A stretch of DNA of 64,000 nt from Plantimonas leprariae (GTDB taxonomy: Bacteria > Pseudomonadota > Alphaproteobacteria > Rhizobiales > Rhizobiaceae). How positions within the stretch are numbered: position 1 is the stretch's first letter; each line of letters opens with the position of its first letter. A model generated the notes under the pieces. That model had not been told where the DNA came from, ran no database searches, and saw only the letters and a program-made list of their open reading frames with translations. Both the position numbers and the translations under genes were made by a program. The stretch lies in the NCBI RefSeq assembly GCF_008802405.1, contig NZ_VZDO01000002.1, positions 310,001 through 374,000 of the forward strand, written 5' to 3'. Positions 1 to 64,000 of this stretch are shown here, piece by piece.

Positions 1-1147
1 CCTCGCTCCACTCGTTCCGCATCTCGCGCGGCTCCGCGACGTAACGGTTGAAGAGGTCGGCAACGATCGCCTCCGCCTTCCGGCTCATCTCCATCAGCCG
101 GTCAGTGCGATAGACCCGCGCGAACAGGAAGCGCTTGGTCTCAGCCTCCATCGCCCGCATCGCCGGCGAGAAGGCGACCATCGTCTGCCCTGCCCCACGG
201 ACCGCATCGGCGTGGCCGGGTCGCAGCTCGGCGATGTTGGCGAGCGTCGTCGCGATCACGTCCTCCACCATGCGCGTGATATGGCGACGCATGACCTCGT
301 GGATCAGCCGCGAGCGTTCGAGGTTCGGATAAAGCCCTTCGACCTCGCGCAGGATGTCGCCGGCGAGCGCGAGGCCGCGCAGGTCGTCCACCTCGATCAT
401 CCCGGCGCGCAGCGCATCGTCCATGTCGTGGGTGTTGTAGGCGATGTCGTCGGAGATCGCGGCGGCCTGCGCTTCGAGGCTGGCGAAGCGGTCGAGATCG
501 AGTGGATAAAGGCGGTCGAAGTCGAGCACCGGCCGCGGCACTTCCGGGCAGGTGGCGTGCGGCCCGGCAAGCGGCCCGTTGTGCTTCACCAGCCCTTCCA
601 GCGTTTCCCAGGCGAGGTTCAGGCCGTCGAACTCGGCGTAGCGCTGTTCCAGCGCGGTGACGACGCGAAGCGCCTGCGCATTGTGGTCGAAGCCGCCGAA
701 GCCCCGCATTTTCGCATCGAGCGCCCGCTCACCCGCATGACCGAACGGCGTGTGGCCGAAGTCGTGGACGAGCGCCACCGCCTCGGTCAGGTCCTCGTCC
801 AGCCGAAAGGCGCGCGCGAAGGCCCGGGCGATCTGCGACACCTCAATCGTGTGCGTAAGACGCGTGCGATAGTGGTCGCTCTCGTCGTGCGCTAGGAACA
901 CCTGCGTCTTGTGCTTCAGGCGACGGAAAGCGGCCGAGTGGACGATCCGGTCGCGGTCGCGCTGGAACGGCGTCCGGGTCGCGCTCGGCGGCTCTGGAAA
1001 CAGCCGGCCGCGGCTGTCGGCCGGATGGACGGCGTAGGGCGCCCGCTCGCCGCCGCCGAAGCCGATCGCGTATCCGGATGCGTCCGCGCCTGCCAAACTC
1101 GTTCCTCGCTGGAGAGCCGCGTCGCGATTGACGGGTATTTCGGCCAT
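1..1147 (-). CDS. dgt: Deoxyguanosinetriphosphate triphosphohydrolase-like protein (3' end outside window)
   Basis: HD-superfamily dNTP triphosphohydrolase, which hydrolyses dNTPs to nucleoside plus triphosphate. The reading frame is open to base 1, so only the last few tens of residues are missing (about 382 codons seen; family length about 400). Metal-binding residues are visible: H99 in [11 protein letters not shown]128-D129 in [14 protein letters not shown] and a later FDHNAQ. The ATG at 1147 is the first good start. It lies back-to-back with erpA, leaving a 73-bp divergent promoter region. Family assignment is firm; substrate preference is not known from sequence. Confidence 0.93.
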
Positions 1148-1220
1148 GCATACTTAAGGCGAAGCAAGCGCCAAAGGAGAGGACGGCACCGGCGAACCCG
1201 ATGCCGCACCGTCGACTCGC

Positions 1221-1559
1221 ATGAGCGAATCCACCCCGATCACCGTATCCGACAGCGCCGCCCGGCGCATCGCCACCATCGTCGCCAAAGGCGGCGGGGA
1301 CGGAGACGCCCTCCGCGTCTCCGTCGAGGGCGGCGGCTGCTCCGGCTTCTCCTACAAGTACGATCTGACCGCGGCGCGCGAGCCCGACGACCTCGTCATC
1401 GAGAAGGACGGTGCGACCGTGCTCATCGACCCGATGTCGCTGCCCTACATGGAAGGCGCGGTGATCGACTTCGTCGACGACCTGATGGGTCAGTCCTTCC
1501 AGATCCGGAACCCGAACGCCGTCGCGTCCTGCGGCTGCGGCACCAGCTTCTCGATCTAG
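1221..1559 (+). CDS. erpA: Iron-sulfur cluster insertion protein ErpA (HesB/IscA family)
   Basis: A-type Fe-S carrier of 112 aa, the usual family size. It delivers clusters to apo-proteins in the cytoplasm. The three ligand cysteines are in place: C40 in GGGCSGFSY and C104/C106 in the C-terminal CGCGTSF motif. It is divergent from dgt and followed 17 bp later by xthA on the same strand, so the two may be co-transcribed. ErpA is preferred over IscA because no isc/suf genes are nearby, but the two are hard to separate by sequence alone. Confidence 0.9.
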   Translation: MSESTPITVSDSAARRIATIVAKGGGDGDALRVSVEGGGCSGFSYKYDLTAAREPDDLVIEKDGATVLIDPMSLPYMEGAVIDFVDDLMGQSFQIRNPNAVASCGCGTSFSI

Positions 1560-1576
1560 CCGCCGTCCGTCCGCGC

Positions 1577-2362
1577 GTGCTCGTCGCCACCTGGAACCTC
1601 GCCGGCGTCAAGGCACGCCTCGAAACGCTGCTCGCCTGGTTGGAGGAACGGCAGCCGGACATCGTTGGCCTGCAGGAAACGAAGTCGGTCGACGAGGCTT
1701 TCCCGCGCGCCGCGGTGGAGAAGCTCGGCTATCACGTCGAACTGCACGGGCAGAAGGGTTTCAACGGCGTCGCCCTCCTGTCGAAGACGCCGCCGAAATC
1801 CGTCTCGCGCGGCCTGCCCGGCGACACGACCGACGAGCAGGCGCGATACATCGAAGGTGTCTGGGACGTCGGTGGAAGCACCCTGCGCTTCGTCTCGCTC
1901 TATCTGCCGAACGGCAATCCGATCGGCACCGAGAAGTTCGACTACAAGCTCCGCTGGATGGCGCGCCTCGAAAGGCATGCCCGCAAGCTTTTGGCGGCTG
2001 AGGTGCCGTTCGTGCTGGCGGGCGACTACAACGTCCTGCCGGAAGCGCAGGACGCGAAGCGGCCGGACGTGATGCTCGGTGACGCGCTGTTCCAGCCGGA
2101 AAGCCGCGCCGCCTGGCGTCGGCTCGTCACGCTGGGCCTGACGGACGCCGTTCGCGCAGCGACGGCCGCGCCGGAGGTCTACACGTTCTGGGACTATCAG
2201 GACGGCGCGTGGCGGAAGAACAACGGCCTTCGCATCGACCACATGCTGTTGTCGCCGGAAGCGGCGACGCTGTTCGATTCGGCCGCGATCGATGCCCATG
2301 TCCGCGGCTGGGAGAAGCCCTCCGACCACGTACCGGTCGTGGTCGAACTCGGCTTCAGATAG
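1577..2362 (+). CDS. xthA: Exodeoxyribonuclease III (AP endonuclease)
   Basis: Endonuclease/exonuclease/phosphatase-family DNA repair enzyme of 261 aa (E. coli XthA 268). Catalytic residues are visible: N7 in ATWNLAGVK, E34 in LQETK, D150-N152 in AGDYNVLP, and the terminal SDHVPVV with the active Asp-His. A GTG at 1577 directly precedes the conserved LVATWN strand. The frame is open further upstream across erpA, but that extension is an out-of-frame shadow of erpA. It acts in base-excision repair by cutting at abasic sites. Confidence 0.92.
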   Translation: MLVATWNLAGVKARLETLLAWLEERQPDIVGLQETKSVDEAFPRAAVEKLGYHVELHGQKGFNGVALLSKTPPKSVSRGLPGDTTDEQARYIEGVWDVGGSTLRFVSLYLPNGNPIGTEKFDYKLRWMARLERHARKLLAAEVPFVLAGDYNVLPEAQDAKRPDVMLGDALFQPESRAAWRRLVTLGLTDAVRAATAAPEVYTFWDYQDGAWRKNNGLRIDHMLLSPEAATLFDSAAIDAHVRGWEKPSDHVPVVVELGFR

Positions 2363-2365
2363 CGG

Positions 2366-3292
2366 TCAGTTCCGTGCGATCGGCACGGCCTGCGACGCGA
2401 CGAGCGCGAGCGCCGTCCGCCGATCGCCCTCGGAAGCCAGCGAGAACGCCTCCTCCTGCATCGGCCGGATCCATTCCCGATCGGACGCCGGCGCCTTGCG
2501 CAGCGCCATGGTCAGGAGCGCCAGCCCGCGCGCCGGCTCGGGGTCGATGGCGATCTGCTCCCCGTCGAACAGGAGATGGCCGAGCAGCGCCTGCGCCTGG
2601 ACGTTGCCCTTCTCGGCGGCGAGGTTCAGCCAGCGCGCCGCCTGCCGCGGGTTGGCGCGACCGCCCTCGCCCGTCAGCAGCATCCGCCCGAGCTGGAATT
2701 GCGCCTGCGCGCTGCCGAAGACCGAAGCGGCATGGAAATAGAGCTGGCGCGCCTGCGGAAGGTCGATCCGCACGGGCGTGTCGGGAATGCCGGTGCGCAT
2801 GTAGTCGGCAAGCGCCGTCACCGAGCTCGCGACGTAGGCCGCGTTCGGCGAGGTCGACGTGTCGTCCTGATCGTCGGCGACGATGTCCTGGAAGATCTTG
2901 AAGGCCTCGTAGTCGTCCTTCGGCACGCCGTCGCCGTCGGCATACATGCGCCCGAGCTTCCAGCGCGCCCCGGGATGGCCCTTTTCGGCCGCGTAGCGCA
3001 GCGCCTCGGCAGCCTCGGTCTTCTCCCCCCGCTTGTAGGCGTTGAAGCCGAGATTGAAGAGGTCGGACGGAGCCGAATCCGGCGACAGCATGCTGTTCGG
3101 ATCGAGCGCCAGCGCTTCGTCTGCCGCGCCGCCGAAGAACACCGCGATTGCCAATGCAGCGACCGTCGCCAGCGACTTCAGGCGACCGCGCGATGCCGGC
3201 GCCGGGAGCAGCGTTTGCGCCCCTTCGTAAGATGCGTCGCCGCGCCCGGCATGAGCCGGACCCGCGCGAAAGAAGACTGATGAATCAGCCAT
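2366..3292 (-). CDS. exoR: ExoR-like Sel1-repeat periplasmic regulator
   Basis: 308-aa protein with a signal peptide (hydrophobic stretch ending AADEALA before LDPNSM) and tandem Sel1/TPR repeats such as AEKGHPGARWKLGRMYADG and QAQFQLGRMLLTGEGG. In rhizobia ExoR is a periplasmic inhibitor of the ExoS/ChvI two-component system, which controls exopolysaccharide and host-interaction genes. The repeat pattern and NLGFNAYKRGEKTEAAEALRY-type N-terminus match that family. ATG 3292 has GAGGGG just upstream. The N-terminus is about 40 residues longer than classical ExoR (about 268 aa), so the true start may be internal. It is convergent with xthA. Confidence 0.82.
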   Translation of the reverse strand: MADSSVFFRAGPAHAGRGDASYEGAQTLLPAPASRGRLKSLATVAALAIAVFFGGAADEALALDPNSMLSPDSAPSDLFNLGFNAYKRGEKTEAAEALRYAAEKGHPGARWKLGRMYADGDGVPKDDYEAFKIFQDIVADDQDDTSTSPNAAYVASSVTALADYMRTGIPDTPVRIDLPQARQLYFHAASVFGSAQAQFQLGRMLLTGEGGRANPRQAARWLNLAAEKGNVQAQALLGHLLFDGEQIAIDPEPARGLALLTMALRKAPASDREWIRPMQEEAFSLASEGDRRTALALVASQAVPIARN

Positions 3293-3677
3293 GGACCCCT
3301 CAAGCACGCCGGGCCGCCGACGCCCCCGCATCGGCGAGTTCGCGACCCTGCAAGCGCCCTCAGAGGTGGTGGCTCTTTATGGCGGCACGGGGGCACGATG
3401 CCCGTCCGCCAAGTGTAGTCGATGCGGTGTTGCAATAGTGTTGCCGCAAGTCCACAAACCGAATCACTCGTAGGAGCGCGGCGGTCGTGTCGCCGCCCGC
3501 ACGGCGATCCGTCACCTCGCCACGCCGAATGCGTAGGTGAAGCGGTTCGCTAAGGCTTCAATCTACCAACGCAACGAAAATGCAGCTGTTGAGCGCCGCA
3601 GGCAAAACAATGGTCTGCGGCGACAACTTCGTGCTTCGTATGAACTCTGTTGCCTGCTTATTTCTTCCGAAAAAGCC
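3293..3677. other. Intergenic region between exoR and valS
   Basis: About 385 bp with no convincing gene on either strand. It should hold the exoR promoter and the 3' end of the valS transcript. GCCTC (3675-3679) and GAGGC (3693-3697) can pair across the valS stop. On the minus strand this is followed by five U residues (A5 at 3670-3674), a weak intrinsic-terminator-like structure for valS. Confidence 0.5.
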
Positions 3678-6419
3678 TCAGCGCATCTCCGCGAGGCAAG
3701 CGCGAGCGGCGAGCAGCTTCTCGTGCTCGGCGCGGTAGTTCGCGACCTTCTCCCGCTCCTCCGCCACCACTTCCGGCGGGGCGCTGGCGACGAAGCGCTC
3801 GTTGGCAAGCTTGCGTTCGCCGCGCTCGACTTCCGACTCGCATTTCGCGATCGCCTTGTTCAGGCGCTGCTGCTCCGCCGCGATGTCGATGACGCCTTCG
3901 AGCGGCAGCGCGAAGGTATGCGAACCGACGACAATCTGCGCCGAGGCGCGCGGCGCATGATCGGCGTGCCGGATGGCGGAGAAGCGGGCGAGCCGGCGCA
4001 GCGACGCTTCCTGCGAGCGCAGCCTGGCCGCCGTCGCGTCGTCGGCCTGCACGGCGACGAGTTCGGTTTCCGCGCCCGGCGGCACGTTCATCTCGGTCCG
4101 GATCGAGCGGACCTGCGACACGATATCGACCAGCCAGTTCACGTCCGCCGCGGCCGCCGCGTCGTCGAAATCGAATTCTGGCCAGGCCGCGTGGCAAAGC
4201 AACGTCTCGCGCTTGCCGCCTTCCGGCGCCGTCACCGCCCAGAGTTCCTCGGTCAGGAACGGCATGAACGGGTGGAGCAGCGCCAGCATCCGGTCGATCG
4301 CGAAGCCGGTGACGAGTCGCGTCTCGGCCTTCGCTGCCTCGTCGTCCCCGCCATGGATCGGCTTGGTCAGCTCGACATACCAGTCGCAGAACGTGTTCCA
4401 GACGAAGCGGTAGATCGCGCCGGAGGCATCGTTGAAGCGGAACGCCGCCAGCGCCGCGTCGACCTCGCGAATCGCGCGCGAGAGTTCCGTCAGCAGCCAG
4501 CGGTTCTGCGGCAGCGACACCGCAGACGGATCGAGCGTCTCGCCGTGGCGCGCGCCGTTGATCCCAGCGAAGCGAACCGCGTTCCAGAGCTTCGTGCCGA
4601 AGTTGCGGTAGCCGGCGATCCGCGACGGGTCGAGCTTCACGTCGCGCCCGGGCGTCGCCAGGATCGCCAGGGTGAAGCGCAGCGCGTCCGCGCCGTACTC
4701 GTCGATCAGGCTCAGCGGGTCGACGACGTTGCCCTTCGACTTCGACATCTTCGCGCCGTGCTTGTCGCGCACGAGCGCATGGACGTAGACGGTGGCGAAC
4801 GGCTCCTCCTTCATACAGAAGAGGCCCATCATCATCATCCGGGCGACCCAGAACGGGATGATGTCGAAGCCGGTGACGAGCACGCTGGTCGGATAGTAGG
4901 TCGAAAGCTCCGGCGTTTCGTCCGGCCATCCGAGCGTCGAGAACGGCCAGAGCGCCGACGAGAACCACGTGTCCAGCACGTCCTCGTCGCGGCGGATGAA
5001 GCCTTCGCGCTCGGCCGGATCCTCCGCCATGCGCCGCGCCGCCGCATCGTCGATCGTGCCGTTCCCGACATAATGCGCCAACGCCTCGGCGACGGCCTGC
5101 TCCTCGCTTTCGGCGACGAAGATGCTGCCGTCCGGCCCATACCAGGCCGGGATCTGGTGCCCCCACCAGAGCTGGCGCGAGATGCACCACGGTCGGATGT
5201 TTTCCATCCAATCGAAGTAGGTCTTCTCCCAGTTGCGCGGCACGAACGTCGTGCGGTCCTCGCGGACGCTCGTGATCGCCGGCTTCGCCAGCGTCTCGGC
5301 GTCGACCCACCATTGATCGGTCAGCATCGGTTCGATGACGACGCCCGAGCGGTCGCCGAACGGCTGGGCGATCACCTTCTCCTCGATGCCGCGCAGCAGC
5401 CCTTCGGCCTCGATCTCGCGCACGATCATCTCGCGCGCCGCGTAGCGGTCTTGGCCGTGATAGCGTTCGGGCACGTTGTTCTCGGGCGTCGCGATCATCT
5501 GCGCCTCCTCGTCCATCAGGACGATCAGCGGGATGTCGTGACGACGCGCGACTTCGAAGTCGTTGAAATCGTGCGCACCGGTGATCTTCACCGCGCCGGT
5601 GCCGAATTCGGGATCGGGATACTCGTCCGCGATGATCGGGATATGCCGCTCGACGATCGGCAGGCGCACCATCTTGCCGACGAGATTGCGGTAGCGCTCG
5701 TCGGACGGGTGCACCGCGACCGCGCCGTCGCCGAGCATGGTCTCGGGCCGGGTCGTCGAGATGACGATCTCGGAGATGCCGTCCACGGGTCCGTCGACCA
5801 ACGGATAGGCAAAGCTCCACATCTTCCCGTCGACCTCGCGCTGCTCGACCTCAAGATCGGAGATCGCGCTCTGGAACACCGGATCCCAGTTGACGAGCCG
5901 CTTATCCTTGTAGATGAGCTTTTGCCGATAAAGGTCCACAAAGACTTTGCGAACGGCTTTCGAAAGACCATCGTCCATCGTGAAGCGCTCGCGCGACCAG
6001 TCGCAGGACGCGCCCAGCCGGCGAAGCTGGGCGAGGATCATGCCGCCCGACTCGTCCTTCCACTTCCAGATGCGCTCGACGAAGGCCTCGCGGCCCATAG
6101 AGCGGCGGTTTGGCTCCTGCCGCTCCATGAGCTGACGCTCGACAACCATCTGCGTCGCGATGCCGGCATGGTCCATGCCCGGCTGCCAGAGGACGTTGCG
6201 GCCGAGCATGCGCTGGTGCCGAGCCAGGATGTCCTGCAGCGTGTTGTTGAGCGCGTGCCCGATATGCAGCGACCCGGTGACGTTCGGCGGCGGGATCACG
6301 ATGGAGAAGGGCTCGGCGCCTTCCCGCGCGCCGGCGCCGGCTCGGAAGGCGTCCGCTTTCTCCCAAAGGTCGGCGATGCGCGGCTCGATGGCCGCCGCGT
6401 CGTAGGTCTTCTCGATCAT
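3678..6419 (-). CDS. valS: Valyl-tRNA synthetase
   Basis: Class I aminoacyl-tRNA synthetase of 913 aa that charges tRNA-Val. Visible signatures are the HIGH motif (H52-I-G-H55 in PPPNVTGSLHIGHALN), the editing-domain region, KMSKSKGNVVDP around residue 555, and a C-terminal coiled-coil arm with many Glu/Lys/Arg. It is complete and the start is unambiguous (MIEKTYDAAAIEPRIADLWE). It sits downstream of the popZ-like gene on the same strand. The long open frames on the opposite strand here are antisense shadows of high-GC coding sequence. Confidence 0.97.
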   Translation of the reverse strand: MIEKTYDAAAIEPRIADLWEKADAFRAGAGAREGAEPFSIVIPPPNVTGSLHIGHALNNTLQDILARHQRMLGRNVLWQPGMDHAGIATQMVVERQLMERQEPNRRSMGREAFVERIWKWKDESGGMILAQLRRLGASCDWSRERFTMDDGLSKAVRKVFVDLYRQKLIYKDKRLVNWDPVFQSAISDLEVEQREVDGKMWSFAYPLVDGPVDGISEIVISTTRPETMLGDGAVAVHPSDERYRNLVGKMVRLPIVERHIPIIADEYPDPEFGTGAVKITGAHDFNDFEVARRHDIPLIVLMDEEAQMIATPENNVPERYHGQDRYAAREMIVREIEAEGLLRGIEEKVIAQPFGDRSGVVIEPMLTDQWWVDAETLAKPAITSVREDRTTFVPRNWEKTYFDWMENIRPWCISRQLWWGHQIPAWYGPDGSIFVAESEEQAVAEALAHYVGNGTIDDAAARRMAEDPAEREGFIRRDEDVLDTWFSSALWPFSTLGWPDETPELSTYYPTSVLVTGFDIIPFWVARMMMMGLFCMKEEPFATVYVHALVRDKHGAKMSKSKGNVVDPLSLIDEYGADALRFTLAILATPGRDVKLDPSRIAGYRNFGTKLWNAVRFAGINGARHGETLDPSAVSLPQNRWLLTELSRAIREVDAALAAFRFNDASGAIYRFVWNTFCDWYVELTKPIHGGDDEAAKAETRLVTGFAIDRMLALLHPFMPFLTEELWAVTAPEGGKRETLLCHAAWPEFDFDDAAAAADVNWLVDIVSQVRSIRTEMNVPPGAETELVAVQADDATAARLRSQEASLRRLARFSAIRHADHAPRASAQIVVGSHTFALPLEGVIDIAAEQQRLNKAIAKCESEVERGERKLANERFVASAPPEVVAEEREKVANYRAEHEKLLAARACLAEMR

Positions 6420-6521
6420 ATTGACGTCCGGCTCGGCATGGCCGCGCGCGGGCGAACACGGCGCGGCTTCGATGCGCCGGGTTAAGCCGAACCCTTTCGG
6501 ACTGTCAACGAAAGCACGGCC

Positions 6522-7385
6522 TCAGCGGCGCGGACCGCGCGCGATCCGCTCGATCTCGTCCCGCACGAGACGCTCGACGATGCGCGGCAGGTTGTCGTCC
6601 AGCCATTCCTGCAGCATCGGGCGCATCATCTCGCGCGCCATTTCTTCCATCGAGCGCATCTGCCCGTCGCGGATCGCGCGGGTCAGATCGTCGAACGCGG
6701 CGGCGACCTGATCGCCCGCCTGCGCCGAAAGCAGCGCGGATGCGCCTTCGATCACCGATTCGGGCATCGGCGGCTTCGCCGCCCGGTGAACCGGCTGCGA
6801 GGGATGCTCGGCGTCCGGAATGCGCGGCGAAGCGGCAGGCCACGTCTCCTCGCTCCGAAGCGCCGCCTCGAAGTCGTCGTCGTCGAACTCGAACGAGAAG
6901 TCGCGGGAAGAGATCGCGCGTTCCTCGCCTCCCGCATCCTCTTCGCCATCCGCCCGCACGATGTTTTCGTTTCCGGCCGGCGGCGGCACCGCGTAGCCAT
7001 GCTGCTGCGCGTGCGACGTATCTCCCGAGTGATCGCGGGGAGCCGTGTCTGCTGTGGTCGAGACGCCGTCGTGCAGGTCCGATAGTTCGTCGGACGTCGG
7101 CTCGGTCACGAGTTCTTCGGCGAAGTCGGTCGCTTCGAGATCGCGCAGATCGTCATCCGAGACTTCATCGTCGGGCTCGTCCTTCAAGGACGCGTAGTGG
7201 ATGTCGAAGCGGGGCAGCGGAGCCGGCGTCGCGTCCACCGAGGTTCCGCGCAAGGGGGCATCGGCGACCTTATCGGCAACGGGAGCCTGCTTTCCCGCCG
7301 GCTCGTCGCCGTTCTCGATGATCCGGCGGATCGAGGCGAGGATTTCGTCCATCGAGGGTTCTTTGCGGGAACTGGCGCTGCTCAT
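6522..7385 (-). CDS. popZ: PopZ/DUF2497 family polar organizing protein
   Basis: 287-aa protein with the two hallmarks of the family. The N-terminal helix is EPSMDEILASIRRIIENGD (about residues 9-27). The conserved C-terminal block is PMLQEWLDDNLPRIVERLV-DEI. Between them lies a long acidic, Pro-rich, presumably disordered linker. In Caulobacter PopZ forms polar condensates that tether ParB/centromere and signalling proteins, and rhizobial homologues sit next to valS and tolC as here. ATG 7385 is chosen because it gives the conserved N-terminus. Confidence 0.82.
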   Translation of the reverse strand: MSSASSRKEPSMDEILASIRRIIENGDEPAGKQAPVADKVADAPLRGTSVDATPAPLPRFDIHYASLKDEPDDEVSDDDLRDLEATDFAEELVTEPTSDELSDLHDGVSTTADTAPRDHSGDTSHAQQHGYAVPPPAGNENIVRADGEEDAGGEERAISSRDFSFEFDDDDFEAALRSEETWPAASPRIPDAEHPSQPVHRAAKPPMPESVIEGASALLSAQAGDQVAAAFDDLTRAIRDGQMRSMEEMAREMMRPMLQEWLDDNLPRIVERLVRDEIERIARGPRR

Positions 7386-7529
7386 CTCATTCACCCGATC
7401 GGCGGCCCGGCGATTCGTTTCCGGCCCGGGCATCGCTGGCTCGAAAGCTATTCGGAAAGACACGCTCGTGGGATGTCCGGTTCCGCCGCAACCGCGCTTT
7501 CCCACCGAAAACCGTGCGGTCGAGAAACC

Positions 7530-8990
7530 TTAGCGGCCGTCAGGCGTCCGGCGGCCGCTCCACTTGTTCTTCACGGCCTTGTAGTGCTCGTTGGCGTCGT
7601 AGATCGGCGCCTTGAGCTTCAGCCGATCCGCCGAGAGCCGACCGACCGCCGAGGCGAGCGTGTAGCTCGTCACCACTTCGTCGCGCTGCGCGCCGACGAG
7701 GAGGATCTGCGCGGTGATCACGTCGGCCTGCGCATTAAGGACATCGAGCGTGGTGCGCTGCCCGACGTTCCGCTCCTCGATCACGCCGTTCAGCGCCAGC
7801 CGCGCCGCACGCACCTGCGCGTCGTAACCGGTGACGTTGGCGCGCGCCGCCTCGCGTGCGGCCCAGGCGGTCGTCACCGCCGCGCGCACCTGATCACGCG
7901 TCTGGTCGACCTCGATCTGTCGCTGCCCGAGCGTTTCCTTCGCCTGCCGAACCTGCGAGGCGACGAGACCGCCCTGATAGATCGGGATCGTCAACTGCGC
8001 CGTGACCGTGGCGCTCAACTCGTTGCTGGTCAGGACGTCCGGCGTCCTGCGGACCCCCGGCAGGTCCGAAGGAACGCTCGGCCGGCCTGTGGGGCCGGTG
8101 TTGGTGGAGTCCTGCAGCTGATACTGGTTCTGGACCTGAGCCTGCAGGCTGAGCTGGGGCAGCGCCTGCCCCTCCTGCGACTTCACCTGATAGGCGGCGG
8201 CATCGACCGCGTAGAGCGTCGCGAGGATCGCCGGATGCTCGCGCTGCGAGACGTTCGCCGCCTGCCCGACCGACACCGGGAGAATGCTGCCGCCCAGCGA
8301 CTTGCCGGGCGCGAGATCGCGCGGCGCGTCGCCGATGATCTGGAAGTAGGTGGCTTCGCTGGAAGCGACCTGCGACAGGGCGGAGTTCAGCAGCGCCGTC
8401 GCCAGCGCGCGCTGCGACTCGGCCTGCGCGACGTCGGTCCGGGTCCCCTCGCCCACGTCGAAGCGCGCCTGCGAGGCGCGAACTTGCTCCTCAAGGAACG
8501 CGAGGTTCTGGCGGCGGAGCGTCGCGATCTGCCGATCGCGCAGGACGTTCATATAGGCCGAAACGGTGTCGGTCAGCGTGTTCTGTTCGGTGTTGGCGAG
8601 GTTCTGCTGCGCCGCCTTCACCTGCGCCTCGGCGGAACGGACGTTGTTCGGCGTTTGAAAGCCGTCGAACAACGTCTGGTTCAACTGGATGCCGAAGCCC
8701 GCGGAGTTGGCCCGCGTGTGATCGTCCGCGATGCCATCGCCGCTTGCCGTGTAGGATTGCTGCCCGGTCAGCGTGCCGACGCCCGAAACGAAAGGGCGCA
8801 GCCCCGACTTCGCCTGCGGGACGTTCTCATCGGTGGCGCGAAGCTGCGTCCGCGCGATGTTGAGCGACTGGTTGTTGCGGTAGGCGCGAGCGAGCGCGCC
8901 GTTGAGGGTTTCGGCGTCCGCAGCGCTCCAGGTGCCGGCGAGCAAAGTGCCGGCGGCCAGAAGGTGCTTCACCACGAGGTTCAAACGCAA
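7530..8990 (-). CDS. tolC: TolC-family outer membrane efflux/secretion protein
   Basis: About 486 aa. It has a signal peptide (VVKHLLAAGTLLAGTWSAADA) and two OEP repeats rich in long helices with the typical N-E-R-N-V-G-Q-R-T-T-L-D-V-L-N motif near the C-terminus. It forms the outer-membrane channel of type I secretion or RND/ABC efflux. The start is uncertain. The TTG at 8990 has GGAGTAAGG just upstream and gives a compact signal peptide. The frame continues to an ATG at 9074 without a good ribosome-binding site. Confidence 0.88.
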   Translation of the reverse strand: MRLNLVVKHLLAAGTLLAGTWSAADAETLNGALARAYRNNQSLNIARTQLRATDENVPQAKSGLRPFVSGVGTLTGQQSYTASGDGIADDHTRANSAGFGIQLNQTLFDGFQTPNNVRSAEAQVKAAQQNLANTEQNTLTDTVSAYMNVLRDRQIATLRRQNLAFLEEQVRASQARFDVGEGTRTDVAQAESQRALATALLNSALSQVASSEATYFQIIGDAPRDLAPGKSLGGSILPVSVGQAANVSQREHPAILATLYAVDAAAYQVKSQEGQALPQLSLQAQVQNQYQLQDSTNTGPTGRPSVPSDLPGVRRTPDVLTSNELSATVTAQLTIPIYQGGLVASQVRQAKETLGQRQIEVDQTRDQVRAAVTTAWAAREAARANVTGYDAQVRAARLALNGVIEERNVGQRTTLDVLNAQADVITAQILLVGAQRDEVVTSYTLASAVGRLSADRLKLKAPIYDANEHYKAVKNKWSGRRTPDGR

Positions 8991-9181
8991 AGACCTTACT
9001 CCGATCCCCTGTTCGCGAAGCAATCCGGGTCGAGCGCCTGACACTGCCTTGCAGCCATGGCCGGCCCCGCTCACGGCGGCAACCGCCCGCGACAGGCGCA
9101 GAGGTTAGCACCGGAAGCATGACGAATGGTGTGTCTCGGACACAACGCAGCGACGTTTTTGCCGCAGCGGGGATTCAGGCC

Positions 9182-9832
9182 TCAGAAGACGAACTGCGGC
9201 GGGCGGGCGAAGCCCGGCAGAGGCGGGACGCTGCAATTGAAGCCGAACCGGTTGGAAACCGTGCCGCCTTCCTTAAGGTAAAGGCGAGCCGAAGCCGCGT
9301 TTCCATGCCCTTCGACTACCACCATCCGGCCGCCATCGCGCAGTTGCTCGATGAAGGCGGCGGGCAATTCCTCAACGGCGCCCTGGAAGAGGATGCGATC
9401 ATAAGGTGCGGCAGGCGCCCATCCTTGCCCCAGCTTGCCTTGCACCAGTTCGACGTTGCTTCCGGCGTGCGAAGCGAGCGCCGTGCGCGCAAGCTCGGCG
9501 AGCGTCGCCTCTTCTTCCAGCGCGACGACCTTGCCCGCAAGTTGCGACATGATGGCAGCGGCATAACCCGTCCCGCAACCGACATCGAGCACGACGTCGC
9601 CGCGCCCGATCAGCAGGAGTTGAAGCAGGCGCGCGAACGAGGAAGGGGCCATCAGGCGCCGCCCGGCCGGCAGCGGTAGGTCTTTGCCGATATAGGCGAG
9701 CGCCCGCTTGTCCTCCGGCACGAAAGCTTCGCGCGGCACGGTGAGGAAGGCGCGCAGAACGTCCCAGTCCGTGACGTCCTCGGTGCGGATCTGGTTGTCC
9801 ACCATCATCGTGCGGGCGTGCGCGAAGTCCAT
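9182..9832 (-). CDS. pcm: Protein-L-isoaspartate O-methyltransferase family protein
   Basis: 216-aa Rossmann-fold methyltransferase. The SAM-binding glycine-rich loop is DVGCGTGYAAAIM, and the PIMT-type N-terminus (VPREAFVPEDKRALAYIGKD) and substrate-loop GRRLMAPS are recognizable. PIMT repairs isoaspartyl residues by methylation. This alphaproteobacterial subgroup located beside tolC is often annotated as PIMT without proof of activity. It is transcribed towards tolC with a roughly 190-bp gap. Confidence 0.83.
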   Translation of the reverse strand: MDFAHARTMMVDNQIRTEDVTDWDVLRAFLTVPREAFVPEDKRALAYIGKDLPLPAGRRLMAPSSFARLLQLLLIGRGDVVLDVGCGTGYAAAIMSQLAGKVVALEEEATLAELARTALASHAGSNVELVQGKLGQGWAPAAPYDRILFQGAVEELPAAFIEQLRDGGRMVVVEGHGNAASARLYLKEGGTVSNRFGFNCSVPPLPGFARPPQFVF

Positions 9833-10061
9833 GTCCAGGTCCGGTTTTCTCGTTTCCGCCCGTCATAAGCGGGCGCTTTTTGGCGCGCAAGGCAATTGCA
9901 GCGAGCGGCGCCGGAACGGGCGAAGGCAACACGAAACGCCTAAAATTCACCTTACCTGCCATGCAGGCGATGCATAACAGCTGTGCTGCATCTGCTCTTA
10001 TTTTGTGCTGCGCCGCACATTATGTAGGCAACATCAGTTCGCCAGTTGAAAGCAAGGACAA

Positions 10062-10217
10062 ATGCTCGCCCGCATCGCTACCCGTCTCAAGCAGTACCGG
10101 GACCACCAGAAGACCGTCAGCCTCCTGTCGCATATGGACGACCGCCAGCTCTCCGACATCGGCGTCAACCGCGGCGACATCGACCTGGTCGTCCGGCGCG
10201 GTCGCCTGACCTTCTGA
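10062..10217 (+). CDS. DUF1127 mini-protein
   Basis: 51-aa basic protein. The DUF1127 core reads MDDRQLSDIGVNRGDIDLVV, the usual L-x-D-I-G-hydrophobic pattern followed by an Arg-rich tail (VRRGRL). Family members in rhizobia act in RNA-related regulation and phosphate/carbon metabolism, so a role in RNA turnover is possible but unproven. It is followed by a clear intrinsic terminator 26 bp downstream, so it is probably monocistronic. Confidence 0.85.
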   Translation: MLARIATRLKQYRDHQKTVSLLSHMDDRQLSDIGVNRGDIDLVVRRGRLTF

Positions 10218-10242
10218 TCGGTCCAAAAATTCGAATGTCCGA

Positions 10243-10267
10243 AGCGGTCCGGAAGGGCCGCTTTTTG
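10243..10267 (+). terminator. Rho-independent terminator of the DUF1127 gene
   Basis: AGCGGTCC (10243-10250) pairs with GGGCCGCT (10255-10262) around a GGAA loop, with a single G-U pair, followed by a T run. It is a classic intrinsic terminator on the plus strand. Confidence 0.85.
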
Positions 10268-10381
10268 TTTGTGCTCTCGCTGGGCTGTTCGGTGGCCAGC
10301 CGATGACAAGCTTGATCCGGTAGCATAAGTGGCGGAAACGGAATTCCGCCGGATGAGATTGAGCGACCGACCCGGACAGTT

Positions 10382-10774
10382 ATGACCAAACCGACCTCCG
10401 GCGGCGTGCCGGTCGCAGCGAAGATACTGGTGGTGGAGGACGATGCGCTCGTCGCGCTCGGCATCGTCACCATGCTCGAAGACCTCGGACATACGGTGAT
10501 CGAGGCGAATTCCGGCACGCAGGCGCTGGCGATCGCCGAGCGCGATCCGACGGTCGATCTCGTCGTCACCGACCAGTCGATGCCCGGCATGACCGGCACG
10601 GATCTGGCGCGTGCCCTGAAAACCTCGCGCCCCGGTCTGCCGGTGATCCTTGCGACCGGCTATCACGACGTTCCCGAAGGAAGCGATCTGCAACTGCCGC
10701 GCCTGTCGAAGCCTTACGATGACGCTGCGGTCGCGAAACTGATCGCCGAAATCCTCGCCCGCGGCCCCACCTGA
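10382..10774 (+). CDS. Single-domain response regulator (CheY-like receiver)
   Basis: 130-aa stand-alone REC domain. The acidic pocket is E19-D20-D21 in ILVVEDDALVA. The phosphoacceptor is D64 in VVTDQSMPGM, T92 is in ATGYHD, and K110 is in LSKPYD. There is no output domain, so it must signal by protein-protein contact. This sequence type (ALGIVTMLEDLGH) is common as a free receiver near hybrid kinases in Rhizobiales, but no kinase lies in this window. It is complete. Confidence 0.92.
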   Translation: MTKPTSGGVPVAAKILVVEDDALVALGIVTMLEDLGHTVIEANSGTQALAIAERDPTVDLVVTDQSMPGMTGTDLARALKTSRPGLPVILATGYHDVPEGSDLQLPRLSKPYDDAAVAKLIAEILARGPT

Positions 10775-10985
10775 CCCGACCTCGTGCATCGCGGCGGATA
10801 TTGGCGTCGCCGCCATCCGGGTCCGCTTGCCAGCGTCGCGTATCCATTCCGAAACGAGCCCGGTAACGGGTAGTTCTTCCGTGTCCGCATACCGATGCAC
10901 CGGCGCCAGCCGCCGTCGATGTCGTCAACGGGGAACGTGCCTCGCCGCCGTTGGATAGCGAGGTCCGGGCGACGATCAGCCGCCG

Positions 10986-11318
10986 CTACTTCTCGCGCAG
11001 CACGCGGACCAGACGCATCGACATCGGATGGGATCCATCGTCCCACCGCAGATCGTCGAACGTCAGACGTCCCTCCGCCAGCCCGCGCCTGATCTTCCTG
11101 CAAAGAAGCGGCGCGGCCTCGTCTTCGGTACGGACGCGAAGGGTCTGGCGCAGGGCCAGCATGGAGGAGGGCGTGTTCGACCGCTTCACGTTTTCGGCGC
11201 ATCGGGCGATCGCCTTGTCGCCGGTATCCAGCGGGGCTGATTGATCCGCACTCGTATCCTGGGGCGAAACGCAACCGGACAAGCAAGCGAGGGTCAGACC
11301 CACGAGAAACCTACGCAT
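10986..11318 (-). CDS. Small putative lipoprotein
   Basis: 110 aa. The N-terminus MRRFLVGLTLACLSGC is a lipoprotein signal with lipobox LSGC, so the mature protein should be lipid-anchored. The rest has two further Cys residues and no domain I recognize. ATG 11318 is chosen over upstream in-frame ATGs because it gives the signal sequence. It lies just outside the left end of the integrated element and is the last chromosomal gene before it. Confidence 0.68.
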   Translation of the reverse strand: MRRFLVGLTLACLSGCVSPQDTSADQSAPLDTGDKAIARCAENVKRSNTPSSMLALRQTLRVRTEDEAAPLLCRKIRRGLAEGRLTFDDLRWDDGSHPMSMRLVRVLREK

Positions 11319-11740
11319 GACGATACTCGCGGGCGAATCGCATTGGATACACGCCGAGGTAGTGCAGACCGATGCGTCTGTAGCAAGAAGCGGGTGAACA
11401 TATCCACCGCAGGTCGTCGGAATGACTGGCACAAGGCGGTAGCCGACGGGAAGCGGCGCGTCGTGGAGGTTCGGCAGGCTTGCAGCCTCAATCGATCTCG
11501 CCGACGTTTCCGTCTGCCGCGAGATCGGATGCGCGTCAGCTCGCTTCCGCCATGCCGGAAGAGACGCTTCACTGCGAGACGGCCTGGAGGCCTCGGCCGG
11601 AACGATCATTCCAAGGCCGATCAAAGCCTTAGAACAGTTCTCCGCCACGCTTCGATGAATCGAATAGCAGGGCTGTTCGAAGCGTTCTGCCACACCTGCC
11701 GGGCCGTATGGCCGGCTGGTCGCTTGCCGGCTTGACCGGT
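11319..11740. other. Gene-free stretch containing attL
   Basis: About 420 bp with no supported gene. It holds the left attachment-site repeat (11584-11602) and a TGCCACACCT motif at 11688-11697. The same motif recurs beside the right attachment site. Confidence 0.6.
11584..11602. repeat. attL: 19-bp copy of tRNA-Cys 3' end
   Basis: ctggaggcctcggccggaa, identical to 41111-41129. No other copy was noticed in the window. It marks the left boundary of the integrated element. Confidence 0.88.
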
Positions 11741-12430
11741 TCAGAACGGCTCGCGGAGAAACGCGTCAAGGTCGAATGCTGGAGGGTCAAGCTCGAACTC
11801 GTTCATCACCCACTCGATCGTATTTTCTCGTTGGTCCTTGACCGTGTTTCCAACGGTCACCCCCATCACGACATTCACGCCCTGACCACGGAGAACTCTG
11901 GCTGCCGCGATCATCTGAGATCCGCTGGTGATGACGTCATCAAATAGCACTACCGGTCCGCTCACTTGTTCGACGTACCGAAGGTGCGGTTCGTACTGGT
12001 CTGGCGATCGCCGACCAGAAACCTGATGGCTTGCGGTGCGAACCTGAGCCCAACGCAAGGCCGGAGTTACGGCTAGACATCGCGGAGCCGCATCACACAG
12101 CATCTTCGCGAGTTCGACTATTCGAAATGGTCCGCCGACGCCTTGTGCCATCCCACTGTTCGGGATCGGCACGACAACGAAGTCGCGGTCGACCGCGTGG
12201 TTGAGAAGCCGCTGCCCTACATGTCCAAGTATGACCGGGACAAGCTCCTCGGCATTGCTGTTGTCAAACTTCTTCCAAACTCCCCCAACCTTAAAGTTCG
12301 AGTAGCCTCCGAACGCTGAGCCCTTCACAGCCTTGACGATGTTTCGGGCGTCAAAGTCGGCACCCCGCCAAGTTAGCCCTTCCGATTCCGTTAGATACCG
12401 GCAGAGAGATCCGACACGAAGGATCGTCAT
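11741..12430 (-). CDS. Phosphoribosyltransferase-fold protein coupled to DprA-like gene
   Basis: 229 aa. The PRPP-binding motif is V-L-F-D-D-V-I-T-S-G-S-Q (about residues 161-172), as in ComF/Apt-type PRTases. A preceding strand VVVPIPNSGM resembles the PPi loop of the fold. The ATG overlaps the stop of the dprA-like gene (ATGA), so the two are translationally coupled. The pairing of a DprA/SLOG protein with a PRTase recurs in bacteria, and as far as I recall it is listed among candidate defence systems (DprA-PPRT). A role in nucleotide-based immunity is inference; the fold is the secure part. Confidence 0.75.
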   Translation of the reverse strand: MTILRVGSLCRYLTESEGLTWRGADFDARNIVKAVKGSAFGGYSNFKVGGVWKKFDNSNAEELVPVILGHVGQRLLNHAVDRDFVVVPIPNSGMAQGVGGPFRIVELAKMLCDAAPRCLAVTPALRWAQVRTASHQVSGRRSPDQYEPHLRYVEQVSGPVVLFDDVITSGSQMIAAARVLRGQGVNVVMGVTVGNTVKDQRENTIEWVMNEFELDPPAFDLDAFLREPF

Positions 12431-13182
12431 TTGATGCGCTCGATCACATCCTCGGCCGACGTGAGTACGGCGACCCGTTCCTGTCGTAGAAACTTCGCCG
12501 GCCATTCCAAGTCGGGGTTTTCCGCCACTGACTTCATTATAAAAAGCCAACGTCCAAGCCGGACGCATTCAGCGGCTTGGTGGAGCGTGCCCGAGGTATC
12601 CGAGGCTTCGACGATGATTGAAGCATCGGAAAGAGCAGCCATGACCCTGTTGCGTTTCGGAAAGTCCGAAGGGAAAGTTCTAGCTCCCGGCGCGAACTGC
12701 GATATCAAAAGGTGCTGGCTGTAGATTTCTTCTTGAAGAGCCGAATTTTCTGCGGGGTAGGCTTTCGCCAGCGGCGTGCCAATGACCGCAATGGTGGAGC
12801 CTCCGTTGGCGAGCGCACCTTCATGCGCAGCCGTATCAACACCCTTCGCCAGTCCGCTTGTGACGACGATCCCCGCCGCCGCAAGGTGCCGCGCGATCTG
12901 CCTAGCCCGCTGTACCCCCTCAGGTGATACATTGCGCGACCCGATAACAGCTGCGGATTTCTTCCCAAGTAATCCGAGGTTGCCGGCGCAATAGATTTCC
13001 TGATCATTCAGCGCCTCAAGGAACGATCCCTGCGCACTCGCAATTGAACGATCACCTATTTTCAAAAGATCAGACAGTTTATGAGTCTCGATCTCGCTAG
13101 GAGGCGTGTAGCGCGACCGCCTCATTGGCGCGCCTTTCGTGAAAGACTGGTAGACATTCATCACGTCACCGGCGAGACTCAT
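12427..13182 (-). CDS. DprA/Smf-like SLOG-domain protein
   Basis: 251 aa covering the Rossmann-like DprA core only: G81-S-R in VIGSRNVSPEG, SGLAKGVDTAAHEGA (109-123), FPKRNR (174-179) and EASDTSGTLHQAAE (192-205). True DprA, which loads RecA during transformation, is about 360 aa with an N-terminal SAM-like and a C-terminal winged-helix domain. This one lacks both, pointing to a specialized, prophage-borne version. It is coupled by ATGA to the downstream PRTase gene. ATG 13182 is used; an internal Met (MRRSRYTPPSE) is an alternative start. Confidence 0.82.
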   Translation of the reverse strand: MSLAGDVMNVYQSFTKGAPMRRSRYTPPSEIETHKLSDLLKIGDRSIASAQGSFLEALNDQEIYCAGNLGLLGKKSAAVIGSRNVSPEGVQRARQIARHLAAAGIVVTSGLAKGVDTAAHEGALANGGSTIAVIGTPLAKAYPAENSALQEEIYSQHLLISQFAPGARTFPSDFPKRNRVMAALSDASIIVEASDTSGTLHQAAECVRLGRWLFIMKSVAENPDLEWPAKFLRQERVAVLTSAEDVIERIK

Positions 13183-13212
13183 AAGTCGGGGTCAGCATCC
13201 TAAAAATGTCTT

Positions 13213-13266
13213 GACAAGCCGTGAACGGCTCTCCGTCGGCTTGTCCCCAACTTTAACACTTGTTAA
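13213..13266. promoter_or_regulatory. Inverted repeats upstream of the DprA-like gene
   Basis: GACAAGCCG (13213-13221) and CGGCTTGTC (13237-13245) are perfect 9-bp arms with a 15-bp spacer. TTAACA-CT-TGTTAA (13253-13266) is a second, separate dyad. They lie 30-85 bp upstream of the DprA-like start, where an operator or leader hairpin would be. Function is inferred from position only. Confidence 0.45.
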
Positions 13267-13365
13267 CAGAATTAGGAACGGAAACCTATTGCCAACACGA
13301 GCGGGGGTGTACGATCCGTCCAGCGGCTACTGCAACCCTTCCCCGTCGTCACGCGTATCTGCCAG

Positions 13366-13425
13366 ATGACGCATCCGATCACCCTCTGGTCGCTGCTCTT
13401 CGTCGCCTTCGTGGTGATCGTCTAA
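13366..13425 (+). CDS. Possible 19-aa membrane peptide
   Basis: The frame MTHPITLWSLLFVAFVVIV is short but almost wholly hydrophobic after residue 6, like a single-TM micropeptide or toxin. No strong ribosome-binding site is seen. Its first 7 codons are duplicated at 14518. It may be chance, and it is listed because the rest of this roughly 390-bp gap (13183-13570) holds nothing else apart from the inverted repeats. Confidence 0.25.
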   Translation: MTHPITLWSLLFVAFVVIV

Positions 13426-13570
13426 CTCGAACTGCTCAGAAGGCATCCTCAGTCGCCTGCACACTTTCTGCCCTCGCGGCAGAGTTTACACGCGGCCGTG
13501 ACTGGTAACGCGTCTGGAACCCGCTCAACCATGCGCGTGCGGGGGTTGGTCCTCGAAGCGGGGACATCCG

Positions 13571-13783
13571 ATGCTTGCGAGCCCGGTGCCGAGTTCGTTC
13601 TATCGTGAGAAGGCCGTCGCGGCGGCCTCATTGGCGATCCATACGAGCGAGCCGATCCTGAAAGCCAAGCTCGAGGACGGTTCGCGTGTTTGGGCACTGA
13701 TCGCCGATCGGATCTTGCAACACGAACTGGCCGCGGCGGCGCGAGCCGAAGCGTCGGCCGGACGAGCTCTGTTCGATGTCTGA
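13571..13783 (+). CDS. Small hypothetical protein
   Basis: 70 aa, predicted soluble and helical, with an Ala/Arg-rich C-terminus. No family recognized. It overlaps the next gene (ATG at 13776), and that gene overlaps a third by ATGA. The head-to-tail overlap of three small frames supports all three being real. It lies in the cargo zone near attL. Confidence 0.45.
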   Translation: MLASPVPSSFYREKAVAAASLAIHTSEPILKAKLEDGSRVWALIADRILQHELAAAARAEASAGRALFDV

Positions 13784-13973
13784 TCGCGAACACCTCCGCG
13801 GGACGCTAGAGGGGAACATGCACCGCTGGATTAACGGCCTTTCGGACGAGGAACTCACAGCGACCACGCGGGGAACGGTTCGTCCGCTTATGGAGGAAAT
13901 CCACCGCCGCGGGATCTCGTTGACGGTTTGCAGCGATGAGTTCAGCATCGAACGTCCCGACACCGCAGAATGA
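13776..13973 (+). CDS. Small hypothetical protein
   Basis: 65 aa, charged, containing WINGLSDEELTATTRGT and PLMEEIHRRGISL. No domain recognized. It overlaps the preceding gene by 8 bp and the following one by 4 bp (ATGA), consistent with translational coupling. Confidence 0.5.
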   Translation: MSDREHLRGTLEGNMHRWINGLSDEELTATTRGTVRPLMEEIHRRGISLTVCSDEFSIERPDTAE

Positions 13974-14176
13974 AACTAACGCTTGCTGACTTCACCGCGG
14001 GACAACGCCGCACGATGATCAAGCTGGACGACCGCTACGGTCTGGCGCCGAACCCCATGCCGCCTCCGCACGAGACGAACCTCATCGTACTCGCTCGGTT
14101 CGGCATTGCATGCACGGTGGAGCGGCGCCTAACGGCACTGGGCCGGCAACTCGTGGATGAGGGCGCGGTGCGCTAG
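13970..14176 (+). CDS. Small hypothetical protein
   Basis: 68 aa, last of three overlapping small genes. The segment LIVLARFGIACTVERRLTAL resembles a short winged-helix-like region found in small phage proteins, but I cannot assign it. The start overlaps the previous stop (ATGA). Confidence 0.48.
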   Translation: MKLTLADFTAGQRRTMIKLDDRYGLAPNPMPPPHETNLIVLARFGIACTVERRLTALGRQLVDEGAVR

Positions 14177-14272
14177 TTCTACGGCGGCGTCTGTTTCCGG
14201 ATATCGCGGCGTGACTTCCTTGACGATCAGGATACGTTCTGCGTGGGCCTCAGAGCCCTTGGAGCCACGGTC

Positions 14273-14470
14273 ATGATCCGCAATACCGCTCTCGCCTTCG
14301 CTTCCCTTGTCCTCCTGGCGACGCCGCCGTCATTCGGGGCCGAGCGCTGTCGTGACGCCAAGGGCCAGTTTATGAAGTGCCCCGCACCTGCGCCGGCGGC
14401 ACCGAAGCACTGCAAGGACGCGAAGGGCAAGTTCGCCAAGTGCGGAACCAAGGGCGCGATGCCGATGTAA
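14273..14470 (+). CDS. Small secreted protein with two Cys-D-A-K-G repeats
   Basis: 65 aa. The signal peptide (NTALAFASLVLLATPPSFGA) is followed by two copies of C-R/K-D-A-K-G-x-F-x-K-C separated by an Ala/Pro linker. Each repeat holds two Cys, so paired disulfides or metal binding in the periplasm is plausible. Similar short repeat proteins occur widely in alphaproteobacteria without known function. ATG 14273 is chosen to give the signal sequence. A weak GGGGTG/CACCCC hairpin follows at 14471-14490. Confidence 0.65.
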   Translation: MIRNTALAFASLVLLATPPSFGAERCRDAKGQFMKCPAPAPAAPKHCKDAKGKFAKCGTKGAMPM

Positions 14471-14642
14471 GGGGTGGCGTCGAGCACCCCTCAGCCATCG
14501 TGATGCAAACCTGCAGGATGACGCATCCGATCACCCTCCGGCCGTATCCGCGAACTTGTTGCTAGCTCGGTAGTCCGCCCTAGGTCGCTGTCGTCAGCCG
14601 GATGATTTCCGACCACTCGTGATAGGCGAAGGAACGTCAGCC

Positions 14643-15122
14643 ATGGTGCGCAAAGACACCGGTGGCGTTCAACGCCAGGATCAAACGCTGGCTACGGATG
14701 CCACGCTCATTCCGCATCTGCTGTCGATCGCCAAATCGTTTCGACAACTCATCGACATCAACTTGGCGGAATGCGGTGTCGCCGCTGGACAGGATCAGTT
14801 TCTGCTCTGCCTAGCAGAAGAAGGCGACATGTCCGTTGTGGAGTTGGCGACACGACTGTCGGTCCGACCGTCCACTATCTCGAAGATGGCGGACATCCTC
14901 AGCCGGAAAGGTTGGGCGGAAAGAGGTATATATTCCGACGATCAGCGTCGCGTGCGCCTTCGACTAACCGATGAGGGCCGGGCCGTCGCGACCACGGTCC
15001 GGAACCTCCACGATCGGCTGGACCGCGAACTTTCGAAGGTAGTCGGCGAGGATCTTGCTCTCCTGCCGATCTTGAACAAAGTCGATCACGTTCTTTCGAA
15101 ACGCCTTCGACGTTTGCGCTGA
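14643..15122 (+). CDS. MarR-family transcriptional regulator
   Basis: 159 aa, normal MarR size. The winged helix is visible: VVELATRLSVRPSTISKMAD (recognition helix), then RKGWAERGIYSDDQRRVRLR with the conserved D-x-R wing, then LTDEGRAV. ATG 14643 has AAGGAAC nine bases upstream; the GTG at 14619 in the same frame is less likely. The regulated genes are unknown. It may act on neighbouring cargo genes or, if acquired, on host genes. Confidence 0.88.
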   Translation: MVRKDTGGVQRQDQTLATDATLIPHLLSIAKSFRQLIDINLAECGVAAGQDQFLLCLAEEGDMSVVELATRLSVRPSTISKMADILSRKGWAERGIYSDDQRRVRLRLTDEGRAVATTVRNLHDRLDRELSKVVGEDLALLPILNKVDHVLSKRLRRLR

Positions 15123-15137
15123 TCTCAACCATACCCG

Positions 15138-15527
15138 GTGCAGCGCCGATGCGAGAGTTGCTGCGCCGACGCCTTGGTTTGGTTCGTTCCAGTTATCGAT
15201 CCCCTTCGCTTGCAAGCTGCGGGCAAACTTGCCATCCGAGCGCTGAATACGTCGGAGGGCGACGCTGTGGAAATCGAGATGGTCGATACGGTCGAGACGA
15301 TGGTGATCGTGGCTAAGGGATCTGATGGCAAGGTGCACGACCTGCATCGCGTCGTACATCGCTCGCGGTCGAAGGCATCAGGACCAGACGCGCCTTGGAC
15401 AGATCATCGCGTCGTGTGGCTGACATCGACCGGAGTGGTGGCCGAGACCGAGGACGAGGCGACCTTTTTCATCGCTGAAGGCAACCTCACGCTGACCAAG
15501 CTGACGGAAATTCCGACGGTCGATTAA
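15138..15527 (+). CDS. Hypothetical protein
   Basis: Up to 129 aa from a GTG at 15138. A GTG at 15267 with GGAGGG eight bases upstream gives an 86-aa version and may be the real start. The C-terminal part (TGVVAETEDEATFFIAEGN) looks like a folded beta-rich unit. No family recognized. Confidence 0.4.
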   Translation: MQRRCESCCADALVWFVPVIDPLRLQAAGKLAIRALNTSEGDAVEIEMVDTVETMVIVAKGSDGKVHDLHRVVHRSRSKASGPDAPWTDHRVVWLTSTGVVAETEDEATFFIAEGNLTLTKLTEIPTVD

Positions 15528-15622
15528 CGCGTCGGAATGTGCGGCTTTTCGCGAACTTGAAGCGCCTCGGCTTCAACATATCCTCTGGCATCGCACCAGC
15601 GATGGCGTGAGTGGATGACTGC

Positions 15623-15820
15623 ATGACGAATTCGTTCTACGTGATCCGCCGCTTCATCCCGGCGGGGGCGGGACACACCGTAGAGGACCTTGCCGAAACC
15701 GATGAGGACCAAGCTCTCTACGCTGCCAATTTCTGGGCCGACATCAGCATAGGCGTCAGAGTGCTACGACCAGACGGGACTGTGTTGAGAGAAATCGGTG
15801 ACGTTCCGATGATGCTGTGA
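15623..15820 (+). CDS. Hypothetical protein
   Basis: 65 aa, acidic. It contains DLAETDEDQALYAANFWADI and a strand-turn-strand VRVLRPDGTVLREIGDVP. No domain recognized. ATG 15623 is preferred over 15611. It lies in the left cargo zone of the prophage. Confidence 0.45.
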   Translation: MTNSFYVIRRFIPAGAGHTVEDLAETDEDQALYAANFWADISIGVRVLRPDGTVLREIGDVPMML

Positions 15821-15832
15821 TGGATACGAGAG

Positions 15833-16060
15833 ATGGGTGAAAAGGGTATAGCGCTAGCTCGAGCGGCCGGCCGCTTCGTCGGCTCCGATCTCACGTGCGG
15901 CGCGAACATGTGCCCTTGGCAGCCGGGCACGCATCAACCGTTCCGTGATGCTTGGCTCGTTGGGTTTGGGGAAGGTCGCGTCGCTCGCCTCTGGTTCAAA
16001 GATGGGGACTGGCCGAAGATCGAGATTAGCCTCGCGGTTTTGAAAAAGGCGGTCGACTGA
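15833..16060 (+). CDS. Small hypothetical protein, RMF-like pattern
   Basis: 75 aa. The segment CPWQPGTHQPFRDAWLVGF resembles the C-P-W-x-P-G...AWL-x-G pattern of ribosome-modulation-factor-like small proteins often seen in phages and alphaproteobacteria. The match is short and by eye only, so any function is a guess. The C-terminal half (VARLWFKDGDWPKIEISLAV) is not part of that pattern. It sits 12 bp after the preceding gene. Confidence 0.45.
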   Translation: MGEKGIALARAAGRFVGSDLTCGANMCPWQPGTHQPFRDAWLVGFGEGRVARLWFKDGDWPKIEISLAVLKKAVD

Positions 16061-16206
16061 CTGCCCGCACGGAATATTGTCAATGGACGGTTGAGTATTC
16101 AGTGCGCTACTAGTCCGCTGTCGACGATCCCGGAGGATCTGAGCCCCGAACGCCCCTCTGCGTCGATCGGCAGCGTCGCCTCCCCACAACGGCGACGCTG
16201 CCACCA

Positions 16207-16242
16207 AAAGAAAGCCCGCCACGGCGAACCGGGCGGGCGAGA
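16207..16242 (-). terminator. Terminator at the end of the leftward phage operon
   Basis: On the minus strand GCCCGCC (16238-16232) pairs with GGCGGGC (16220-16214) and is followed by a U-rich tract (read from aaaag-aaa at 16206-16213). It lies 75 bp beyond the last leftward phage gene. Confidence 0.75.
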
Positions 16243-16314
16243 GGGTTGGAGTGGCTCGTTAACGTGAGCTCTGATCGAAGGTTGCAGTGCGCGGATTGAG
16301 GAACCGTTAGCAGG

Positions 16315-16644
16315 TCAGCCATCTGGGCTCTTCGGCAATCGCTTCAGCAGTTCCTCGATCCGCTCGAAGCCGTCTTCCACCCGCTCGGCCTGCTCATGCC
16401 GCTCGCGATCGGCGAGAACGGCGAGCGAAGCGGCCATGCTTTCCTGCGCGATGGCCTGTCGGCGGAACAGCTCATCGCGCCGCTCCTCGGCCTCCTTCGA
16501 GACGAAGCCCGTTCCGAAGCCAGCGGTGATCGACACCGGATCCGGCGTCGACTTGCCGCCCGGCTTGCGGAAGTAGGCGATAACGACGGCGATGATCGAC
16601 CCGACGAAGAAGGCGACGTTGAAGAGAATGTCCTTGTCGGGCAC
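16315..16644 (-). CDS. Phage membrane/coiled-coil protein (lysis-cassette neighbour)
   Basis: 109 aa with a GTG start at 16644. One TM helix (ILFNVAFFVGSIIAVVIAYF) is followed by a Glu/Arg-rich helix likely to form a coiled coil (RRDELFRRQAIAQESM...FERIEELLKRL). Position after the endolysin suggests a holin- or spanin-like role, but the sequence itself does not prove that. It overlaps the end region of the upstream membrane protein gene. Confidence 0.6.
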   Translation of the reverse strand: MPDKDILFNVAFFVGSIIAVVIAYFRKPGGKSTPDPVSITAGFGTGFVSKEAEERRDELFRRQAIAQESMAASLAVLADRERHEQAERVEDGFERIEELLKRLPKSPDG

Positions 16645-16648
16645 GACG

Positions 16649-17149
16649 TCATTCCTTGACCTGCAGTGCGAGGTAGTCGTCCACTCGCCGCGCCGCCCGT
16701 CCGCAGCGAAGCAGGTGGTAGAAGTCGAGGCCGAGCAGCACGGGATAGATCGCCATGCCGGTCGGGAACGTGCCGGACTGGTAGAGCCCGAGCGCAATCT
16801 GGAACCAGAAGCCGCAGGAGACGAAAGCGGCGAGCAGACGCAGGTGCGGCGATCGGCGGATGATGCCGTTGACCAACAGGACCAGGAGCCGGAAGCCACC
16901 ACCGAACAGGAATGCAAGCTTCCAGGTGTCCTGCGACGCGAGGCTCGCCATCGCCGAGTAGGATGGGCCGTCGCGGAACAACGCCGGATTGAAGTGGAGG
17001 ACGAAGGCGAGCAGGAACAGCATCGCGCCGCAGGCCCACTCGCTAACCCGCACGTCCCACGTCTCGCCGAGCGACGAGCGGATGTGCAGAAAGAAGGCGC
17101 GGATGGAGCGCGGCCGCGGCTCCGAGAGGTACTTCGTCTCCGGCATCAC
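16649..17149 (-). CDS. Phage multi-TM membrane protein
   Basis: 166 aa with about four hydrophobic segments, including CGAMLFLLAFVLHF, LAFLFGGGFRLLVLLVNGII, LLAAFVSCGFWFQIALGLY and MAIYPVLLGLDFYHLL. The ATG overlaps the endolysin stop by 4 bp, so it belongs to the lysis module. Holin or accessory function is inferred from location. Similar proteins follow GH108 endolysins in alphaproteobacterial prophages. Confidence 0.65.
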   Translation of the reverse strand: MMPETKYLSEPRPRSIRAFFLHIRSSLGETWDVRVSEWACGAMLFLLAFVLHFNPALFRDGPSYSAMASLASQDTWKLAFLFGGGFRLLVLLVNGIIRRSPHLRLLAAFVSCGFWFQIALGLYQSGTFPTGMAIYPVLLGLDFYHLLRCGRAARRVDDYLALQVKE

Positions 17150-18087
17150 GATGCCCCCTGCCCCACCGCCCTCGCCAATCCGCCGGTCGCGACGTTGCCG
17201 GTCACGGCGTCGTCAACGCGGGCGATCTTGATTGCCTTCGCGTCGTGAGCCTTCCGCCAGTCGAGCCAGAACAGCACCACGGCGATGAAGACGAGACCGA
17301 GCGCGAAGGCGTAGAGCCACGGCGGGAGCGACTGCGCAAACGGCAGGAGACCGAGAAGGCCGCCGCCTTGGGCGACCTGCAGGACGCGGCTCCAGATGGT
17401 CTTTGCGATGAGGGCGTCGGACTTCTGGATCGTCCGGCTTCCCTCCTCCTTCAGGATCTTCTCGGCGATCTCGACCGGGCGGCCGGCGAGGTCGGGCCGC
17501 GCGATAGGCAGGGGCGGCAGGATCTCACCGGAGAGAGCCGGCGGCGCGGGCTCGACCGCGGGCGGCACCACCGGCTGCACGAGCATGATGTGCGCCTCGT
17601 CCCGCACGTCGGCAACGCGCTTCGTCCAGCCCTTGCCGAATGTCGGCCAGTCGCCGAGGCTCTTCAGGAACCGCATCCGCGCGTCGCAAAGCGCTTCGAC
17701 GAGCTTCGTCGCGTCGTGCTGGGCGACGGCCGCCAGCGTTGCCGGACCGATCGCGCCGTCCGCCGGCGTGCCGACGATGGCCTGCAGGTACTTCGCCGCC
17801 CGGCTCGGGCCGGAGTTCACCGCGAAGTCGAACACCGCGTAGTCGAGCCCGTCGGGAAGCTGCGCGCCGGCGACGCGGTCCCAATACTCCCGGCGGTAGA
17901 CGGTGCCGGCCTGCGCCGTGGTCAGCTTCTTCAGGTCGTCGACCGTGCCGTCCGGCTTCACGTAGGCGCGGAAGGTCGCGATCGTGACGCCCTTGTTCGT
18001 CGCACCGCCGTTGTCGGCAGGATGATCGCTGAACCCGCCCTCGTGGGCGAGCACAAGAGAAAGGCTGCGCTCGAAGTTGCGCTCCAT
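17146..18087 (-). CDS. Endolysin, GH108 muramidase with C-terminal TM
   Basis: 313 aa. The GH108 domain starts LSLVLAHEGGFSDHPADNGG, with catalytic E16 in the E-G-G-F motif. It continues to the PG_binding_3 region (FDFAVNSGPSRAAKYLQAI). A Pro-rich linker leads to a C-terminal TM segment (YAFALGLVFIAVVLFWLDW), so it is probably membrane-tethered. It cleaves the peptidoglycan glycan chain during lysis. ATG 18087 is chosen for the conserved N-terminus. Confidence 0.87.
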   Translation of the reverse strand: MERNFERSLSLVLAHEGGFSDHPADNGGATNKGVTIATFRAYVKPDGTVDDLKKLTTAQAGTVYRREYWDRVAGAQLPDGLDYAVFDFAVNSGPSRAAKYLQAIVGTPADGAIGPATLAAVAQHDATKLVEALCDARMRFLKSLGDWPTFGKGWTKRVADVRDEAHIMLVQPVVPPAVEPAPPALSGEILPPLPIARPDLAGRPVEIAEKILKEEGSRTIQKSDALIAKTIWSRVLQVAQGGGLLGLLPFAQSLPPWLYAFALGLVFIAVVLFWLDWRKAHDAKAIKIARVDDAVTGNVATGGLARAVGQGAS

Positions 18088-18252
18088 GACGGTTCTCCTG
18101 GTCAAGAGGAAGCTCGGCACGGTCGCCGGGCTATGGTGAGCGTGGGAATTTTGCAGGGCTGACGCTGGGGCAGCGCGCAACCATCAGTTGGCTAGGCACT
18201 TTGGCTTGCGCACGGGCGGTCACGATCGCCTGCTGGGGTCTGGAGTGCTTGC

Positions 18253-18423
18253 ATGAACGACAAAGGGTCGCCTAAGGCACCGATTGCCGAGGACGTCGGA
18301 CGCTCGCGAAGGGACGTATTCGCCGCTCTGGGCATCGTGTCCCTTACGCTCGTCGTCCTGCTGGTCTGGTTCGCCGCGCTGGGGTGGTTCGCAGCCAGAA
18401 TGGTGGCGATGGTCGTTTCCTGA
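18253..18423 (+). CDS. Small single-TM protein
   Basis: 56 aa with GGAG seven bases before the ATG. The N-terminus is charged, then comes a hydrophobic helix (FAALGIVSLTLVVLLVWFAA). It is on the strand opposite to the phage block and ends 7 bp from the stop of another small TM gene facing it. Function unknown; a moron-type gene is possible. Confidence 0.5.
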   Translation: MNDKGSPKAPIAEDVGRSRRDVFAALGIVSLTLVVLLVWFAALGWFAARMVAMVVS

Positions 18424-18430
18424 CCGCCGG

Positions 18431-18577
18431 TCAGTGCAAGTAGACCGAAAGGCTGAGGTCGAACGCCGCGAGCCAGACGATGATGGCGAGCGTCAGAACG
18501 ACGATCAGCAGCTCGGTCGGCCTCAACCTTGTTTCCGACAACAGCGATCGGATCAGTGCGGGCAATCGGCTGAGCAT
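18431..18577 (-). CDS. Small single-TM protein
   Basis: 48 aa from the second ATG (GAGG six bases upstream); an ATG at 18583 would add two residues. An amphipathic N-terminus (RLPALIRSLLSETRL) is followed by a TM helix (ELLIVVLTLAIIVWLAAF). It is convergent with the preceding small TM gene, and it runs in the same direction as the lysis genes just downstream. Confidence 0.5.
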   Translation of the reverse strand: MLSRLPALIRSLLSETRLRPTELLIVVLTLAIIVWLAAFDLSLSVYLH

Positions 18578-18583
18578 GACCAT

Positions 18584-19188
18584 CCTCTCGAGCAGAGCTA
18601 CGGAGGGCGATCACGCTGAGATGCACCGGCGAATGCACGACAGGCCTCTCTAACGGACCGGCGTCTCGCGCCAGACGTCACTCGCGGTATGCGACGGCCG
18701 GTGGATCGTTCAAATGCGAGTTTCGGACGTGACGCAGACTTCAATCGGGTTTGGTAGCTCTGTCGACACGGGCGGAGTGGCTACCGCCTGGCAGAAGCCT
18801 CCGGTCGGGCCGTGAACCGTTGGCGGACCCGGCCGGAGGTCATCGCGACCTCCGGCGGCCGGTGGGTGGCTGGCCGTGGAAGTGCGGGTTGCGTTCAGCG
18901 CCGAGCACCCCACATCGGCGCGCGGGAGGCCGACGATTGCTGAGGAAACCCCCGCAGCAACGTCACCCCACCCTCCCCGGCGTCGCTGCGTCCCCGTGGC
19001 GGCGTCGTCAAACGCTTCGGTGCGACGGAGCCAGTGACATACCGTTAGGAATTGCGTGCTTCACTGAAGATGTGAGGACTACGCGTCACGTATCCTGACA
19101 TCAACGGCGTCTCCGGCCCGTCCCCCTCCCAGGCAGGAGACGCCGTCCTTTCCAGCGGCGATGCGCTGCTCGTCGTGGAAGGCGGCCA
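18584..19188. other. 605-bp gene-free region with strong dyads
   Basis: No supported gene. Hairpin A pairs 18798-18809 with 18828-18839 (12 bp, one G-U). Hairpin B pairs 18832-18841 with 18847-18856 (10 bp perfect, 5-nt loop). They share 18832-18839, so they exclude each other. A further perfect 11-bp inverted repeat (ACGGCGTCTCC at 19104-19114, GGAGACGCCGT at 19136-19146) lies just past the tail-fibre stop and may terminate that transcript. Confidence 0.5.
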
Positions 19189-21618
19189 TCAGGCAACAGC
19201 CTTCAGCGCTGCCAAGGCCGCCGTATCGTTGGTGGCGATACGCTGCGCAGCGATCTCGCAACCCCAGCTCGGCTGATGGATGCCGTCTTCCGTCATGACG
19301 GCGCCGAGCGACTGGCCGGCTTCGAGGATGACGTCCCACTTGCCGGTCTCCGTCTCCGGCGTCGTCGCCCCGCCGAGTTCGGTCGCGCGGCCGAGATCGA
19401 GCACGCCAGCGATACCGAGCGGGTTGTTCGGCAGCGTCCGGTAGAACCGGTTGCACCAGGTGCGGAAGCTGGTGCCGGCGGAATAACCGCCGGCGTTGAT
19501 CGTCTGCCACTCGGGCTGCGCCCACATCATATTGACCTTCGCCGTGCCGGTCGGCGCCGCGAGGCCCGTCGCGCGGGTCACGGTGACGAAGTTGCCGCTG
19601 ATCGCCGTGACCGCGGCCGTGCTGCTGGCGTTCATCCCGCTCGGCGTCAGGCCCGCGATCCGGATGCGCGAGCCGACGAACATCTTCGCGGCGTAGCCGG
19701 CGGGCAGCTCGAGCGACAGCGCGCCGGTGGTCGCGTCGTAGCTGTAGCTCGTGACCGACGTCAGCGGGTTCGGCTCCTGGCAGTCCGGCGGGCAAGTCGG
19801 GGCGAACGGGACGTAGCCGGGCACGGCCGCGCGGCGGGCGCGGATATACTTCGCGAGCCCGCTGACCCAACCGATCGCGCTCGGCGCACCGGCCATGTCG
19901 TTCGGGCCGATATAGGTCCACTTCACCGCCGCACCGTCCGCGATGTTCGCGCCGGTGCCGTCCGGCGCCGTTGTGCCGCTGGTGCCGGCGGCGACGCACA
20001 GGAAGCCCTTGCCGTTCGCGAGCACCGTATCATCGAGCGCGTAGGGCGTGCTCGCAGCCCAGGCCGGCGCGTTCGCCCAGCCGACCTCGTTGTGCGGGTT
20101 AGGCTCGACGACCTTGATCTTGTCGCCGCAGGCCAACCAGTTGGTGAACTCGTCGCGGCGGCGCATGTTGTCGGCCACCATGCGGTAGCTGATGCGATCC
20201 GAGCCGCGCGACATGTTGGTGAGGGCGAGCCCGACCATGCGGCAGAAGCGGGCGAAGTAGCCCTTGTTGCCCTGCGCGTCGCCGCCGATGTCGCCGAAGG
20301 TGCCGGAGAACGAGCGGCCTTCGTTCGGTCCCTCGCCGAGCGAGTTCTCGTTGCACAGGATGTTCGGCGTGCCGGCCGGGGCATAGGAGCGCATGCCGCC
20401 GACGCGCAGCGACTTCGCTGTGCCGGTCTGCGAGCTGTCGTCGGCGGTAAAAGTCGTACGGGGCGTGGTGGCGTTGGCCTGGATGCGCGAGGATGTGCCG
20501 GCCGAATAGCCGCCGTTGCGGCCCATGAAGTTCGAGCCGCCGCCGGGCCGGCGGATGAGCTTGCTGGTGACGGCGCCGGAACGGCCGGGGATGCAGTCGT
20601 AGGGGATGTGCAGGCCGAACGGCGTGTTGGCCGGGATGTCGGCCGGCGCGGCGACGCGCCAGACGCCGAAGGTCTTCGCCTGTCCCGGCGTGTAGACCTC
20701 GCTGACCGAGCCGTCCGGCGTCAGGCAACGCGAGATGTTGGCGAGGAGCGCGGTCGTGGCGCTCGGGTTGTAGGGATACTCGAAGTTCAGCGCGAACTCG
20801 TAGGGGTCGGCAAGGTCGGTCTCGAAGACCGTAGCGTTGGCCGGCCGCTCCAGCGTCCAGTAGGGAATGCCGAACTCGAGGATATCGCCCTGCTTGATGT
20901 TCCACGGCACCGAATACTGGTCGCGCGGACAGTCCGACCACTGCGCCGCGCCGGTCGCGTCCTTCGTGTTGAACGGCGTCGTGCCGTAGGCGCCGGAGCG
21001 CAGGACGCGGCCCGCCGTAACCGTCAGACTAACAGCAAGAGGGCTCGCGCCCGCCGCGGTGATCGTGCCGGCGATCGTGCCGGCCGAGGCTGCGGTCAAC
21101 CCAACGACGAGCTTCCAGCCGTTTGTCGCATCCCCGGCCACGGCGACGCGGCCGTCGTTCGGCGTGAACACCGGCGTCGCGCCGGCCGGCACGTTGGTGA
21201 TGTTGCCGATCAGCGTGCCGGCTGCCGCACCGGCGATGAAGGTCGCAGCGGACAGGGCGAGGTTGATCAGCGGGCCGTATGGTCCGCCTCCATCGTAGCC
21301 GGCACGGAACGACAGGACGGTGTCCTTCGTGTCGCGGCCGTTGGCGCTCGTCGCCCGGACTTTGATATCGTAACGCGCGCCGAGCACCGCAGCACCCGCC
21401 CCTTTCACGATGGTGCTGCCAGAAAGCGCAAGCTGCGCCGGGACGTCGCCTACGGTCGTAAAAGTCGAGCCCGAGCCAAACGGATCGTCGAGCGTCGCAA
21501 TCAGCGAACTGGCGGCGGCCGTGGCGACGAAGCGAGCGGCCGAGGCAGTGATCTCGCGGCCGACCGTCAGGGATTTGTCGAGGCCGGGGCTGTTCGGGCT
21601 GATGGTCGTGGTCGTCAT
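19189..21618 (-). CDS. Phage receptor-binding/tail fibre protein with SGNH-hydrolase-like domain
   Basis: 809 aa. Ig-like, Ala/Thr/Gly-rich N-terminal repeats are followed by a region of SGNH/GDSL-esterase type: NENSLGEGPNEGR, later NPHNEVGWANAP, and C-terminal EDGIHQPSWGCEIAAQRI, which matches the D-x-x-H block of that superfamily. Such domains trim acetyl or acyl groups from surface polysaccharides during adsorption. It sits last in the tail-fibre gene run, 75 bp downstream of another fibre gene. Assignment of the hydrolase fold is by motif only. Confidence 0.65.
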   Translation of the reverse strand: MTTTTISPNSPGLDKSLTVGREITASAARFVATAAASSLIATLDDPFGSGSTFTTVGDVPAQLALSGSTIVKGAGAAVLGARYDIKVRATSANGRDTKDTVLSFRAGYDGGGPYGPLINLALSAATFIAGAAAGTLIGNITNVPAGATPVFTPNDGRVAVAGDATNGWKLVVGLTAASAGTIAGTITAAGASPLAVSLTVTAGRVLRSGAYGTTPFNTKDATGAAQWSDCPRDQYSVPWNIKQGDILEFGIPYWTLERPANATVFETDLADPYEFALNFEYPYNPSATTALLANISRCLTPDGSVSEVYTPGQAKTFGVWRVAAPADIPANTPFGLHIPYDCIPGRSGAVTSKLIRRPGGGSNFMGRNGGYSAGTSSRIQANATTPRTTFTADDSSQTGTAKSLRVGGMRSYAPAGTPNILCNENSLGEGPNEGRSFSGTFGDIGGDAQGNKGYFARFCRMVGLALTNMSRGSDRISYRMVADNMRRRDEFTNWLACGDKIKVVEPNPHNEVGWANAPAWAASTPYALDDTVLANGKGFLCVAAGTSGTTAPDGTGANIADGAAVKWTYIGPNDMAGAPSAIGWVSGLAKYIRARRAAVPGYVPFAPTCPPDCQEPNPLTSVTSYSYDATTGALSLELPAGYAAKMFVGSRIRIAGLTPSGMNASSTAAVTAISGNFVTVTRATGLAAPTGTAKVNMMWAQPEWQTINAGGYSAGTSFRTWCNRFYRTLPNNPLGIAGVLDLGRATELGGATTPETETGKWDVILEAGQSLGAVMTEDGIHQPSWGCEIAAQRIATNDTAALAALKAVA

Positions 21619-21693
21619 GTGCGGCGATCCTTTGCGGACATGAAAAAGCCCGCTCGAAGCGGGCGGTGATGGTCAGGGGGTGGATGGGCCGGA

Positions 21694-22638
21694 TCAATTC
21701 ATGCCGTAGAGCGCGTAGTTCGCCTGGCCGATGTTGCCGGTGTCGTAGAGCAGCCCCAGGCGCGTCGCCTTGGCGCTGGATGCGACCGCCTGGCAGAACA
21801 GGTCGAGGCGCTGCCGCAGGCTGTTGCTCGACAACTGGTGAACCGTCGTCGCCTTCAACCAACTGTACCAGCCGTTCGAGCTGGTGAGGTCGATCTCGCA
21901 GATGCCGTTCGAGCCGGCGGCGTTCTGTCCACCGGACATGACGAAAGACGACGAGCTGCCGCTGGTTCTGCCGCCGGTCCCGTCCGAAAGCGCGTAGTCG
22001 CCGCCGTAGACGTAGTTTCCGGCCGACGAGGCATATCCCGATCCATAATCGAGCACGGCGCAGAGCGACCGCCCGACCGTCGCCGGCTGGAAGTTGTCCA
22101 GGACGATCTTGTACTTCCGAAAGCCCGGATCGAGCGGGAGATCGAGTCGGGCCGTATTCAGCGCCGTGCCGCTCGCCAAGAGCTTGCCGACCGGTGCCAG
22201 CCCGAGCGTCACCAGAGCGGCGGCCGCATTCGCGTCGTCGAGAAGCGTCTTGGCAAAACCCGACACGCCGAGAGTTGCCAGCACCGTTGCCGCATCCGGG
22301 TCGTCGAGGAGAGTTCGAACGAAGGGTGAGACATCGTCGGAGAGCGTGGCGACGAGATCGGCGAGCAGCCGGTTCGACCGGATCGCGTCGGCGACGTCGG
22401 CGCGACCGAGCGAGATGGAATAGGCCTGCGTCGCCCCGGCCATCGCCGCCGGCGCCGGATAGTCGAGCGTCAGATGCGTGTCGTCCTCGACGGACGCGAT
22501 CGGGATCGACAGGCCCTTCACCGAGAGGGTGCCGCCGGCGACGAGCGCCAGCGCCCAGGCGGTGCCCTGCCCGGTGACGACGGCACTGCCGCTTACGACC
22601 GAACAGGTACCGGATTTGTAGGTCGGCTGGATCGGCAT
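21694..22638 (-). CDS. Phage tail fibre protein
   Basis: 314 aa. A short N-terminal beta-type module (PTYKSGTCSVVSGSAVVTGQ) of the kind found at the start of tail fibres and adhesins is followed by repeated TLLDDxxAAxxLxTLG units (about residues 108-150), common in fibre shafts, and a Gly/Ser-rich C-terminal head. ATG 22638 is chosen. It is followed by the large fibre gene and preceded by a DUF4376-type protein, all leftward. Confidence 0.7.
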   Translation of the reverse strand: MPIQPTYKSGTCSVVSGSAVVTGQGTAWALALVAGGTLSVKGLSIPIASVEDDTHLTLDYPAPAAMAGATQAYSISLGRADVADAIRSNRLLADLVATLSDDVSPFVRTLLDDPDAATVLATLGVSGFAKTLLDDANAAAALVTLGLAPVGKLLASGTALNTARLDLPLDPGFRKYKIVLDNFQPATVGRSLCAVLDYGSGYASSAGNYVYGGDYALSDGTGGRTSGSSSSFVMSGGQNAAGSNGICEIDLTSSNGWYSWLKATTVHQLSSNSLRQRLDLFCQAVASSAKATRLGLLYDTGNIGQANYALYGMN

Positions 22639-22642
22639 CGCG

Positions 22643-23059
22643 CTATTCCTGCCACCAGCGGTCGGCTGCATAATCCCAGGGGATCGGCTGCATGTCCTTC
22701 AGCGTCCGCGCCGCGAAGGTGTGCGCCTGCTTGGCGGCGGCGGCGGCGCGACCGAGCGCGATCACTGCGGCCGGACCAAGTGGCACCAGCGAATTGTCCT
22801 CGGCGATCCAGCGGAACGGCACCGGTTGGCCATCGGCGTCGACCTGATCGTTCCAGAACGGATCGTCGAGCGCCTTGCCGCCGGTCAGGATGGCAAGCGC
22901 GGCGAGCTGCGCTGCGCCGGCGATGTTCTCGCGATCGCCGGGTCGCGTCTGGAACCGAAGACCCTGGAACACGATACCGCCGTCGATGCGCCGATCGCGC
23001 TCGGCGTCGACTTCGGCGCCGGTCGACGCCGGTAGAGCTTCGTCGAGAAAGATCGTCAT
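22643..23059 (-). CDS. DUF4376-type phage tail protein
   Basis: 138 aa. The segment AERDRRIDGGIVFQGLRFQTR followed by REN-I-AGAAQLA and a central W-I-A-E-D-N matches the DUF4376 pattern of tail-fibre-associated proteins, probably a chaperone or connector of the fibre. It overlaps the preceding gene by 4 bp (ATGA). Confidence 0.65.
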   Translation of the reverse strand: MTIFLDEALPASTGAEVDAERDRRIDGGIVFQGLRFQTRPGDRENIAGAAQLAALAILTGGKALDDPFWNDQVDADGQPVPFRWIAEDNSLVPLGPAAVIALGRAAAAAKQAHTFAARTLKDMQPIPWDYAADRWWQE

Positions 23060-23463
23060 GCCTCGGCCTCCACGGTGACGGACCAGTCGACGAGCGGCCA
23101 GTGCTGCAGCTGGATCAGGAACGTGCCCGGCCGGCGCGAACGGATCTCGATCGAGCCGCCGGCGACGTCGCGCGGCATGCCATTGATCAGGAGGGCGCAC
23201 GGGTCCGGCAGGCCGGAAAGCACCGCCGCATCCTCGCCGTCCGCCCGGATCACCGTCCGGTCGATTGCCGCGGAACACGTCGGCCGGGGGACGAGTGCGT
23301 CCTCGGCGTCGAGATAAAGGAGGTGCAGGTCGCCGGAGAGTTCGGCTTCGTCGACCTCGACGACGCGGAGCCCGGCATTTCGCAGGACATCGGCGTAGCC
23401 ATCCGGCACCGGATCGTTCACGGTCTGCTGGATCTGGCCGGAGGCGAGCGCTGCGATCAGCAT
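23056..23463 (-). CDS. Phage tail-module protein, unknown
   Basis: 135 aa, mixed alpha/beta, no domain recognized. Its stop overlaps the start of the DUF4376-type gene (ATGA) and it is tightly packed with its neighbours, so it belongs to the tail-tip/fibre operon. Confidence 0.55.
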   Translation of the reverse strand: MLIAALASGQIQQTVNDPVPDGYADVLRNAGLRVVEVDEAELSGDLHLLYLDAEDALVPRPTCSAAIDRTVIRADGEDAAVLSGLPDPCALLINGMPRDVAGGSIEIRSRRPGTFLIQLQHWPLVDWSVTVEAEA

Positions 23464-23467
23464 GGGA

Positions 23468-23818
23468 TCAGGCCTTTTCGGTGAAGAGGACGTAGCGGAC
23501 CGTCTGCGCCACCGAGGTCGGCGCGATGTCGATCCGGAAGGAGTTGCCGTCGAGCGTGTAGATCGAGCAGCCGGCGATGCCCTGACCGCCCTGCGGCTGC
23601 GGAATGTAAGCGACCGCCAGGTAGAGCCCGGCCGCCGGAGGCGTGACGATCGCCGCCTGGTTCGTCCCGGCTTGGACGACGACGAGGCCGGTGAGATAGG
23701 CCTTCATGGTCCGCATCGCCTCGTGGAAGGCCATGCGCTCGATTCCGTCAGTCTTCGCGTCGAAGCCCGGCAACGCGATGCGGAAGTATCCCGGCCCCTG
23801 GGCGAAGCGGCAGGTCAT
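23468..23818 (-). CDS. Phage tail-module protein, unknown
   Basis: 116 aa, beta-rich pattern (GLYLAVAYIPQPQGG, YTLDGNSFRIDI). No family recognized. The start and the previous stop share one base (TGATG), a sign of translational coupling in the tail operon. Confidence 0.55.
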   Translation of the reverse strand: MTCRFAQGPGYFRIALPGFDAKTDGIERMAFHEAMRTMKAYLTGLVVVQAGTNQAAIVTPPAAGLYLAVAYIPQPQGGQGIAGCSIYTLDGNSFRIDIAPTSVAQTVRYVLFTEKA

Positions 23819-24252
23819 CAGTTCAACACGTGATAGTGTCCGCCGCCGCCGCGCGACTCGGCGTGGCCGACGAAGACGTACAGGCCCTCCAGCTCGTAGC
23901 GGTCGCCGCGGAAGCGGTTCTTCGACATGCCCGGCACGATGCGAACCGTCTGGCCTTCGAGCGCGATGTCGAGCCAATAGGTGACGTACAGCAGCGGCAA
24001 GGCTGCATAGGCCTTGTCGAGGTAGACGGTCGCCGCGACGTTGATGATCGAGGTCTCGTAACCGGCGGTGTCCTCGACATGGCTTTCGTCGACGGTGAAG
24101 GAGAACCGGCCGGAGGCGACGACGCGCTTCAACTGCTGCCCGTCCGTCAGGACGAGCCGGGTGTAGAGCGCCGTGTCGACGTCTTCGCCGGGCTTCGAGA
24201 ACATGAAGCCGAACTGGCCGCCGCCGAAATTGCCCGCCTTCAGCCGTTTCAT
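23818..24252 (-). CDS. Phage tail-module protein, unknown
   Basis: 144 aa, beta-rich, Gly-rich C-terminus (HAESRGGGGHYHVLN). No family recognized. It overlaps the preceding gene by 4 bp and the following by 1 bp in the tail operon. Confidence 0.55.
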   Translation of the reverse strand: MKRLKAGNFGGGQFGFMFSKPGEDVDTALYTRLVLTDGQQLKRVVASGRFSFTVDESHVEDTAGYETSIINVAATVYLDKAYAALPLLYVTYWLDIALEGQTVRIVPGMSKNRFRGDRYELEGLYVFVGHAESRGGGGHYHVLN

Positions 24253-24680
24253 TGCCCGAAGATCCAGTAGGCGTAGTGAGCGCGGACGTAGTCGCTGCGG
24301 TCGGCCTCCGGTCGCTTCGCCCGCTTGAAACGCATTTCGGAGACGTTGAGGAAGGCGTAGCCGTTCGCCCCGAAGATCGGCACCTCCATGTCGGTCGGTC
24401 CGTTGTAGGAAGCCGGCGCGACAGCGCGGAACAGGCAGTAGGACTGCTGGTCGAACGCATAGGGCAACGGGATGACGTAGTCGGCGGCGGAATCGGTGGT
24501 GTTCGCCCCGGAGCTATTCGGCGCGGACGGATCGAAGTAGAAGCCGCTGAGGATCAGCCGGCCGGAGAAGAACCGGTCGGAGTCGAACACCTTCTGCTCT
24601 TCCGGCAGGTTCGGCGCGACCTCGACGCCGGCGACCGAAACGATCAGCCGCCCGGCGCTGTAGAGGGTGCGCCTAGTCAT
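24249..24680 (-). CDS. Phage tail-module protein, unknown
   Basis: 143 aa, beta-rich. No family recognized. It directly follows the tip protein gene, overlapping it by 8 bp, so it is likely a small protein of the distal tail or a fibre adaptor. Confidence 0.55.
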   Translation of the reverse strand: MTRRTLYSAGRLIVSVAGVEVAPNLPEEQKVFDSDRFFSGRLILSGFYFDPSAPNSSGANTTDSAADYVIPLPYAFDQQSYCLFRAVAPASYNGPTDMEVPIFGANGYAFLNVSEMRFKRAKRPEADRSDYVRAHYAYWIFGQ

Positions 24681-27336
24681 AGAGCTCGATCGTGCCGTTC
24701 GAGCCGTTGATCACCATCTTACCATTGTCGGAGATCAGCTGCTGGAAGCGGCCGACCGCCAGCTTGACGACACCGCCCTGTACGACGAACGGCTGCGCCT
24801 GGTTTCCGACCGCGGCATCCGAGATGAACACCTTGTCGGCGCGCAAAAGAATGGTCGACGTCGTCGCGGTGGTGTCGATGTAGATGCCGGCTTCCTTGAA
24901 GCTGTCCGACGCCTTCGCCTTCGTCAGGATCGCGACGCGGCTCGACGCGCTGTTCGCACCGCCGCCGGCGATGACCTTGAACGAGATCAGCCCGGAGGCC
25001 GACAGGTCGCCGACTGTCGCCTGCACGCCGGTGACGGCATCGGCCGTGGCAGTGATCGTCGCGTCCTGGTTCGAGACGGTCGTCTGGAGCGAAGACAAAG
25101 CAGATGCCTGTCCGCTGACCGTTCCTTCCACGGTCCCGAGCCGGGACTGCACGCCGGTCAACGCTTCCGCTTGCGTCGTCAGCACGCCCTCGATGTTCGT
25201 GGTGCGCGAGGACAGCTGCGCGACGGCGGACGACGCCGCGGCGATGCCCGCGTTGGCGTCGGCGAGGCCCGTCTCGACGCCGGAGGTGCGCGTGGCGAGC
25301 GCATCGGTTTGCGATGCGCGGACCTTCTCCTCGTCGAGCAACCGCGCCGACACGCCGCCGAGATCGAGGAGTTGCTTGCCGGTGATCAGCGCGACGTTGA
25401 CGGCGAGCGCCTGCAGCCGCTCCTCGAACTCCTCGAACATCTCCTGCCCGCCGGCGATGATGTCGCGGATTTCCTTCAAGTCGAGTTCGAGCTGGAACGC
25501 CAGGTCTTCGGCGAGCGTCGTCGCCGACCACTGCCGCGACCACACCGTGTCGCGCGGCGGGCTGGTGACGACGGACGCCTGCGCCGTGTACTGCGTCACC
25601 GGCAGGACGCCTTCCACAAGGAGGATATAGGGCTGCGCGACCGAGACGCGCTTCTCCAGAACGACGCTCGGGTCGCTCGTCTTCCAGTACTGCACCCGAA
25701 CCTCGGTGACGGTCAGGTCGTCGATCGCATCCCACTGCGCCTGCAGCGCCGGGTAGACGCGGCCGTTCTCGGCCGTCACCGACGTGGCGACGAGGAGAAA
25801 GTTCTCGACGGTCAGGGTGTAGACCGGGCCGGCCGGCGGCGTGCGCGGCGTCACCTCCGGGATGCTGACGCTGCCGTCGTAGATGCCGCTGCCGACTTCC
25901 TGCAGCGTCAGCGACACATTGCGCGCGCCCTGCGGCCCGAGCGGCGCGAGGCTGCGCCCCACCACCTGCCAGACGCGGTTGCCGCGCCGCGCCGAGTCCC
26001 AGCGAATCCAGTCGCCGATCTCCAGCGCGATCCAGCGCGGCCGCACGACGATCTGCGCCGACGCCTGGTAGCGGTTCTGCCTGATCGCGGTCTCGGCCAG
26101 CCGCACGGCTTGGCTTTCGTCGGAGACCGCCTCCCAATCCAGTTGGACGGCGTGCCGTTCGCGGTCGGCGGCGAGCGCCAGCGCATTCGAAACCGGCTTG
26201 TAGGCGGTCGACGACCAGAGGTCCGCCGGCGAGTTATAGGAGCCGAAGACGCCGTTGATCAGCTCGGAGCGCGAGCGCTTCGCCCGGAAGGTGTGACGCT
26301 CGCCGACGATCAGGTCCGCGTCGGTCAGCGTCGCGACGGTCGCCTGGTTCGCGCCGACGATCGGCTGATCGCCGTCGACCTTCTCGACCAGCATCGCGCC
26401 GGCGGCTTCGAGGATCGGCTCCAAGTTGTCGCGATGCGTCACGCCATCTGCCGCCGTGACGAGACAGCCGGAGCGGTAGCGCGCCGCACCGTCGACCGGC
26501 TCGTCGCAGACGTTCGCCGCCGCCATCCAGGCCGACGAAGGCAGGTCGGTCGCCGGCATACCCTTGCCGATGATCAATTCACCCGCGACGGTGAAGCCGC
26601 GCTCGTAGCAATAGGCCTGCACGATCGGGTTCGTCCCGACGCCGTCGCCGAACTGCCAGGTCGACTGATCGTCCCAGCGATGCGAACCGGAGCCGCCGGC
26701 CGTCGTGTCCCGCCGGACATCGTAGAGCGGCGCGCCGCGGCACTCGAAGAGCACCTGCGGAAACGAGTTCATCTTCTGATCGTCCCACTTCGCGGTCACG
26801 ATCGCGTAGGCGACGCCGGCGAGCCGATGCGCGGCCGTCCAGCGGCCGTTCGGGTTGGCGGTATCGATCAGGAACGGATCGGCGGCCTGGTCCGGCAGGC
26901 CGAGGACGATCTTGACCCACAACAGGTCCTCGAAATCGCCGAGCACCTTCACGCCACGGTCGCCGTCCGCCGGGCCGAGCGCGGTGTACTCGCCGTTCAC
27001 GGCCAGCCGTTCGAGCCCGTCGATGCGGAAGTCCGACAGTACGAAGACCTTGCTGATGTACTTGTTCGCCTTGCCGTAGGTGTTCGTGTAGACGTCGTGC
27101 CCGGCGACAGCGAACAGGCCGAGGCCGATCTCGCGCGGCTGATCGGAGCCGTACTGGACGTCGAGCTTCGTCCCGCCAACGGTCTTGACCTTCGGCTTCT
27201 TCTGGAACGCCTTGGCCGCTAGCGATAGGCCGATCCCGACGATGGCGCGGCCGAACGCGCCGAGTCCGCCGAGGAACGAGGCGGCGCCCGCGAACGCCCC
27301 CGAGACGGCCGCGACGACAGGTGCGAGGACGGCCAT
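24673..27336 (-). CDS. Phage tail tip (host specificity protein J-like)
   Basis: 887 aa. An N-terminal hydrophobic Gly/Ala-rich stretch is followed by the hub region. The central part (EPILEAAGAMLVEKVDG, VSDESQAVRLAETAIRQNRY) is typical of J-like/GTA-type tip proteins. Fibronectin-like repeats and a long helical, coiled-coil-prone C-terminal part (LSSRTTNIEGVLTTQAEALT) then end in a small head. It forms the tip through which DNA exits and to which fibres attach. It is preceded by the NlpC/P60-like gene, as in lambda and GTA tail modules. Confidence 0.85.
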   Translation of the reverse strand: MAVLAPVVAAVSGAFAGAASFLGGLGAFGRAIVGIGLSLAAKAFQKKPKVKTVGGTKLDVQYGSDQPREIGLGLFAVAGHDVYTNTYGKANKYISKVFVLSDFRIDGLERLAVNGEYTALGPADGDRGVKVLGDFEDLLWVKIVLGLPDQAADPFLIDTANPNGRWTAAHRLAGVAYAIVTAKWDDQKMNSFPQVLFECRGAPLYDVRRDTTAGGSGSHRWDDQSTWQFGDGVGTNPIVQAYCYERGFTVAGELIIGKGMPATDLPSSAWMAAANVCDEPVDGAARYRSGCLVTAADGVTHRDNLEPILEAAGAMLVEKVDGDQPIVGANQATVATLTDADLIVGERHTFRAKRSRSELINGVFGSYNSPADLWSSTAYKPVSNALALAADRERHAVQLDWEAVSDESQAVRLAETAIRQNRYQASAQIVVRPRWIALEIGDWIRWDSARRGNRVWQVVGRSLAPLGPQGARNVSLTLQEVGSGIYDGSVSIPEVTPRTPPAGPVYTLTVENFLLVATSVTAENGRVYPALQAQWDAIDDLTVTEVRVQYWKTSDPSVVLEKRVSVAQPYILLVEGVLPVTQYTAQASVVTSPPRDTVWSRQWSATTLAEDLAFQLELDLKEIRDIIAGGQEMFEEFEERLQALAVNVALITGKQLLDLGGVSARLLDEEKVRASQTDALATRTSGVETGLADANAGIAAASSAVAQLSSRTTNIEGVLTTQAEALTGVQSRLGTVEGTVSGQASALSSLQTTVSNQDATITATADAVTGVQATVGDLSASGLISFKVIAGGGANSASSRVAILTKAKASDSFKEAGIYIDTTATTSTILLRADKVFISDAAVGNQAQPFVVQGGVVKLAVGRFQQLISDNGKMVINGSNGTIELYD

Positions 27337-27339
27337 CGG

Positions 27340-27741
27340 TCAGTCGATCCGGAAGGCGCGCGCGACCGCCGTCACCGGCTCGGCGATGATGCCGCGCTCG
27401 GCTTTCGACACGAAGCCTTGGCTGGTGAAGACGCCGGCGCAGATCTTGCCGTCCCGCTCGATCATGCCGATGTCGCCGCGCCGCGCCAGCGACGGCGGGC
27501 ACTCCTCGAAGCGCGAGGCGCCGAGCGCCGCGAGGTCGTCTAAGCCCTTCCGCCGCAGCCACTTCGCCGCGCCGATCTCGCTACGGTAGCGGAACGGCCC
27601 GCCGAACGGCCGCTCGCCGGTGACGGCCGCGATGCAGTCGGTGGTCAGCACCGCGCAGTCTGAGACGCCCCAGCTGAACGGCAGCGCGACGTGCCGCTCG
27701 ATCGCTTCGACGAGCGCCTGTTCCCAGCCGGCGACCCTCAC
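27340..27741 (-). CDS. NlpC/P60-like (DUF6950-type) tail assembly protein
   Basis: 133 aa. The putative catalytic Cys lies in FSWGVSDCAVLTTDC, with the following segment GDIGMIERDGKICAG as expected for small phage tail peptidases. In lambda-like tails this position (gpK) is held by a peptidase that degrades cell wall or assists tip assembly. It overlaps the previous gene by 4 bp. Confidence 0.72.
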   Translation of the reverse strand: MRVAGWEQALVEAIERHVALPFSWGVSDCAVLTTDCIAAVTGERPFGGPFRYRSEIGAAKWLRRKGLDDLAALGASRFEECPPSLARRGDIGMIERDGKICAGVFTSQGFVSKAERGIIAEPVTAVARAFRID

Positions 27742-28313
27742 TTCGGTTTCTCCCGGCCCCAGTATATCTCCTGCTTGCCGGCCACCTCGGCGTGCTCGAA
27801 GCCCTTGTCGCCGTCGAGGACGAGTTGCTGATCGGCGCTGGAGCGCATGCGGTAGCCCTCGCGGGCGTTGTCGAGCGCCCGGCTGCTGATCATCGCGACG
27901 AGGCCGGCTTCCGGCCCGTCCGTGTGCTCGATGGAGTCGACGTAGCCGCGATAGACCGGCTCGACGTGGACGATCGCGCGGCTGTCCGGATCGATGAAGA
28001 CGTCCGAGATCGTCACCGGCCGCTGGTGGTAGTCTTCCTGCTCGATCGTCGCGAGCACCGCCGGCGTCAGCCCGTCGTCGGGGCTTTCGGCGAGGGTGAT
28101 ACGGAGCGGCTGCGCATCCATGCCGAGTTCGCCAGGAATGGCATCGACCTGCACGACGCCGCCCGGCAGATAGGTCTGGCCGCCGTAGGTCAGCGGTTCC
28201 GAGCCCGTCCAGAAGCCATAGGTGCCGGAGCCGAGATCGAAGCGCATCAGCCCGCGCATCGCGAGCGTTCCGGCGTCCATCTGCACGAGGACCTGCGGCG
28301 GCAGCGACCTCAC
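27738..28313 (-). CDS. Phage tail tip-associated protein (DUF2163-like position)
   Basis: 191 aa with a GTG start at 28313 that overlaps the previous stop as GTGA. It is beta-rich, with MRGLMRFDLGSGTYGFW and a series of strands as in baseplate-hub/DUF2163-type proteins placed between tape measure and NlpC genes. It is not part of the long open frame that runs through to 30227; that continuity is accidental. Confidence 0.65.
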   Translation of the reverse strand: MRSLPPQVLVQMDAGTLAMRGLMRFDLGSGTYGFWTGSEPLTYGGQTYLPGGVVQVDAIPGELGMDAQPLRITLAESPDDGLTPAVLATIEQEDYHQRPVTISDVFIDPDSRAIVHVEPVYRGYVDSIEHTDGPEAGLVAMISSRALDNAREGYRMRSSADQQLVLDGDKGFEHAEVAGKQEIYWGREKPK

Positions 28314-28924
28314 AGCCGGCTCTCGATCAACTGGAAGGTCGCCGAGCGGACCGTCGCCGGATCCTCGCTCCATGACCCGGGGACCGGTCGCATCAGCAGT
28401 TCGATCCGGTCGAACAGCACCTGCGCGCCGGCGACGAAGGCGCGCGGCAGCGGCGGTTCGATCTCGACGGTGCGGGTCGAGCCGTTGCCACTCGTTTCGA
28501 CGATCTGGCCGAGCGCGGTGAGCGCCCCCTGCTTGAACGACAGGAAGTCGCCCGGCGCGAGCACGAGCCCCGCCGCCAGTCCCCCGAGGCCGAGGATGTT
28601 GCCGCTCGCGATCGACGTCACATAGCCGGCGTCCGCTTCCGGCCCGCGGGCACATACGTGCGCCGCCGGGCACACATAGGCCGGATGACGATAGAGGACC
28701 GGTCGCAACCCCTCTCGCAGCGACTTCCACCAAGCCGAGACCGGCCGCATGCGCAGCTGATGGATCGCTTTCGTCGTGAGGCTCGCCGTCCAGGCGGGAT
28801 CGGCGTATTCGACGACGTTCGCCAGGCGCTCGCCGCTGCGCGACGCCGAGACGAAACGCTGCAGTTCGGGCACCGGGATCGACGCCCAGGCGACGGCCGG
28901 CAGAGAGCGAGGCGTGGCGACCAT
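28310..28924 (-). CDS. Phage distal tail protein, unknown family
   Basis: 204 aa, placed directly after the tape-measure remnant where the distal tail protein gene normally sits. It contains LGGLAAGLVLAPGDFLSF and several Pro/Trp-rich strands. The gene is intact and coupled to the next by GTGA. Function is inferred from order only. Confidence 0.6.
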   Translation of the reverse strand: MVATPRSLPAVAWASIPVPELQRFVSASRSGERLANVVEYADPAWTASLTTKAIHQLRMRPVSAWWKSLREGLRPVLYRHPAYVCPAAHVCARGPEADAGYVTSIASGNILGLGGLAAGLVLAPGDFLSFKQGALTALGQIVETSGNGSTRTVEIEPPLPRAFVAGAQVLFDRIELLMRPVPGSWSEDPATVRSATFQLIESRL

Positions 28925-28930
28925 GCTGGA

Positions 28931-29485
28931 TCAGACGTGCTTTCCGGCGTAGCGGCGGTTCATCTGGACGTTGCTGACGAAGCGGCGGTAGCTGCCGCGG
29001 TCGTATTCCTTCAGCGCCGCCTGGATCTCGGCGCCAACGCCCTGCTGCGCGCCGCGCGCGTCGACGGTGATCTGCGGCGCATAGGTGGAGCCGCCCGACC
29101 TTGCACTGCCGGCCCGCACGGACGACGGCGGCGGCACGGCCCGCAAGGCGTCGTTCGGAATGATCGTGCCGTTGCCGGGCGCCTTCCAGAGTTCCGGCCC
29201 TTCCTCGCCGACGAGGTAAGTCTTGCCGCGCTTCACCGGCCCGCCGGAAGCGCGCGCGCCCCCCAGCAAGCCGCCGAGGAGATTGCCGAACAGACCGCCG
29301 CCACCGCCGCCGGAACCGCCCGTCGAGAATAGACTGTCGAGCGCGCTGTCGAGCAGCTTCTCGCCGATCTTCGAGAGGGCGCTGGCGAAGGCGTCGGCGG
29401 CGCTCTTGCCGTTCTTCAGGTCGTTGATGAAGCCGCCGAGGACATCGCGGCCGAGATCGGCCATCTCCTGCGCGTTGTCGCGGAT
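28931..29485 (-). pseudogene. C-terminal remnant of tail tape-measure protein
   Basis: About 184 aa of a tape-measure C-terminus are left: the helical segment DLGRDVLGGFINDLKNGKSA, a Gly-rich low-complexity run, and the ending KTYLVGEEGPELWKAPGNG, which is the characteristic C-terminal motif of these proteins. The expected several hundred N-terminal residues are missing. The sequence runs out of frame into a prohead-protease gene at about 29480-29495. An ATG at 29464 could still express a 177-aa fragment. Confidence 0.8.
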
Positions 29486-30227
29486 CGGCGAAGCCGCGCT
29501 CGATGGCTTGGGAGCCCGACATGTATGTCTCAGCGTCCATCCACTTCGCGATGTCCTTTGCCTCGCGCTTGGTGCGCGCCGCGTAGAGATCGACCATCGC
29601 CTGATCGAACGGCTCCAGCCATTCGGCGGTCTCGGCCATGTCGTGCCGGTTGCCGATCGCCACGACCCAGCAGTTGTGAATCATCAGGAAGGATGCAGCG
29701 CCGATCTCGATGCGGTCGCCCGCCATCGCGATAATCGAAGCGGCCGACGCCGCCATGCCGAACACCTTGACGGTGATGTTCTGCGGATGCTCGCGCAGCA
29801 CGTTGAAGACGGCGATCCCTTCGAACATGTCGCCGCCGGGCGAGTTGATTTGCACCTCAACGGGCCGGTCACCGATGGCGCGAAGCTGCGCCGAAACGCG
29901 CTTTGCCGTGATGCCGCCGCCCGACCAGTAATCCTCACCGATGACGTCGAACATCTGGATGACGTTGTCGCCGATCGTCGCCGCGCGGATGCCGGCCGCG
30001 TCGGCGCTCCAGCGGTCGAAGACGCTCGGCTGCGTCAGCGAATGCACGTCCTGCCGGACCGGCAGCGGCATTGCGCCGGGACGGGTTTCCGCCTTGACGC
30101 TCGGCACGGCGGAGCCGGGCTTCGTCGCGACGCCGCGCGGCGACTTGGCGGCGGTGGCCGTGCTCGTCGATGCGGGAACGCTCGGCGGACGCCGCCCGCC
30201 GGCCGGGTTACTCGTCGTCATCGTCAT
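29486..30227 (-). pseudogene. 3'-truncated ClpP/S49-type prohead protease
   Basis: About 248 codons of a head-maturation protease: INSPGGDMFEGIAVFN, catalytic S161 in FGMAASAAS, H184 in LMIHNCW, ending at AIERGFAD. After that point the frame reads only the shadow of the tape-measure gene, and the normal C-terminal part, major capsid and connector genes are absent. The start overlaps the portal gene. Catalytic residues survive, but there is no capsid gene left for it to process. Confidence 0.8.
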
Positions 30228-31509
30228 CGTCCTTCTTCGGAGCCGGTTTCGGCTTCGGCGCCTCGGGCGGCGGGTCGTCGCCGACGGGAGGCGCGATGCG
30301 GCGCGCGGTCATCGGGTTCGGGGCGATCGTGCGCGCCGGCAGGTCGAGCACGTCGCGGACTTCCTCGTAGTCGGTCCACGGCTGGTGCCCGCCGGCACCG
30401 AGCGCCTTCGCCAGGTATTCGCCCTGGTCCTTCATCGTGCCGCGCAAGAGCGCCGCCGGGTTGAAGCGGGCGTCGAAACGCTCCTTGTCCTTGTTCTCGA
30501 GCAGCGTCCGCTTGATCGCCTGCTGCCACATCTCGAACTGCGGCGAGAGGCCGAACGTCACGAAGAAGTTGCCGAGCGCTTCGATGCCCGAGCCCCAGCT
30601 CGTCTCGTCGACCATCAGAAGTGGCCGCGGCACACCGAAGACGCGGGCGATCTCCTCGACCTGCCGGCCGCGCAGCTCGTTCGCCTGCGCGTCCTTCGCC
30701 GACGTGGGCGGCACCTTGAACGTCGTGCCGCCTTCCAAGAGGGGCACCTTGCCGGCGTTGTTCGCGCCGCCGTAGTTCTCGTTGAACGAGGTGATCAGCC
30801 GGTCGAACGCTTCCTGCGTGAGTTCGCCGGGCGTCTCTAGGACGCCGCCGACGAAGGAGCCGCGCTCGTAGAGCCGACGAATGGCGAGGTCGACGTCCAG
30901 CGCGAGGCGGATCGCGTCGCGTGCCTGCCGGAGCGCCGACTCGCCGACGATGCCGTCGAACGACAACCCGCGCAGATGCAGGATGTCGGACACGCCGTAG
31001 GTGACGCGACCGCCAGACGGCGGGCTGTACTCGTAGACGATCTCCCAGGCGTCGGTCAGCTTCGGCTTCACCCGGTCGGGATCGAGCGGGATGAGCCGGA
31101 CCGGCTTGCGCTTCCGATCGGCGCGGGAATAGTCGACCGACCAGACGACGAGCGCGTAGGCGTTGCCTTTCGTCAACGCCCGCATCTGCATCAGCGTCCG
31201 GAACTCGAAGGCCGTCTGCCAAGCGTTCGGCTCGCGATGCAGCAGCGCGAACAGCGGATGGTCCTTGGCCTTCTCCTTCGTGTCCGACTCGATCAGGTGC
31301 AGCGGCAACATGCCGATGACGTTCGAGATCAGCGTCACGCACCGGTAGACCGACGTGTTGCGCATCGCCTGGCGGACGTTCACCTCGCCGTCACCGAGTA
31401 GCCAGCCCTCGCCACGCAAGGTGGCGAGCACGATCGGCGTCGGGTCGAGCGGCATGAAGCCTTCGGCCCGCGGCTGCGAGCGCCCGAAGATGCGATCGAT
31501 GATGCTCAT
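30208..31509 (-). CDS. Phage portal protein (HK97 family)
   Basis: 433 aa, full length. Conserved features: VNVRQAMRNTSVYRCVTLIS, LLHREPNAWQTAFEFR, the SFDGIVGESALRQAR loop, FGVPRPLLMVDETSWGSGIE and a C-terminal Asp-rich tail. It forms the dodecameric DNA channel of the head. It sits between terL and the truncated protease gene, overlapping the terminase stop by 4 bp. Confidence 0.93.
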   Translation of the reverse strand: MSIIDRIFGRSQPRAEGFMPLDPTPIVLATLRGEGWLLGDGEVNVRQAMRNTSVYRCVTLISNVIGMLPLHLIESDTKEKAKDHPLFALLHREPNAWQTAFEFRTLMQMRALTKGNAYALVVWSVDYSRADRKRKPVRLIPLDPDRVKPKLTDAWEIVYEYSPPSGGRVTYGVSDILHLRGLSFDGIVGESALRQARDAIRLALDVDLAIRRLYERGSFVGGVLETPGELTQEAFDRLITSFNENYGGANNAGKVPLLEGGTTFKVPPTSAKDAQANELRGRQVEEIARVFGVPRPLLMVDETSWGSGIEALGNFFVTFGLSPQFEMWQQAIKRTLLENKDKERFDARFNPAALLRGTMKDQGEYLAKALGAGGHQPWTDYEEVRDVLDLPARTIAPNPMTARRIAPPVGDDPPPEAPKPKPAPKKDDDDDDE

Positions 31510-33206
31510 CCGACGACGCGCACGCCGCGGGTTTCATAGGGCGAACGGCGCTTCGCTTCCGGGTTCCGGCTCATCAGCTGCACCGCATTGAAGAGGCCGA
31601 TGAGCGGGTCGATCTTCGCCCGGCCCGCCGCCTGTTTCGTGATCAGGATCGCCGAGCCGCGCTGCTCGACCTTCGCGTTGCCGACGACCCACGCCATCAT
31701 GCGCGAGCCCTCGTGCCAGAGCGTGCCGTCCTTCAGCTTCCGCTCGGCGCCGAGGATCGCGCCGTTCAACCGGAAGCCTTGCGGCACCGCGGCGACACGC
31801 TCGCCGGCGACGCCGATGCCGGACAGCGCGTCGACCATCGTCGGGATGCCGACCTGGTCGAGGCCGACCGCCCACTTCTCGGCGAGGATGCCGGCGGCGT
31901 CGAGCTGCGCGATGATCTCGCAAACGTCGTCGATATCCTGCGTCGGGCTCTTCGCGACGGTGAGCGTGCCTTCCTGCTCGAAGTCGCGCAGGTTGACGAT
32001 GATGTCCTTTCGCCGCTCGAAGACGTCGTCGTGCGCCCAGGCGTGGTGCCAGGCGAGCCAGTCCTTCGTCGTCCGGCAGCGTCCGATGACGCCGAGGCCG
32101 AGAAGATCGTCGAGGCCGCCGCCGTCGACGCCGACCACCGCGACGTCGCAGCGTTGAATCACCGCCGCCAGCGTGATCGAGGTATCGGCCGCGCCCTCCC
32201 AATACTTGCCGCCGATCCAGCCGTCGGTGCGATAGCGAAGGCCGATCTCGACGTTAAAGTGCTGCGACGCCAGCAGCGCCAGCGCTTCCGCACCCTCTTC
32301 CTCCGCCTTCTGCAACTCGTCGGCCAAGTATTCCGGGTCGACCGACCGGCCGAGGTTCGGGTTGACCAGTCCCCAGTTCGCCCGGTCCTTCCAGCCGTCG
32401 TTCTCGGCGAGCGCGTCGGGCAACTCGTAGAGAACGGGCAGGAGCGGACGATTCAGTTCGCCGTCGCGAACTTTGCGAGCCGTCGCGAGCTCTGCCTTGA
32501 AGACGCCGGCCGGCGGCTCCTTCGACTGCGTCGTCGCCTGCATCAGGAAGCCATCCGGTCGCGCCGCAAGCGCGCCGCGGATCTCAACGAAGATGTCGGC
32601 CGCGTTCGATTTCTTGGCGAAGACGTGCGTCTCGTCGATGAAGGTGTAAGTCGCCTTGCCGCCGGTGATGACGTCGGTGTCGGCGGCCTTGATCTCCAGC
32701 GTCGCTCCGGTGCGCCGGTGCGTGATGGTGCGGATGTGCTTCTGCGGATGGAAGAGCTTCGCCAGTTCCGGGTCCGCCTGAATGATACCCCACGCCTGCT
32801 TGAAGGCGATGTCGGCGATCTTCTTCGTCGGCGCGATCAGCAGCGCCTCTGCCTCCGGCCTCCGGTTCAGGATCATGACCGTAACCATGATTGCGGCCGC
32901 GCCTGACGACTTCGAGTTCTTCTTCGGCACGAGAAGGAACACCTCGCGCAGCATTCGCCGGTTCGTTGCCGCGTCGTAGGCGCCGAACAGCGCGGCGACG
33001 ATCGGGTGAAGCCAGTTCGTCCCAGCATCCAGCATCGTCGGCTTGCCGATCACGTCCGGCATGCGCAGCCGGTTGAAGACGCGGAGCGCCCGCGCCGCCT
33101 CTTCCTCGAACAACGGCAGGTCGGGGACCAACGTCCGTCCGGCCAGCAGGCGCGCGGGCCAGTCCTGGCATGCAGTCGACCAGGCGGTCGATGTGTCGGC
33201 GAGCAT
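31506..33206 (-). CDS. terL: Terminase large subunit
   Basis: 566 aa. The ATPase Walker A-like motif is LLVPKKNSKSSGAA (about residues 91-104), and the Walker B is YTFIDETHVF. The nuclease half has VVGVDGGGLDDLLGLGVIG and later VGLDQVG. It packages DNA with the portal. The ATG shares a base with the terS stop (TGATG). An upstream in-frame Met (33248) lies inside terS and is not used. Confidence 0.93.
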   Translation of the reverse strand: MLADTSTAWSTACQDWPARLLAGRTLVPDLPLFEEEAARALRVFNRLRMPDVIGKPTMLDAGTNWLHPIVAALFGAYDAATNRRMLREVFLLVPKKNSKSSGAAAIMVTVMILNRRPEAEALLIAPTKKIADIAFKQAWGIIQADPELAKLFHPQKHIRTITHRRTGATLEIKAADTDVITGGKATYTFIDETHVFAKKSNAADIFVEIRGALAARPDGFLMQATTQSKEPPAGVFKAELATARKVRDGELNRPLLPVLYELPDALAENDGWKDRANWGLVNPNLGRSVDPEYLADELQKAEEEGAEALALLASQHFNVEIGLRYRTDGWIGGKYWEGAADTSITLAAVIQRCDVAVVGVDGGGLDDLLGLGVIGRCRTTKDWLAWHHAWAHDDVFERRKDIIVNLRDFEQEGTLTVAKSPTQDIDDVCEIIAQLDAAGILAEKWAVGLDQVGIPTMVDALSGIGVAGERVAAVPQGFRLNGAILGAERKLKDGTLWHEGSRMMAWVVGNAKVEQRGSAILITKQAAGRAKIDPLIGLFNAVQLMSRNPEAKRRSPYETRGVRVVG

Positions 33207-33649
33207 CAATTCAGCCGTGCGCTTCCGACGTCGAGGTCGTCGCCCCAATCGGTGCCGGCTCCGGCCGTCTCCGCCTCGCGCTTTGCCTGCTCTTTCTTGC
33301 CGAGCCTCGCCTCCGCTCTCGGCTTCGACTGCCTTTCGAACTCCGCCTCGGCACCGGCGACACGGCCGATCTCCTCGAGCTTCTTCTGAGCCGAAACGTT
33401 GCCCGACCGAGCGGACTGGAACATCAGGCCGATGACCTCTTTCCGCCGGTTCGCGTGACCGTTGTTCAGTTCGTCGACGAAGTGCTTGCGAAGCGTCGGC
33501 TCGGAAATGCCCAAGGATCGCGCGATCGTCGCGTCCGATTCGCCGCAGAACTTCATCTCCTCCACCGTTTGCCGTTCATCGAGGCTCGGTCGGTAGGCGG
33601 GCCGACCAACAGGTTTAGGCGACGGGCGAACACGGCGTTCTTTCGGCAT
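33206..33649 (-). CDS. terS: Terminase small subunit-like HTH protein
   Basis: 147 aa. Its HTH motif is DATIARSLGISEPTLRKHF, and a basic, Lys/Arg/Glu-rich C-terminal tail follows. It sits directly upstream of terL and is coupled to it. By position and HTH it should recognize the packaging site. ATG 33649 gives the conserved start MPKERRVRPSPKPVGR. Confidence 0.82.
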   Translation of the reverse strand: MPKERRVRPSPKPVGRPAYRPSLDERQTVEEMKFCGESDATIARSLGISEPTLRKHFVDELNNGHANRRKEVIGLMFQSARSGNVSAQKKLEEIGRVAGAEAEFERQSKPRAEARLGKKEQAKREAETAGAGTDWGDDLDVGSARLN

Positions 33650-33899
33650 CTCACGATCTCGAAATCTCTCGGGCGCGGAAAAAATCTCCGCATGTAGGGG
33701 CTGCCGGTGCATGCCGGCGCGGTCTCTCCGGACTTTCGGACCCCCTCCCGGCGTGACATTTCGGTCACACCCCGAGGGGCCGGCGGTCGAGGCGGGTGCG
33801 CGGGGTCTCGCTCGCGCGAAAAATCGAGCAGGGCACGGGGTTACGCCCCATAACTTTTCTACTCGTCGCGAGTTGGCGAGGTATCGCCGAATGCGTTCG
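33650..33899. other. Gene-free region upstream of terS, possible cos site
   Basis: 250 bp without a gene, with GC-rich runs and an inverted repeat GTGAC-atttcg-GTCAC (33753-33768). In HK97-type phages the cos site lies between the HNH gene and terS, which is exactly this place. No cohesive-end sequence can be proven by eye. Confidence 0.35.
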
Positions 33900-34145
33900 C
33901 TACTCGCTCGAACCGACGAACAACATCACGGGAGGGTGCGCGGTGCCGAGCACGCGCAGGTGGATCGGCTCGCCGGACATGATGCGGGCGATCTCTTCGG
34001 GCATCGGCTGCCAGGCCGAGACCATCGCCGAGACGGCCGGCCCATCGACCGCGCAGTTGATCAACTCGTCGCGCAGCGGCAGGCCGATGTAGCCTTGGCT
34101 TTCGCCGATGACGCGGGTGCAGCCTTCGACCGTGGCGATGTTCAT
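33900..34145 (-). CDS. Phage hypothetical protein next to HNH gene
   Basis: 81 aa. Conserved-looking sequence: CTRVIGESQGYIGLPLRDE, VSAWQPMPEEIARI and HLRVLGTAHPPVMLFVG. The same small protein recurs beside terminase/HNH genes in rhizobial phages, function unknown. The ATG overlaps the HNH stop (ATGA). Confidence 0.7.
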   Translation of the reverse strand: MNIATVEGCTRVIGESQGYIGLPLRDELINCAVDGPAVSAMVSAWQPMPEEIARIMSGEPIHLRVLGTAHPPVMLFVGSSE

Positions 34146-34441
34146 GTGACTCTTGCTCGCTTGGCCTTCGCCGTCTTGCGGTTGTGGCAAGGGATGCAGC
34201 GCAGGCGGATGTTCCCCGTATCAAAGTCGGAACCGCCGTCCTTCCGTTCATGGATGTGGTCGCCGATGATCCGGCCGCCGGCGCCGCAGTCCTCGCAGCG
34301 GTTGCCCCGCTCTTGCTTCACCTCGGCGACGAGGCCGCGCCAAGCGGGCGACAGGTAGAAGGGCTCGGCTTCCTTCGGCGGGGAGAGGACGCGGTTCGGC
34401 ATCGCGCCGATCATCGGCGGCAGGTTCGCGACGCGTCCCAT
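34142..34441 (-). CDS. HNH homing-type endonuclease
   Basis: 99 aa from ATG 34441, which has GGGGTCGAG upstream; the frame is open to 34567, with an alternative ATG at 34513. HNH features: Cys pair CEDCG, DHIHERKDGGSDFDTGN and the second pair CIPC followed by HNRKTAKAK. Phage HNH proteins next to terminase stimulate cos cleavage. Placement here supports cos packaging. Confidence 0.85.
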   Translation of the reverse strand: MGRVANLPPMIGAMPNRVLSPPKEAEPFYLSPAWRGLVAEVKQERGNRCEDCGAGGRIIGDHIHERKDGGSDFDTGNIRLRCIPCHNRKTAKAKRARVT

Positions 34442-34591
34442 CTCGACCCCGGATGCGGAAACCCCGCCGAACCAAGGCTCGACGGGGTGAAAGTATTTGC
34501 GCAGTTTCTGCATATACCGCTTGCCGGATACGCACTTTCTGCGTACAAGCAAGGTGTCAGGCAACACCGCCTGACTGCAAAGGAGAAGGCC

Positions 34592-34681
34592 ATGTCCTAC
34601 GAGACAGCCAGCCTACTCCTCCAAGTCCTCTCCGTGATGGTGGCACTTGCGATGCTGATCATCACGCTGCGGAGAGGCTAG
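34592..34681 (+). CDS. 29-aa single-TM protein with strong ribosome-binding site
   Basis: The frame starts MSYETASLLLQVLSVMVALA and ends IITLRRG, with AAGGAGAAG just before the ATG, one of the strongest sites in the window. A hydrophobic helix is followed by a basic tail, as in small phage membrane peptides. Function unknown; superinfection exclusion or lysis control are guesses. Confidence 0.55.
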   Translation: MSYETASLLLQVLSVMVALAMLIITLRRG

Positions 34682-34751
34682 GAGCGGCCGGGGGGCCGTA
34701 AGGCTCCCCGGTTGCCTTAGCCGAATGTAGACCCAGCGGAGGTAACGAGCA

Positions 34752-35006
34752 ATGCTTGCCACGACACCCGAACAGTTCATCGCTCTTCGCAAGCAGTTCG
34801 GCTACACGCAATCGACGCTCGCTGACCGGCTCGGCATGTCGTTGCGAGCAGTCCAAGACATCGAGAGCGGCAAGGCGAAAGTCCGGAAGGTACACTCCCT
34901 CGCGATGGATCGCATCGCGATCATGCGGGCCGCGTTCACCGGAGATGCGACGCTTCTCACAGAAGAAGCAGTGACCGACGTTCTTGCGCTCGGCGAGGTA
35001 CTCTAG
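34752..35006 (+). CDS. XRE-type HTH protein
   Basis: 84 aa. The HTH region is FIALRKQFGYTQSTLADRLGMSLRAVQDIESG, the standard XRE pattern, without a C-terminal dimerization domain. GGAGGTAACG precedes the ATG. It is a candidate prophage repressor or Cro-like regulator because it sits in the divergent control region right of the late operon. Confidence 0.82.
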   Translation: MLATTPEQFIALRKQFGYTQSTLADRLGMSLRAVQDIESGKAKVRKVHSLAMDRIAIMRAAFTGDATLLTEEAVTDVLALGEVL

Positions 35007-35075
35007 CCGAGCTACTTGCCACCGTGAGTCGTTTGCGCCGATTTTTGGTTCCATCTCGACTTCAGGAGGACGCCG

Positions 35076-35264
35076 ATGAGTGACGAACAACGAGATCTCG
35101 CGAAAGCCCGTGTGCAGCACACCTTCGATATGCGGTTCGTGCCAGCCAGTATCGATCATCCTGGCGCTACCGCCGAGATGCGGTCGGCGAAGGCGCTCGA
35201 GTACATCGCTGCTCAGCTAGGCGAAATACGTGACCTCCTCGCAGAGCAGGCTCGGAAGAAGTGA
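35076..35264 (+). CDS. Small hypothetical protein
   Basis: 62 aa. AGGAGGACG upstream is an ideal ribosome-binding site. It contains ALEYIAAQLGEIRDLLAEQ, a likely helical/coiled-coil end. No family recognized. It follows the XRE gene on the same strand. Confidence 0.6.
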   Translation: MSDEQRDLAKARVQHTFDMRFVPASIDHPGATAEMRSAKALEYIAAQLGEIRDLLAEQARKK

Positions 35265-35344
35265 ACTTCGTTCAGATGAAGGTTGCCGGCCTTCTGTTCC
35301 AAGGCGGCCGGCGACCCCTCATGCTGGGGCGGTTGATCGCGCCC

Positions 35345-35647
35345 CTAACATCGCATGTGGAAGCCGCGCAGGCTCTGGCCGTCGGTCAGCATTGACATGT
35401 GGTAAGCGGGTGTCAGCGAGCCGATCTCGGCCGAACTTCGCACCGACGGCGCCTTGATCATCTGCCTGTTATCGACCGTGATCGCAGGCGTGGCGACGAT
35501 GCCGATGTCGACCGGATCGTAGACGCGGAGCTCGTAACCCGCCGGACCGATGCGTTCGGTGGCGAAGCCAGGAGAGGCGAACGCGAAGACCGCCAGCATT
35601 ATCGTGATGCAGGCAGCGAGAAGTCCTCGGAAGACCGAGCCTTTCAT
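35345..35647 (-). CDS. Small secreted hypothetical protein
   Basis: 100 aa. The signal peptide is GLLAACITIMLAVFAFASPGFA, and the mature part contains RVYDPVDIGIVATPAITVD. No recognized domain. ATG 35647 is chosen for the signal sequence. It faces the small phage genes to its left. Confidence 0.55.
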   Translation of the reverse strand: MKGSVFRGLLAACITIMLAVFAFASPGFATERIGPAGYELRVYDPVDIGIVATPAITVDNRQMIKAPSVRSSAEIGSLTPAYHMSMLTDGQSLRGFHMRC

Positions 35648-35825
35648 GTGCAGACCCTTTCTGCAGAACACCCGGTCGGGCCGGGAATGGCTACAGGACG
35701 AACGCTGCGAACTTCCACGCTAGGTTCATTTGGGCGCCGCAATGGCTCTTCGAGGCAGGATCGCATAACCGGCGAGCGCTCACCGATTTTCGCAAGCCCG
35801 TTCGCGATGGCGTCCGTCCTGATCT

Positions 35826-35902
35826 TGGTTGCAGAGGCCCGATTCGAACGGGCGACCTCGTGGTTATGAGCCACGCGAGCTACCGAACTGCTCTACCCTG
35901 CA
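35826..35902 (-). tRNA. tRNA-Met (CAU), prophage-borne, initiator-like
   Basis: 77 nt with encoded CCA. All arms pair: acceptor TGCAGGG/CTCTGCA (one G-U), D-stem GAGC/GCTC, anticodon stem CGTGG/CCACG around CTCATAA, T-stem GCCCG/CGGGC. Initiator traits: A11-U24 in the D-stem, G2-C71 and C3-G70 in the acceptor, A72-A73, and a weak U1-A72 pair instead of a strong 1-72 pair. Two of the three G-C pairs next to the anticodon loop of initiators are present (29-41 is U-A). tRNA-Ile2 with modified CAU is excluded less firmly. Confidence 0.85.
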
Positions 35903-36091
35903 GAACTCTTGCCGCTGTTCCCGATGGTGCCTTGCGGCGTCCGTCCATCGGCGAGGCTTCGGGCTTGCCGGCAGATCGCTCTGCCACTGCCGCTCGCGGC
36001 GCTCCTCGCTGGGATCTCGTCAGCCACCCATCCGATGGCGGTTTGCCTCCATCTGTCGACCTCCCATGTGGCCGCTGCAGAGGAGAACAGA

Positions 36092-36352
36092 ATGAACCTT
36101 CGCTCCATCCTGATGGCGGCATCGCTCGGCGTGACCAGCTTCACGCTTTCCGCCTGCGTCGACGACGGCTACCGTCGAGGCTACTACGACGATCACCGGC
36201 GCATCTATCGAGATGACTACGACCGGGGATACCGGCGTTCCGAGTACTACAACGGTCGTAGACCATACTACCGACCGCGTTACCAATCGCGGCCTCGCTA
36301 CCTCGGGCGGACACCGTTCCGCGTCGATTCCAGAGGTCGTCTGACCCGCTGA
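36092..36352 (+). CDS. Small Tyr/Arg-rich lipoprotein
   Basis: 86 aa. The lipoprotein signal is MAASLGVTSFTLSAC (lipobox LSAC); the rest is a low-complexity Arg/Tyr/Asp run (RRGYYDDHRRIYRDDYDRGY). AGAGGAG upstream of the ATG supports it. Surface-exposed cargo gene; function unknown. Confidence 0.65.
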   Translation: MNLRSILMAASLGVTSFTLSACVDDGYRRGYYDDHRRIYRDDYDRGYRRSEYYNGRRPYYRPRYQSRPRYLGRTPFRVDSRGRLTR

Positions 36353-36530
36353 GCGATTACCGCTAGGCCGCCCGCCTGCCCTTCACCGCTCCGTGCGTCT
36401 CGAGCTCGTTCCAAGACAGCGCATCAGGGAATCTAGTCTTTAGGCGCAACCTCGGCTTGCGAACATCAAATTCCGATTGCTACGATGACATTACCGATTT
36501 GGCTTCGGATTCCGCCCCTTCCAGGGTCAT

Positions 36531-37244
36531 GTGCGATCCTTGAGCGACCGGACTGAGAACTCGTTCGAGACGAAAACCGTGCAGCCGACTACCGAGACGG
36601 TCAGAAGTTCACATGAACAACTTCTTCGCGAAATGAAGCGCACGAAGGGCGCTCGTTTCAATGCATCAAAGCGTCTGGAAACTCGTGATCGAAAGCGCAC
36701 CGCGACGACAGCTTATGCATCAGCGGCAGTCATCATCTTAACGTTGATCCCGGCATTCCTGCCAAGTCCACCTTTTATCGTGGGCGCAATCAATCTCACA
36801 ACTGTAGCATTCTCGTTGCTGATCCTTGCATCATCCCTGCTGCAAACCTCATCAGCGGATCCAGTAAAGGCCGATCAGTTTCAAAGATGCGCTCTTGAGA
36901 TCAACTCGCTGCGCAGAGAACTTAGAGGCCTTGTTGATTTCGACGAAGGAACTGTTGCTCGATACAGCGCGCGGTACGACGATATACTGCGCAGTTACAA
37001 CATCAATCATGACGACGTCGACAACGAGAAGTATCGTCTCGAACACCCGGACGAGTTTCCAGCCTTTACGGCCGAAGAAGACAAGTCGGCTCGTCGAGAT
37101 GTCAACAAGCAAAAGGCGGCGTTCGAATTGGCGACCTCAGCGATCATTTCGTTGACTGCCGGTATTGCGGCAGCAGCGGCAGCAGCGGCAAGCCCATTCG
37201 GTGAGAGGCTTGTAGAATTGGTCAAGCGTTTGCTCTCACAATAG
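36531..37244 (+). CDS. SLATT-domain two-TM protein (predicted pore-forming effector)
   Basis: 237 aa. The N-terminal cytosolic helix (MKRTKGARFNASKRLETRD) is followed by two close TM helices (about 61-77 and 83-103) and a conserved C-A-L-E-I-N-S-L-R-R-E-L block. A further Ala-rich hydrophobic segment lies at about 200-222. This is the SLATT_5-type layout. SLATT proteins are predicted membrane-disrupting effectors of nucleotide-signalling immune systems. No CD-NTase, SLOG or RT gene is adjacent. The gene is visibly AT-richer than its surroundings, a sign of separate acquisition. The start is a GTG with no clear ribosome-binding site. Confidence 0.75.
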   Translation: MRSLSDRTENSFETKTVQPTTETVRSSHEQLLREMKRTKGARFNASKRLETRDRKRTATTAYASAAVIILTLIPAFLPSPPFIVGAINLTTVAFSLLILASSLLQTSSADPVKADQFQRCALEINSLRRELRGLVDFDEGTVARYSARYDDILRSYNINHDDVDNEKYRLEHPDEFPAFTAEEDKSARRDVNKQKAAFELATSAIISLTAGIAAAAAAAASPFGERLVELVKRLLSQ

Positions 37245-37264
37245 CCGCTGATCGGCCGGCGGAA

Positions 37265-37732
37265 CTACGCTGCTCTGCCGGGCGCCGACCACGCGCCAGA
37301 TCCCGTTCTATCAGGATCTGGCGTGATTTCTGCCCTCTCATGTGCCACGTGTAAATCCGCTCCCGGTGGCAACAGGACGCCACTCTTGTCCAAGCCATCC
37401 GCAACCTGTTGCTGCGCATACGCAATCCACCGGTAGACTGTTCGTTTCTTCCACGCTCTTTTCGTCGGATTCCGCCGGTTTCGGCGCTCGATGTACCGGC
37501 TGAAGTCCCACTTCCGGGCCCGACACATGGCGAAGCCGAACAGGGCATGCCGCAGCTCGACGTCGGGCACGTAGGATACCACCCATCCGAAGGCGGCCTC
37601 GGCCCGGCTGAGGCTGGCGGCGGTGACGCGCGATCGGCGCTCGGCCCGGGCGAAGTTGCCTTCGCGGGTGGCGGCGTCGGCGTCGGCACCGGCTCGGAAC
37701 CGATCGCTGATGTCGCGCACGTAGTCCGGCAT
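37265..37732 (-). CDS. DUF6362-like phage protein
   Basis: 155 aa. The segment EAAFGWVVSYVPDVELRHALF, then RARKWDFSRYIERR and WKKRTVYRWIAYAQQQVAD, is the recurrent pattern of a phage family annotated as DUF6362; a helix-turn-helix-like segment is likely at RTVYRWIAYA. ATG 37732 begins MPDYVRDISDRF. It is divergent from the next gene, sharing 45 bp of control region. Confidence 0.65.
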   Translation of the reverse strand: MPDYVRDISDRFRAGADADAATREGNFARAERRSRVTAASLSRAEAAFGWVVSYVPDVELRHALFGFAMCRARKWDFSRYIERRNRRNPTKRAWKKRTVYRWIAYAQQQVADGLDKSGVLLPPGADLHVAHERAEITPDPDRTGSGAWSAPGRAA

Positions 37733-37777
37733 CGACGAGCCGAACGCCCTCGGCCCGAGGCTGCCGCCCACCCGCAC

Positions 37778-38056
37778 ATGCCGGCCGAGATTGAAGTTCC
37801 GATGGTCGATGTGCTCGCCACCGCGAAGATGCTGCTCGAATACCAGACGAGGGCCTCGGACTGGCTGAAGCAGCAGGTCGAGTGGAATCGCAAGGTGATG
37901 GCGGGAACGGAAGATGCAGACGATTCGGATCAGGAAGAGATCCTGTTCGACAAGCGACCGCTGAACCAACTGCTGGAATTCATGCCGCACATGGTTCGGC
38001 ACCTTCGCGCGATGGTGTGGACGCTGGAAGCGATGGAGCGCGACAGTCGTGGCTGA
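37778..38056 (+). CDS. Phage hypothetical protein
   Basis: 92 aa, acidic, helical (LATAKMLLEYQTRASDWLKQ, FMPHMVRHLRAMVWTLEAME). No domain recognized. It overlaps the next gene by 8 bp and starts a rightward run ending in the integrase. Confidence 0.6.
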   Translation: MPAEIEVPMVDVLATAKMLLEYQTRASDWLKQQVEWNRKVMAGTEDADDSDQEEILFDKRPLNQLLEFMPHMVRHLRAMVWTLEAMERDSRG

Positions 38057-38420
38057 CATGCAGCGACCATTCAGCCGGGCGGAAATCAACGCCAACGCAG
38101 AGCTCGATCCGCTGGCCGATGTGCCTACGGACCTGCACGATGCACTGCAGCCATACCTGCGACTGGCGGACACCTACGGGCGTCAGAGCGCCGAGCAGAT
38201 TTTCACCGTTCGCCCGCCGCCTTGGGCCGACGGCGAGAGCGAGGTCATCGTTGGACACATGGTCCAGAGTTTCGACAAGCTGTTGCGCGACAACCTCGAC
38301 GACCTTCCCGACTACATCTTCGCGGCGATCGGCAGGAAGGCTCTGCAGTCGTTCATGGACCGCCTGGGTGTCCTGTACGACGCCAGCGGCTCCGGCCCGA
38401 AGCATCGGAGGCCACAATGA
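38049..38420 (+). CDS. Phage hypothetical protein
   Basis: 123 aa with a GTG start at 38049 (an in-frame ATG at 38058 is possible). Helical C-terminal half (VGHMVQSFDKLLRDNLDDLP). No domain recognized. The stop overlaps the next start (ATGA). Confidence 0.6.
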   Translation: MADMQRPFSRAEINANAELDPLADVPTDLHDALQPYLRLADTYGRQSAEQIFTVRPPPWADGESEVIVGHMVQSFDKLLRDNLDDLPDYIFAAIGRKALQSFMDRLGVLYDASGSGPKHRRPQ

Positions 38421-39628
38421 CCCTCCGCTCGATCCTCCCGATCGACGTCACCAGCCTGTCGCCCGGCGCGCCCGCCACGGGCATGCCGATCTTCGAGCTC
38501 GTCGACCCGCGCACGCTGTTCGTGGATGAGGCCTACCAGCGGCAGATCAGCGAGCGCGGTCAGCGGCAGATCCGCCGGATCGTCGAGGGCTTCGACTGGA
38601 CGAAGTTCACGCCACCCGTCTGCGCCTACAGCGAAGACGAGAACGGTCGGACGGTGCTGAAGGTGATTGACGGCCAGCACTGCGCCACCGCGGCGGCGAG
38701 CAACCCGTTCGTGTCCGAGATCCCGGTGCAGATCGTCGAGGCGCCAGACACCGAGGCGCAGGCGAAGGCTTTCATCGGCCAGAACACGGATCGCCTCGGC
38801 GTGACGAAGCCGCAGATGTTCGTGGCGTCGCTCGCGGCCGGCGATGAAGATGCGAAGACGATGGCGGAAGTCTGTGCCCGCGCTGGCGTTCGCATTCGCC
38901 GGATGCCGCCCGCTGGCGGATCGTCCTACGAGCCCGGTGAATCCATGTCGGTTGCCGCGATCGCCGCGCTGCTGAAGAAGGGCGGTGCGGAGCATGCCAA
39001 GCAGGTCCTTACCATCCTCGCCCGCGCCCGGCTCGCGCCGATCAAGGCCGACCACATCAAGGCCGTGGACGCGCTGCTGACCGACCCGCAGTTCGGTACG
39101 ATCGACCCCGAAGCCCTGCCAGCGCATATCGAGGCGCAGGGCACGGGGGCGCTCAGCGAGGCGACCGTGCTCGCCTACAGCCACACGATTCCGCTCTGGA
39201 AGGGGCTGGCAGCCGTCTGGTTCAAGAAGGCGCGCAAGCTCCGCGGCGGAAAACCTGCCCAGCAGTCAGGTTTAGAAGCCGGAGACGCCGGCACCCAACG
39301 CGAAGGCGGCGCTGCACTCGCCCCAGCGCCGGGTGAGCCGGTTCGCGCGCCCTCACATGGCTATTTTGCCAATGCGCAAGCGCGTCGGGAGGAGCCGGTC
39401 GGCGTCGGCAGACAGGCCGAAGCGTTGACTGGAGGCCCCGAGGCGTTGACTGCGCGTCCGTCGTCGCTGCCGGACGACCTCGTCCCGGACAAGCGACCAG
39501 CGCTCAAGGGCTGGCGCCCGGGGAACCAGACGTGCCGCTGCCGGCAGTGCGACAGACGCTTCGTCGGCGGGCCCGGCGCGAAGCAGTGCGCACCCTGCGC
39601 CTATGGAGACGACGATGAGGCCCGGTGA
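38417..39628 (+). CDS. ParB-like nuclease-domain protein (DUF6551-type) with zinc ribbon
   Basis: 403 aa. The N-terminal ParB/Srx-like fold has VDEAYQRQISERGQRQIRR, a central VLKVIDGQHCATAAAS with the D-G-x-H motif, and FIGQNTDRLGVTKPQMF. A Pro/Ala/Gly-rich linker then leads to a C-terminal zinc ribbon (C-x-C-x2-C...C-x2-C, CRQCDRRF and CAPCAYG). Such proteins are frequent in phages; roles in DNA processing or transcription are proposed but not shown. Confidence 0.75.
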   Translation: MTLRSILPIDVTSLSPGAPATGMPIFELVDPRTLFVDEAYQRQISERGQRQIRRIVEGFDWTKFTPPVCAYSEDENGRTVLKVIDGQHCATAAASNPFVSEIPVQIVEAPDTEAQAKAFIGQNTDRLGVTKPQMFVASLAAGDEDAKTMAEVCARAGVRIRRMPPAGGSSYEPGESMSVAAIAALLKKGGAEHAKQVLTILARARLAPIKADHIKAVDALLTDPQFGTIDPEALPAHIEAQGTGALSEATVLAYSHTIPLWKGLAAVWFKKARKLRGGKPAQQSGLEAGDAGTQREGGAALAPAPGEPVRAPSHGYFANAQARREEPVGVGRQAEALTGGPEALTARPSSLPDDLVPDKRPALKGWRPGNQTCRCRQCDRRFVGGPGAKQCAPCAYGDDDEAR

Positions 39629-39875
39629 CGTCGCGAGCGTCCCTCGCCTGTCGCTCAGCCGGGCCGAGCTCGCTCAAGCGATCGGCGTAAGCCCGAACAG
39701 CATCGACGAGATGGTGCGCGAAGGGCTGCTGCCCCGCGCTCGGCGCTGGCACACGCGGAAACTGTGGATAACGGCCGAGGTGGCTGCTTACATTTCCGAG
39801 TGGCCGGTGGACGGTGCGACCGGAGAGGTAGCGGCACCGGACCAGGGCGAGGACGACTGGCGGGCATCCGCATGA
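39603..39875 (+). CDS. Excisionase/AlpA-like DNA-binding protein
   Basis: 90 aa. A winged-helix/MerR-like segment reads LSRAELAQAIGVSPNSIDEMVREGLLP followed by W-H-T-R-K-L-W. It overlaps the previous gene by 26 bp and the integrase start by 4 bp (ATGA), the usual place of a recombination directionality factor. Confidence 0.78.
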   Translation: METTMRPGDVASVPRLSLSRAELAQAIGVSPNSIDEMVREGLLPRARRWHTRKLWITAEVAAYISEWPVDGATGEVAAPDQGEDDWRASA

Positions 39876-41002
39876 CGGCCGTGGCGGATATCGACCTTCC
39901 CTACATCGAGAAGAACCCGACCCGTCACGGGAAGGTGCGGTACTACTTCCGCTTCGAGGGCAAGCGCATCTGCCGCCTGCCGGACGACATCCGCAGCGAG
40001 GAGTTCTCGGCCGAGTACTGGAAGGCGCGTCGGCAGATCGAGAAGCCCGACCCGGCGGCCGGCGACGGCTGGACGATGGCGAGCCCGACGCGGCCGAACT
40101 CGTTCCGCTGGCTCTGCATGCGCTACATGCGCTCGAACGCCTTCACGACGCTCGACCTGACGACGCAGACGAAGCGGCGGCAGATCATGGAAGCGATGTG
40201 GGCCGAGCCGCTGAAGGCATCCGAGCCAGACGGCCGTGCCTTCGCCGATATGCCGATCGCCAAGCTCGACGTCGCGAACATCGAGGCGCTACGCGATCGG
40301 AAGAAGGACACGCCCTTCGCCGCGAACGAGCGGCTGAAGATCCTGCGGCAGGTCTTCGAGACGCAGGAGAATGGCAAGGCGATCACGCCGAACGTCGCGA
40401 AGCTGGCGGCGCCCTTCCGCGTCCAGTCGACCGGCCATCACACGATCACGTCCGCCGAGATCGCGCAGTTCATCGAGCACCACGGGCCCCGGTCGAAAGC
40501 CGTTTTCGCCCTCGTCATGCTGATGTTCACCGGCTTTCGCGTCTCGGACCTCGCGCAGATCGGGCCTCAGCACCGCCGCCGCGACGAGCTGCACCTGCGC
40601 CTGTTCAAGAACCGCGGCCGCGCGCCGACAGACATCGTGATCCCGGTCCATCCCGTCCTCGAGACGGTGCTGTCCTGGCATCCGGTCGCTGGCCTAACCT
40701 ACATGCGGACCGAGTACGACAAGCCCTACTCGATCAAAGGCCTCGGCCAGCGAGTGTCGGAGTGGTTCGATCAGGCGGGCTTGCCGCACTGCTCGGCGCA
40801 TTCGGTCCGCAAAGGCCTCGCGACGAACCAGGCCGAGAACGAGGCGACGGACAAGATGCTCGACGCGATGTTCGGCTGGAAGGACGCGAAGACGTCGCGG
40901 ATCTACACCGCGCGCGCGGACCGGAGCCGCCTCGCCCGGCAGGCCGTCCAGCGCATTTCGTGGGATGGGATCGGAGACCGTCTGCTCGCCGCCGAGAGCT
41001 GA
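39872..41002 (+). CDS. int: Tyrosine-recombinase integrase
   Basis: 376 aa. Catalytic residues are visible: Arg in MFTGFRVSDLAQIG, His-x-x-Arg in AHSVRKGLATN, Trp in FGWKDAKTS and Tyr in SRIYTARA. The N-terminal part holds the arm- and core-binding regions. ATG 39872 overlaps the excisionase stop; the frame is open upstream to 39764 but that is shadow. It catalyses integration at the 3' end of tRNA-Cys, 109 bp downstream. Confidence 0.93.
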   Translation: MTAVADIDLPYIEKNPTRHGKVRYYFRFEGKRICRLPDDIRSEEFSAEYWKARRQIEKPDPAAGDGWTMASPTRPNSFRWLCMRYMRSNAFTTLDLTTQTKRRQIMEAMWAEPLKASEPDGRAFADMPIAKLDVANIEALRDRKKDTPFAANERLKILRQVFETQENGKAITPNVAKLAAPFRVQSTGHHTITSAEIAQFIEHHGPRSKAVFALVMLMFTGFRVSDLAQIGPQHRRRDELHLRLFKNRGRAPTDIVIPVHPVLETVLSWHPVAGLTYMRTEYDKPYSIKGLGQRVSEWFDQAGLPHCSAHSVRKGLATNQAENEATDKMLDAMFGWKDAKTSRIYTARADRSRLARQAVQRISWDGIGDRLLAAES

Positions 41003-41110
41003 CGAGGGGACCGTTTCGGGAACGGACTGCCACACCTCGCGAGGAGTGTGGCTCCCGGTTCGGTTCTGGATGACGGAAAATCCAGCGATATCAATGCGCC
41101 AAGTGTGGCA

Positions 41111-41129
41111 CTGGAGGCCTCGGCCGGAA
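41111..41129. repeat. attR: 19-bp copy within tRNA-Cys 3' end
   Basis: ctggaggcctcggccggaa, identical to 11584-11602. It covers the CCA end, discriminator, 3' acceptor strand and the start of the T-stem of the tRNA-Cys gene. It marks the right boundary of the element. Confidence 0.88.
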
Positions 41130-41185
41130 TCGAACCGGCGTGCAAGGATTTGCAGTCCTCTGCGTAACCACTCCGCCACGAGGCC
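41112..41185 (-). tRNA. tRNA-Cys (GCA)
   Basis: 74 nt with encoded CCA. Acceptor GGCCTCG/CGAGGCC, anticodon loop with GCA, T-loop TTCGATT. The gene is intact; its 3' end doubles as the integration target of the prophage. Confidence 0.93.
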
Positions 41186-41273
41186 TCGCCGCGCCTAACT
41201 AGCGAGGTCCGCCGCCATCCGCAAGCGCGATCCGGCGATTGAAAACGTTCATCTTTCGTTCCAATGTCGGCGA

Positions 41274-41531
41274 ATGGATCGCATCAACGACTCGCTCGAT
41301 CAGGCGGCTCGCGAGAAACGCATCATCACCGCGCGTTGCAGGCGTTGCGGGAACGCCGCTTCGTTTCTGGCAACCGACCTCGTCGGCTTCGCCGATCCGA
41401 ACGCCTCCATTCGCGCGATCAGGTTCCGATGCAGCGAATGCGACGCGCGCGATTGCGAGATCGGATCGATGGAGGTCGATCGAGACCGCATGCCGGACAC
41501 GATCGTCTGGCGGCCGACCCGGCTGCGCTGA
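41274..41531 (+). CDS. Hypothetical zinc-ribbon protein
   Basis: 85 aa. Two Cys pairs (CRRCGN and CSECDA) suggest a zinc ribbon. No further family. It lies directly outside the element on the chromosomal side. No strong ribosome-binding site. Confidence 0.5.
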   Translation: MDRINDSLDQAAREKRIITARCRRCGNAASFLATDLVGFADPNASIRAIRFRCSECDARDCEIGSMEVDRDRMPDTIVWRPTRLR

Positions 41532-41547
41532 TCGCAGGCCCTCGGCG

Positions 41548-41847
41548 CTATCCGGCCTGTTTCCCGGCGCGTCGTTCGGCGCACCACCGCGTCCAACGGA
41601 CTTCGACCCGCCGGCGCAGGCGGCGGATGAACGCGATGTCGATCGACAGCACCATAAAGCCGAGCGGCAGCATCCAGATGCCGAGCACCGGCAGGATCGA
41701 GAAGCAGCCGCCGAGGATCAGGAGGATGCCGATCACGATCCGGGCGAGGCGCGAAGCCGGAAGATCGAACGAGCGCCCGAAAATCCGGATGGTCCTTCCC
41801 CGAAGGCGGAAGAACGGCGTCGTCGCTGTTTGCCGATGCTCGGGCAT
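41548..41847 (-). CDS. Small two-TM membrane protein
   Basis: 99 aa from ATG 41847. After RIFGRSFDLPASRLARI come two hydrophobic segments (VIGILLILGGCFSILPVLGIW and MLPLGFMVLSIDIAFI), then a basic tail. The layout is common in Rhizobiales for small membrane proteins of unknown role. The upstream in-frame region to 41973 does not look coding. Confidence 0.68.
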   Translation of the reverse strand: MPEHRQTATTPFFRLRGRTIRIFGRSFDLPASRLARIVIGILLILGGCFSILPVLGIWMLPLGFMVLSIDIAFIRRLRRRVEVRWTRWCAERRAGKQAG

Positions 41848-42022
41848 TCCGTCTCCACGCAGGCGGATCGATCGTCCCTTCCACTCGCCAATGTGGGAAC
41901 GATCCGGTCGTTCCGCGAGCTTTTCCTCAGGCGGATACTCGCCCGTGATTTCTTGGCCGCGCCGCCTTGGCAAGGCGATCCGACTTCGCTATAGGCTCCC
42001 CACGCTCGACTGAGGGCAACGT

Positions 42023-42098
42023 TCCCCGATAGCTCAGTTGGTAGAGCATTCGACTGTTAATCGAATGGTCGCTGGTTCGAGTCCAGCTCGGGGAGCCA
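42023..42098 (+). tRNA. tRNA-Asn (GUU)
   Basis: 76 nt with encoded CCA. Acceptor TCCCCGA/TCGGGGA, anticodon loop CTGTTAA with GTT, T-loop TTCGAGT. All stems pair. Confidence 0.95.
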
Positions 42099-42261
42099 CT
42101 TTTCGACTTCGTCCATCGTCACGGAATGCAGCTGATCGGTGATAGGCTGAGAGCGCGTCGAGGCTGACGTCTCCACGTCCCGCGCTCTGCCATCGGGCGC
42201 TCGCATCATTGCCTCATGCTCATTTGGCGGAAACGGTGCGCTGGTTGCGCTGAGGAGGCGC

Positions 42262-42666
42262 CTACTCGGGGTTGGCGGCAACCAGCGCCTTGTGGCCGTC
42301 TCGCACGTCGATCACGTCGAGCGTTGCGATCGGCGCGAGGACGATACGTTTGCCGTCCGGGCCGATCTCGTCCTCGAATTCCTTGGAGTCCGCTGGCGGC
42401 AGCAGGACCGCGGTGACATACGGATCCTTCGTCTCATCGTAGACCGGCAGTTCGGCGGTGGTCGGAAGATCGGTGACGGCTCGTGCCGCAGCGCCCGCCG
42501 ATGCCGGAATGGGCGTCGGCGTAGCAGCGGATGGCATGGCGGAGGTCAAGTTCATCTGCGGTGCGGCATAGGCGTAGCGCTGCGACGATCCGAGCAGCGG
42601 CGACCCGGTGGTGCTGCATCCCGAAACGCCTATCGCGATGGCGATCATGCCGATTGCAGTTCGCAA
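42262..42666 (-). CDS. Putative lipoprotein
   Basis: 134 aa from a TTG at 42666 with GAGGGG eight bases upstream. The signal MIAIAIGVSGC ends in a lipobox (VSGC). The mature part is Ala/Pro/Thr-rich, then KRIVLAPIATLDVIDV. No domain recognized. An ATG within the signal (GMIAIAIG) is the alternative start. The gap 42099-42261 before it holds nothing visible. Confidence 0.6.
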   Translation of the reverse strand: MRTAIGMIAIAIGVSGCSTTGSPLLGSSQRYAYAAPQMNLTSAMPSAATPTPIPASAGAAARAVTDLPTTAELPVYDETKDPYVTAVLLPPADSKEFEDEIGPDGKRIVLAPIATLDVIDVRDGHKALVAANPE

Positions 42667-42774
42667 GATTTCGACCCCTCGTGTTTGCACCAGAGATACC
42701 ATCGAATCGTTGCCATATTTGGACGGTCCCGATCCGATCCCCGTCGAAACATGTCGGGGAGCGCGCTCCGGCGT

Positions 42775-43143
42775 TCAGCCGCTCGGCTGCATCAGCTCGA
42801 TCCGGTTGCCGAACGGGTCGGAGACGTAGGCGCGCTCGAAGTCCTGTAGCGGTTCGTCGCGGACGAGCTCCACGCCGCGCTCGCGGAGATACGCGGCGAA
42901 TGCTCCGAGATCGTCGACGAGAAGCGCCGGATGCGCCTTCCGGCTCGGCCGGAAATCCGCCTCGACGCCGAGATGCAGCTTCGCCGTTCCGCCTTCGAAC
43001 CAGCAGCCGCCGCGCTTTGCGAGGTTCGCCGGCTTCGGCACCTCCGCGAGGCCGAGCACGTCGCGATAGAAGGCCCGCGCCGCCGCTTCGCTGCCGGCCG
43101 GCATCGCGAGCTGGACGTGGTCGAGCCCGACAATCGCCGCCAT
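42775..43143 (-). CDS. VOC/glyoxalase-family protein
   Basis: 122 aa, single VOC domain. Metal-type positions: H in GLDHVQLAMP, E/H region KLHLGVE, and terminal SDPFGNRIELMQ with the conserved Glu. It could be a lactoylglutathione-lyase-like enzyme or a resistance-type dioxygenase fold; the substrate is not predictable. ATG 43143 chosen. Confidence 0.8.
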   Translation of the reverse strand: MAAIVGLDHVQLAMPAGSEAAARAFYRDVLGLAEVPKPANLAKRGGCWFEGGTAKLHLGVEADFRPSRKAHPALLVDDLGAFAAYLRERGVELVRDEPLQDFERAYVSDPFGNRIELMQPSG

Positions 43144-43232
43144 CGCCGTCCTCCGCTGCTTGCCTTGGCGCGACCCCGACAATAGTTTCCGGGCCAGCAC
43201 GAGTTTCCGGTGTTTCGGCGTTTCAGCACTCC

Positions 43233-44276
43233 ATGTCCAGACATCCCAACGTTCTCGGTGCGATCGGCAACACGCCGCTTATCCGGCTGAAGCGCGCGTC
43301 CGAAGAGACGGGCTGCGAGATCTACGGCAAGGCGGAGTTCCTGAATCCCGGCCAGTCGGTGAAGGATCGTGCCGGCCTGTTCATCGTGCAGGATGCCGAG
43401 AAGAAGGGGCTGCTGGAGCCGGGCGGCGTCATCGTGGAGGGCACGGCCGGCAATACCGGCATCGGCCTGTCGCTGGTCGCCGACGCGCTCGGCTACCGCA
43501 CGGTGATCGTGATCCCCGAAACCCAGAGCCAGGAGAAGAAAGACGCGCTGCGACTGATGGGTGCCGAACTCGTGGAGGTCCCGGCGGTCCCCTACAAGGA
43601 CCCGAACAACTACGTGAAGCTCTCCGGCCGCTTGGCCGAGCAGCTTGCCCGAACGCATCCGCAGGGCGCGATCTGGGCGAACCAGTTCGACAACGTCGCC
43701 AACCGCGAAGGCCATATGGTGACGACGGCGGAGGAGATTTGGAGCACGACCGGCGGCGAGATCGACGGCTTCATCTGCGCCGTCGGCACCGGCGGCACGC
43801 TCGCCGGCGTCGCGGCTGGGCTGAAGAAGCATTCCGGCCACATCCGCATCGGGATTGCCGATCCGATCGGCGCCGCCCTCTACAGCTACTATACGACCGG
43901 CGAACTCCGCTCCGAAGGCTCGTCGATCACCGAAGGCATCGGGCAAGGGCGGATCACCGGCAATCTCGAAGGTTTCCGGCCGGATTTCGCATGTCAGGTC
44001 GCCGATGAGGAAGCGGTGCGGATCGTCTTCGACCTCCTGGTCGAGGAAGGCCTCTGCCTCGGCGGTTCGTCGGGCGTGAACGTCGCCGGCGCGATCCGCA
44101 TGGCCCGCGAGATGGGACCGGGGCATACGATCGTCACCATCCTCTGCGACTACGGCAACCGCTACCAGTCGAAGCTGTTCAACCCGGACTTCCTGCGCTC
44201 GAAGCACCTTCCCGTCCCGGCTTGGATGGAGCCGCGCGAGCGCGGATTCGACATTCCCTTCGTGCCGGCCGGCTGA
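43233..44276 (+). CDS. cysK: Cysteine synthase A family (O-acetylserine sulfhydrylase)
   Basis: 347 aa PLP enzyme. The Schiff-base lysine is K44 in NPGQSVKDRAG, the phosphate loop GTGGTLAGV is near residue 190, and EGTAGNTGIGL binds substrate. It makes cysteine from O-acetylserine and sulfide. Slightly longer than E. coli CysK (323). It heads a rightward run (alaX, sseA, GNAT, hydrolase) whose starts overlap the previous stops or lie within 30 bp, so one transcript is likely. Confidence 0.9.
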   Translation: MSRHPNVLGAIGNTPLIRLKRASEETGCEIYGKAEFLNPGQSVKDRAGLFIVQDAEKKGLLEPGGVIVEGTAGNTGIGLSLVADALGYRTVIVIPETQSQEKKDALRLMGAELVEVPAVPYKDPNNYVKLSGRLAEQLARTHPQGAIWANQFDNVANREGHMVTTAEEIWSTTGGEIDGFICAVGTGGTLAGVAAGLKKHSGHIRIGIADPIGAALYSYYTTGELRSEGSSITEGIGQGRITGNLEGFRPDFACQVADEEAVRIVFDLLVEEGLCLGGSSGVNVAGAIRMAREMGPGHTIVTILCDYGNRYQSKLFNPDFLRSKHLPVPAWMEPRERGFDIPFVPAG

Positions 44277-45010
44277 TGGAAACCCTGCAGCTCCACTACG
44301 ACGACGCCTATCTTCGGGAGGCGGAAGGCACGGTCCTGCGGATCGAGGGCGAGCGCGGCATCGTGCTCAACCGCACGCAGTTCTTCGCCACCGGCGGCGG
44401 TCAGCCCGGCGATACCGGCACGGCGCGAATGCCGGACGGCTCCTCCTTTCGCATCGTCGAGACCGTCTACGCGCCCGGCCGCGCTGCGGTGCTGTGCCTC
44501 GCCGAGGAAGGCGCGCCGCTGCCCGCTCCCGGCGAGACGCTGCGCCTCGAACTCGACTGGGAGCGGCGGCATAAGCTGATGCGCATGCACACGGCCTGTC
44601 ACCTTCTGTCCGTCATCTGCCCGTTCCCCGTAACCGGTGCGGCGGTCGGCGAGGAGGAAAGCCGCATCGACTTCGACATCCCTGATGCGGAAGCCGACAA
44701 GGCCGGCATCACCGCGAAGCTGATGGCGCTCGTTCACGCCGACCATCCGGTCTGGACCCGCTGGATCACGGAAGACGAACTCGACCGCAATCCCGAGCTG
44801 GTCAAATCGGCGAACGTCAAGCCGCCGCGCGGCACCGGCTGCATCCGACTGGTCTGCATCGGCGCGGACGCCTCGGTGGACGCCCAGCCCTGCGGCGGCA
44901 CGCATGTCCGGTCGACCGGGGAGATCGGCGAGATCCATGTCGGCAAGATCGAGAAGAAGGGCAAGGTGAACCGCCGCATGCGTCTTCGCTTCGGCCCCTT
45001 GCCGGCTTGA
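44276..45010 (+). CDS. alaX: Alanyl-tRNA editing protein AlaX
   Basis: 244 aa, free-standing editing domain related to AlaRS. It hydrolyses mischarged Ser-/Gly-tRNA-Ala. The zinc site is H105 and H109 in RMHTACHLLS plus C and H in QPCGGTHVRST. The N-terminal G-G-G-Q-P-G-D loop is present. TGATG overlap with cysK. The neighbouring Cys/Ser metabolism genes fit a role tied to serine levels. Confidence 0.9.
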   Translation: METLQLHYDDAYLREAEGTVLRIEGERGIVLNRTQFFATGGGQPGDTGTARMPDGSSFRIVETVYAPGRAAVLCLAEEGAPLPAPGETLRLELDWERRHKLMRMHTACHLLSVICPFPVTGAAVGEEESRIDFDIPDAEADKAGITAKLMALVHADHPVWTRWITEDELDRNPELVKSANVKPPRGTGCIRLVCIGADASVDAQPCGGTHVRSTGEIGEIHVGKIEKKGKVNRRMRLRFGPLPA

Positions 45011-45036
45011 CCCGCATCCTGCATCGGGGACGCATC

Positions 45037-45906
45037 ATGGAAGCCAATCCGCATCTCATCACCGCGAAGGAACTGGCCGACCGGCTCGGCTCGCCGGACC
45101 TCCCGATCGTCGATGCGTCCTGGCACCTGCCGGCGCAGGGGCGCGACGCGAAGGCCGAGTTCGCGGCGGCGCACGTGCCGGGCGCAGTGTTCTTCGATCA
45201 CGACGCGGTGGTCGATCCCGGCTCGACGCTCCCGCATGCCCTCCCCTCGCCGGAGGGTTTCGCGGCGGCAGCCGGAGCCCTCGGCGTCGCCGAGACCGAC
45301 AAGATCGTCGTCTACGACGGGCTTGGTCTCTTCTCCGCGCCGCGGGCGTGGTGGCTGTTCCGGACCTTCGGCGCACGCAGGGTGCGGCTGCTCGACGGCG
45401 GCTTCCCGGCCTGGAGGGCCGCAGGACTGCCGACGGAGAGCGGCTCCGCGCATCCATTGCCGAAGACCTTCCACCCGACGTTCGACGCGGATGCCGTCGT
45501 GACCCTCGCGGAGATGCGGCAGCATGTCGAAACGGGCGACGTCGCGGTCGCCGACGCCCGGTCGGCCGAACGGTTCGAGGGCAGCGCGCCGGAACCGCGC
45601 GCCGGCGTTCGCTCCGGGCACATACCGGGCGCGCGATCCCTGCCCTTCACCGTTCTCGGCCGGGAGGGCAGGCTGAAGACACCCGCGGAGCTTCGCGCGG
45701 AGTTCGAGCGGGCCGGCATCGACCCGGCTGCGCCGGTGGTGACGAGCTGCGGCTCGGGGATCACGGCGGCCGTCATCAATTTCGCGCTGGCCTCGCTCGG
45801 CAACACGGAGGCTCGGCTCTACGACGGCTCGTGGACGGAATGGGGCTCGGCCGCCGACACGCCGGTCGAGACCGGCGGCGCGCGACAGGTCGCGGCGAAG
45901 CCGTGA
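45037..45906 (+). CDS. sseA: 3-mercaptopyruvate sulfurtransferase (two rhodanese domains)
   Basis: 289 aa. An N-terminal inactive rhodanese domain is followed by a C-terminal domain with the catalytic loop C238-G-S-G-I-T-A, the MST-type motif (thiosulfate sulfurtransferases have C-R-x-G-x-T). It transfers sulfur from mercaptopyruvate. ATG 45037 has GGGGACG upstream; a TTG at 45007 is possible. It belongs with cysK as sulfur metabolism. Confidence 0.87.
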   Translation: MEANPHLITAKELADRLGSPDLPIVDASWHLPAQGRDAKAEFAAAHVPGAVFFDHDAVVDPGSTLPHALPSPEGFAAAAGALGVAETDKIVVYDGLGLFSAPRAWWLFRTFGARRVRLLDGGFPAWRAAGLPTESGSAHPLPKTFHPTFDADAVVTLAEMRQHVETGDVAVADARSAERFEGSAPEPRAGVRSGHIPGARSLPFTVLGREGRLKTPAELRAEFERAGIDPAAPVVTSCGSGITAAVINFALASLGNTEARLYDGSWTEWGSAADTPVETGGARQVAAKP

Positions 45907-46424
45907 CGCGGCTCATCGAAGCGACGGTCTCGCAACTGGAGTTGCGCAAGCATCCGGAGCGCGTTTCGCCCCCAGCAATTCCCGAGCGCCTCCACCTCCA
46001 CCGGCTGCCGAACATTCCGCTCGACGATTATCGGAAACTCTATCTTGCGGTCGGCAAGCCGCATCACTGGACCTCGCGGCTCGTGCCGGACGCGGCGCTG
46101 GCGTCGGAGATCCATTCGTCCGACATCACGGTGTTCGTGCTGGAAGCCGACGGTTCGGCGGCCGGCTGGTTCGAGCTCGAAACCGGCCGTCGGCACGGTC
46201 GGACGCGGATCGTGCATTTCGGCATCATGCCGCGCTTCCGCGGCCGCCATCTGGCCCGCTACCTCCTCTCGGAGGCGATCGTCGCCGCGTTCGACACCGG
46301 CGCGTCGATCGTGACGCTGGAAACGAACACGCTCGATCACCCGGCGGCACTGCCGCTCTACCTCGGCGCTGGCTTCGTCTGCGTCGAAAAGCGCCTCGTC
46401 GTGACACCGGCGATCGATGGCTGA
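45903..46424 (+). CDS. GNAT-family N-acetyltransferase
   Basis: 173 aa. GNAT core: VHFGIMPRFRGRHLARYLLSEAI (motif A with the R-x-x-G-x-G/A type acetyl-CoA loop) and LETNTLDHPAALPLYLGAGF (motif B). Substrate unknown. The GTG start overlaps the sseA stop (GTGA). Confidence 0.83.
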   Translation: MTRLIEATVSQLELRKHPERVSPPAIPERLHLHRLPNIPLDDYRKLYLAVGKPHHWTSRLVPDAALASEIHSSDITVFVLEADGSAAGWFELETGRRHGRTRIVHFGIMPRFRGRHLARYLLSEAIVAAFDTGASIVTLETNTLDHPAALPLYLGAGFVCVEKRLVVTPAIDG

Positions 46425-47430
46425 GCGGCGGAAAGGCAGACGAGGCGGGACGGTCCTGAAGATCGTCGCCGCGCTGGCGCTGTTGCTGGTTCTGGCACTC
46501 GGTGCGGTCTGGCTGCTCGGACCACGCGAGCCCGTGGATTTGACCCTGCGTTTCGATCCGGCCGCCCTCGGCGGCGACCTGGATGCCTATCTCGCCCGGG
46601 CGGAAGCGGACGTTCCGAACCTCCGGCCGGAAGCCGCCAAGGAAATCCGCTGGGCCTATCCGGCGAGCCGAGCCCGCACGCCGATCGCGCTGGTCTACAT
46701 TCATGGCTTCTCCGCGTCGAAGGACGAGTTGCGTCCCCTGCCCGACCTCGTCGCGCAGCGGCTCGGCGCGAACCTGTTCCTCACCCGCTTGTCCGGGCAT
46801 GGACGCAACGGCGCGGCGATGGCGGAAGCGAGCGTCAACGACTGGTGGAACGATCTGGCGGAAGCGCTGGCGATCGGACGCCGGCTCGGCGAGCGGGTCG
46901 TGGTCATCGGTAACTCGACAGGCGGCACGCTGGCGGTGCTCGGCGCAAGCGACCCGGAACTGATGCGCGATGTCGCCGGCCTCGTGCTGCTTTCGCCGAA
47001 TTTCGGGCCGAAGGACCGACGCAGCTTCGTGCTCGACCTGCCGTTCGCGCGCGAGTTCGGGCCGAGGCTCTTCGGCCCCGAATGGGGGGCGACGAGCGGC
47101 GACCCCCGCATCGCGGCGGTCTGGACGGAACGCTATCCGACGGTCGCGCTCCTAACGATGGGCGCGCTCGTCCGGGCGGCGCGAACCAGCGACATCGGCC
47201 GGATCGCCCTCCCCGCGCTGTTCCTGTTCAATCCGAACGACAAGGTCGTCGATCCAGCGAAGACCCGTGCGCTCATCGACCGATGGCCGGCGCGGAAGGA
47301 CGTGGTCGAAGTGCCGGATACGACGGACCCGAACGGCCATATCCTCGCCGGAGACCTCGTCTCGCCCGGCACCACGGAAGCGCTGGCGAACCGCATCGCC
47401 GAATGGGTTCAGGCGCTGCCGAAATCCTGA
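46417..47430 (+). CDS. Alpha/beta hydrolase with N-terminal membrane anchor
   Basis: 337 aa. The N-terminal TM helix (VAALALLLVLALGAVWLLG) is followed by an alpha/beta hydrolase: oxyanion loop YIHGFSASKDELRP, nucleophile in VVIGNSTGGTLAVLG (G-N-S-T-G), acid in FNPNDKVVDP and His in PNGHILAG. Probable esterase/lipase-type enzyme facing the periplasm. It overlaps the GNAT stop by 8 bp and is the last gene of the run. Confidence 0.83.
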   Translation: MAERRKGRRGGTVLKIVAALALLLVLALGAVWLLGPREPVDLTLRFDPAALGGDLDAYLARAEADVPNLRPEAAKEIRWAYPASRARTPIALVYIHGFSASKDELRPLPDLVAQRLGANLFLTRLSGHGRNGAAMAEASVNDWWNDLAEALAIGRRLGERVVVIGNSTGGTLAVLGASDPELMRDVAGLVLLSPNFGPKDRRSFVLDLPFAREFGPRLFGPEWGATSGDPRIAAVWTERYPTVALLTMGALVRAARTSDIGRIALPALFLFNPNDKVVDPAKTRALIDRWPARKDVVEVPDTTDPNGHILAGDLVSPGTTEALANRIAEWVQALPKS

Positions 47431-47433
47431 ACG

Positions 47434-48693
47434 TCAGATCAGGAGGTCCGCCATGATGCGGTTCTCGGTGATGTCCTGATAGGCCGTGCCGCTTTCTTCC
47501 AGGCGGCGGAAGATCGTCTCGAAGTTCGCCGGGTTCTTCGTCTCGATGCCGATCAGGATCGAGCCGAAGTCGCGCGCCGACTTCTTCAGGTATTCGAAGC
47601 GCGAGATGTCGTCGTCGGGTCCGAGCAGGCCTAGGAAGTCGCGCAGCGCGCCGGGCCGCTGCGCGAGCCGCAGGATGAGATACTTCTTCAAGCCGTCGAA
47701 GCGCAGCGCTCGTTCCTTGACGTCCGGCAGGCGCTCGAAGTCGAAGTTGGAACCGGAGACGACCAGCACCGCCGTCCGGCCTTCCACGAGCGGCCGCAGA
47801 TCGTGCAGCGCGTCGATGGCGAGCGCGCCGGCGGGCTCCAGCACGATGCCCTCGATGTTCAGCATTTCCAGCATCGTGCCGCAGAGCCGGCCTTCCGGCG
47901 ACAGGACGACATCGGCTGGCGCCGCGCGCCGCAGCGTCTCGAACGGGATCGCGCCGATCTCGGCCACGGCCGCGCCGTCCACGAAGCCTTCGAGCTGCTC
48001 CAGCCGCACGACCCGCCCCTGCTCAAGGCTGGTTCGCAGACTCGGCGCGCCGGCCGGCTCGGCAAAACGGATCGTCGGACGCGGACCGGCGAGATCCGAG
48101 ACGTAGCGCGTGATGCCCGAAGCGAGCCCGCCGCCCCCGACCGGCAGGACGAGGAGATCGGCCGCCTCGTCGCCGAGCTGCGCGACGATCTCGCGGGCGA
48201 CCGTCGCCTGACCCTCGATGATGTCCTCGTGATCGAAAGGCGGCACCAGCTCGGCGCCGGACGACGCTGCATAGGCCTTGGCCGCCGCGTAGCAGTCGTC
48301 GAAATAGTCGCCGACCAGTTCGACCTCGATGGCGTCGCCGCCGAACATCTGCGTCTTCTGGATCTTCTGCTGCGGCGTCGTCACCGGCATGAAGACGCGG
48401 CCCTTCAGCCCGAAGAAGCGGCAGGCGAAGGCGAAGCCCTGCGCATGGTTGCCGGCGGAGGCGCAGCAGAAGCGCCCGGCGCCCGCGCCTTCCGCGATGC
48501 GCTTGCGCATGAAGTTGAACGCACCGCGGATCTTGTAGGAGCGAACCGGCGTCAGGTCCTCGCGCTTCAGGAAGATGCGCGCGCCGTACTTCGCCGAAAG
48601 GTGCTCGTTCAGTTGCAGTGGCGTCGGCGGGAACAGGTCGCGAAGCGACCGTTCGGCGTCGGCCACGCGGGATTGGAATGAGGCTTCGGTCAT
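47434..48693 (-). CDS. ilvA: Threonine ammonia-lyase, biosynthetic-type with ACT-like domain
   Basis: 419 aa PLP enzyme. The PLP lysine is in RSYKIRGAFN, substrate loop CASAGNHAQGFA, glycine loop PVGGGGLASG. A C-terminal regulatory domain (about residues 330-419; YLILRLAQRPGALRDFL) is of ACT type, as in the short IlvA form. It makes 2-oxobutyrate for isoleucine synthesis. Convergent with the hydrolase gene, 3 bp apart. ATG 48693 is preferred over the longer start at 48759. Confidence 0.92.
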   Translation of the reverse strand: MTEASFQSRVADAERSLRDLFPPTPLQLNEHLSAKYGARIFLKREDLTPVRSYKIRGAFNFMRKRIAEGAGAGRFCCASAGNHAQGFAFACRFFGLKGRVFMPVTTPQQKIQKTQMFGGDAIEVELVGDYFDDCYAAAKAYAASSGAELVPPFDHEDIIEGQATVAREIVAQLGDEAADLLVLPVGGGGLASGITRYVSDLAGPRPTIRFAEPAGAPSLRTSLEQGRVVRLEQLEGFVDGAAVAEIGAIPFETLRRAAPADVVLSPEGRLCGTMLEMLNIEGIVLEPAGALAIDALHDLRPLVEGRTAVLVVSGSNFDFERLPDVKERALRFDGLKKYLILRLAQRPGALRDFLGLLGPDDDISRFEYLKKSARDFGSILIGIETKNPANFETIFRRLEESGTAYQDITENRIMADLLI

Positions 48694-48792
48694 GCGCTTG
48701 CCGCTAACGGGAGGGCCGGCCTTTGTCCACTCCGGAGACGCCCTTCCGATACTTGCCATCCCGGCATCGGCCCATCTACTGAAAGCCGCGGA

Positions 48793-48874
48793 GCGGACGT
48801 GGCGGAACTGGTATACGCAGCGGACTTAAAATCCGTCGCCTTCGGGATTGCGGGTTCGATTCCCGCCGTCCGCA
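48793..48874 (+). tRNA. tRNA-Leu (UAA)
   Basis: 82 nt without CCA (genomic sequence continues CCG). Acceptor GCGGACG/CGTCCGC, long variable arm, anticodon loop with TAA, T-loop TTCGATT. Confidence 0.93.
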
Positions 48875-49036
48875 CCGCCGTCCCGACGACCGGGGTGGTG
48901 CCGCGACCTTTCGTCTCCACTTAACGATTTATTTCCTTTCCTGCGCACCCATTAGTTGGAACGCCTCCCGACCTGCGGTACAAGAGGGCGTAGCCCATGT
49001 CCTGCTGCGTTCACTCGAGCCGTTGAGGAGACGGCA

Positions 49037-49237
49037 ATGACGAACAGCACTTTTGATAGCAACCTTTGGTTGATCGGACTGGAGGCTCCCGTGCTCGACA
49101 TGAGCGGCGGCGATGCCGCGCAGGCGCTTCTCGACCGGCTCAAATCGCAGAACACCGCGCTCGATCGGTTGCGTTTCGAGCTCGCCGTCGAAGACCGGTT
49201 CCAACTCGACGACGCCCGCATCGTCGAAAGCTTCTGA
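49037..49237 (+). CDS. Small hypothetical protein
   Basis: 66 aa with GAGGAG before the ATG. Acidic, helical (GDAAQALLDRLKSQNTALDR). No family recognized. It lies alone between tRNA-Leu and wrbA. Confidence 0.6.
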   Translation: MTNSTFDSNLWLIGLEAPVLDMSGGDAAQALLDRLKSQNTALDRLRFELAVEDRFQLDDARIVESF

Positions 49238-49287
49238 GCGTCGAGGGCCGCTCGCCGCGGCGCCCCGCATCGCATGCGCGTCCCTGA

Positions 49288-49887
49288 TCAGCCGAAGAGC
49301 TTCGCGGCCGTCTCGGCCACCAGCCGTCCCTGAAAACGCGCGCCGTCGAGCTCGATCTGGCTCGGCTGGCGCGAACCGTCACCGCTGGCGATGGTCGTCG
49401 CACCGTAGGGCGAGCCGCCGACGACCTGGGAATTGTCCATCTGCCCCTGGAAGGAATACGGCAGGCCGACGAGGATCAGGCCGTGATGCAGCAGCGTCTT
49501 GTGGATGGAGAACAGCGTCGCCTCGTTGCCGCCATGCTGGGTCGCCGTCGACGACATCGCCGCGCCGACCTTGCCGATCAGCTTGCCCTGGAACCAGAGC
49601 CCGCCCGTGCGATCCCAGAACGACGCCATCTGCGAGGACATGTTGCCGTAGCGGGTGGGGCTGGCGACGATGATGCCGTCGTAGTTGGCCAGATCGTCGG
49701 GCTGGGCCTCGGTGTGGGTGGTGTCGACTTGGAAATGCGCGGCTTCCGCCACTTCCTTCGGCGCGGTCTCGGGCACGCGCTTCACGTCCACCGTCGCGCC
49801 GGCGGCCTCGGCCCCCTCGGCCGCGGCCTGCGCCATCTGCCGCGTATGGCCATAGCTCGAATAGTAGAGAACCAGAACCTTCGCCAT
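49288..49887 (-). CDS. wrbA: NAD(P)H:quinone oxidoreductase WrbA
   Basis: 199 aa flavodoxin-like protein. The FMN phosphate loop is [12 protein letters not shown], further FMN contacts are [12 protein letters not shown] and [13 protein letters not shown]. It performs two-electron quinone reduction that avoids semiquinone radicals. The start ATG 49887 gives the family N-terminus [13 protein letters not shown]. Confidence 0.93.
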
Positions 49888-50083
49888 CGCTCGACCCTTC
49901 CATGGCGTCGGCGCCTCCCGCCGACTCGCCGGCGACAAGACAGCAAGGCGCCGGGTTTGAAAAGCGTGTCTCCCGCGACGCACCGTCCATGGACGGAAGA
50001 CGACGCGGCGTGGCGGCGGCGGGACTTGCCTTTTCGCGGCCGGCTCCGCCTATTGCGGCGCGCCTTTCGCCCCGGAGGTCCCG

Positions 50084-50845
50084 ATGACCAGCATGCCCGC
50101 ACCGACCGCCGCGATGCTCGCGATCGGTGACGAACTCCTGTCCGGCCGCACGAAGGATCGGAACATCGGCCATCTCGCCGAGGTCTTCACGGTGGCGGGG
50201 ATCGATCTCAAGGAAGTGCGGATCGTCGGCGACGAGCCGACGCAGATCGCCGACACGCTGAACACGCTGCGCCGGACCTACGACTTCGTCGTCACCTCCG
50301 GCGGCATCGGGCCGACGCACGACGACATCACGGCGGACGCCGTCGGCGCGGCCTTCGCGCTGCCGGTCTCGGAGCACCCCGAAGCGCTGCGCCGGCTGGC
50401 GGAGAACTACGCCAATCGCGGCCTCGAGTTCACCGAGGCGCGGCGGCGCATGGCCCGAACGCCCGAGGGCGCGAGCCTCGTCGACAATCCCGTCTCCGTC
50501 GCGCCGGGGTTTCGCGTCGACAACGTCTTCGTGCTGGCGGGCGTCCCGTCGGTATTCCAGGCGATGCTCGACAACGTCATGAAGGAACTGCCGACCGGCG
50601 TTCCGATCCTAAGCGCCGCGATCCACTGTCCCTGGCCGGAGGGCGAGATCGGCGGTCCGTTGCGCGACATCCAGAAGCAGCATCCCGGCGTCGCAATCGG
50701 TTCCTATCCGCGGTCGGAGGACGGCCGGCATTTCACCGAGCTCGTCGCCCGCTCGCGCGACGCCGGTGCGCTGGAAGCGGCCCGCGCGGCGATCGAGGAC
50801 ATGGTGCGCCGGACGGGCGAGGATCGGGCCGCGCGCGGCGCTTGA
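50084..50845 (+). CDS. CinA/MoaB-type molybdopterin-binding-domain protein
   Basis: 253 aa. The MoCF-biosynthesis fold: AIGDELLSGRTKDRN, SGGIGPTHDDITADAV and APGFRVDNVFVLAGVP. This matches the N-terminal half of CinA (competence/damage-inducible protein); the amidohydrolase C-terminal half is absent, as in many alphaproteobacteria. Likely acts on nicotinamide/ADP-ribose-type or molybdopterin substrates; not resolved here. Confidence 0.87.
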   Translation: MTSMPAPTAAMLAIGDELLSGRTKDRNIGHLAEVFTVAGIDLKEVRIVGDEPTQIADTLNTLRRTYDFVVTSGGIGPTHDDITADAVGAAFALPVSEHPEALRRLAENYANRGLEFTEARRRMARTPEGASLVDNPVSVAPGFRVDNVFVLAGVPSVFQAMLDNVMKELPTGVPILSAAIHCPWPEGEIGGPLRDIQKQHPGVAIGSYPRSEDGRHFTELVARSRDAGALEAARAAIEDMVRRTGEDRAARGA

Positions 50846-50905
50846 GCTTGCGCTTGGCCGCCCGATCCGTTTAACGGCAGCGACGGCCGAACGGGAACCC
50901 TTGCG

Positions 50906-51400
50906 ATGACTCCTGAGAAATCCTTTCCCGTCTCCTGGGACCAGTTCCACCGCGATGCGCGGGCCCTCGCTTGGCGGCTGGCCGGCGTCCGGAAGGAATG
51001 GCGCGCGATCGTCTGCATCACGCGCGGCGGCCTCGTGCCGGCCGCGATCATCGCCCGCGAGCTCGGCACGCGCCTCATCGAGACGGTCTGCATCGCCTCG
51101 TACCACGAGTACGACGAGCAGGGCGAACTGAAGGTGCTGAAGGACGTGTCCCCGACGCTTCTGGACGACGAGGGCGAAGGCATCCTGATCGTCGACGACC
51201 TCACCGATACCGGCAAGACGGCGGGTCTCGTGCGCGCCATGTTGCCGAAGGCGCATTTCGCCACGGTCTACGCCAAACCGAAGGGCCGGCCGCTGGTCGA
51301 CACGTTCGTGACCGAGGTCAGCCAGGACACCTGGATCTTCTTCCCTTGGGATCTCGGTCTCAGCTTCCAAGCGCCATTGTCGAAGGATACGGCCGGCTGA
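50906..51400 (+). CDS. gpt: Xanthine-guanine phosphoribosyltransferase
   Basis: 164 aa. The PRPP motif is [15 protein letters not shown], early [18 protein letters not shown], terminal W-I-F-F-P-W-D. It salvages guanine and xanthine to nucleotides. Complete, normal size (E. coli Gpt 152). Confidence 0.93.
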
Positions 51401-51454
51401 ACGGCCGAAAGGCCCGTATCCCGCTTTTCCCCGTCTTTCGGTTCGTCCTCCCCA

Positions 51455-51480
51455 GAAAGCTGCCGCGGCGGCTTTCTCGG
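51455..51480 (+). terminator. Hairpin downstream of gpt
   Basis: GAAAGCTGCC (51455-51464) pairs with GGCGGCTTTC (51467-51476), one G-U. No long T run follows, so termination strength is unsure. Confidence 0.5.
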
Positions 51481-51684
51481 TGTGCGTGGCCTTGCGCCCG
51501 CGGCTATATCGGCCGACGATCCGGACGTCGCCCACTACATCTTGTGGATAACTTTTCAGCAACGGAACCGCGCAAGCTCCGGATACTTGAGTCCCGACTG
51601 TGCGGAACCCGGCGATCGCTCGCATTTTAACCATCAGGCGAATGCCCGAAGACTCCGCTGGACGATGGTAGGCGACTCGCTTAC

Positions 51685-51700
51685 ACACTATATGTAGTGG
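51685..51700. promoter_or_regulatory. Candidate NrdR box upstream of nrdJ
   Basis: acactatatgtagtgg fits the NrdR consensus of a 16-bp dyad with CACTATAT at its core. It is 120 bp before the nrdJ start. NrdR represses ribonucleotide reductase genes when dATP is high. The second box at the usual 31-bp phase was not found. Confidence 0.65.
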
Positions 51701-51819
51701 TGCGAGACACCGGAAATACTAAATAACGGCTGATCGCTTCGATTGACCGACGCCGGAGAGATTCGGCGAAGGACAGGTCGCATTCTCCAGCCGACGTTGC
51801 GTGGGAAAGGAACGGGGCG

Positions 51820-54800
51820 ATGGGTATGAAGATCGAACGCCGCCACACGAAGGCCGGCGAAAGCGCCTACGAGTCCGTCGAGTTCCGCAAGGCGACGAGC
51901 GAGATCAGGAACCCGGACGGATCGGTGGTCTTCCGCCTCGCCGATATCGACGTGCCGGCGCAGTTCAGCCAAGTCGCCTCGGACATCCTGGCGCAGAAGT
52001 ATTTCCGCAAGGCCGGCGTGCCGAAGGTATTGCGCAAGGTCGAGGAGAACGACGTTCCTTCGTGGCTCTGGCGCTCCGTCGCGGACGAAGCCGCGCTCGC
52101 CTCGCTGCCCGAGAACGAGCGTACCGGCTCGGAGATGGACGGCCGGCAGGTCTTCGACCGCCTCGCCGGCACTTGGACCTATTGGGGCTGGAAGGGTGGC
52201 TACTTCGACGCCGAGGAAGACGCCCTCGCCTTCCGCGACGAACTCGCCTTCATGCTTGCGACGCAGAAGGTCGCGCCGAACTCGCCGCAATGGTTCAATA
52301 CCGGTCTCCATTGGGCCTATGGCATCGACGGCCCCGGCCAGGGTCACTTCTACGTCGACTACCGCACCGGCCAGCTCACCCGCTCGTCTTCGGCCTACGA
52401 GCATCCGCAGCCGCACGCCTGCTTCATCCAGTCCGTTTCGGACGACCTCGTGAACGAGGGCGGCATCATGGACCTCTGGGTCCGCGAGGCGCGCCTGTTC
52501 AAGTACGGCTCCGGCACCGGTTCGAACTTCTCGAAGCTGCGCGGTGAGGGCGAGCGGCTGTCGGGCGGCGGCAAGTCCTCCGGTTTGATGAGCTTCCTGA
52601 AGATCGGCGACCGCGCGGCCGGCGCCATTAAGTCCGGCGGCACGACGCGCCGCGCCGCGAAGATGGTGGTGGTCGACATCGATCACCCGGATATCGAGAA
52701 CTACATCGACTGGAAGGTGCGCGAGGAGGAGAAGGTCGCGGCGCTCGTCACCGGCTCGAAGACCGTCTCGAAGCACATGAAGGCGATCCTTTCGGCCTGC
52801 GTGAACTGCGAGGGCTCGGGCGACGACTGCTTCGACCCCTCGAAGAACCCCGCCCTGAAGCGTGCCATCAGGGACGCCAAGCGCGCCCAGGTGCCGGAGA
52901 ACTACGCCAAGCGCGTCATCCAGTTCGCGCGGCAGGGCTACACGAAGATCGATTTCCCGATCTACGACACCGACTGGGACTCGGAGGCCTACCTGACGGT
53001 GGCTGGCCAGAACTCCAACAACTCGGTGCGCGTCACCGACGAATTCCTGCGCGCGGTCGAGAACGACGGCGAGTGGAACCTGACAGCCCGCATCACCGGA
53101 AAGGTGACGAAGACGCTGAAGGCCAAGGAACTCTGGGAGCGCGTCAGCTACGCGGCCTGGGCCTCGGCCGATCCGGGCGTCCAGTACCACACGACGATCA
53201 ACGACTGGCACACCTGCCCGGCCGCCGGCCCGATCGTCGCCTCGAACCCGTGCTCGGAATACATGTTCCTCGACGACACGGCCTGCAACCTCGCCAGCGT
53301 GAACCTCACCCAGTTCCGCGAGAAGGACGGCCGCTTCGACACTGCCAACTTCGAGCACGCGACGCGGCTCTGGACGATCGTCCTCGAGATCTCCGTTCTC
53401 ATGGCGCAGTTCCCGTCGAAGGAGATCGCGCAGCGCTCCTACGACTACCGCACCCTCGGCATCGGCTTCGCCAATATCGGCGGCTTCCTGATGACGAGCG
53501 GCATCCCCTACGATTCGGCGGAAGGCCGGGCGATCTGCGGCGCGGTCTCGGCGCTGATGACCGGCGTCTCCTACAAGACCTCGGCGGAGATGGCCGCCCA
53601 TCTCGGCAGCTTCCCTGACTACGAGCGCAATGCCGAGCATATGCTGCGCGTCATGCGCAACCACAGCCGCGCCGCGCACGGCATCGCCAACGGCTACGAG
53701 GGCATCTCGGTCGATCCCGTGCCGCTCGACCACGCCTCGCTTCGCGACAAGCGCCTGTCGGGCCGGGCGAAGGCGGCCTGGACGGAAGCGGTGGAACTCG
53801 GCGCGCAGCACGGCTACCGCAACGCGCAAGTTTCCGTCGTCGCCCCCACCGGCACGATCGGCCTCGTGATGGACTGCGATACGACCGGCATCGAACCCGA
53901 CTTCGCGCTGGTGAAATTCAAGAAGCTCGCCGGCGGTGGCTACTTCAAGATCATCAACCGCGCGGTGCCGGAAGCTCTGCGCACGCTCGGCTACTCGGAA
54001 GCCGAGATCGGCGAGATCGAGGCCTACGCCGTCGGCCATGGCAACATGAACCAAGCCCCGGCGATCAATCCCGGTAGCTTGCGCGCCAAGGGCTTCGGCG
54101 ATGCCGAGGTCGAGAAGCTGAACGCGGGAATGAAGTCGGCCTTCGACATCAAGTTCGTGTTCAACCGCTGGACGCTCGGCGACGACTTCCTGCGCGGGCT
54201 CGGCGTCACCGACGAGCAGCTCGCCGACATGACGTTCGAGCTCCTGCCCTTCCTCGGCTTCTCGCGGAAGGACATCGAGGCTGCGAACGTCCATGTCTGC
54301 GGGGCGATGACGCTGGAAGGCGCGCCGCACCTGAAAGAGAAGCACCTGCCGGTCTTCGACTGCGCCAATGCGTGCGGCCGCATCGGCAAGCGCTTCCTGT
54401 CGGTCGAATCGCACATCCGCATGATGGCGGCCTCGCAGCCGTTCATCTCGGGCGCGATCTCGAAGACGATCAACATGCCGAACGACGCGACGGTGGAGGA
54501 CTGCGACAAGGCCTACAGGCTGTCGTGGAAGCTCGCGCTGAAGGCGAACGCCCTCTACCGCGACGGCTCGAAGCTCAGCCAACCGCTCAACGCCTCGCTG
54601 ATCGGCGACGACGACGAGGACGATGATGCCGAGGACGCGGCGGCCGCGCTGATCGCGGCCCCGGCCGCGGCCCGCACTGCCGAGATCGCCGAGCGCATCG
54701 TCGAGCGGATCGTCGAGCGCACGGTCGAGAAGGTCGTGCGCAGTCAGGAGAAGCTGCCGACCCGCCGCAAGGGCTACACCCAGAAGGCCAAGATCGGCGG

Positions 54801-55590
54801 CCACACGATCTTCCTTCGCACCGGCGAATACGACGACGGCCGCCTCGGCGAGATCTTCCTCGACATGAACAAGGAAGGCTCGGCGCTGAGGGCGTTCATC
54901 AACAACTTCGCGATCTCGGTGTCGCTCGGCCTCCAGTACGGCGTGCCGCTGGAGGAGTATGTCGACGCCTTCACCTTCACGAAGTTCGAGCCGGCCGGCA
55001 TGGTGCAGGGCAACGATGTGATCAAGAACGCGACGTCGATCCTCGACTACGTGTTCCGCGAACTGGCGGTCTCCTATCTCGGCCGCAACGACCTGGCTCA
55101 CGTCCAGCCGGAGGACCTCGCTACCCGCGGCCAGGAGAGCAAGCCGGCCCCCTCCCCGATCTCGTCCGGCATGGTGCGCGGGCAGACCGGCAACCTTCGG
55201 ATCGTATCCTCCAACGATCCGGCTGGCGGCAACGCTCCGGTCCGCGCCGCCGGCGCTCCCGCGCCGCGCGCTGCGATGACCGCCTCGCCTGCCGTCGCCC
55301 GGTCCGGCGCGCTCGCCGTCGCCCCCTCGACGACGGCGGCAGAGCCGGTGACGGGCCTGCGCCGCGATGCCGAACCGGCGACGCGGGCGCTGTTCGAGGG
55401 CGCGGCTTCCCTCCAGCCCGACGAACGGCCGGCCATCGCCTCGAAAGCGACGGAAACGAACCGCCGGGCGGTCGCCATGATGAAGGGCTACACCGGCGAC
55501 AGCTGCCCGGAATGCTCGAACTTCACCATGGTCCGCAACGGCACCTGCCTGAAGTGCGACACCTGCGGCAGCACTTCCGGGTGCTCATGA
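51820..55590 (+). CDS. nrdJ: Vitamin B12-dependent (class II) ribonucleotide reductase
   Basis: 1256 aa. The substrate-site signature is [20 protein letters not shown] with catalytic Asn/Cys/Glu, redox cysteines and a C-terminal C-x2-C...C-x2-C zinc-like tail ([16 protein letters not shown]). An Ala/Pro-rich linker separates them (about residues 1130-1215). It reduces ribonucleotides using adenosylcobalamin, with or without oxygen. It is the only RNR gene in the window. GGAAAGG precedes the ATG; an in-frame ATG two codons later is the other option. Confidence 0.95.
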
Positions 55591-55920
55591 TGGTTGTTGT
55601 TTGTGGATCATCCCAAAAGACGGTCTTCAACCGCATATGCTGGTCAAGCTCATCGCAAATGATGGTCGCGCCTGACGCGTCACCGCATCTGGCTCAACGT
55701 CACTATAACCTGCTCAAAATCGCATGAAACCGGCTCACCCTGATCAGGTGAACCAATGAAAAGATACTCCTGCACGCCGATCGGCGTGCAGGACTCGTCA
55801 AAGGAACAAAACAGGAAAATCGTCAGGCCTTGTGTACCCGGCTCGGACGAACAGCAGCGGCCTCACGCTCAGATGCCAGTTCGGCGAAGCGCGGCAGCAA
55901 CGGTCAGACGGAGAAGACAC
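55591..55920. promoter_or_regulatory. Intergenic region upstream of Pycsar operon with a 26-bp perfect palindrome
   Basis: No gene supported. A perfect palindrome occupies 55768-55793 (left half TCCTGCACGCCGA, right half its complement). Nearby are TGACGCGTCA (55673-55682) and a TCACC-C-TGATCA-GGTGA dyad (55735-55751). The three dyads lie between nrdJ and the defence island, so a transcription terminator or an operator for pycC are both possible; the long palindrome has no T run on the plus strand. Confidence 0.5.
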
Positions 55921-57450
55921 ATGGCCAACAACTGGAAGCACGATCGCGCGAAGGCGGCCATCGACAGGAAGCTCAAAGACGTCGAAACGGTCGAGATCGT
56001 CGACTACAAGCGTGACATGTCGTTGGAGTCGATTCCGACGAATAAGGCGTACCGGATGGACGCCGTTCACCTCTACGTCGACATCCTGAACTTCGAGGGC
56101 ATCCTGTCCTCCACCGAGGTCGACGGGATCACGAGCCACAAACGCGCCCTACGCTTCCTGAACCTTCATCAACGGGCCGTGCATCGGATCCTGCGAAAGA
56201 CCAACACCAGGCGCGTCGACTTCCACAACCAGCGTCTGCACGCCGTCGTGGCCAAGCCCTACGGTGACGACGACGAGGCGACGCGGGTCAACCGTGCCGT
56301 CGCCATCGCCAAGCTCGTCGTCGACGTCCTCGCCGAGACCGGCGACGACGACGAGCATATTCCCGACGCCGAGGTTCGCGTGGGCATCGACACAGGACGC
56401 GCACTCGTCGTCAACAACGGTCGAAGCGGCTATCGCGAACCGCTGTTTCTCGGCCAACCGGCGAACATGGCGGCAAAGCTCGCATCGAACGGGACCCAGG
56501 TCGGCATCTTCCTGACCAACGAAGCTCGTCGTGCCATCGGTCTCGACGAATTCGACGAGGACGAGACCGCCACCACCGCGCTGACCGCGGACGAGATCGC
56601 GCAATGCGAGGAAGCCGCCGATCTCGAAGTTTCCAAGTCGACCGTCATCGACGAATGGCGCAAGGACAACGATGCTAACCCCATCGGCTCCTTCGTATTC
56701 TCCCGAGCGACCCCTCCACTCAGGGATCTGGACATCGCGGTCCTGACGCCGGGAAACTCGAGACGCATGGAAACGGTCTCGGTTTACGCCGACATCGACA
56801 ACTTCACGGCTTACGTGGACGCGCATCTGGACGACAACCGGGAGGACATCGTCCGCTGCCTGCACGTGATCCGTGCCGAACTCGACCGTGTGCTGTCCGC
56901 CGATTTCGGCGGCCGACGCATCCGTTTCATAGGCGACTGCGTCCACGGACATCTGCTCGACGGCACGGCACAGGCGACCGACGTCGAGGCGACGGTCTCG
57001 ACCGGAGCGATCTGTGCCGGGGCGCTCCGCAGCAGTTTCGAACTCGCGCTCGAACGCCTGGGCGACAACGGCGTGGCCGTCGACGACCTGGGACTCGCGA
57101 TCGGATTCGAGATCGGACCGACGGCGATCACGCGGCTCGGGATGCAAGGCTCGCGGGTACGCTGCGCGATCGGCCGCACCGTCGTGGGAGCGGAGAATCA
57201 ACAGAAGCGTTGCGACGGGACAGATACCGCGATCGGAAAAAGCGCCTACGACACGGGTCCAGCTTCGGTTCGGACGTTGTTCGGTTCTGGACGGCTGCAG
57301 TCGGGCCTGACCTACGACGTCGTCATGGAGAGCCTCGAGGCGGACGGCAACAAGGCGGCGAAGGCGATACGGGCGTCCAGCGTCGTCCTCGGCACCCCGG
57401 CGGTCGCCCGGGCGGCTGCGACGCCGTTCCGACCCTATTCGAAGGGGTAG
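55921..57450 (+). CDS. pycC: Pycsar-type pyrimidine cyclase with two cyclase domains
   Basis: 509 aa from ATG 55921 (GGAG nine bases upstream; the frame is open to 55756). Two class III cyclase-like domains are seen. Domain 2 has metal Asp D291 in YADIDNF, D339 in RFIGDCVHG and N426-x3-R430 in ENQQKR. Domain 1 has D54 in YVDILNF but FHNQ (101-104) where the second G-D should be, and N182-x3-K186 instead of N-x3-R. So domain 2 looks catalytic and domain 1 degenerate. PycC enzymes make cyclic CMP or UMP upon phage infection. The protein ends in ...PYSKG, a C-terminal glycine. It is followed by an E2-like gene and PycTM. Confidence 0.85.
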   Translation: MANNWKHDRAKAAIDRKLKDVETVEIVDYKRDMSLESIPTNKAYRMDAVHLYVDILNFEGILSSTEVDGITSHKRALRFLNLHQRAVHRILRKTNTRRVDFHNQRLHAVVAKPYGDDDEATRVNRAVAIAKLVVDVLAETGDDDEHIPDAEVRVGIDTGRALVVNNGRSGYREPLFLGQPANMAAKLASNGTQVGIFLTNEARRAIGLDEFDEDETATTALTADEIAQCEEAADLEVSKSTVIDEWRKDNDANPIGSFVFSRATPPLRDLDIAVLTPGNSRRMETVSVYADIDNFTAYVDAHLDDNREDIVRCLHVIRAELDRVLSADFGGRRIRFIGDCVHGHLLDGTAQATDVEATVSTGAICAGALRSSFELALERLGDNGVAVDDLGLAIGFEIGPTAITRLGMQGSRVRCAIGRTVVGAENQQKRCDGTDTAIGKSAYDTGPASVRTLFGSGRLQSGLTYDVVMESLEADGNKAAKAIRASSVVLGTPAVARAAATPFRPYSKG

Positions 57451-57460
57451 GAGAGCCGTC

Positions 57461-58273
57461 GTGAGTGCGCTGGCGCTCCTTCGAGAGGTGATCGAGGTGA
57501 ACCGCGGCGAGTTCATCCGAGGCGACGCCGGACGGATGTTCGCATCCGTCCGTCCACTGCTGGACTCCGGCGCCAGCGGTCCGACCTTCCTCCTGGAGAT
57601 CGCGGAGGTTTCCGACACACTGATCGCGAGGGAAGCGGCGCCGGTCAACCTGCCGTGCTTCTGTCCCGAGCGTCACATCAACTCGGGGGGCACGTTCTGC
57701 CTCTACTGGGACGAGGACGAACCGCTGTCCTTTTCCACTCGCCCGGACATCGAATTGTGGTGGGGGAAGCTGCTCATCTTCCTTCACCGGCAGATCGTGG
57801 CCGGGCGCCTACGGCGTTGGCCGGGCAAGGGCGACGCCAGAGCCCATGGCCAGGAAGCGTCGCGCTTCCAGAAGAGGGCGGAGATCGCCGCGTCGAAACT
57901 CGGTCCGTCCTTCGAGACGGTGCTGCGCGAGGACCGCCTCACGACCCGGACGGTACGCGGAAAGGGTAGCCGACGGCTTCGCCTCCTACTCGACGGGAAG
58001 AAGATCGCGACGCTGAACGAGGAGCGACAGCAGATCATGACGTTGCGCTCGCGCTGTCGCTGCGAGCGTTCCAACCACCGTCGCCTGCCGCTGACCGCCT
58101 GTGAGGATCACGCCGGAGCGCTGGCCGATCTCGGGATGTCCGTTCGCGGACGCGTCGAAGCCGAGCGCAGGTTCTTCGAATTCTTCGCCGAGGCGAAGGT
58201 TACGTGCTGCGGAACCATGGATGGTTGTCCGCTTGCGCGCCATTCGGACGCGGCCGTCCGAGAAGCGGCTTGA
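57461..58273 (+). CDS. E2-like protein fused to a Cys-rich domain, in Pycsar operon
   Basis: 270 aa with a GTG start at 57461 and GGTAGGAGAG upstream. The N-terminal half has E2 (ubiquitin-conjugating) hallmarks: strand FLLEIAEVSD, then P-E-R-H72-I-N74 in the place of H-P-N, then G-T-F-C80-L-Y-W in the place of the active-site G-x-I-C-L. The C-terminal half has a Cys/His cluster (C199, C201, H206, C214, H217, C249-C250, C256) ending CCGTMDGCPL. That resembles Cys-rich proteins that accompany prokaryotic E2s; here it is fused. No E1, JAB or ubiquitin-like gene is adjacent. An accessory role in controlling the cyclase is inference. Confidence 0.72.
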   Translation: MSALALLREVIEVNRGEFIRGDAGRMFASVRPLLDSGASGPTFLLEIAEVSDTLIAREAAPVNLPCFCPERHINSGGTFCLYWDEDEPLSFSTRPDIELWWGKLLIFLHRQIVAGRLRRWPGKGDARAHGQEASRFQKRAEIAASKLGPSFETVLREDRLTTRTVRGKGSRRLRLLLDGKKIATLNEERQQIMTLRSRCRCERSNHRRLPLTACEDHAGALADLGMSVRGRVEAERRFFEFFAEAKVTCCGTMDGCPLARHSDAAVREAA

Positions 58274-58288
58274 TCGGGAAGTTGCAGC

Positions 58289-58870
58289 ATGGCGAAGGAC
58301 GACCAGCAGGACAGCTTCGAGAAACTCCTCTCCACCCATCACGGGCGGATGATCGACTTCGTGAAGTTCGCGGAGACGAAGAATGCCGCTCTCCTGACGT
58401 TCTGCTCGGTCTGGATCGGCGCGATCATCGGCCTGCTGAGAGCGCCCGACAAGCTCCCGATGAACTACGACAAGGCATTCCTGGCCGTGTTGCCCATCCT
58501 GTTCGTCGCCGCCCTCCTCACGCTGAGATCGTTCCTTCCGCGGTTCCTTCACCATCACCATCACTCCGACGAGGATGGTTCCAAGAACCTTCTCTACTTC
58601 GGCGACATCGCCTCGTTGAAGACGGATCAATACATCCATCGCATCCGAGAGCGTTATTATCCGCCGGATGGATCGTCCTGCACGGAACGCTACCTGGACG
58701 ATCTCGCCGTTCAGGTTTCGGTGCAGAGTCAGATCGCGCTGCGCAAGTTCAAGACCTTCACGCGAGCCGGCTGTCTCGTCCTGGCGGCGTTCGCCATCCT
58801 CGCCCTGCCGATCATCCATGCCGCAGTGTCGGCGGCGGCCCGGTACGCGTTGATGCGGGGATGGATCTAG
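58289..58870 (+). CDS. pycTM: PycTM-type Pycsar effector
   Basis: 193 aa. An N-terminal cytosolic helix is followed by TM segments at about 33-50 and 63-80, a conserved loop KNLLYFGDIASLKTDQYI (about 99-116) and a third hydrophobic segment at about 158-180. The NAALLTFCSVWIGAIIGLL ... LYFGDI pattern is that of Pycsar membrane effectors. On binding the cyclic pyrimidine signal it is expected to damage the membrane and stop the infected cell. A natural five-His run is at 88-92. It lies 15 bp after the E2-like gene, so one operon. Confidence 0.85.
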   Translation: MAKDDQQDSFEKLLSTHHGRMIDFVKFAETKNAALLTFCSVWIGAIIGLLRAPDKLPMNYDKAFLAVLPILFVAALLTLRSFLPRFLHHHHHSDEDGSKNLLYFGDIASLKTDQYIHRIRERYYPPDGSSCTERYLDDLAVQVSVQSQIALRKFKTFTRAGCLVLAAFAILALPIIHAAVSAAARYALMRGWI

Positions 58871-59034
58871 CCGAGCGCGTCACACCGTCATTCTGCGACC
58901 GGCGAGCGCGGTCTACGTCCTGACGGTCGACCACGAGGCGAGAACCTCGTCGAAGGCGACCACACCGCCGCCTCGTCGAACGGCGTCGCGTCCTGACGCA
59001 ACGTCGTATGCCCGGCCGGTCGTCCGACTGCGCC
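58871..59034. other. Convergent gap between Pycsar and Gabija genes
   Basis: 164 bp without a gene; a transcription stop for both operons is expected here, but no clear intrinsic terminator was seen. Confidence 0.4.
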
Positions 59035-60819
59035 CTACCCGGACCCGGCAAGCCGCTGCTCGAGATCAGCCACGAAGCGCGACGGCGACTGCATGCCGTA
59101 TATCAGGTGGACCTCCTTCCGCGCTCGGGTGATGCCGACATAGAAGAGACGCCTCGCCTCCCGAAGCTCGTCCTGGAGAGGGTTGTTGCGGGGAAGCTTG
59201 CCCTCGTCCATCTCGAAGAGCACGACGACGTCGAACTCGCGTCCCTTGGCGCTGTGCAGGGTCGACAGGTTCAAGCGGTCGGCCCCGATGCCGATGCCGG
59301 AAAAATCGCCGAGCGCCATAGCGCCAGGATCGCCGTCGTGGAGGCGGGCTATGAACGCGACAAGCGTCTCACGTTCTTCGGCCAGCGTCCGTACGCGTTC
59401 CACCATCGGTCGGACGATCTCGGCGTCCATGTCGGCGAGCCAGTCGTGCAAGCTCGCGGCAGCGTCGCGGTGTGCCCAAAGGTTCTCGACCAGGAGCCGG
59501 CGAAACACGACGCGCCCATCCTCGTCGGCGACGACGTCGCGAAAGAGACGACATCCTTCCTCGACGAGGTTCGCCATTCGCGGTCGACCCGTCCGCCACC
59601 CGCCGCAGCACCAGACGGCGCATTGCTCCAACCAACGCATCAGGCGGCTGCCGCGGGGGTAGAGAGCGTTCCCGTCGGTCCGGACGGTCGCAATGCCGGC
59701 GGCTGCCGCCGCGTCGGCGACCTCGTCTCCCATCGAGGCGGTGGCATAGAGGACCGCGACCTCGCCGAGACGCAGACCGGCATGGCGACCCTGGATCGCC
59801 GGCAGCAACTCGCCGACGAGGAAACGTGCCCGATCCGCGGACGTGCCGGCCTTGGGATGGAAGTAGATCGTCCCTTCGGGCGCTCCATCCGAAGCGCGAT
59901 AACCCCTCGCCTCTCCGAGCGCGTATTCCGAAGCGGTGACGATACGCGAGCCGCACCGGTAATTGATCCCGAGCCGAATCGTCTCGACGTCGTCACGCTC
60001 CGACAACCGGCGCAGGAGGTCGGGGGCGGCCCCGATGAAGCCGTAGATGGACTGATCGACGTCCCCGACCGCGAACAGACGCATGCCCGCCCGGAAGCAG
60101 AGCCCGAGCACCATGGAATGCAACGCCGTGCCGAGGTCTTGGTATTCGTCCACGGCGAGGATCGGGTACTTGGCCACGAGCGCGGTGCGGAGCCATCCGT
60201 TCTCGGCAAGGGCCCGAAGCGCCAGCAGCGGCATGTCGTCGAAGTCGACAGTTCCCAAGGCGCGAAGCTCCGCCTCGTAGGTTTCGACCAGGGCCGCCAG
60301 CGTCGCGTCGGTCTCGCGCCATTCCGGGCGACCCCGATTCACATACGTCCGGCGATATCGGTTTGCCCGGAAGCGCCAGCTTGCTGGGGTTTGCGGTCCC
60401 GGTGCGACGCGGTTGTAGGCCCGTTCGAACGCTTGCCGCTGCTGCTGCTCGGTCGCCACCTCGAAATCGTCCGGAAGGCCGAGACCGGCGGACCGCGCAT
60501 AGGGCAGCACGATCTGCGTCAGCGAGAACGAATGGACCGTCCCGACGAAGACCCGGCCGCTCCGAGACACCCCGAGGGCGTCCAGACGCTGCTCGATCTC
60601 GCGGGCGCACTCGTTGTTGTAAGTGATGCAGGCCAAGCCACGCGGTGCCTCGACGTCCTCGTCCAGCATCCGGGCGAGCTTGGTCGCGAGCGTCTTCGTC
60701 TTGCCGCTGCCAGGGCCGGCGAGCAGCACGCAGTGGCCGGTCGACTCGTAGGCCCGCCATTGAGCGTCGTTGGCGCGCAGGTCTTCCGCCGCCCCTCGAT
60801 AGAGAAAGCGATCAGACAC
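59035..60819 (-). CDS. gajB: Gabija helicase GajB (UvrD/PcrA-like)
   Basis: 594 aa superfamily 1A helicase. Walker A GPGSGKT (35-41), Walker B VDEYQDL, motif III GDVDQSIYGF, motif IV GINYRCGSRIV, motif V STLHSAKGREFD, motif VI FYVGITRARKE. It overlaps the GajA stop by 8 bp, the standard gajA-gajB coupling. GajB is thought to process or activate at DNA ends released by infection. A generic Rep-like helicase is possible without the neighbour; with GajA the assignment is firm. Slightly longer than typical GajB (about 500). Confidence 0.87.
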   Translation of the reverse strand: MSDRFLYRGAAEDLRANDAQWRAYESTGHCVLLAGPGSGKTKTLATKLARMLDEDVEAPRGLACITYNNECAREIEQRLDALGVSRSGRVFVGTVHSFSLTQIVLPYARSAGLGLPDDFEVATEQQQRQAFERAYNRVAPGPQTPASWRFRANRYRRTYVNRGRPEWRETDATLAALVETYEAELRALGTVDFDDMPLLALRALAENGWLRTALVAKYPILAVDEYQDLGTALHSMVLGLCFRAGMRLFAVGDVDQSIYGFIGAAPDLLRRLSERDDVETIRLGINYRCGSRIVTASEYALGEARGYRASDGAPEGTIYFHPKAGTSADRARFLVGELLPAIQGRHAGLRLGEVAVLYATASMGDEVADAAAAAGIATVRTDGNALYPRGSRLMRWLEQCAVWCCGGWRTGRPRMANLVEEGCRLFRDVVADEDGRVVFRRLLVENLWAHRDAAASLHDWLADMDAEIVRPMVERVRTLAEERETLVAFIARLHDGDPGAMALGDFSGIGIGADRLNLSTLHSAKGREFDVVVLFEMDEGKLPRNNPLQDELREARRLFYVGITRARKEVHLIYGMQSPSRFVADLEQRLAGSG

Positions 60820-62614
60820 GGTCGATCACGAACTGGATTGCGCGCTCGACGTAACCCGGCACCCCCTTGCCGACGATGCGCGTCGCGAGACGCTGCGCGA
60901 AGCGCCCCTTGCCGATCGTCTCGATCATGTCCAGCATCAGCTTCCTTTCGACGGTCCGCGGATCGACGTGCCATCCGTCGAGCGCAGTCCGCCGTTCTCC
61001 CCGCCAGTTCCTTTCTTCCAAGGTTTCCAGCATCGCGTCGGAAAAGCCGCTGCCGAACAACTCCATTTCGAGCGTGTCGGAGTTGACGTGGATACCGAAC
61101 CGTTCGCAGCGTTCGAAAGCATCCTCGTACGTCGGCTCGTCCTCGATTCGTCGAATGACGAGATCGGTGTCGCCCCCTTTTTGCGCCTCGTCGATAGTCC
61201 TGACGAGGGCGACCGCCCGGTTGAAGGCCAGCGGTTCGCCGTCGACCTCGTCGTAGTCGGTGACAACCGTGAACGGGATGCCCAACGCGCACAACAGCTT
61301 CGCGTACGGCTGGAAGTTCGTGCCGGCGACCGAACAAACGGTTATTCCCTGCTCGTCCAGCGACACGCCCATCTCGGCTGCGAACGTCGGCATCAGAAAT
61401 CGTTCGGCGTCGCCTTCGACCAGGATCACGCCGCGGGCGAAGACCAGTTCCGCCCGCGTCACGTCGAGATAGCGGGCGAGATCGTCGACGTCCTTGTCGG
61501 AGAAACCGGCGTTCGCCGTCGAGTAGCCGACCGTCCCTGACCTGCCTTCGCGTCGCAACAGCAGGAGCGACGCCAACGGCGCGACGCTTGCGATGTGCGG
61601 CGAGTGCGTCGTCAATACCAAGGACAACGGCTTCCTGCCTTCGTGCCGCGGTCCGTTGACGAACGTCTCGAACAGGTGCCGATAGACCAGACGCTGCAGA
61701 TGAGGATGCAGGTGCGCTTCCGGTTCCTCGACGGCCAGCAGTCCGTGGTCGCGACGGTTCCGGTCGATGGACCGCTGCAGTTCGAGAAGCTTCAGCGTGA
61801 AGAAGACGAGGTTCGCCGAGCCGAGGCTCGCCTCGCCGACGCCCCTCCGCCCTTCGTCAACCAGCAACCGGACCTGCCGAGCGATGCGCGAAGCGGCCGT
61901 CGCGGAAAATCCAAGCGTCGCCCGGACGTCCTGCTTCTTGCCGGCCAAGCTCAAGAACGCTTCGGCGATCCTCGTCTCCAGCGTCCGCACCTCGTCGAAC
62001 TCGAGTACCGCCCCGGTCGCCTCGGCGATCTTCTCGCCCACGGCTTCCAGTTCGTCCTGATCGATGCCGGCGAAGGCGTCCTCGATCAGCGGGCGCAGCG
62101 GCGACCGTCGCCACGCCGCGAGATCGCCTTCGGCGTCGCGCAACGCGGGGAGGACGTCCATCGTGATCCGGCGACGGAGGTCATGGCCGAAGCGCCGCCT
62201 CTCGTCCTCGCCGCCGAAGCAGGTGAACACGAAGTCGGCGTCCGTGGTGGGGTCGTCCTCCAGGCCTGGACGCGTCCGCAGGCGGTAGGTCAGACGGACC
62301 GTGCTCGCGTCCGCGTCGAGCCGAAAGTCGGTGAGGACCGCCAGCACGTCGAGATCCCACTCGAAGTCCTTGATCTCGACCGAAACGGTCATCACCGAGT
62401 CCACGTCCGGACCGCCCAGCCCATCCCAGAAGTCGGCGATCCCGAGTTGCCTGGCCGTGTCCGGCAGCGATGGATCGAAGATCAGCCGGAGCGCGAAAAG
62501 GAGGTTGCTCTTGCCGACGCCGTTCTCTCCGACGATCACGGCGTCGCCAGCGAGCGCCACGTCGAGCCGGCGGAAGTTCCGGAAGTTCTCGATGATGACC
62601 CTCGAAAGGTACAT
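60812..62614 (-). CDS. gajA: Gabija ATPase-TOPRIM nuclease GajA (class 2 OLD)
   Basis: 600 aa. ABC-type ATPase: Walker A GENGVGKSN (29-37), Walker B EEPEAHLHP (296-304), H-loop TTHSPH (335-340). TOPRIM nuclease: E400 in VILVEGDAE and D453-x-D455 in VVTDYDEVDG. Class 2 OLD enzymes next to a UvrD-type helicase define Gabija, whose nuclease is released when NTPs fall during infection. Complete. Confidence 0.88.
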   Translation of the reverse strand: MYLSRVIIENFRNFRRLDVALAGDAVIVGENGVGKSNLLFALRLIFDPSLPDTARQLGIADFWDGLGGPDVDSVMTVSVEIKDFEWDLDVLAVLTDFRLDADASTVRLTYRLRTRPGLEDDPTTDADFVFTCFGGEDERRRFGHDLRRRITMDVLPALRDAEGDLAAWRRSPLRPLIEDAFAGIDQDELEAVGEKIAEATGAVLEFDEVRTLETRIAEAFLSLAGKKQDVRATLGFSATAASRIARQVRLLVDEGRRGVGEASLGSANLVFFTLKLLELQRSIDRNRRDHGLLAVEEPEAHLHPHLQRLVYRHLFETFVNGPRHEGRKPLSLVLTTHSPHIASVAPLASLLLLRREGRSGTVGYSTANAGFSDKDVDDLARYLDVTRAELVFARGVILVEGDAERFLMPTFAAEMGVSLDEQGITVCSVAGTNFQPYAKLLCALGIPFTVVTDYDEVDGEPLAFNRAVALVRTIDEAQKGGDTDLVIRRIEDEPTYEDAFERCERFGIHVNSDTLEMELFGSGFSDAMLETLEERNWRGERRTALDGWHVDPRTVERKLMLDMIETIGKGRFAQRLATRIVGKGVPGYVERAIQFVIDRV

Positions 62615-62974
62615 GGCAACCAGCCGCCCTGACGTCGCTTGATTCGCACACGTGGAAGTCGAGCGATCTTCGCCGCGAAACGTCGTCGGTGCAAACTGTC
62701 TCGGAGCGTCTCGGATCGGCGACGGTCTGCTTCCAAGCAGTGCTTAACGAAAGCGGGGCTGCGGAAACCCATACTCTCGAGCCTATCAGTACCGAGGAAA
62801 TAACCGCTTGGAAGCGGTCCATCCGCTTCCGATCCACAAGAGACGTTCGGCGGCCTTCGAAGGACTCCTCGAAAGCGGACATCTTACGGTGCTCACTTAC
62901 GACTAACCCATGATCGGTTTTGGAGACTGGCAGTCCAAATGGCTCGTCGCATCGTCCTTCAGGATCGATCGAAC
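62615..62974. other. Gene-free region right of gajA
   Basis: 360 bp without a supported gene. It should contain the gajA promoter and the end of the LysR transcript. No repeat or mobile-element end was seen. Confidence 0.4.
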
Positions 62975-63904
62975 TTAGCCTCTAATGCCGCTGGCTATCG
63001 TCTCGATCATCCGTTGCAGCCACATGTGACCCGGATCGCTGTCGTTCCGTCGGTGCCAGTAGAGCCGCTCCTCGAGCACCGGCATCTCGAACGGCACGGG
63101 AAGGGCTCGCACGTTGTACCGATCGCCGTGCGTCGCGACCATCAGTGCCGGCAGGATAGTCGCCATCCCGGTCCTGCCGACCGTGTCGAGCGTCAGATGG
63201 AAGTTCGGCAGCCAGGCGCAGATGCGCGGCTGCCTCGGCTGCTGGCGCCAGAGCTGCTCGGCCACACCCGTGATCGATCCGCCGAACCGCGTCTCGACAT
63301 ACTCCATGCCGCACAACTCGTCGGCCGAGATTGCATCGCCGGCAAACGGGCAATCCTTCGAGATCGCCACGACGAACCCGTCGGTGAACAGCGGCTCCGA
63401 TCGCAGGGCTTCCTCGTGGACCTGCATCCTGTCGAGCAGGCGGGCCGAGATCGTGATCGCGAAGTCCACGCGTCCGTCGACGATGCGGTCCGCGGTATCC
63501 GTCGCGAGCTCCTCGAACTCGACGCTGACCAGCGGGGCGACCTCCCGCAGCCGGGACAAAAGCGGCACCGCCACGATCTCGCAGCCGTAGGTCGTGGCGG
63601 CCACCCGAAAGAGCCGTCGCTGGATGGAAGGGTCGAAGTCGGCCGACCGGTCGCCCAGTTTGGAGATCCGCGCAAGTATGGTCTTCACCGGATCGGCGAG
63701 CGCCCGGCCTTTGGCGGTCAGCTCGAGATCGCGCCCGATCCGCTCGAGCAGCCGGTCGTCGAAGTGATGGCGCAACTTGCGCAGCGCCTCGCTCATTCCG
63801 GGCTGCGAGATATGGATGCGCTCGGCGGCGCGGGTGACGTTCCTCTCGGTCAAGAGGGCATCGAGCGCAACCAGGAGGTTGAGATCCAGTCCGCGCAGAT
63901 GCAT
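62975..63904 (-). CDS. LysR-family transcriptional regulator (NodD-like)
   Basis: 309 aa. The N-terminal wHTH is NLLVALDALLTERNVTRAAERIHISQPGMSEALRKLRHHF, followed by the LysR substrate domain. The RNVTRAAERIHISQPGMSEAL signature is of the NodD/NagR-like subgroup. The target would be a divergent gene past the window end (only 96 bp remain). It is not evidently linked to the defence genes. Complete. Confidence 0.92.
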   Translation of the reverse strand: MHLRGLDLNLLVALDALLTERNVTRAAERIHISQPGMSEALRKLRHHFDDRLLERIGRDLELTAKGRALADPVKTILARISKLGDRSADFDPSIQRRLFRVAATTYGCEIVAVPLLSRLREVAPLVSVEFEELATDTADRIVDGRVDFAITISARLLDRMQVHEEALRSEPLFTDGFVVAISKDCPFAGDAISADELCGMEYVETRFGGSITGVAEQLWRQQPRQPRICAWLPNFHLTLDTVGRTGMATILPALMVATHGDRYNVRALPVPFEMPVLEERLYWHRRNDSDPGHMWLQRMIETIASGIRG

Positions 63905-64000
63905 CCGCCCCCTCCCGTGATGATCGGCGACCGTGCTTCGCCTTGCACGAACGATCCCTCAGCCGGATAGCTGGTATCGGAACAAACGATTTCCGCTGCG

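What the first reader, a model, noticed from the sequence alone, without database searches (positions are those of the whole stretch)
57421..58273. Cyclase ends in a C-terminal glycine next to an E2-only protein: possible conjugation of PycC
Seen: PycC ends ...TPFRPYSKG after an Ala-rich flexible stretch, and no E1, JAB or ubiquitin-like gene is nearby. Known: in type II CBASS the CD-NTase is conjugated through its C-terminal Gly by E1-E2 (Cap2), and in type II-short systems by an E2 alone. Inference: the same chemistry could act on a pyrimidine cyclase here.
Basis: inference. Interest (0 to 1): 0.7.

Follow-up and report, generated by a model that had tools for sequence, protein, structure and literature searches.

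The report
Immune cyclase tail matched to E2
A bacterial antiviral enzyme that makes cyclic pyrimidine signals probably has its tail end acted on by a neighbouring ubiquitin-type E2 enzyme; what is conserved is a short tail motif, shared with an unrelated family of immune enzymes, and not a final glycine.

Summary
The genes are real: a tandem-domain Pycsar cyclase (PycC, 55921-57450) ending TPFRPYSKG, a solo E2 with invariant Cys80 (57461-58273) and a PycTM effector. Conserved instead is a short motif, usually [R/K]-[P/A]-[H/Y], mostly 2-4 residues before the end. A like motif (basic-P-W/H, then 1-4 residues) ends 8 of 9 CD-NTases beside Cys-rich solo E2s in CBASS, and a single-domain PycC beside such an E2. 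Five related PycCs, in two branches of the tree, sit beside a Cap2-like E1-E2 instead; their tails end GF[A/S] or RHA, as Cap2-linked CD-NTases end GF[A/G] in 5 of 6. So tail type follows the conjugating enzyme, not the cyclase fold. Best reading: the solo E2 recognises, and probably processes and conjugates, the PycC tail at an internal site, as for Serratia CdnG-E2, the E2 model's top (narrowly) structural match. Covalent chemistry is inferred, not shown. Conjugation idea: partly supported; terminal-Gly idea: not supported.

The parts
55921..57450 (+). PycC, tandem-domain (clade A type) Pycsar cyclase, 509 aa
   Evidence: PADLOC PDLC00762 E 7.7e-223, Pfam Guanylate_cyc; profile of 18 homologues matches P. 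aeruginosa PycC 6YII E 2.6e-214 (identity of 6YII)
57391..57447 (+). low-confidence, Ala-rich C-terminal tail of PycC (residues 491-509)
   Evidence: AF2 pLDDT block means 49 and 47; sequence
57430..57438 (+). conserved tail motif R-P-Y
   Evidence: [PAS][HYFW] followed by 1-11 residues and the end in 52 of 52 E2-linked PycC representatives; 44 of 52 with 1-4 residues
57439..57447 (+). variable last residues S-K-G (proposed leaving peptide; inference)
   Evidence: end residues and their number vary among relatives
57461..58273 (+). solo E2 protein, 270 aa (E2-ntca + E2-Crich domains)
   Evidence: Pfam PF20298 E 1.4e-23 and PF20272 E 8.7e-25; AF2 pLDDT 93, best match Serratia CdnG-E2 8hsb_B Z 8.1
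57698..57700 (+). Cys80 codon of the E2 (catalytic Cys by alignment)
   Evidence: invariant 38 of 38, downstream of R71-H72-I73; aligned by hhalign with the Cys of CBASS solo E2s
57842..58234 (+). Cys-rich (E2-Crich) domain
   Evidence: Pfam PF20272 residues 128-258; C249, C250, C256 38 of 38
58289..58870 (+). PycTM membrane effector, 193 aa
   Evidence: Pfam PycTM PF18967 E 1.1e-10; PADLOC 2TM effector PDLC00668 E 7.3e-76

Best explanation
This is a Pycsar operon under type II-like tail control. PycC carries a flexible tail with a short recognition motif (FRPY) three residues before its end. The solo E2 binds this motif (supported by covariation). It then most likely acts on the tail as the Serratia type II-short E2 is recalled to act on CdnG: it removes the variable last residues, holds PycC on Cys80 as a thioester, and passes it to a lysine of PycC itself or of another protein, thereby raising or restraining cUMP synthesis; cUMP would then switch on the PycTM effector in the membrane. 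Shown here: gene order, E2 fold and invariant Cys, near-terminal motif, a like motif in CD-NTases next to related solo E2s, a different tail where a Cap2-like gene replaces the E2. Inferred: binding, cleavage site, thioester, target, effect on activity, and the cUMP product (assigned from the clade).
For: 52 of 52 E2-linked PycC representatives (under about 80% identity) have [PAS][HYFW] followed by 1-11 residues and the end, and 44 of 52 by 1-4; 2000 shuffles of the tails give a mean of 8.6 and at most 19 for the 1-4 form; background 42 of 486 (1-4 form) and 99 of 486 (1-11 form). [RK][PAS][HYFW] plus 1-4 residues: 40 of 52 against 9 of 486. Nine of nine CD-NTases beside Cys-rich (SEC-C-like) solo E2s end P[HW] plus 1-4 residues, 8 of 9 with a basic residue before P: RPHRC, KPWRK, KPWFKQ, KPWKNI, KPWGDTY, KPWCRS, SPWSR, KPWRN, KPWFPGE. 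A single-domain PycC in Chryseobacterium beside such an E2 ends NRPWLKRS. ThiF-linked PycCs (5 distinct) end GFA, GFS, GFS, RHA, RHA and lack the near-terminal motif; Cap2-linked CD-NTases end GFA or GFG in 5 of 6. On the PycC tree the ThiF label needs 2 changes. CD-NTases beside a third, compact solo-E2 class end FFG plus 1-11 residues; Serratia SmCdnG (8HSB_A, 407 aa) aligns with them up to NTFYG at residue 406, and its E2 is homologous to that class. Fold.
Against: No biochemistry. The motif was read off PycC tails first and then widened to include W after seeing the CD-NTases; with [PAS][HYF] alone only 1 of 9 CD-NTases fits. The loose motif with up to 11 following residues occurs in 99 of 486 background proteins. 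No Gly or Ala is conserved at the PycC end, whereas the Cap2 reaction of E. coli cGAS accepted Gly, less well Ala, and not Ser, Val, Arg or Trp (PMC10097602, section 5), so a solo E2 would have to accept other residues after cleavage. A purely non-covalent use of the motif would give the same covariation. Jenson et al. report no C-terminal conservation outside Cap2+Cap3 operons. Structural Z 8.1 is only slightly above other E2-fold proteins (7.5, 7.4). Sequences are related by descent, so counts are not independent events.
Confidence: 0.55

Rival explanations
1. The E2 is a non-covalent partner: it clamps the PycC tail through the motif to hold the cyclase off, or to place it at the membrane, without thioester chemistry.
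For: The same motif covariation is expected; the last residue is free; no E1 for ATP activation lies nearby.
Against: C80, R71 and H72 are kept in 38 of 38 and position 74 is N in 34 and Q in 4, which a mere clamp would not need; the module is exchanged with an E1-E2.
Confidence: 0.2
2. One reading: PycC is conjugated directly through its encoded C-terminal Gly.
For: This PycC ends in Gly; Cap2 uses Gly or Ala (PMC10097602).
Against: Terminal Gly in 9 of 52 representatives; absent in L004, 69% identical; R (12) and K (10) are commoner.
Confidence: 0.05
3. The C-terminus is activated by an E1 encoded elsewhere in the genome and transferred by this E2 without cleavage, so the last residue is free.
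For: E2s normally need an E1 (general knowledge); the number of residues after the motif is narrow (2-5 in 46 of 52).
Against: A conserved end residue would be expected from E1 selectivity (inference). The genome was not searched for E1s, so this is weakly tested.
Confidence: 0.12
4. The motif serves something else in PycC (for example translational coupling to the E2 start, or an effector contact) and the CD-NTase likeness is coincidence.
For: PycC and E2 genes overlap by 4 nt in 23 of the 38 loci measured (of 56), so tail codons lie close to the E2 start.
Against: CD-NTases of another fold, from four phyla, show a like motif; ThiF-linked PycCs lack it; single-domain PycCs without E2 in the same loci match the loose form in 3 of 18.
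Confidence: 0.08

Closest known systems
Clade A Pycsar (PycC with two cyclase domains; P. aeruginosa PycC, PDB 6YII)
   Same: Same cyclase family (clade A definition seen in passages of PMC11224242); PycTM effector here.
   Different: That paper's main text has no hit for 'ubiquitin'; the E2 and the tail motif are added here.
Type II-short CBASS: Serratia marcescens CdnG-E2 (PDB 8HSB, 8YJY)
   Same: Solo E2 beside a nucleotide cyclase; nearest structural match of the E2, by a small margin; cyclase end has a motif followed by an extra residue.
   Different: Cyclase is a CD-NTase, not a class III cyclase; its E2 chain is 162 residues and so has no room for the Cys-rich domain; tail motif is FYG/FFG, not RPY.
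Solo-E2 CBASS with SEC-C-like E2 (Vibrio gigantis, Cytobacillus and others; VcCdnG, PDB 9WOO)
   Same: Cys-rich solo E2, hhalign 97.8% over 96 columns of the E2 core; cyclase tails P-W/H plus 1-4 residues.
   Different: CD-NTase cyclase; W is usual where PycC has H, Y or F.
Type II CBASS Cap2-Cap3
   Same: Homologous Cap2-like genes, once with a JAB gene, occur in other operons of this PycC family, with Cap2-type tails.
   Different: Absent from this locus; this tail is not of the Cap2 type.

Membership tests
Pycsar | class III-type pyrimidine cyclase PycC | tested here: met
   PDLC00762 E 7.7e-223; 6YII match
Pycsar | cyclic-pyrimidine effector (PycTM or PycTIR) in the operon | tested here: met
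   PF18967 PycTM over its cut-off
Pycsar | synthesis of cUMP or cCMP | not testable with these tools
   needs enzyme assay
Type II-short CBASS | CD-NTase cyclase | tested here: not met
   cyclase is Guanylate_cyc/PycC
Type II-short CBASS | solo E2 without E1 or JAB in the operon | tested here: met
   class widened to W after the fact
Type II (Cap2/Cap3) CBASS-like conjugation | E1 domain in the operon | tested here: not met
   no ThiF-type gene near
Type II (Cap2/Cap3) CBASS-like conjugation | cyclase ending in conserved Gly or Ala | tested here: inconclusive
   this PycC ends in Gly, but Gly is not conserved in its family: 9 of 52
Ubiquitin-conjugating E2 fold | E2 fold with catalytic Cys and upstream HxN-like motif | tested here: met
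   Pfam E2-ntca; C80 and H72 38 of 38, position 74 N 34, Q 4; fold
Ubiquitin-conjugating E2 fold | thioester or isopeptide product | not testable with these tools
   needs biochemistry

The most novel reading that the evidence does not exclude
Bacterial nucleotide-signal immunity has a portable 'tail code': conjugation enzymes of separate classes (Cys-rich solo E2; compact solo E2; Cap2 E1-E2) each read their own short C-terminal signal, and unrelated cyclases (CD-NTases and class III PycCs) are placed under their control by gaining that signal. In solo-E2 classes the E2 itself cuts the tail at the motif and conjugates the new end without an E1, including ends that are not Gly or Ala. This PycC would then be, as far as I know, the first cyclase outside the CD-NTase fold conjugated in this way.
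Probability: 0.4. Interest if true: 0.88.

Novelty: new variant of a known kind. Interest (0 to 1): 0.74.

Why it matters
It would extend ubiquitin-like control from CBASS to Pycsar, a system with an unrelated cyclase and no such link in the paper listings seen here. It gives a testable signal (which residues of the tail) where the published Gly/Ala rule does not apply, and would explain why no terminal-residue conservation is reported outside Cap2 operons: the signal lies a few residues inside. It could also let one tell from sequence which conjugation enzyme acts on a given immune cyclase.

Tried and rejected
Terminal Gly as the signal: rejected (9 of 52). PycCs of this family without any E2 or E1-E2, as a control: none found (0 of 83 distinct), so single-domain PycCs from the same loci were used (3 of 18 fit the loose form). 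Viral contigs: 10 pattern matches, no relative of the E2. PADLOC model PDLC00872 over 299 genomes gave 277 positives; the best two (E 2.5e-47, 1.5e-38) were used, and the rest of the list as printed is short and weak (5.8e-8 or worse), some with stops inside. Profile search of PDB sequences with the E2 alignment found no relative (best E 0.76). Foldseek alone gave no match at E under 0.001; the second look was used. NCBIfam gave nothing at E 0.01 for the three window proteins. An early coordinate script chose wrong starts for loci with two cyclases and was replaced for the tails; its sound rows were reused for E2 and PycC alignments and spacing. The 'offset' figures printed used profile positions and are not cited. 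The first run over the SMODS loci stopped with an error and was redone.

Rows dropped: of 28 plasmid records with PycC matches, 20 were read and 8 were not fetched. Of the 23 loci from the SMODS search, 6 gave no CD-NTase frame by my script, 6 had a ThiF gene detected, 2 more (L144, L145) had a following frame that I did not test, 4 had FFG-type tails (solo E2 confirmed for 3, L162-L164; not for L161), and 5 had no E2 or ThiF detected. One search counted L144 and L145 as Cap2-linked (8 tails); only 6 are shown. Of 12 CBASS-type E2 loci read (L127-L137, with L133 and L137 among them), L133 (Carnobacterium) has a transposase directly upstream and no cyclase seen and was left out of the nine tails, and L137 is a PycC. 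The counts correct for shared ancestry only by the 80% thinning. The window E2 alignment used for residue counts held 38 of 53 available rows.

Literature: the listings (several capped: 25 of 375, 17 of 18, 20 of 27 and 25 of 36 shown) and the passages read show no paper that ties Pycsar to E2, Cap2 or ubiquitin-like conjugation. Tal 2021, Ledvina 2023, Yan 2024 and the Hobbs-Kranzusch review are not held, so I cannot say that it is not in print. That the Serratia E2 processes the cGAS C-terminus is recalled; only the title of that paper was seen, in reference lists. Pfam's family name 'E2-ntca' may mean that its curators knew of a cyclase link; its meaning was not checked.
Full report
What is there. 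The window holds a three-gene operon: PycC 55921-57450, a solo E2 57461-58273 and PycTM 58289-58870, all on the + strand. PycC matches the PADLOC cyclase model PDLC00762 at 7.7e-223 and, as a profile, the solved P. aeruginosa PycC 6YII at 2.6e-214. PMC11224242 (passages) describes clade A PycCs as having two consecutive cyclase domains and 6YII as clade A; this PycC has the same build. The E2 has Pfam domains E2-ntca and E2-Crich.

Is the E2 a real E2? C80 is invariant in 38 of 38 aligned homologues (38 of 53 available were aligned), as are C68, R71, H72, I73, F79, Q111, H129, G130, C249, C250 and C256; position 74 is N in 34 and Q in 4. The AF2 model has mean pLDDT 93. Its two best VIA-align matches are the E2 chains of the Serratia marcescens CdnG-E2 complex (8hsb_B Z 8.1, 3.5 A over 123 residues; 8yjy_B Z 8.0), just above TSG101 UEV (7.5) and UBE2L6 (7.4), so the lead is within what the tool calls a tie.

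How tied are PycC and E2? A scan of the GTDB contig collection with the E2 alignment gave 56 loci, and 56 of 56 have a tandem PycC (in L051 and L063 only its end, at a contig edge) beside the E2. Searches led by PycC are the fairer test: 13 of 394 genomes of the family (own genome included) had a PycC, 11 beside a solo E2 and 2 beside a ThiF protein; 2 of 385 in the class sample (own genome included), both beside an E2; on plasmids 28 records matched, of which I read 20: 17 with a solo E2 and 3 with a ThiF protein. No PycC of this family with a readable end lacked both (0 of 83 distinct). PycC and E2 overlap by 4 nt in 23 of the 38 loci measured, out of 56.

After removing duplicates, 78 E2-linked and 5 ThiF-linked PycCs remain, 52 and 5 at about 80% thinning. 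The last residue of the 52 is R 12, K 10, G 9, S 4, D 3, E 3 and others, Ala 0. Background proteins from the same loci end in Gly in 49 of 486.

What is conserved. Just before the end, after a variable linker, 52 of 52 have [PAS][HYFW] followed by 1-11 residues (background 99 of 486); in 44 it is 1-4 residues, against a mean of 8.6 and a maximum of 19 in 2000 shuffles of the last 25 residues and 42 of 486 background proteins. With a basic residue in front and 1-4 residues after it is 40 of 52 against 9 of 486. The usual forms are R-P-H/Y and R-A-H, the latter often doubled (PMRAH...PMRAH) in some alphaproteobacterial loci.

The cross-fold comparison. Two CBASS operons with a CD-NTase and a solo E2 came from a genome search with a CBASS E2 model; plasmid searches with their E2s gave more, in Vibrio, Aliarcobacter, Cytobacillus, Haliscomenobacter, Enterococcus, Ligilactobacillus and Roseivivax. 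Their E2s have a SEC-C-like Cys-rich end and align with the window's E2 family over the catalytic core (hhalign 97.8%, 96 columns). The nine CD-NTases all end P[HW] plus 1-4 residues, eight with K or R before P; the linker before it is poorly conserved. In Chryseobacterium a single-domain PycC with PycTM and such an E2 ends NRPWLKRS. The motif class was widened to W on seeing these tails: with H, Y, F only, 1 of 9 fits. The binomial figures printed treat the nine as independent and the class as fixed beforehand, and I do not rely on them.

The swap. Five distinct PycCs sit beside a ThiF protein. Of the three read by Pfam, one (L020) has ThiF and a sub-threshold E2-E1mid match, with a neighbouring Prok-JAB gene; one (L024) Prok-E2_B + ThiF; one (L021) ThiF only; PADLOC files all three as near full-length E1-E2. 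The other two (L005, L106) were recognised with a profile built here from those three. The Mesorhizobium one (L020) is 34-41% identical to proteins whose annotated neighbours are nucleotidyltransferases or DncV. On a tree of 57 PycCs these five fall in two places, and the label needs two changes. Their tails end GFA, GFS, GFS and RHA, RHA, and 0 of 5 carry the RPY-type motif at the end. Cap2-linked CD-NTases from a separate search end GFA or GFG in 5 of 6 and NNA in the sixth; GF[AGS] ends 0 of 486 background proteins. PMC10097602 (outline, passages and section 5 read) reports Gly or Ala as the conserved last residue only in Cap2+Cap3 operons; a last Ser, as in two of these PycCs, was not accepted by E. 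coli cGAS there, which is a point against reading those two tails as Cap2 substrates without test.

A third class, and the experimental precedent. Three CD-NTases beside a compact solo E2 (PADLOC PDLC00864/863/877), and a fourth whose E2 I could not confirm, end FFG plus 1-11 residues. SmCdnG, the cyclase in the solved CdnG-E2 complex, aligns with this class up to NTFYG at residue 406 of 407, and its E2 is homologous to that class (E 4.9e-25). I recall that the Serratia study (Yan 2024, not held; title only seen) reported processing of the cGAS C-terminus, then linkage to a cysteine and ligation to lysine. [quoted passage not shown] If so, residues after the motif are a leaving peptide, which would explain why the last residue is free in solo-E2 systems.

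Mechanism and limits. I commit to: motif recognition by the E2 (likely), cleavage and thioester on C80 (more likely than not), ligation to lysine and a change of cyclase output (plausible). Nothing here measures a bond. A clamp without chemistry fits the tails equally well and is disfavoured mainly by the invariant active site and the exchange with E1-E2 enzymes.

Novelty. It is a Pycsar operon by membership and works like type II-short CBASS by inference; it is not a member of CBASS, since the cyclase is not a CD-NTase. The presence of E2 genes beside these cyclases is already reflected in databases (product names such as 'E2 domain-containing protein' in PLSDB records, Pfam and PADLOC models). 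The tail pattern across cyclase folds and conjugation classes did not appear in the listings and passages I saw, but key papers are not held.

Noticed in passing
59035-62614, - strand: A Gabija pair (GajB 59035-60819, GajA 60812-62614; PADLOC E 4.5e-231 and 8.3e-233) lies directly downstream, so this is a small defence island beside a class II ribonucleotide reductase gene (51820-55590).
   Followed up: no
L025, L027, L029, L031, L038, L045, L048, L055, L064, L067, L074, L079, L081, L083, L086, L088, L089, L094: A second, single-domain PycC-like cyclase lies in many of the same loci (18 distinct), in some annotated cases beside its own TIR or nucleotide-binding gene: two Pycsar systems side by side, only one with an E2.
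   Followed up: partly
L161-L164: A separate compact solo-E2 class (E2 confirmed in L162-L164) has CD-NTases ending NTFFG or RFFG plus 1-11 residues; SmCdnG of Serratia has NTFYG one residue before its end.
   Followed up: partly
L026:3039-4325: In Bradyrhizobium the gene after PycC-E2 is a Tle1-like (DUF2235) phospholipase, an effector type not usual for Pycsar (recalled).
   Followed up: no
L028, L029, L032, L033: Roseobacter PycC-E2 loci carry a divergent WYL regulator next to a cyclic-nucleotide-binding gene.
   Followed up: no
L023:5502-6259: In Acinetobacter sp. NEB149 the E2 and its Cys-rich part are two separate, overlapping genes.
   Followed up: no
L137:1856-3977: Chryseobacterium plasmid: PycTM, single-domain PycC and SEC-C-type E2, so solo E2s may have joined Pycsar more than once.
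   Followed up: yes
L018, L019, L035: The E2 beside PycC is missing from the (incomplete) PLSDB gene table on Pseudomonas, Xanthomonas and Stutzerimonas plasmids; it may be overlooked in annotation.
   Followed up: partly
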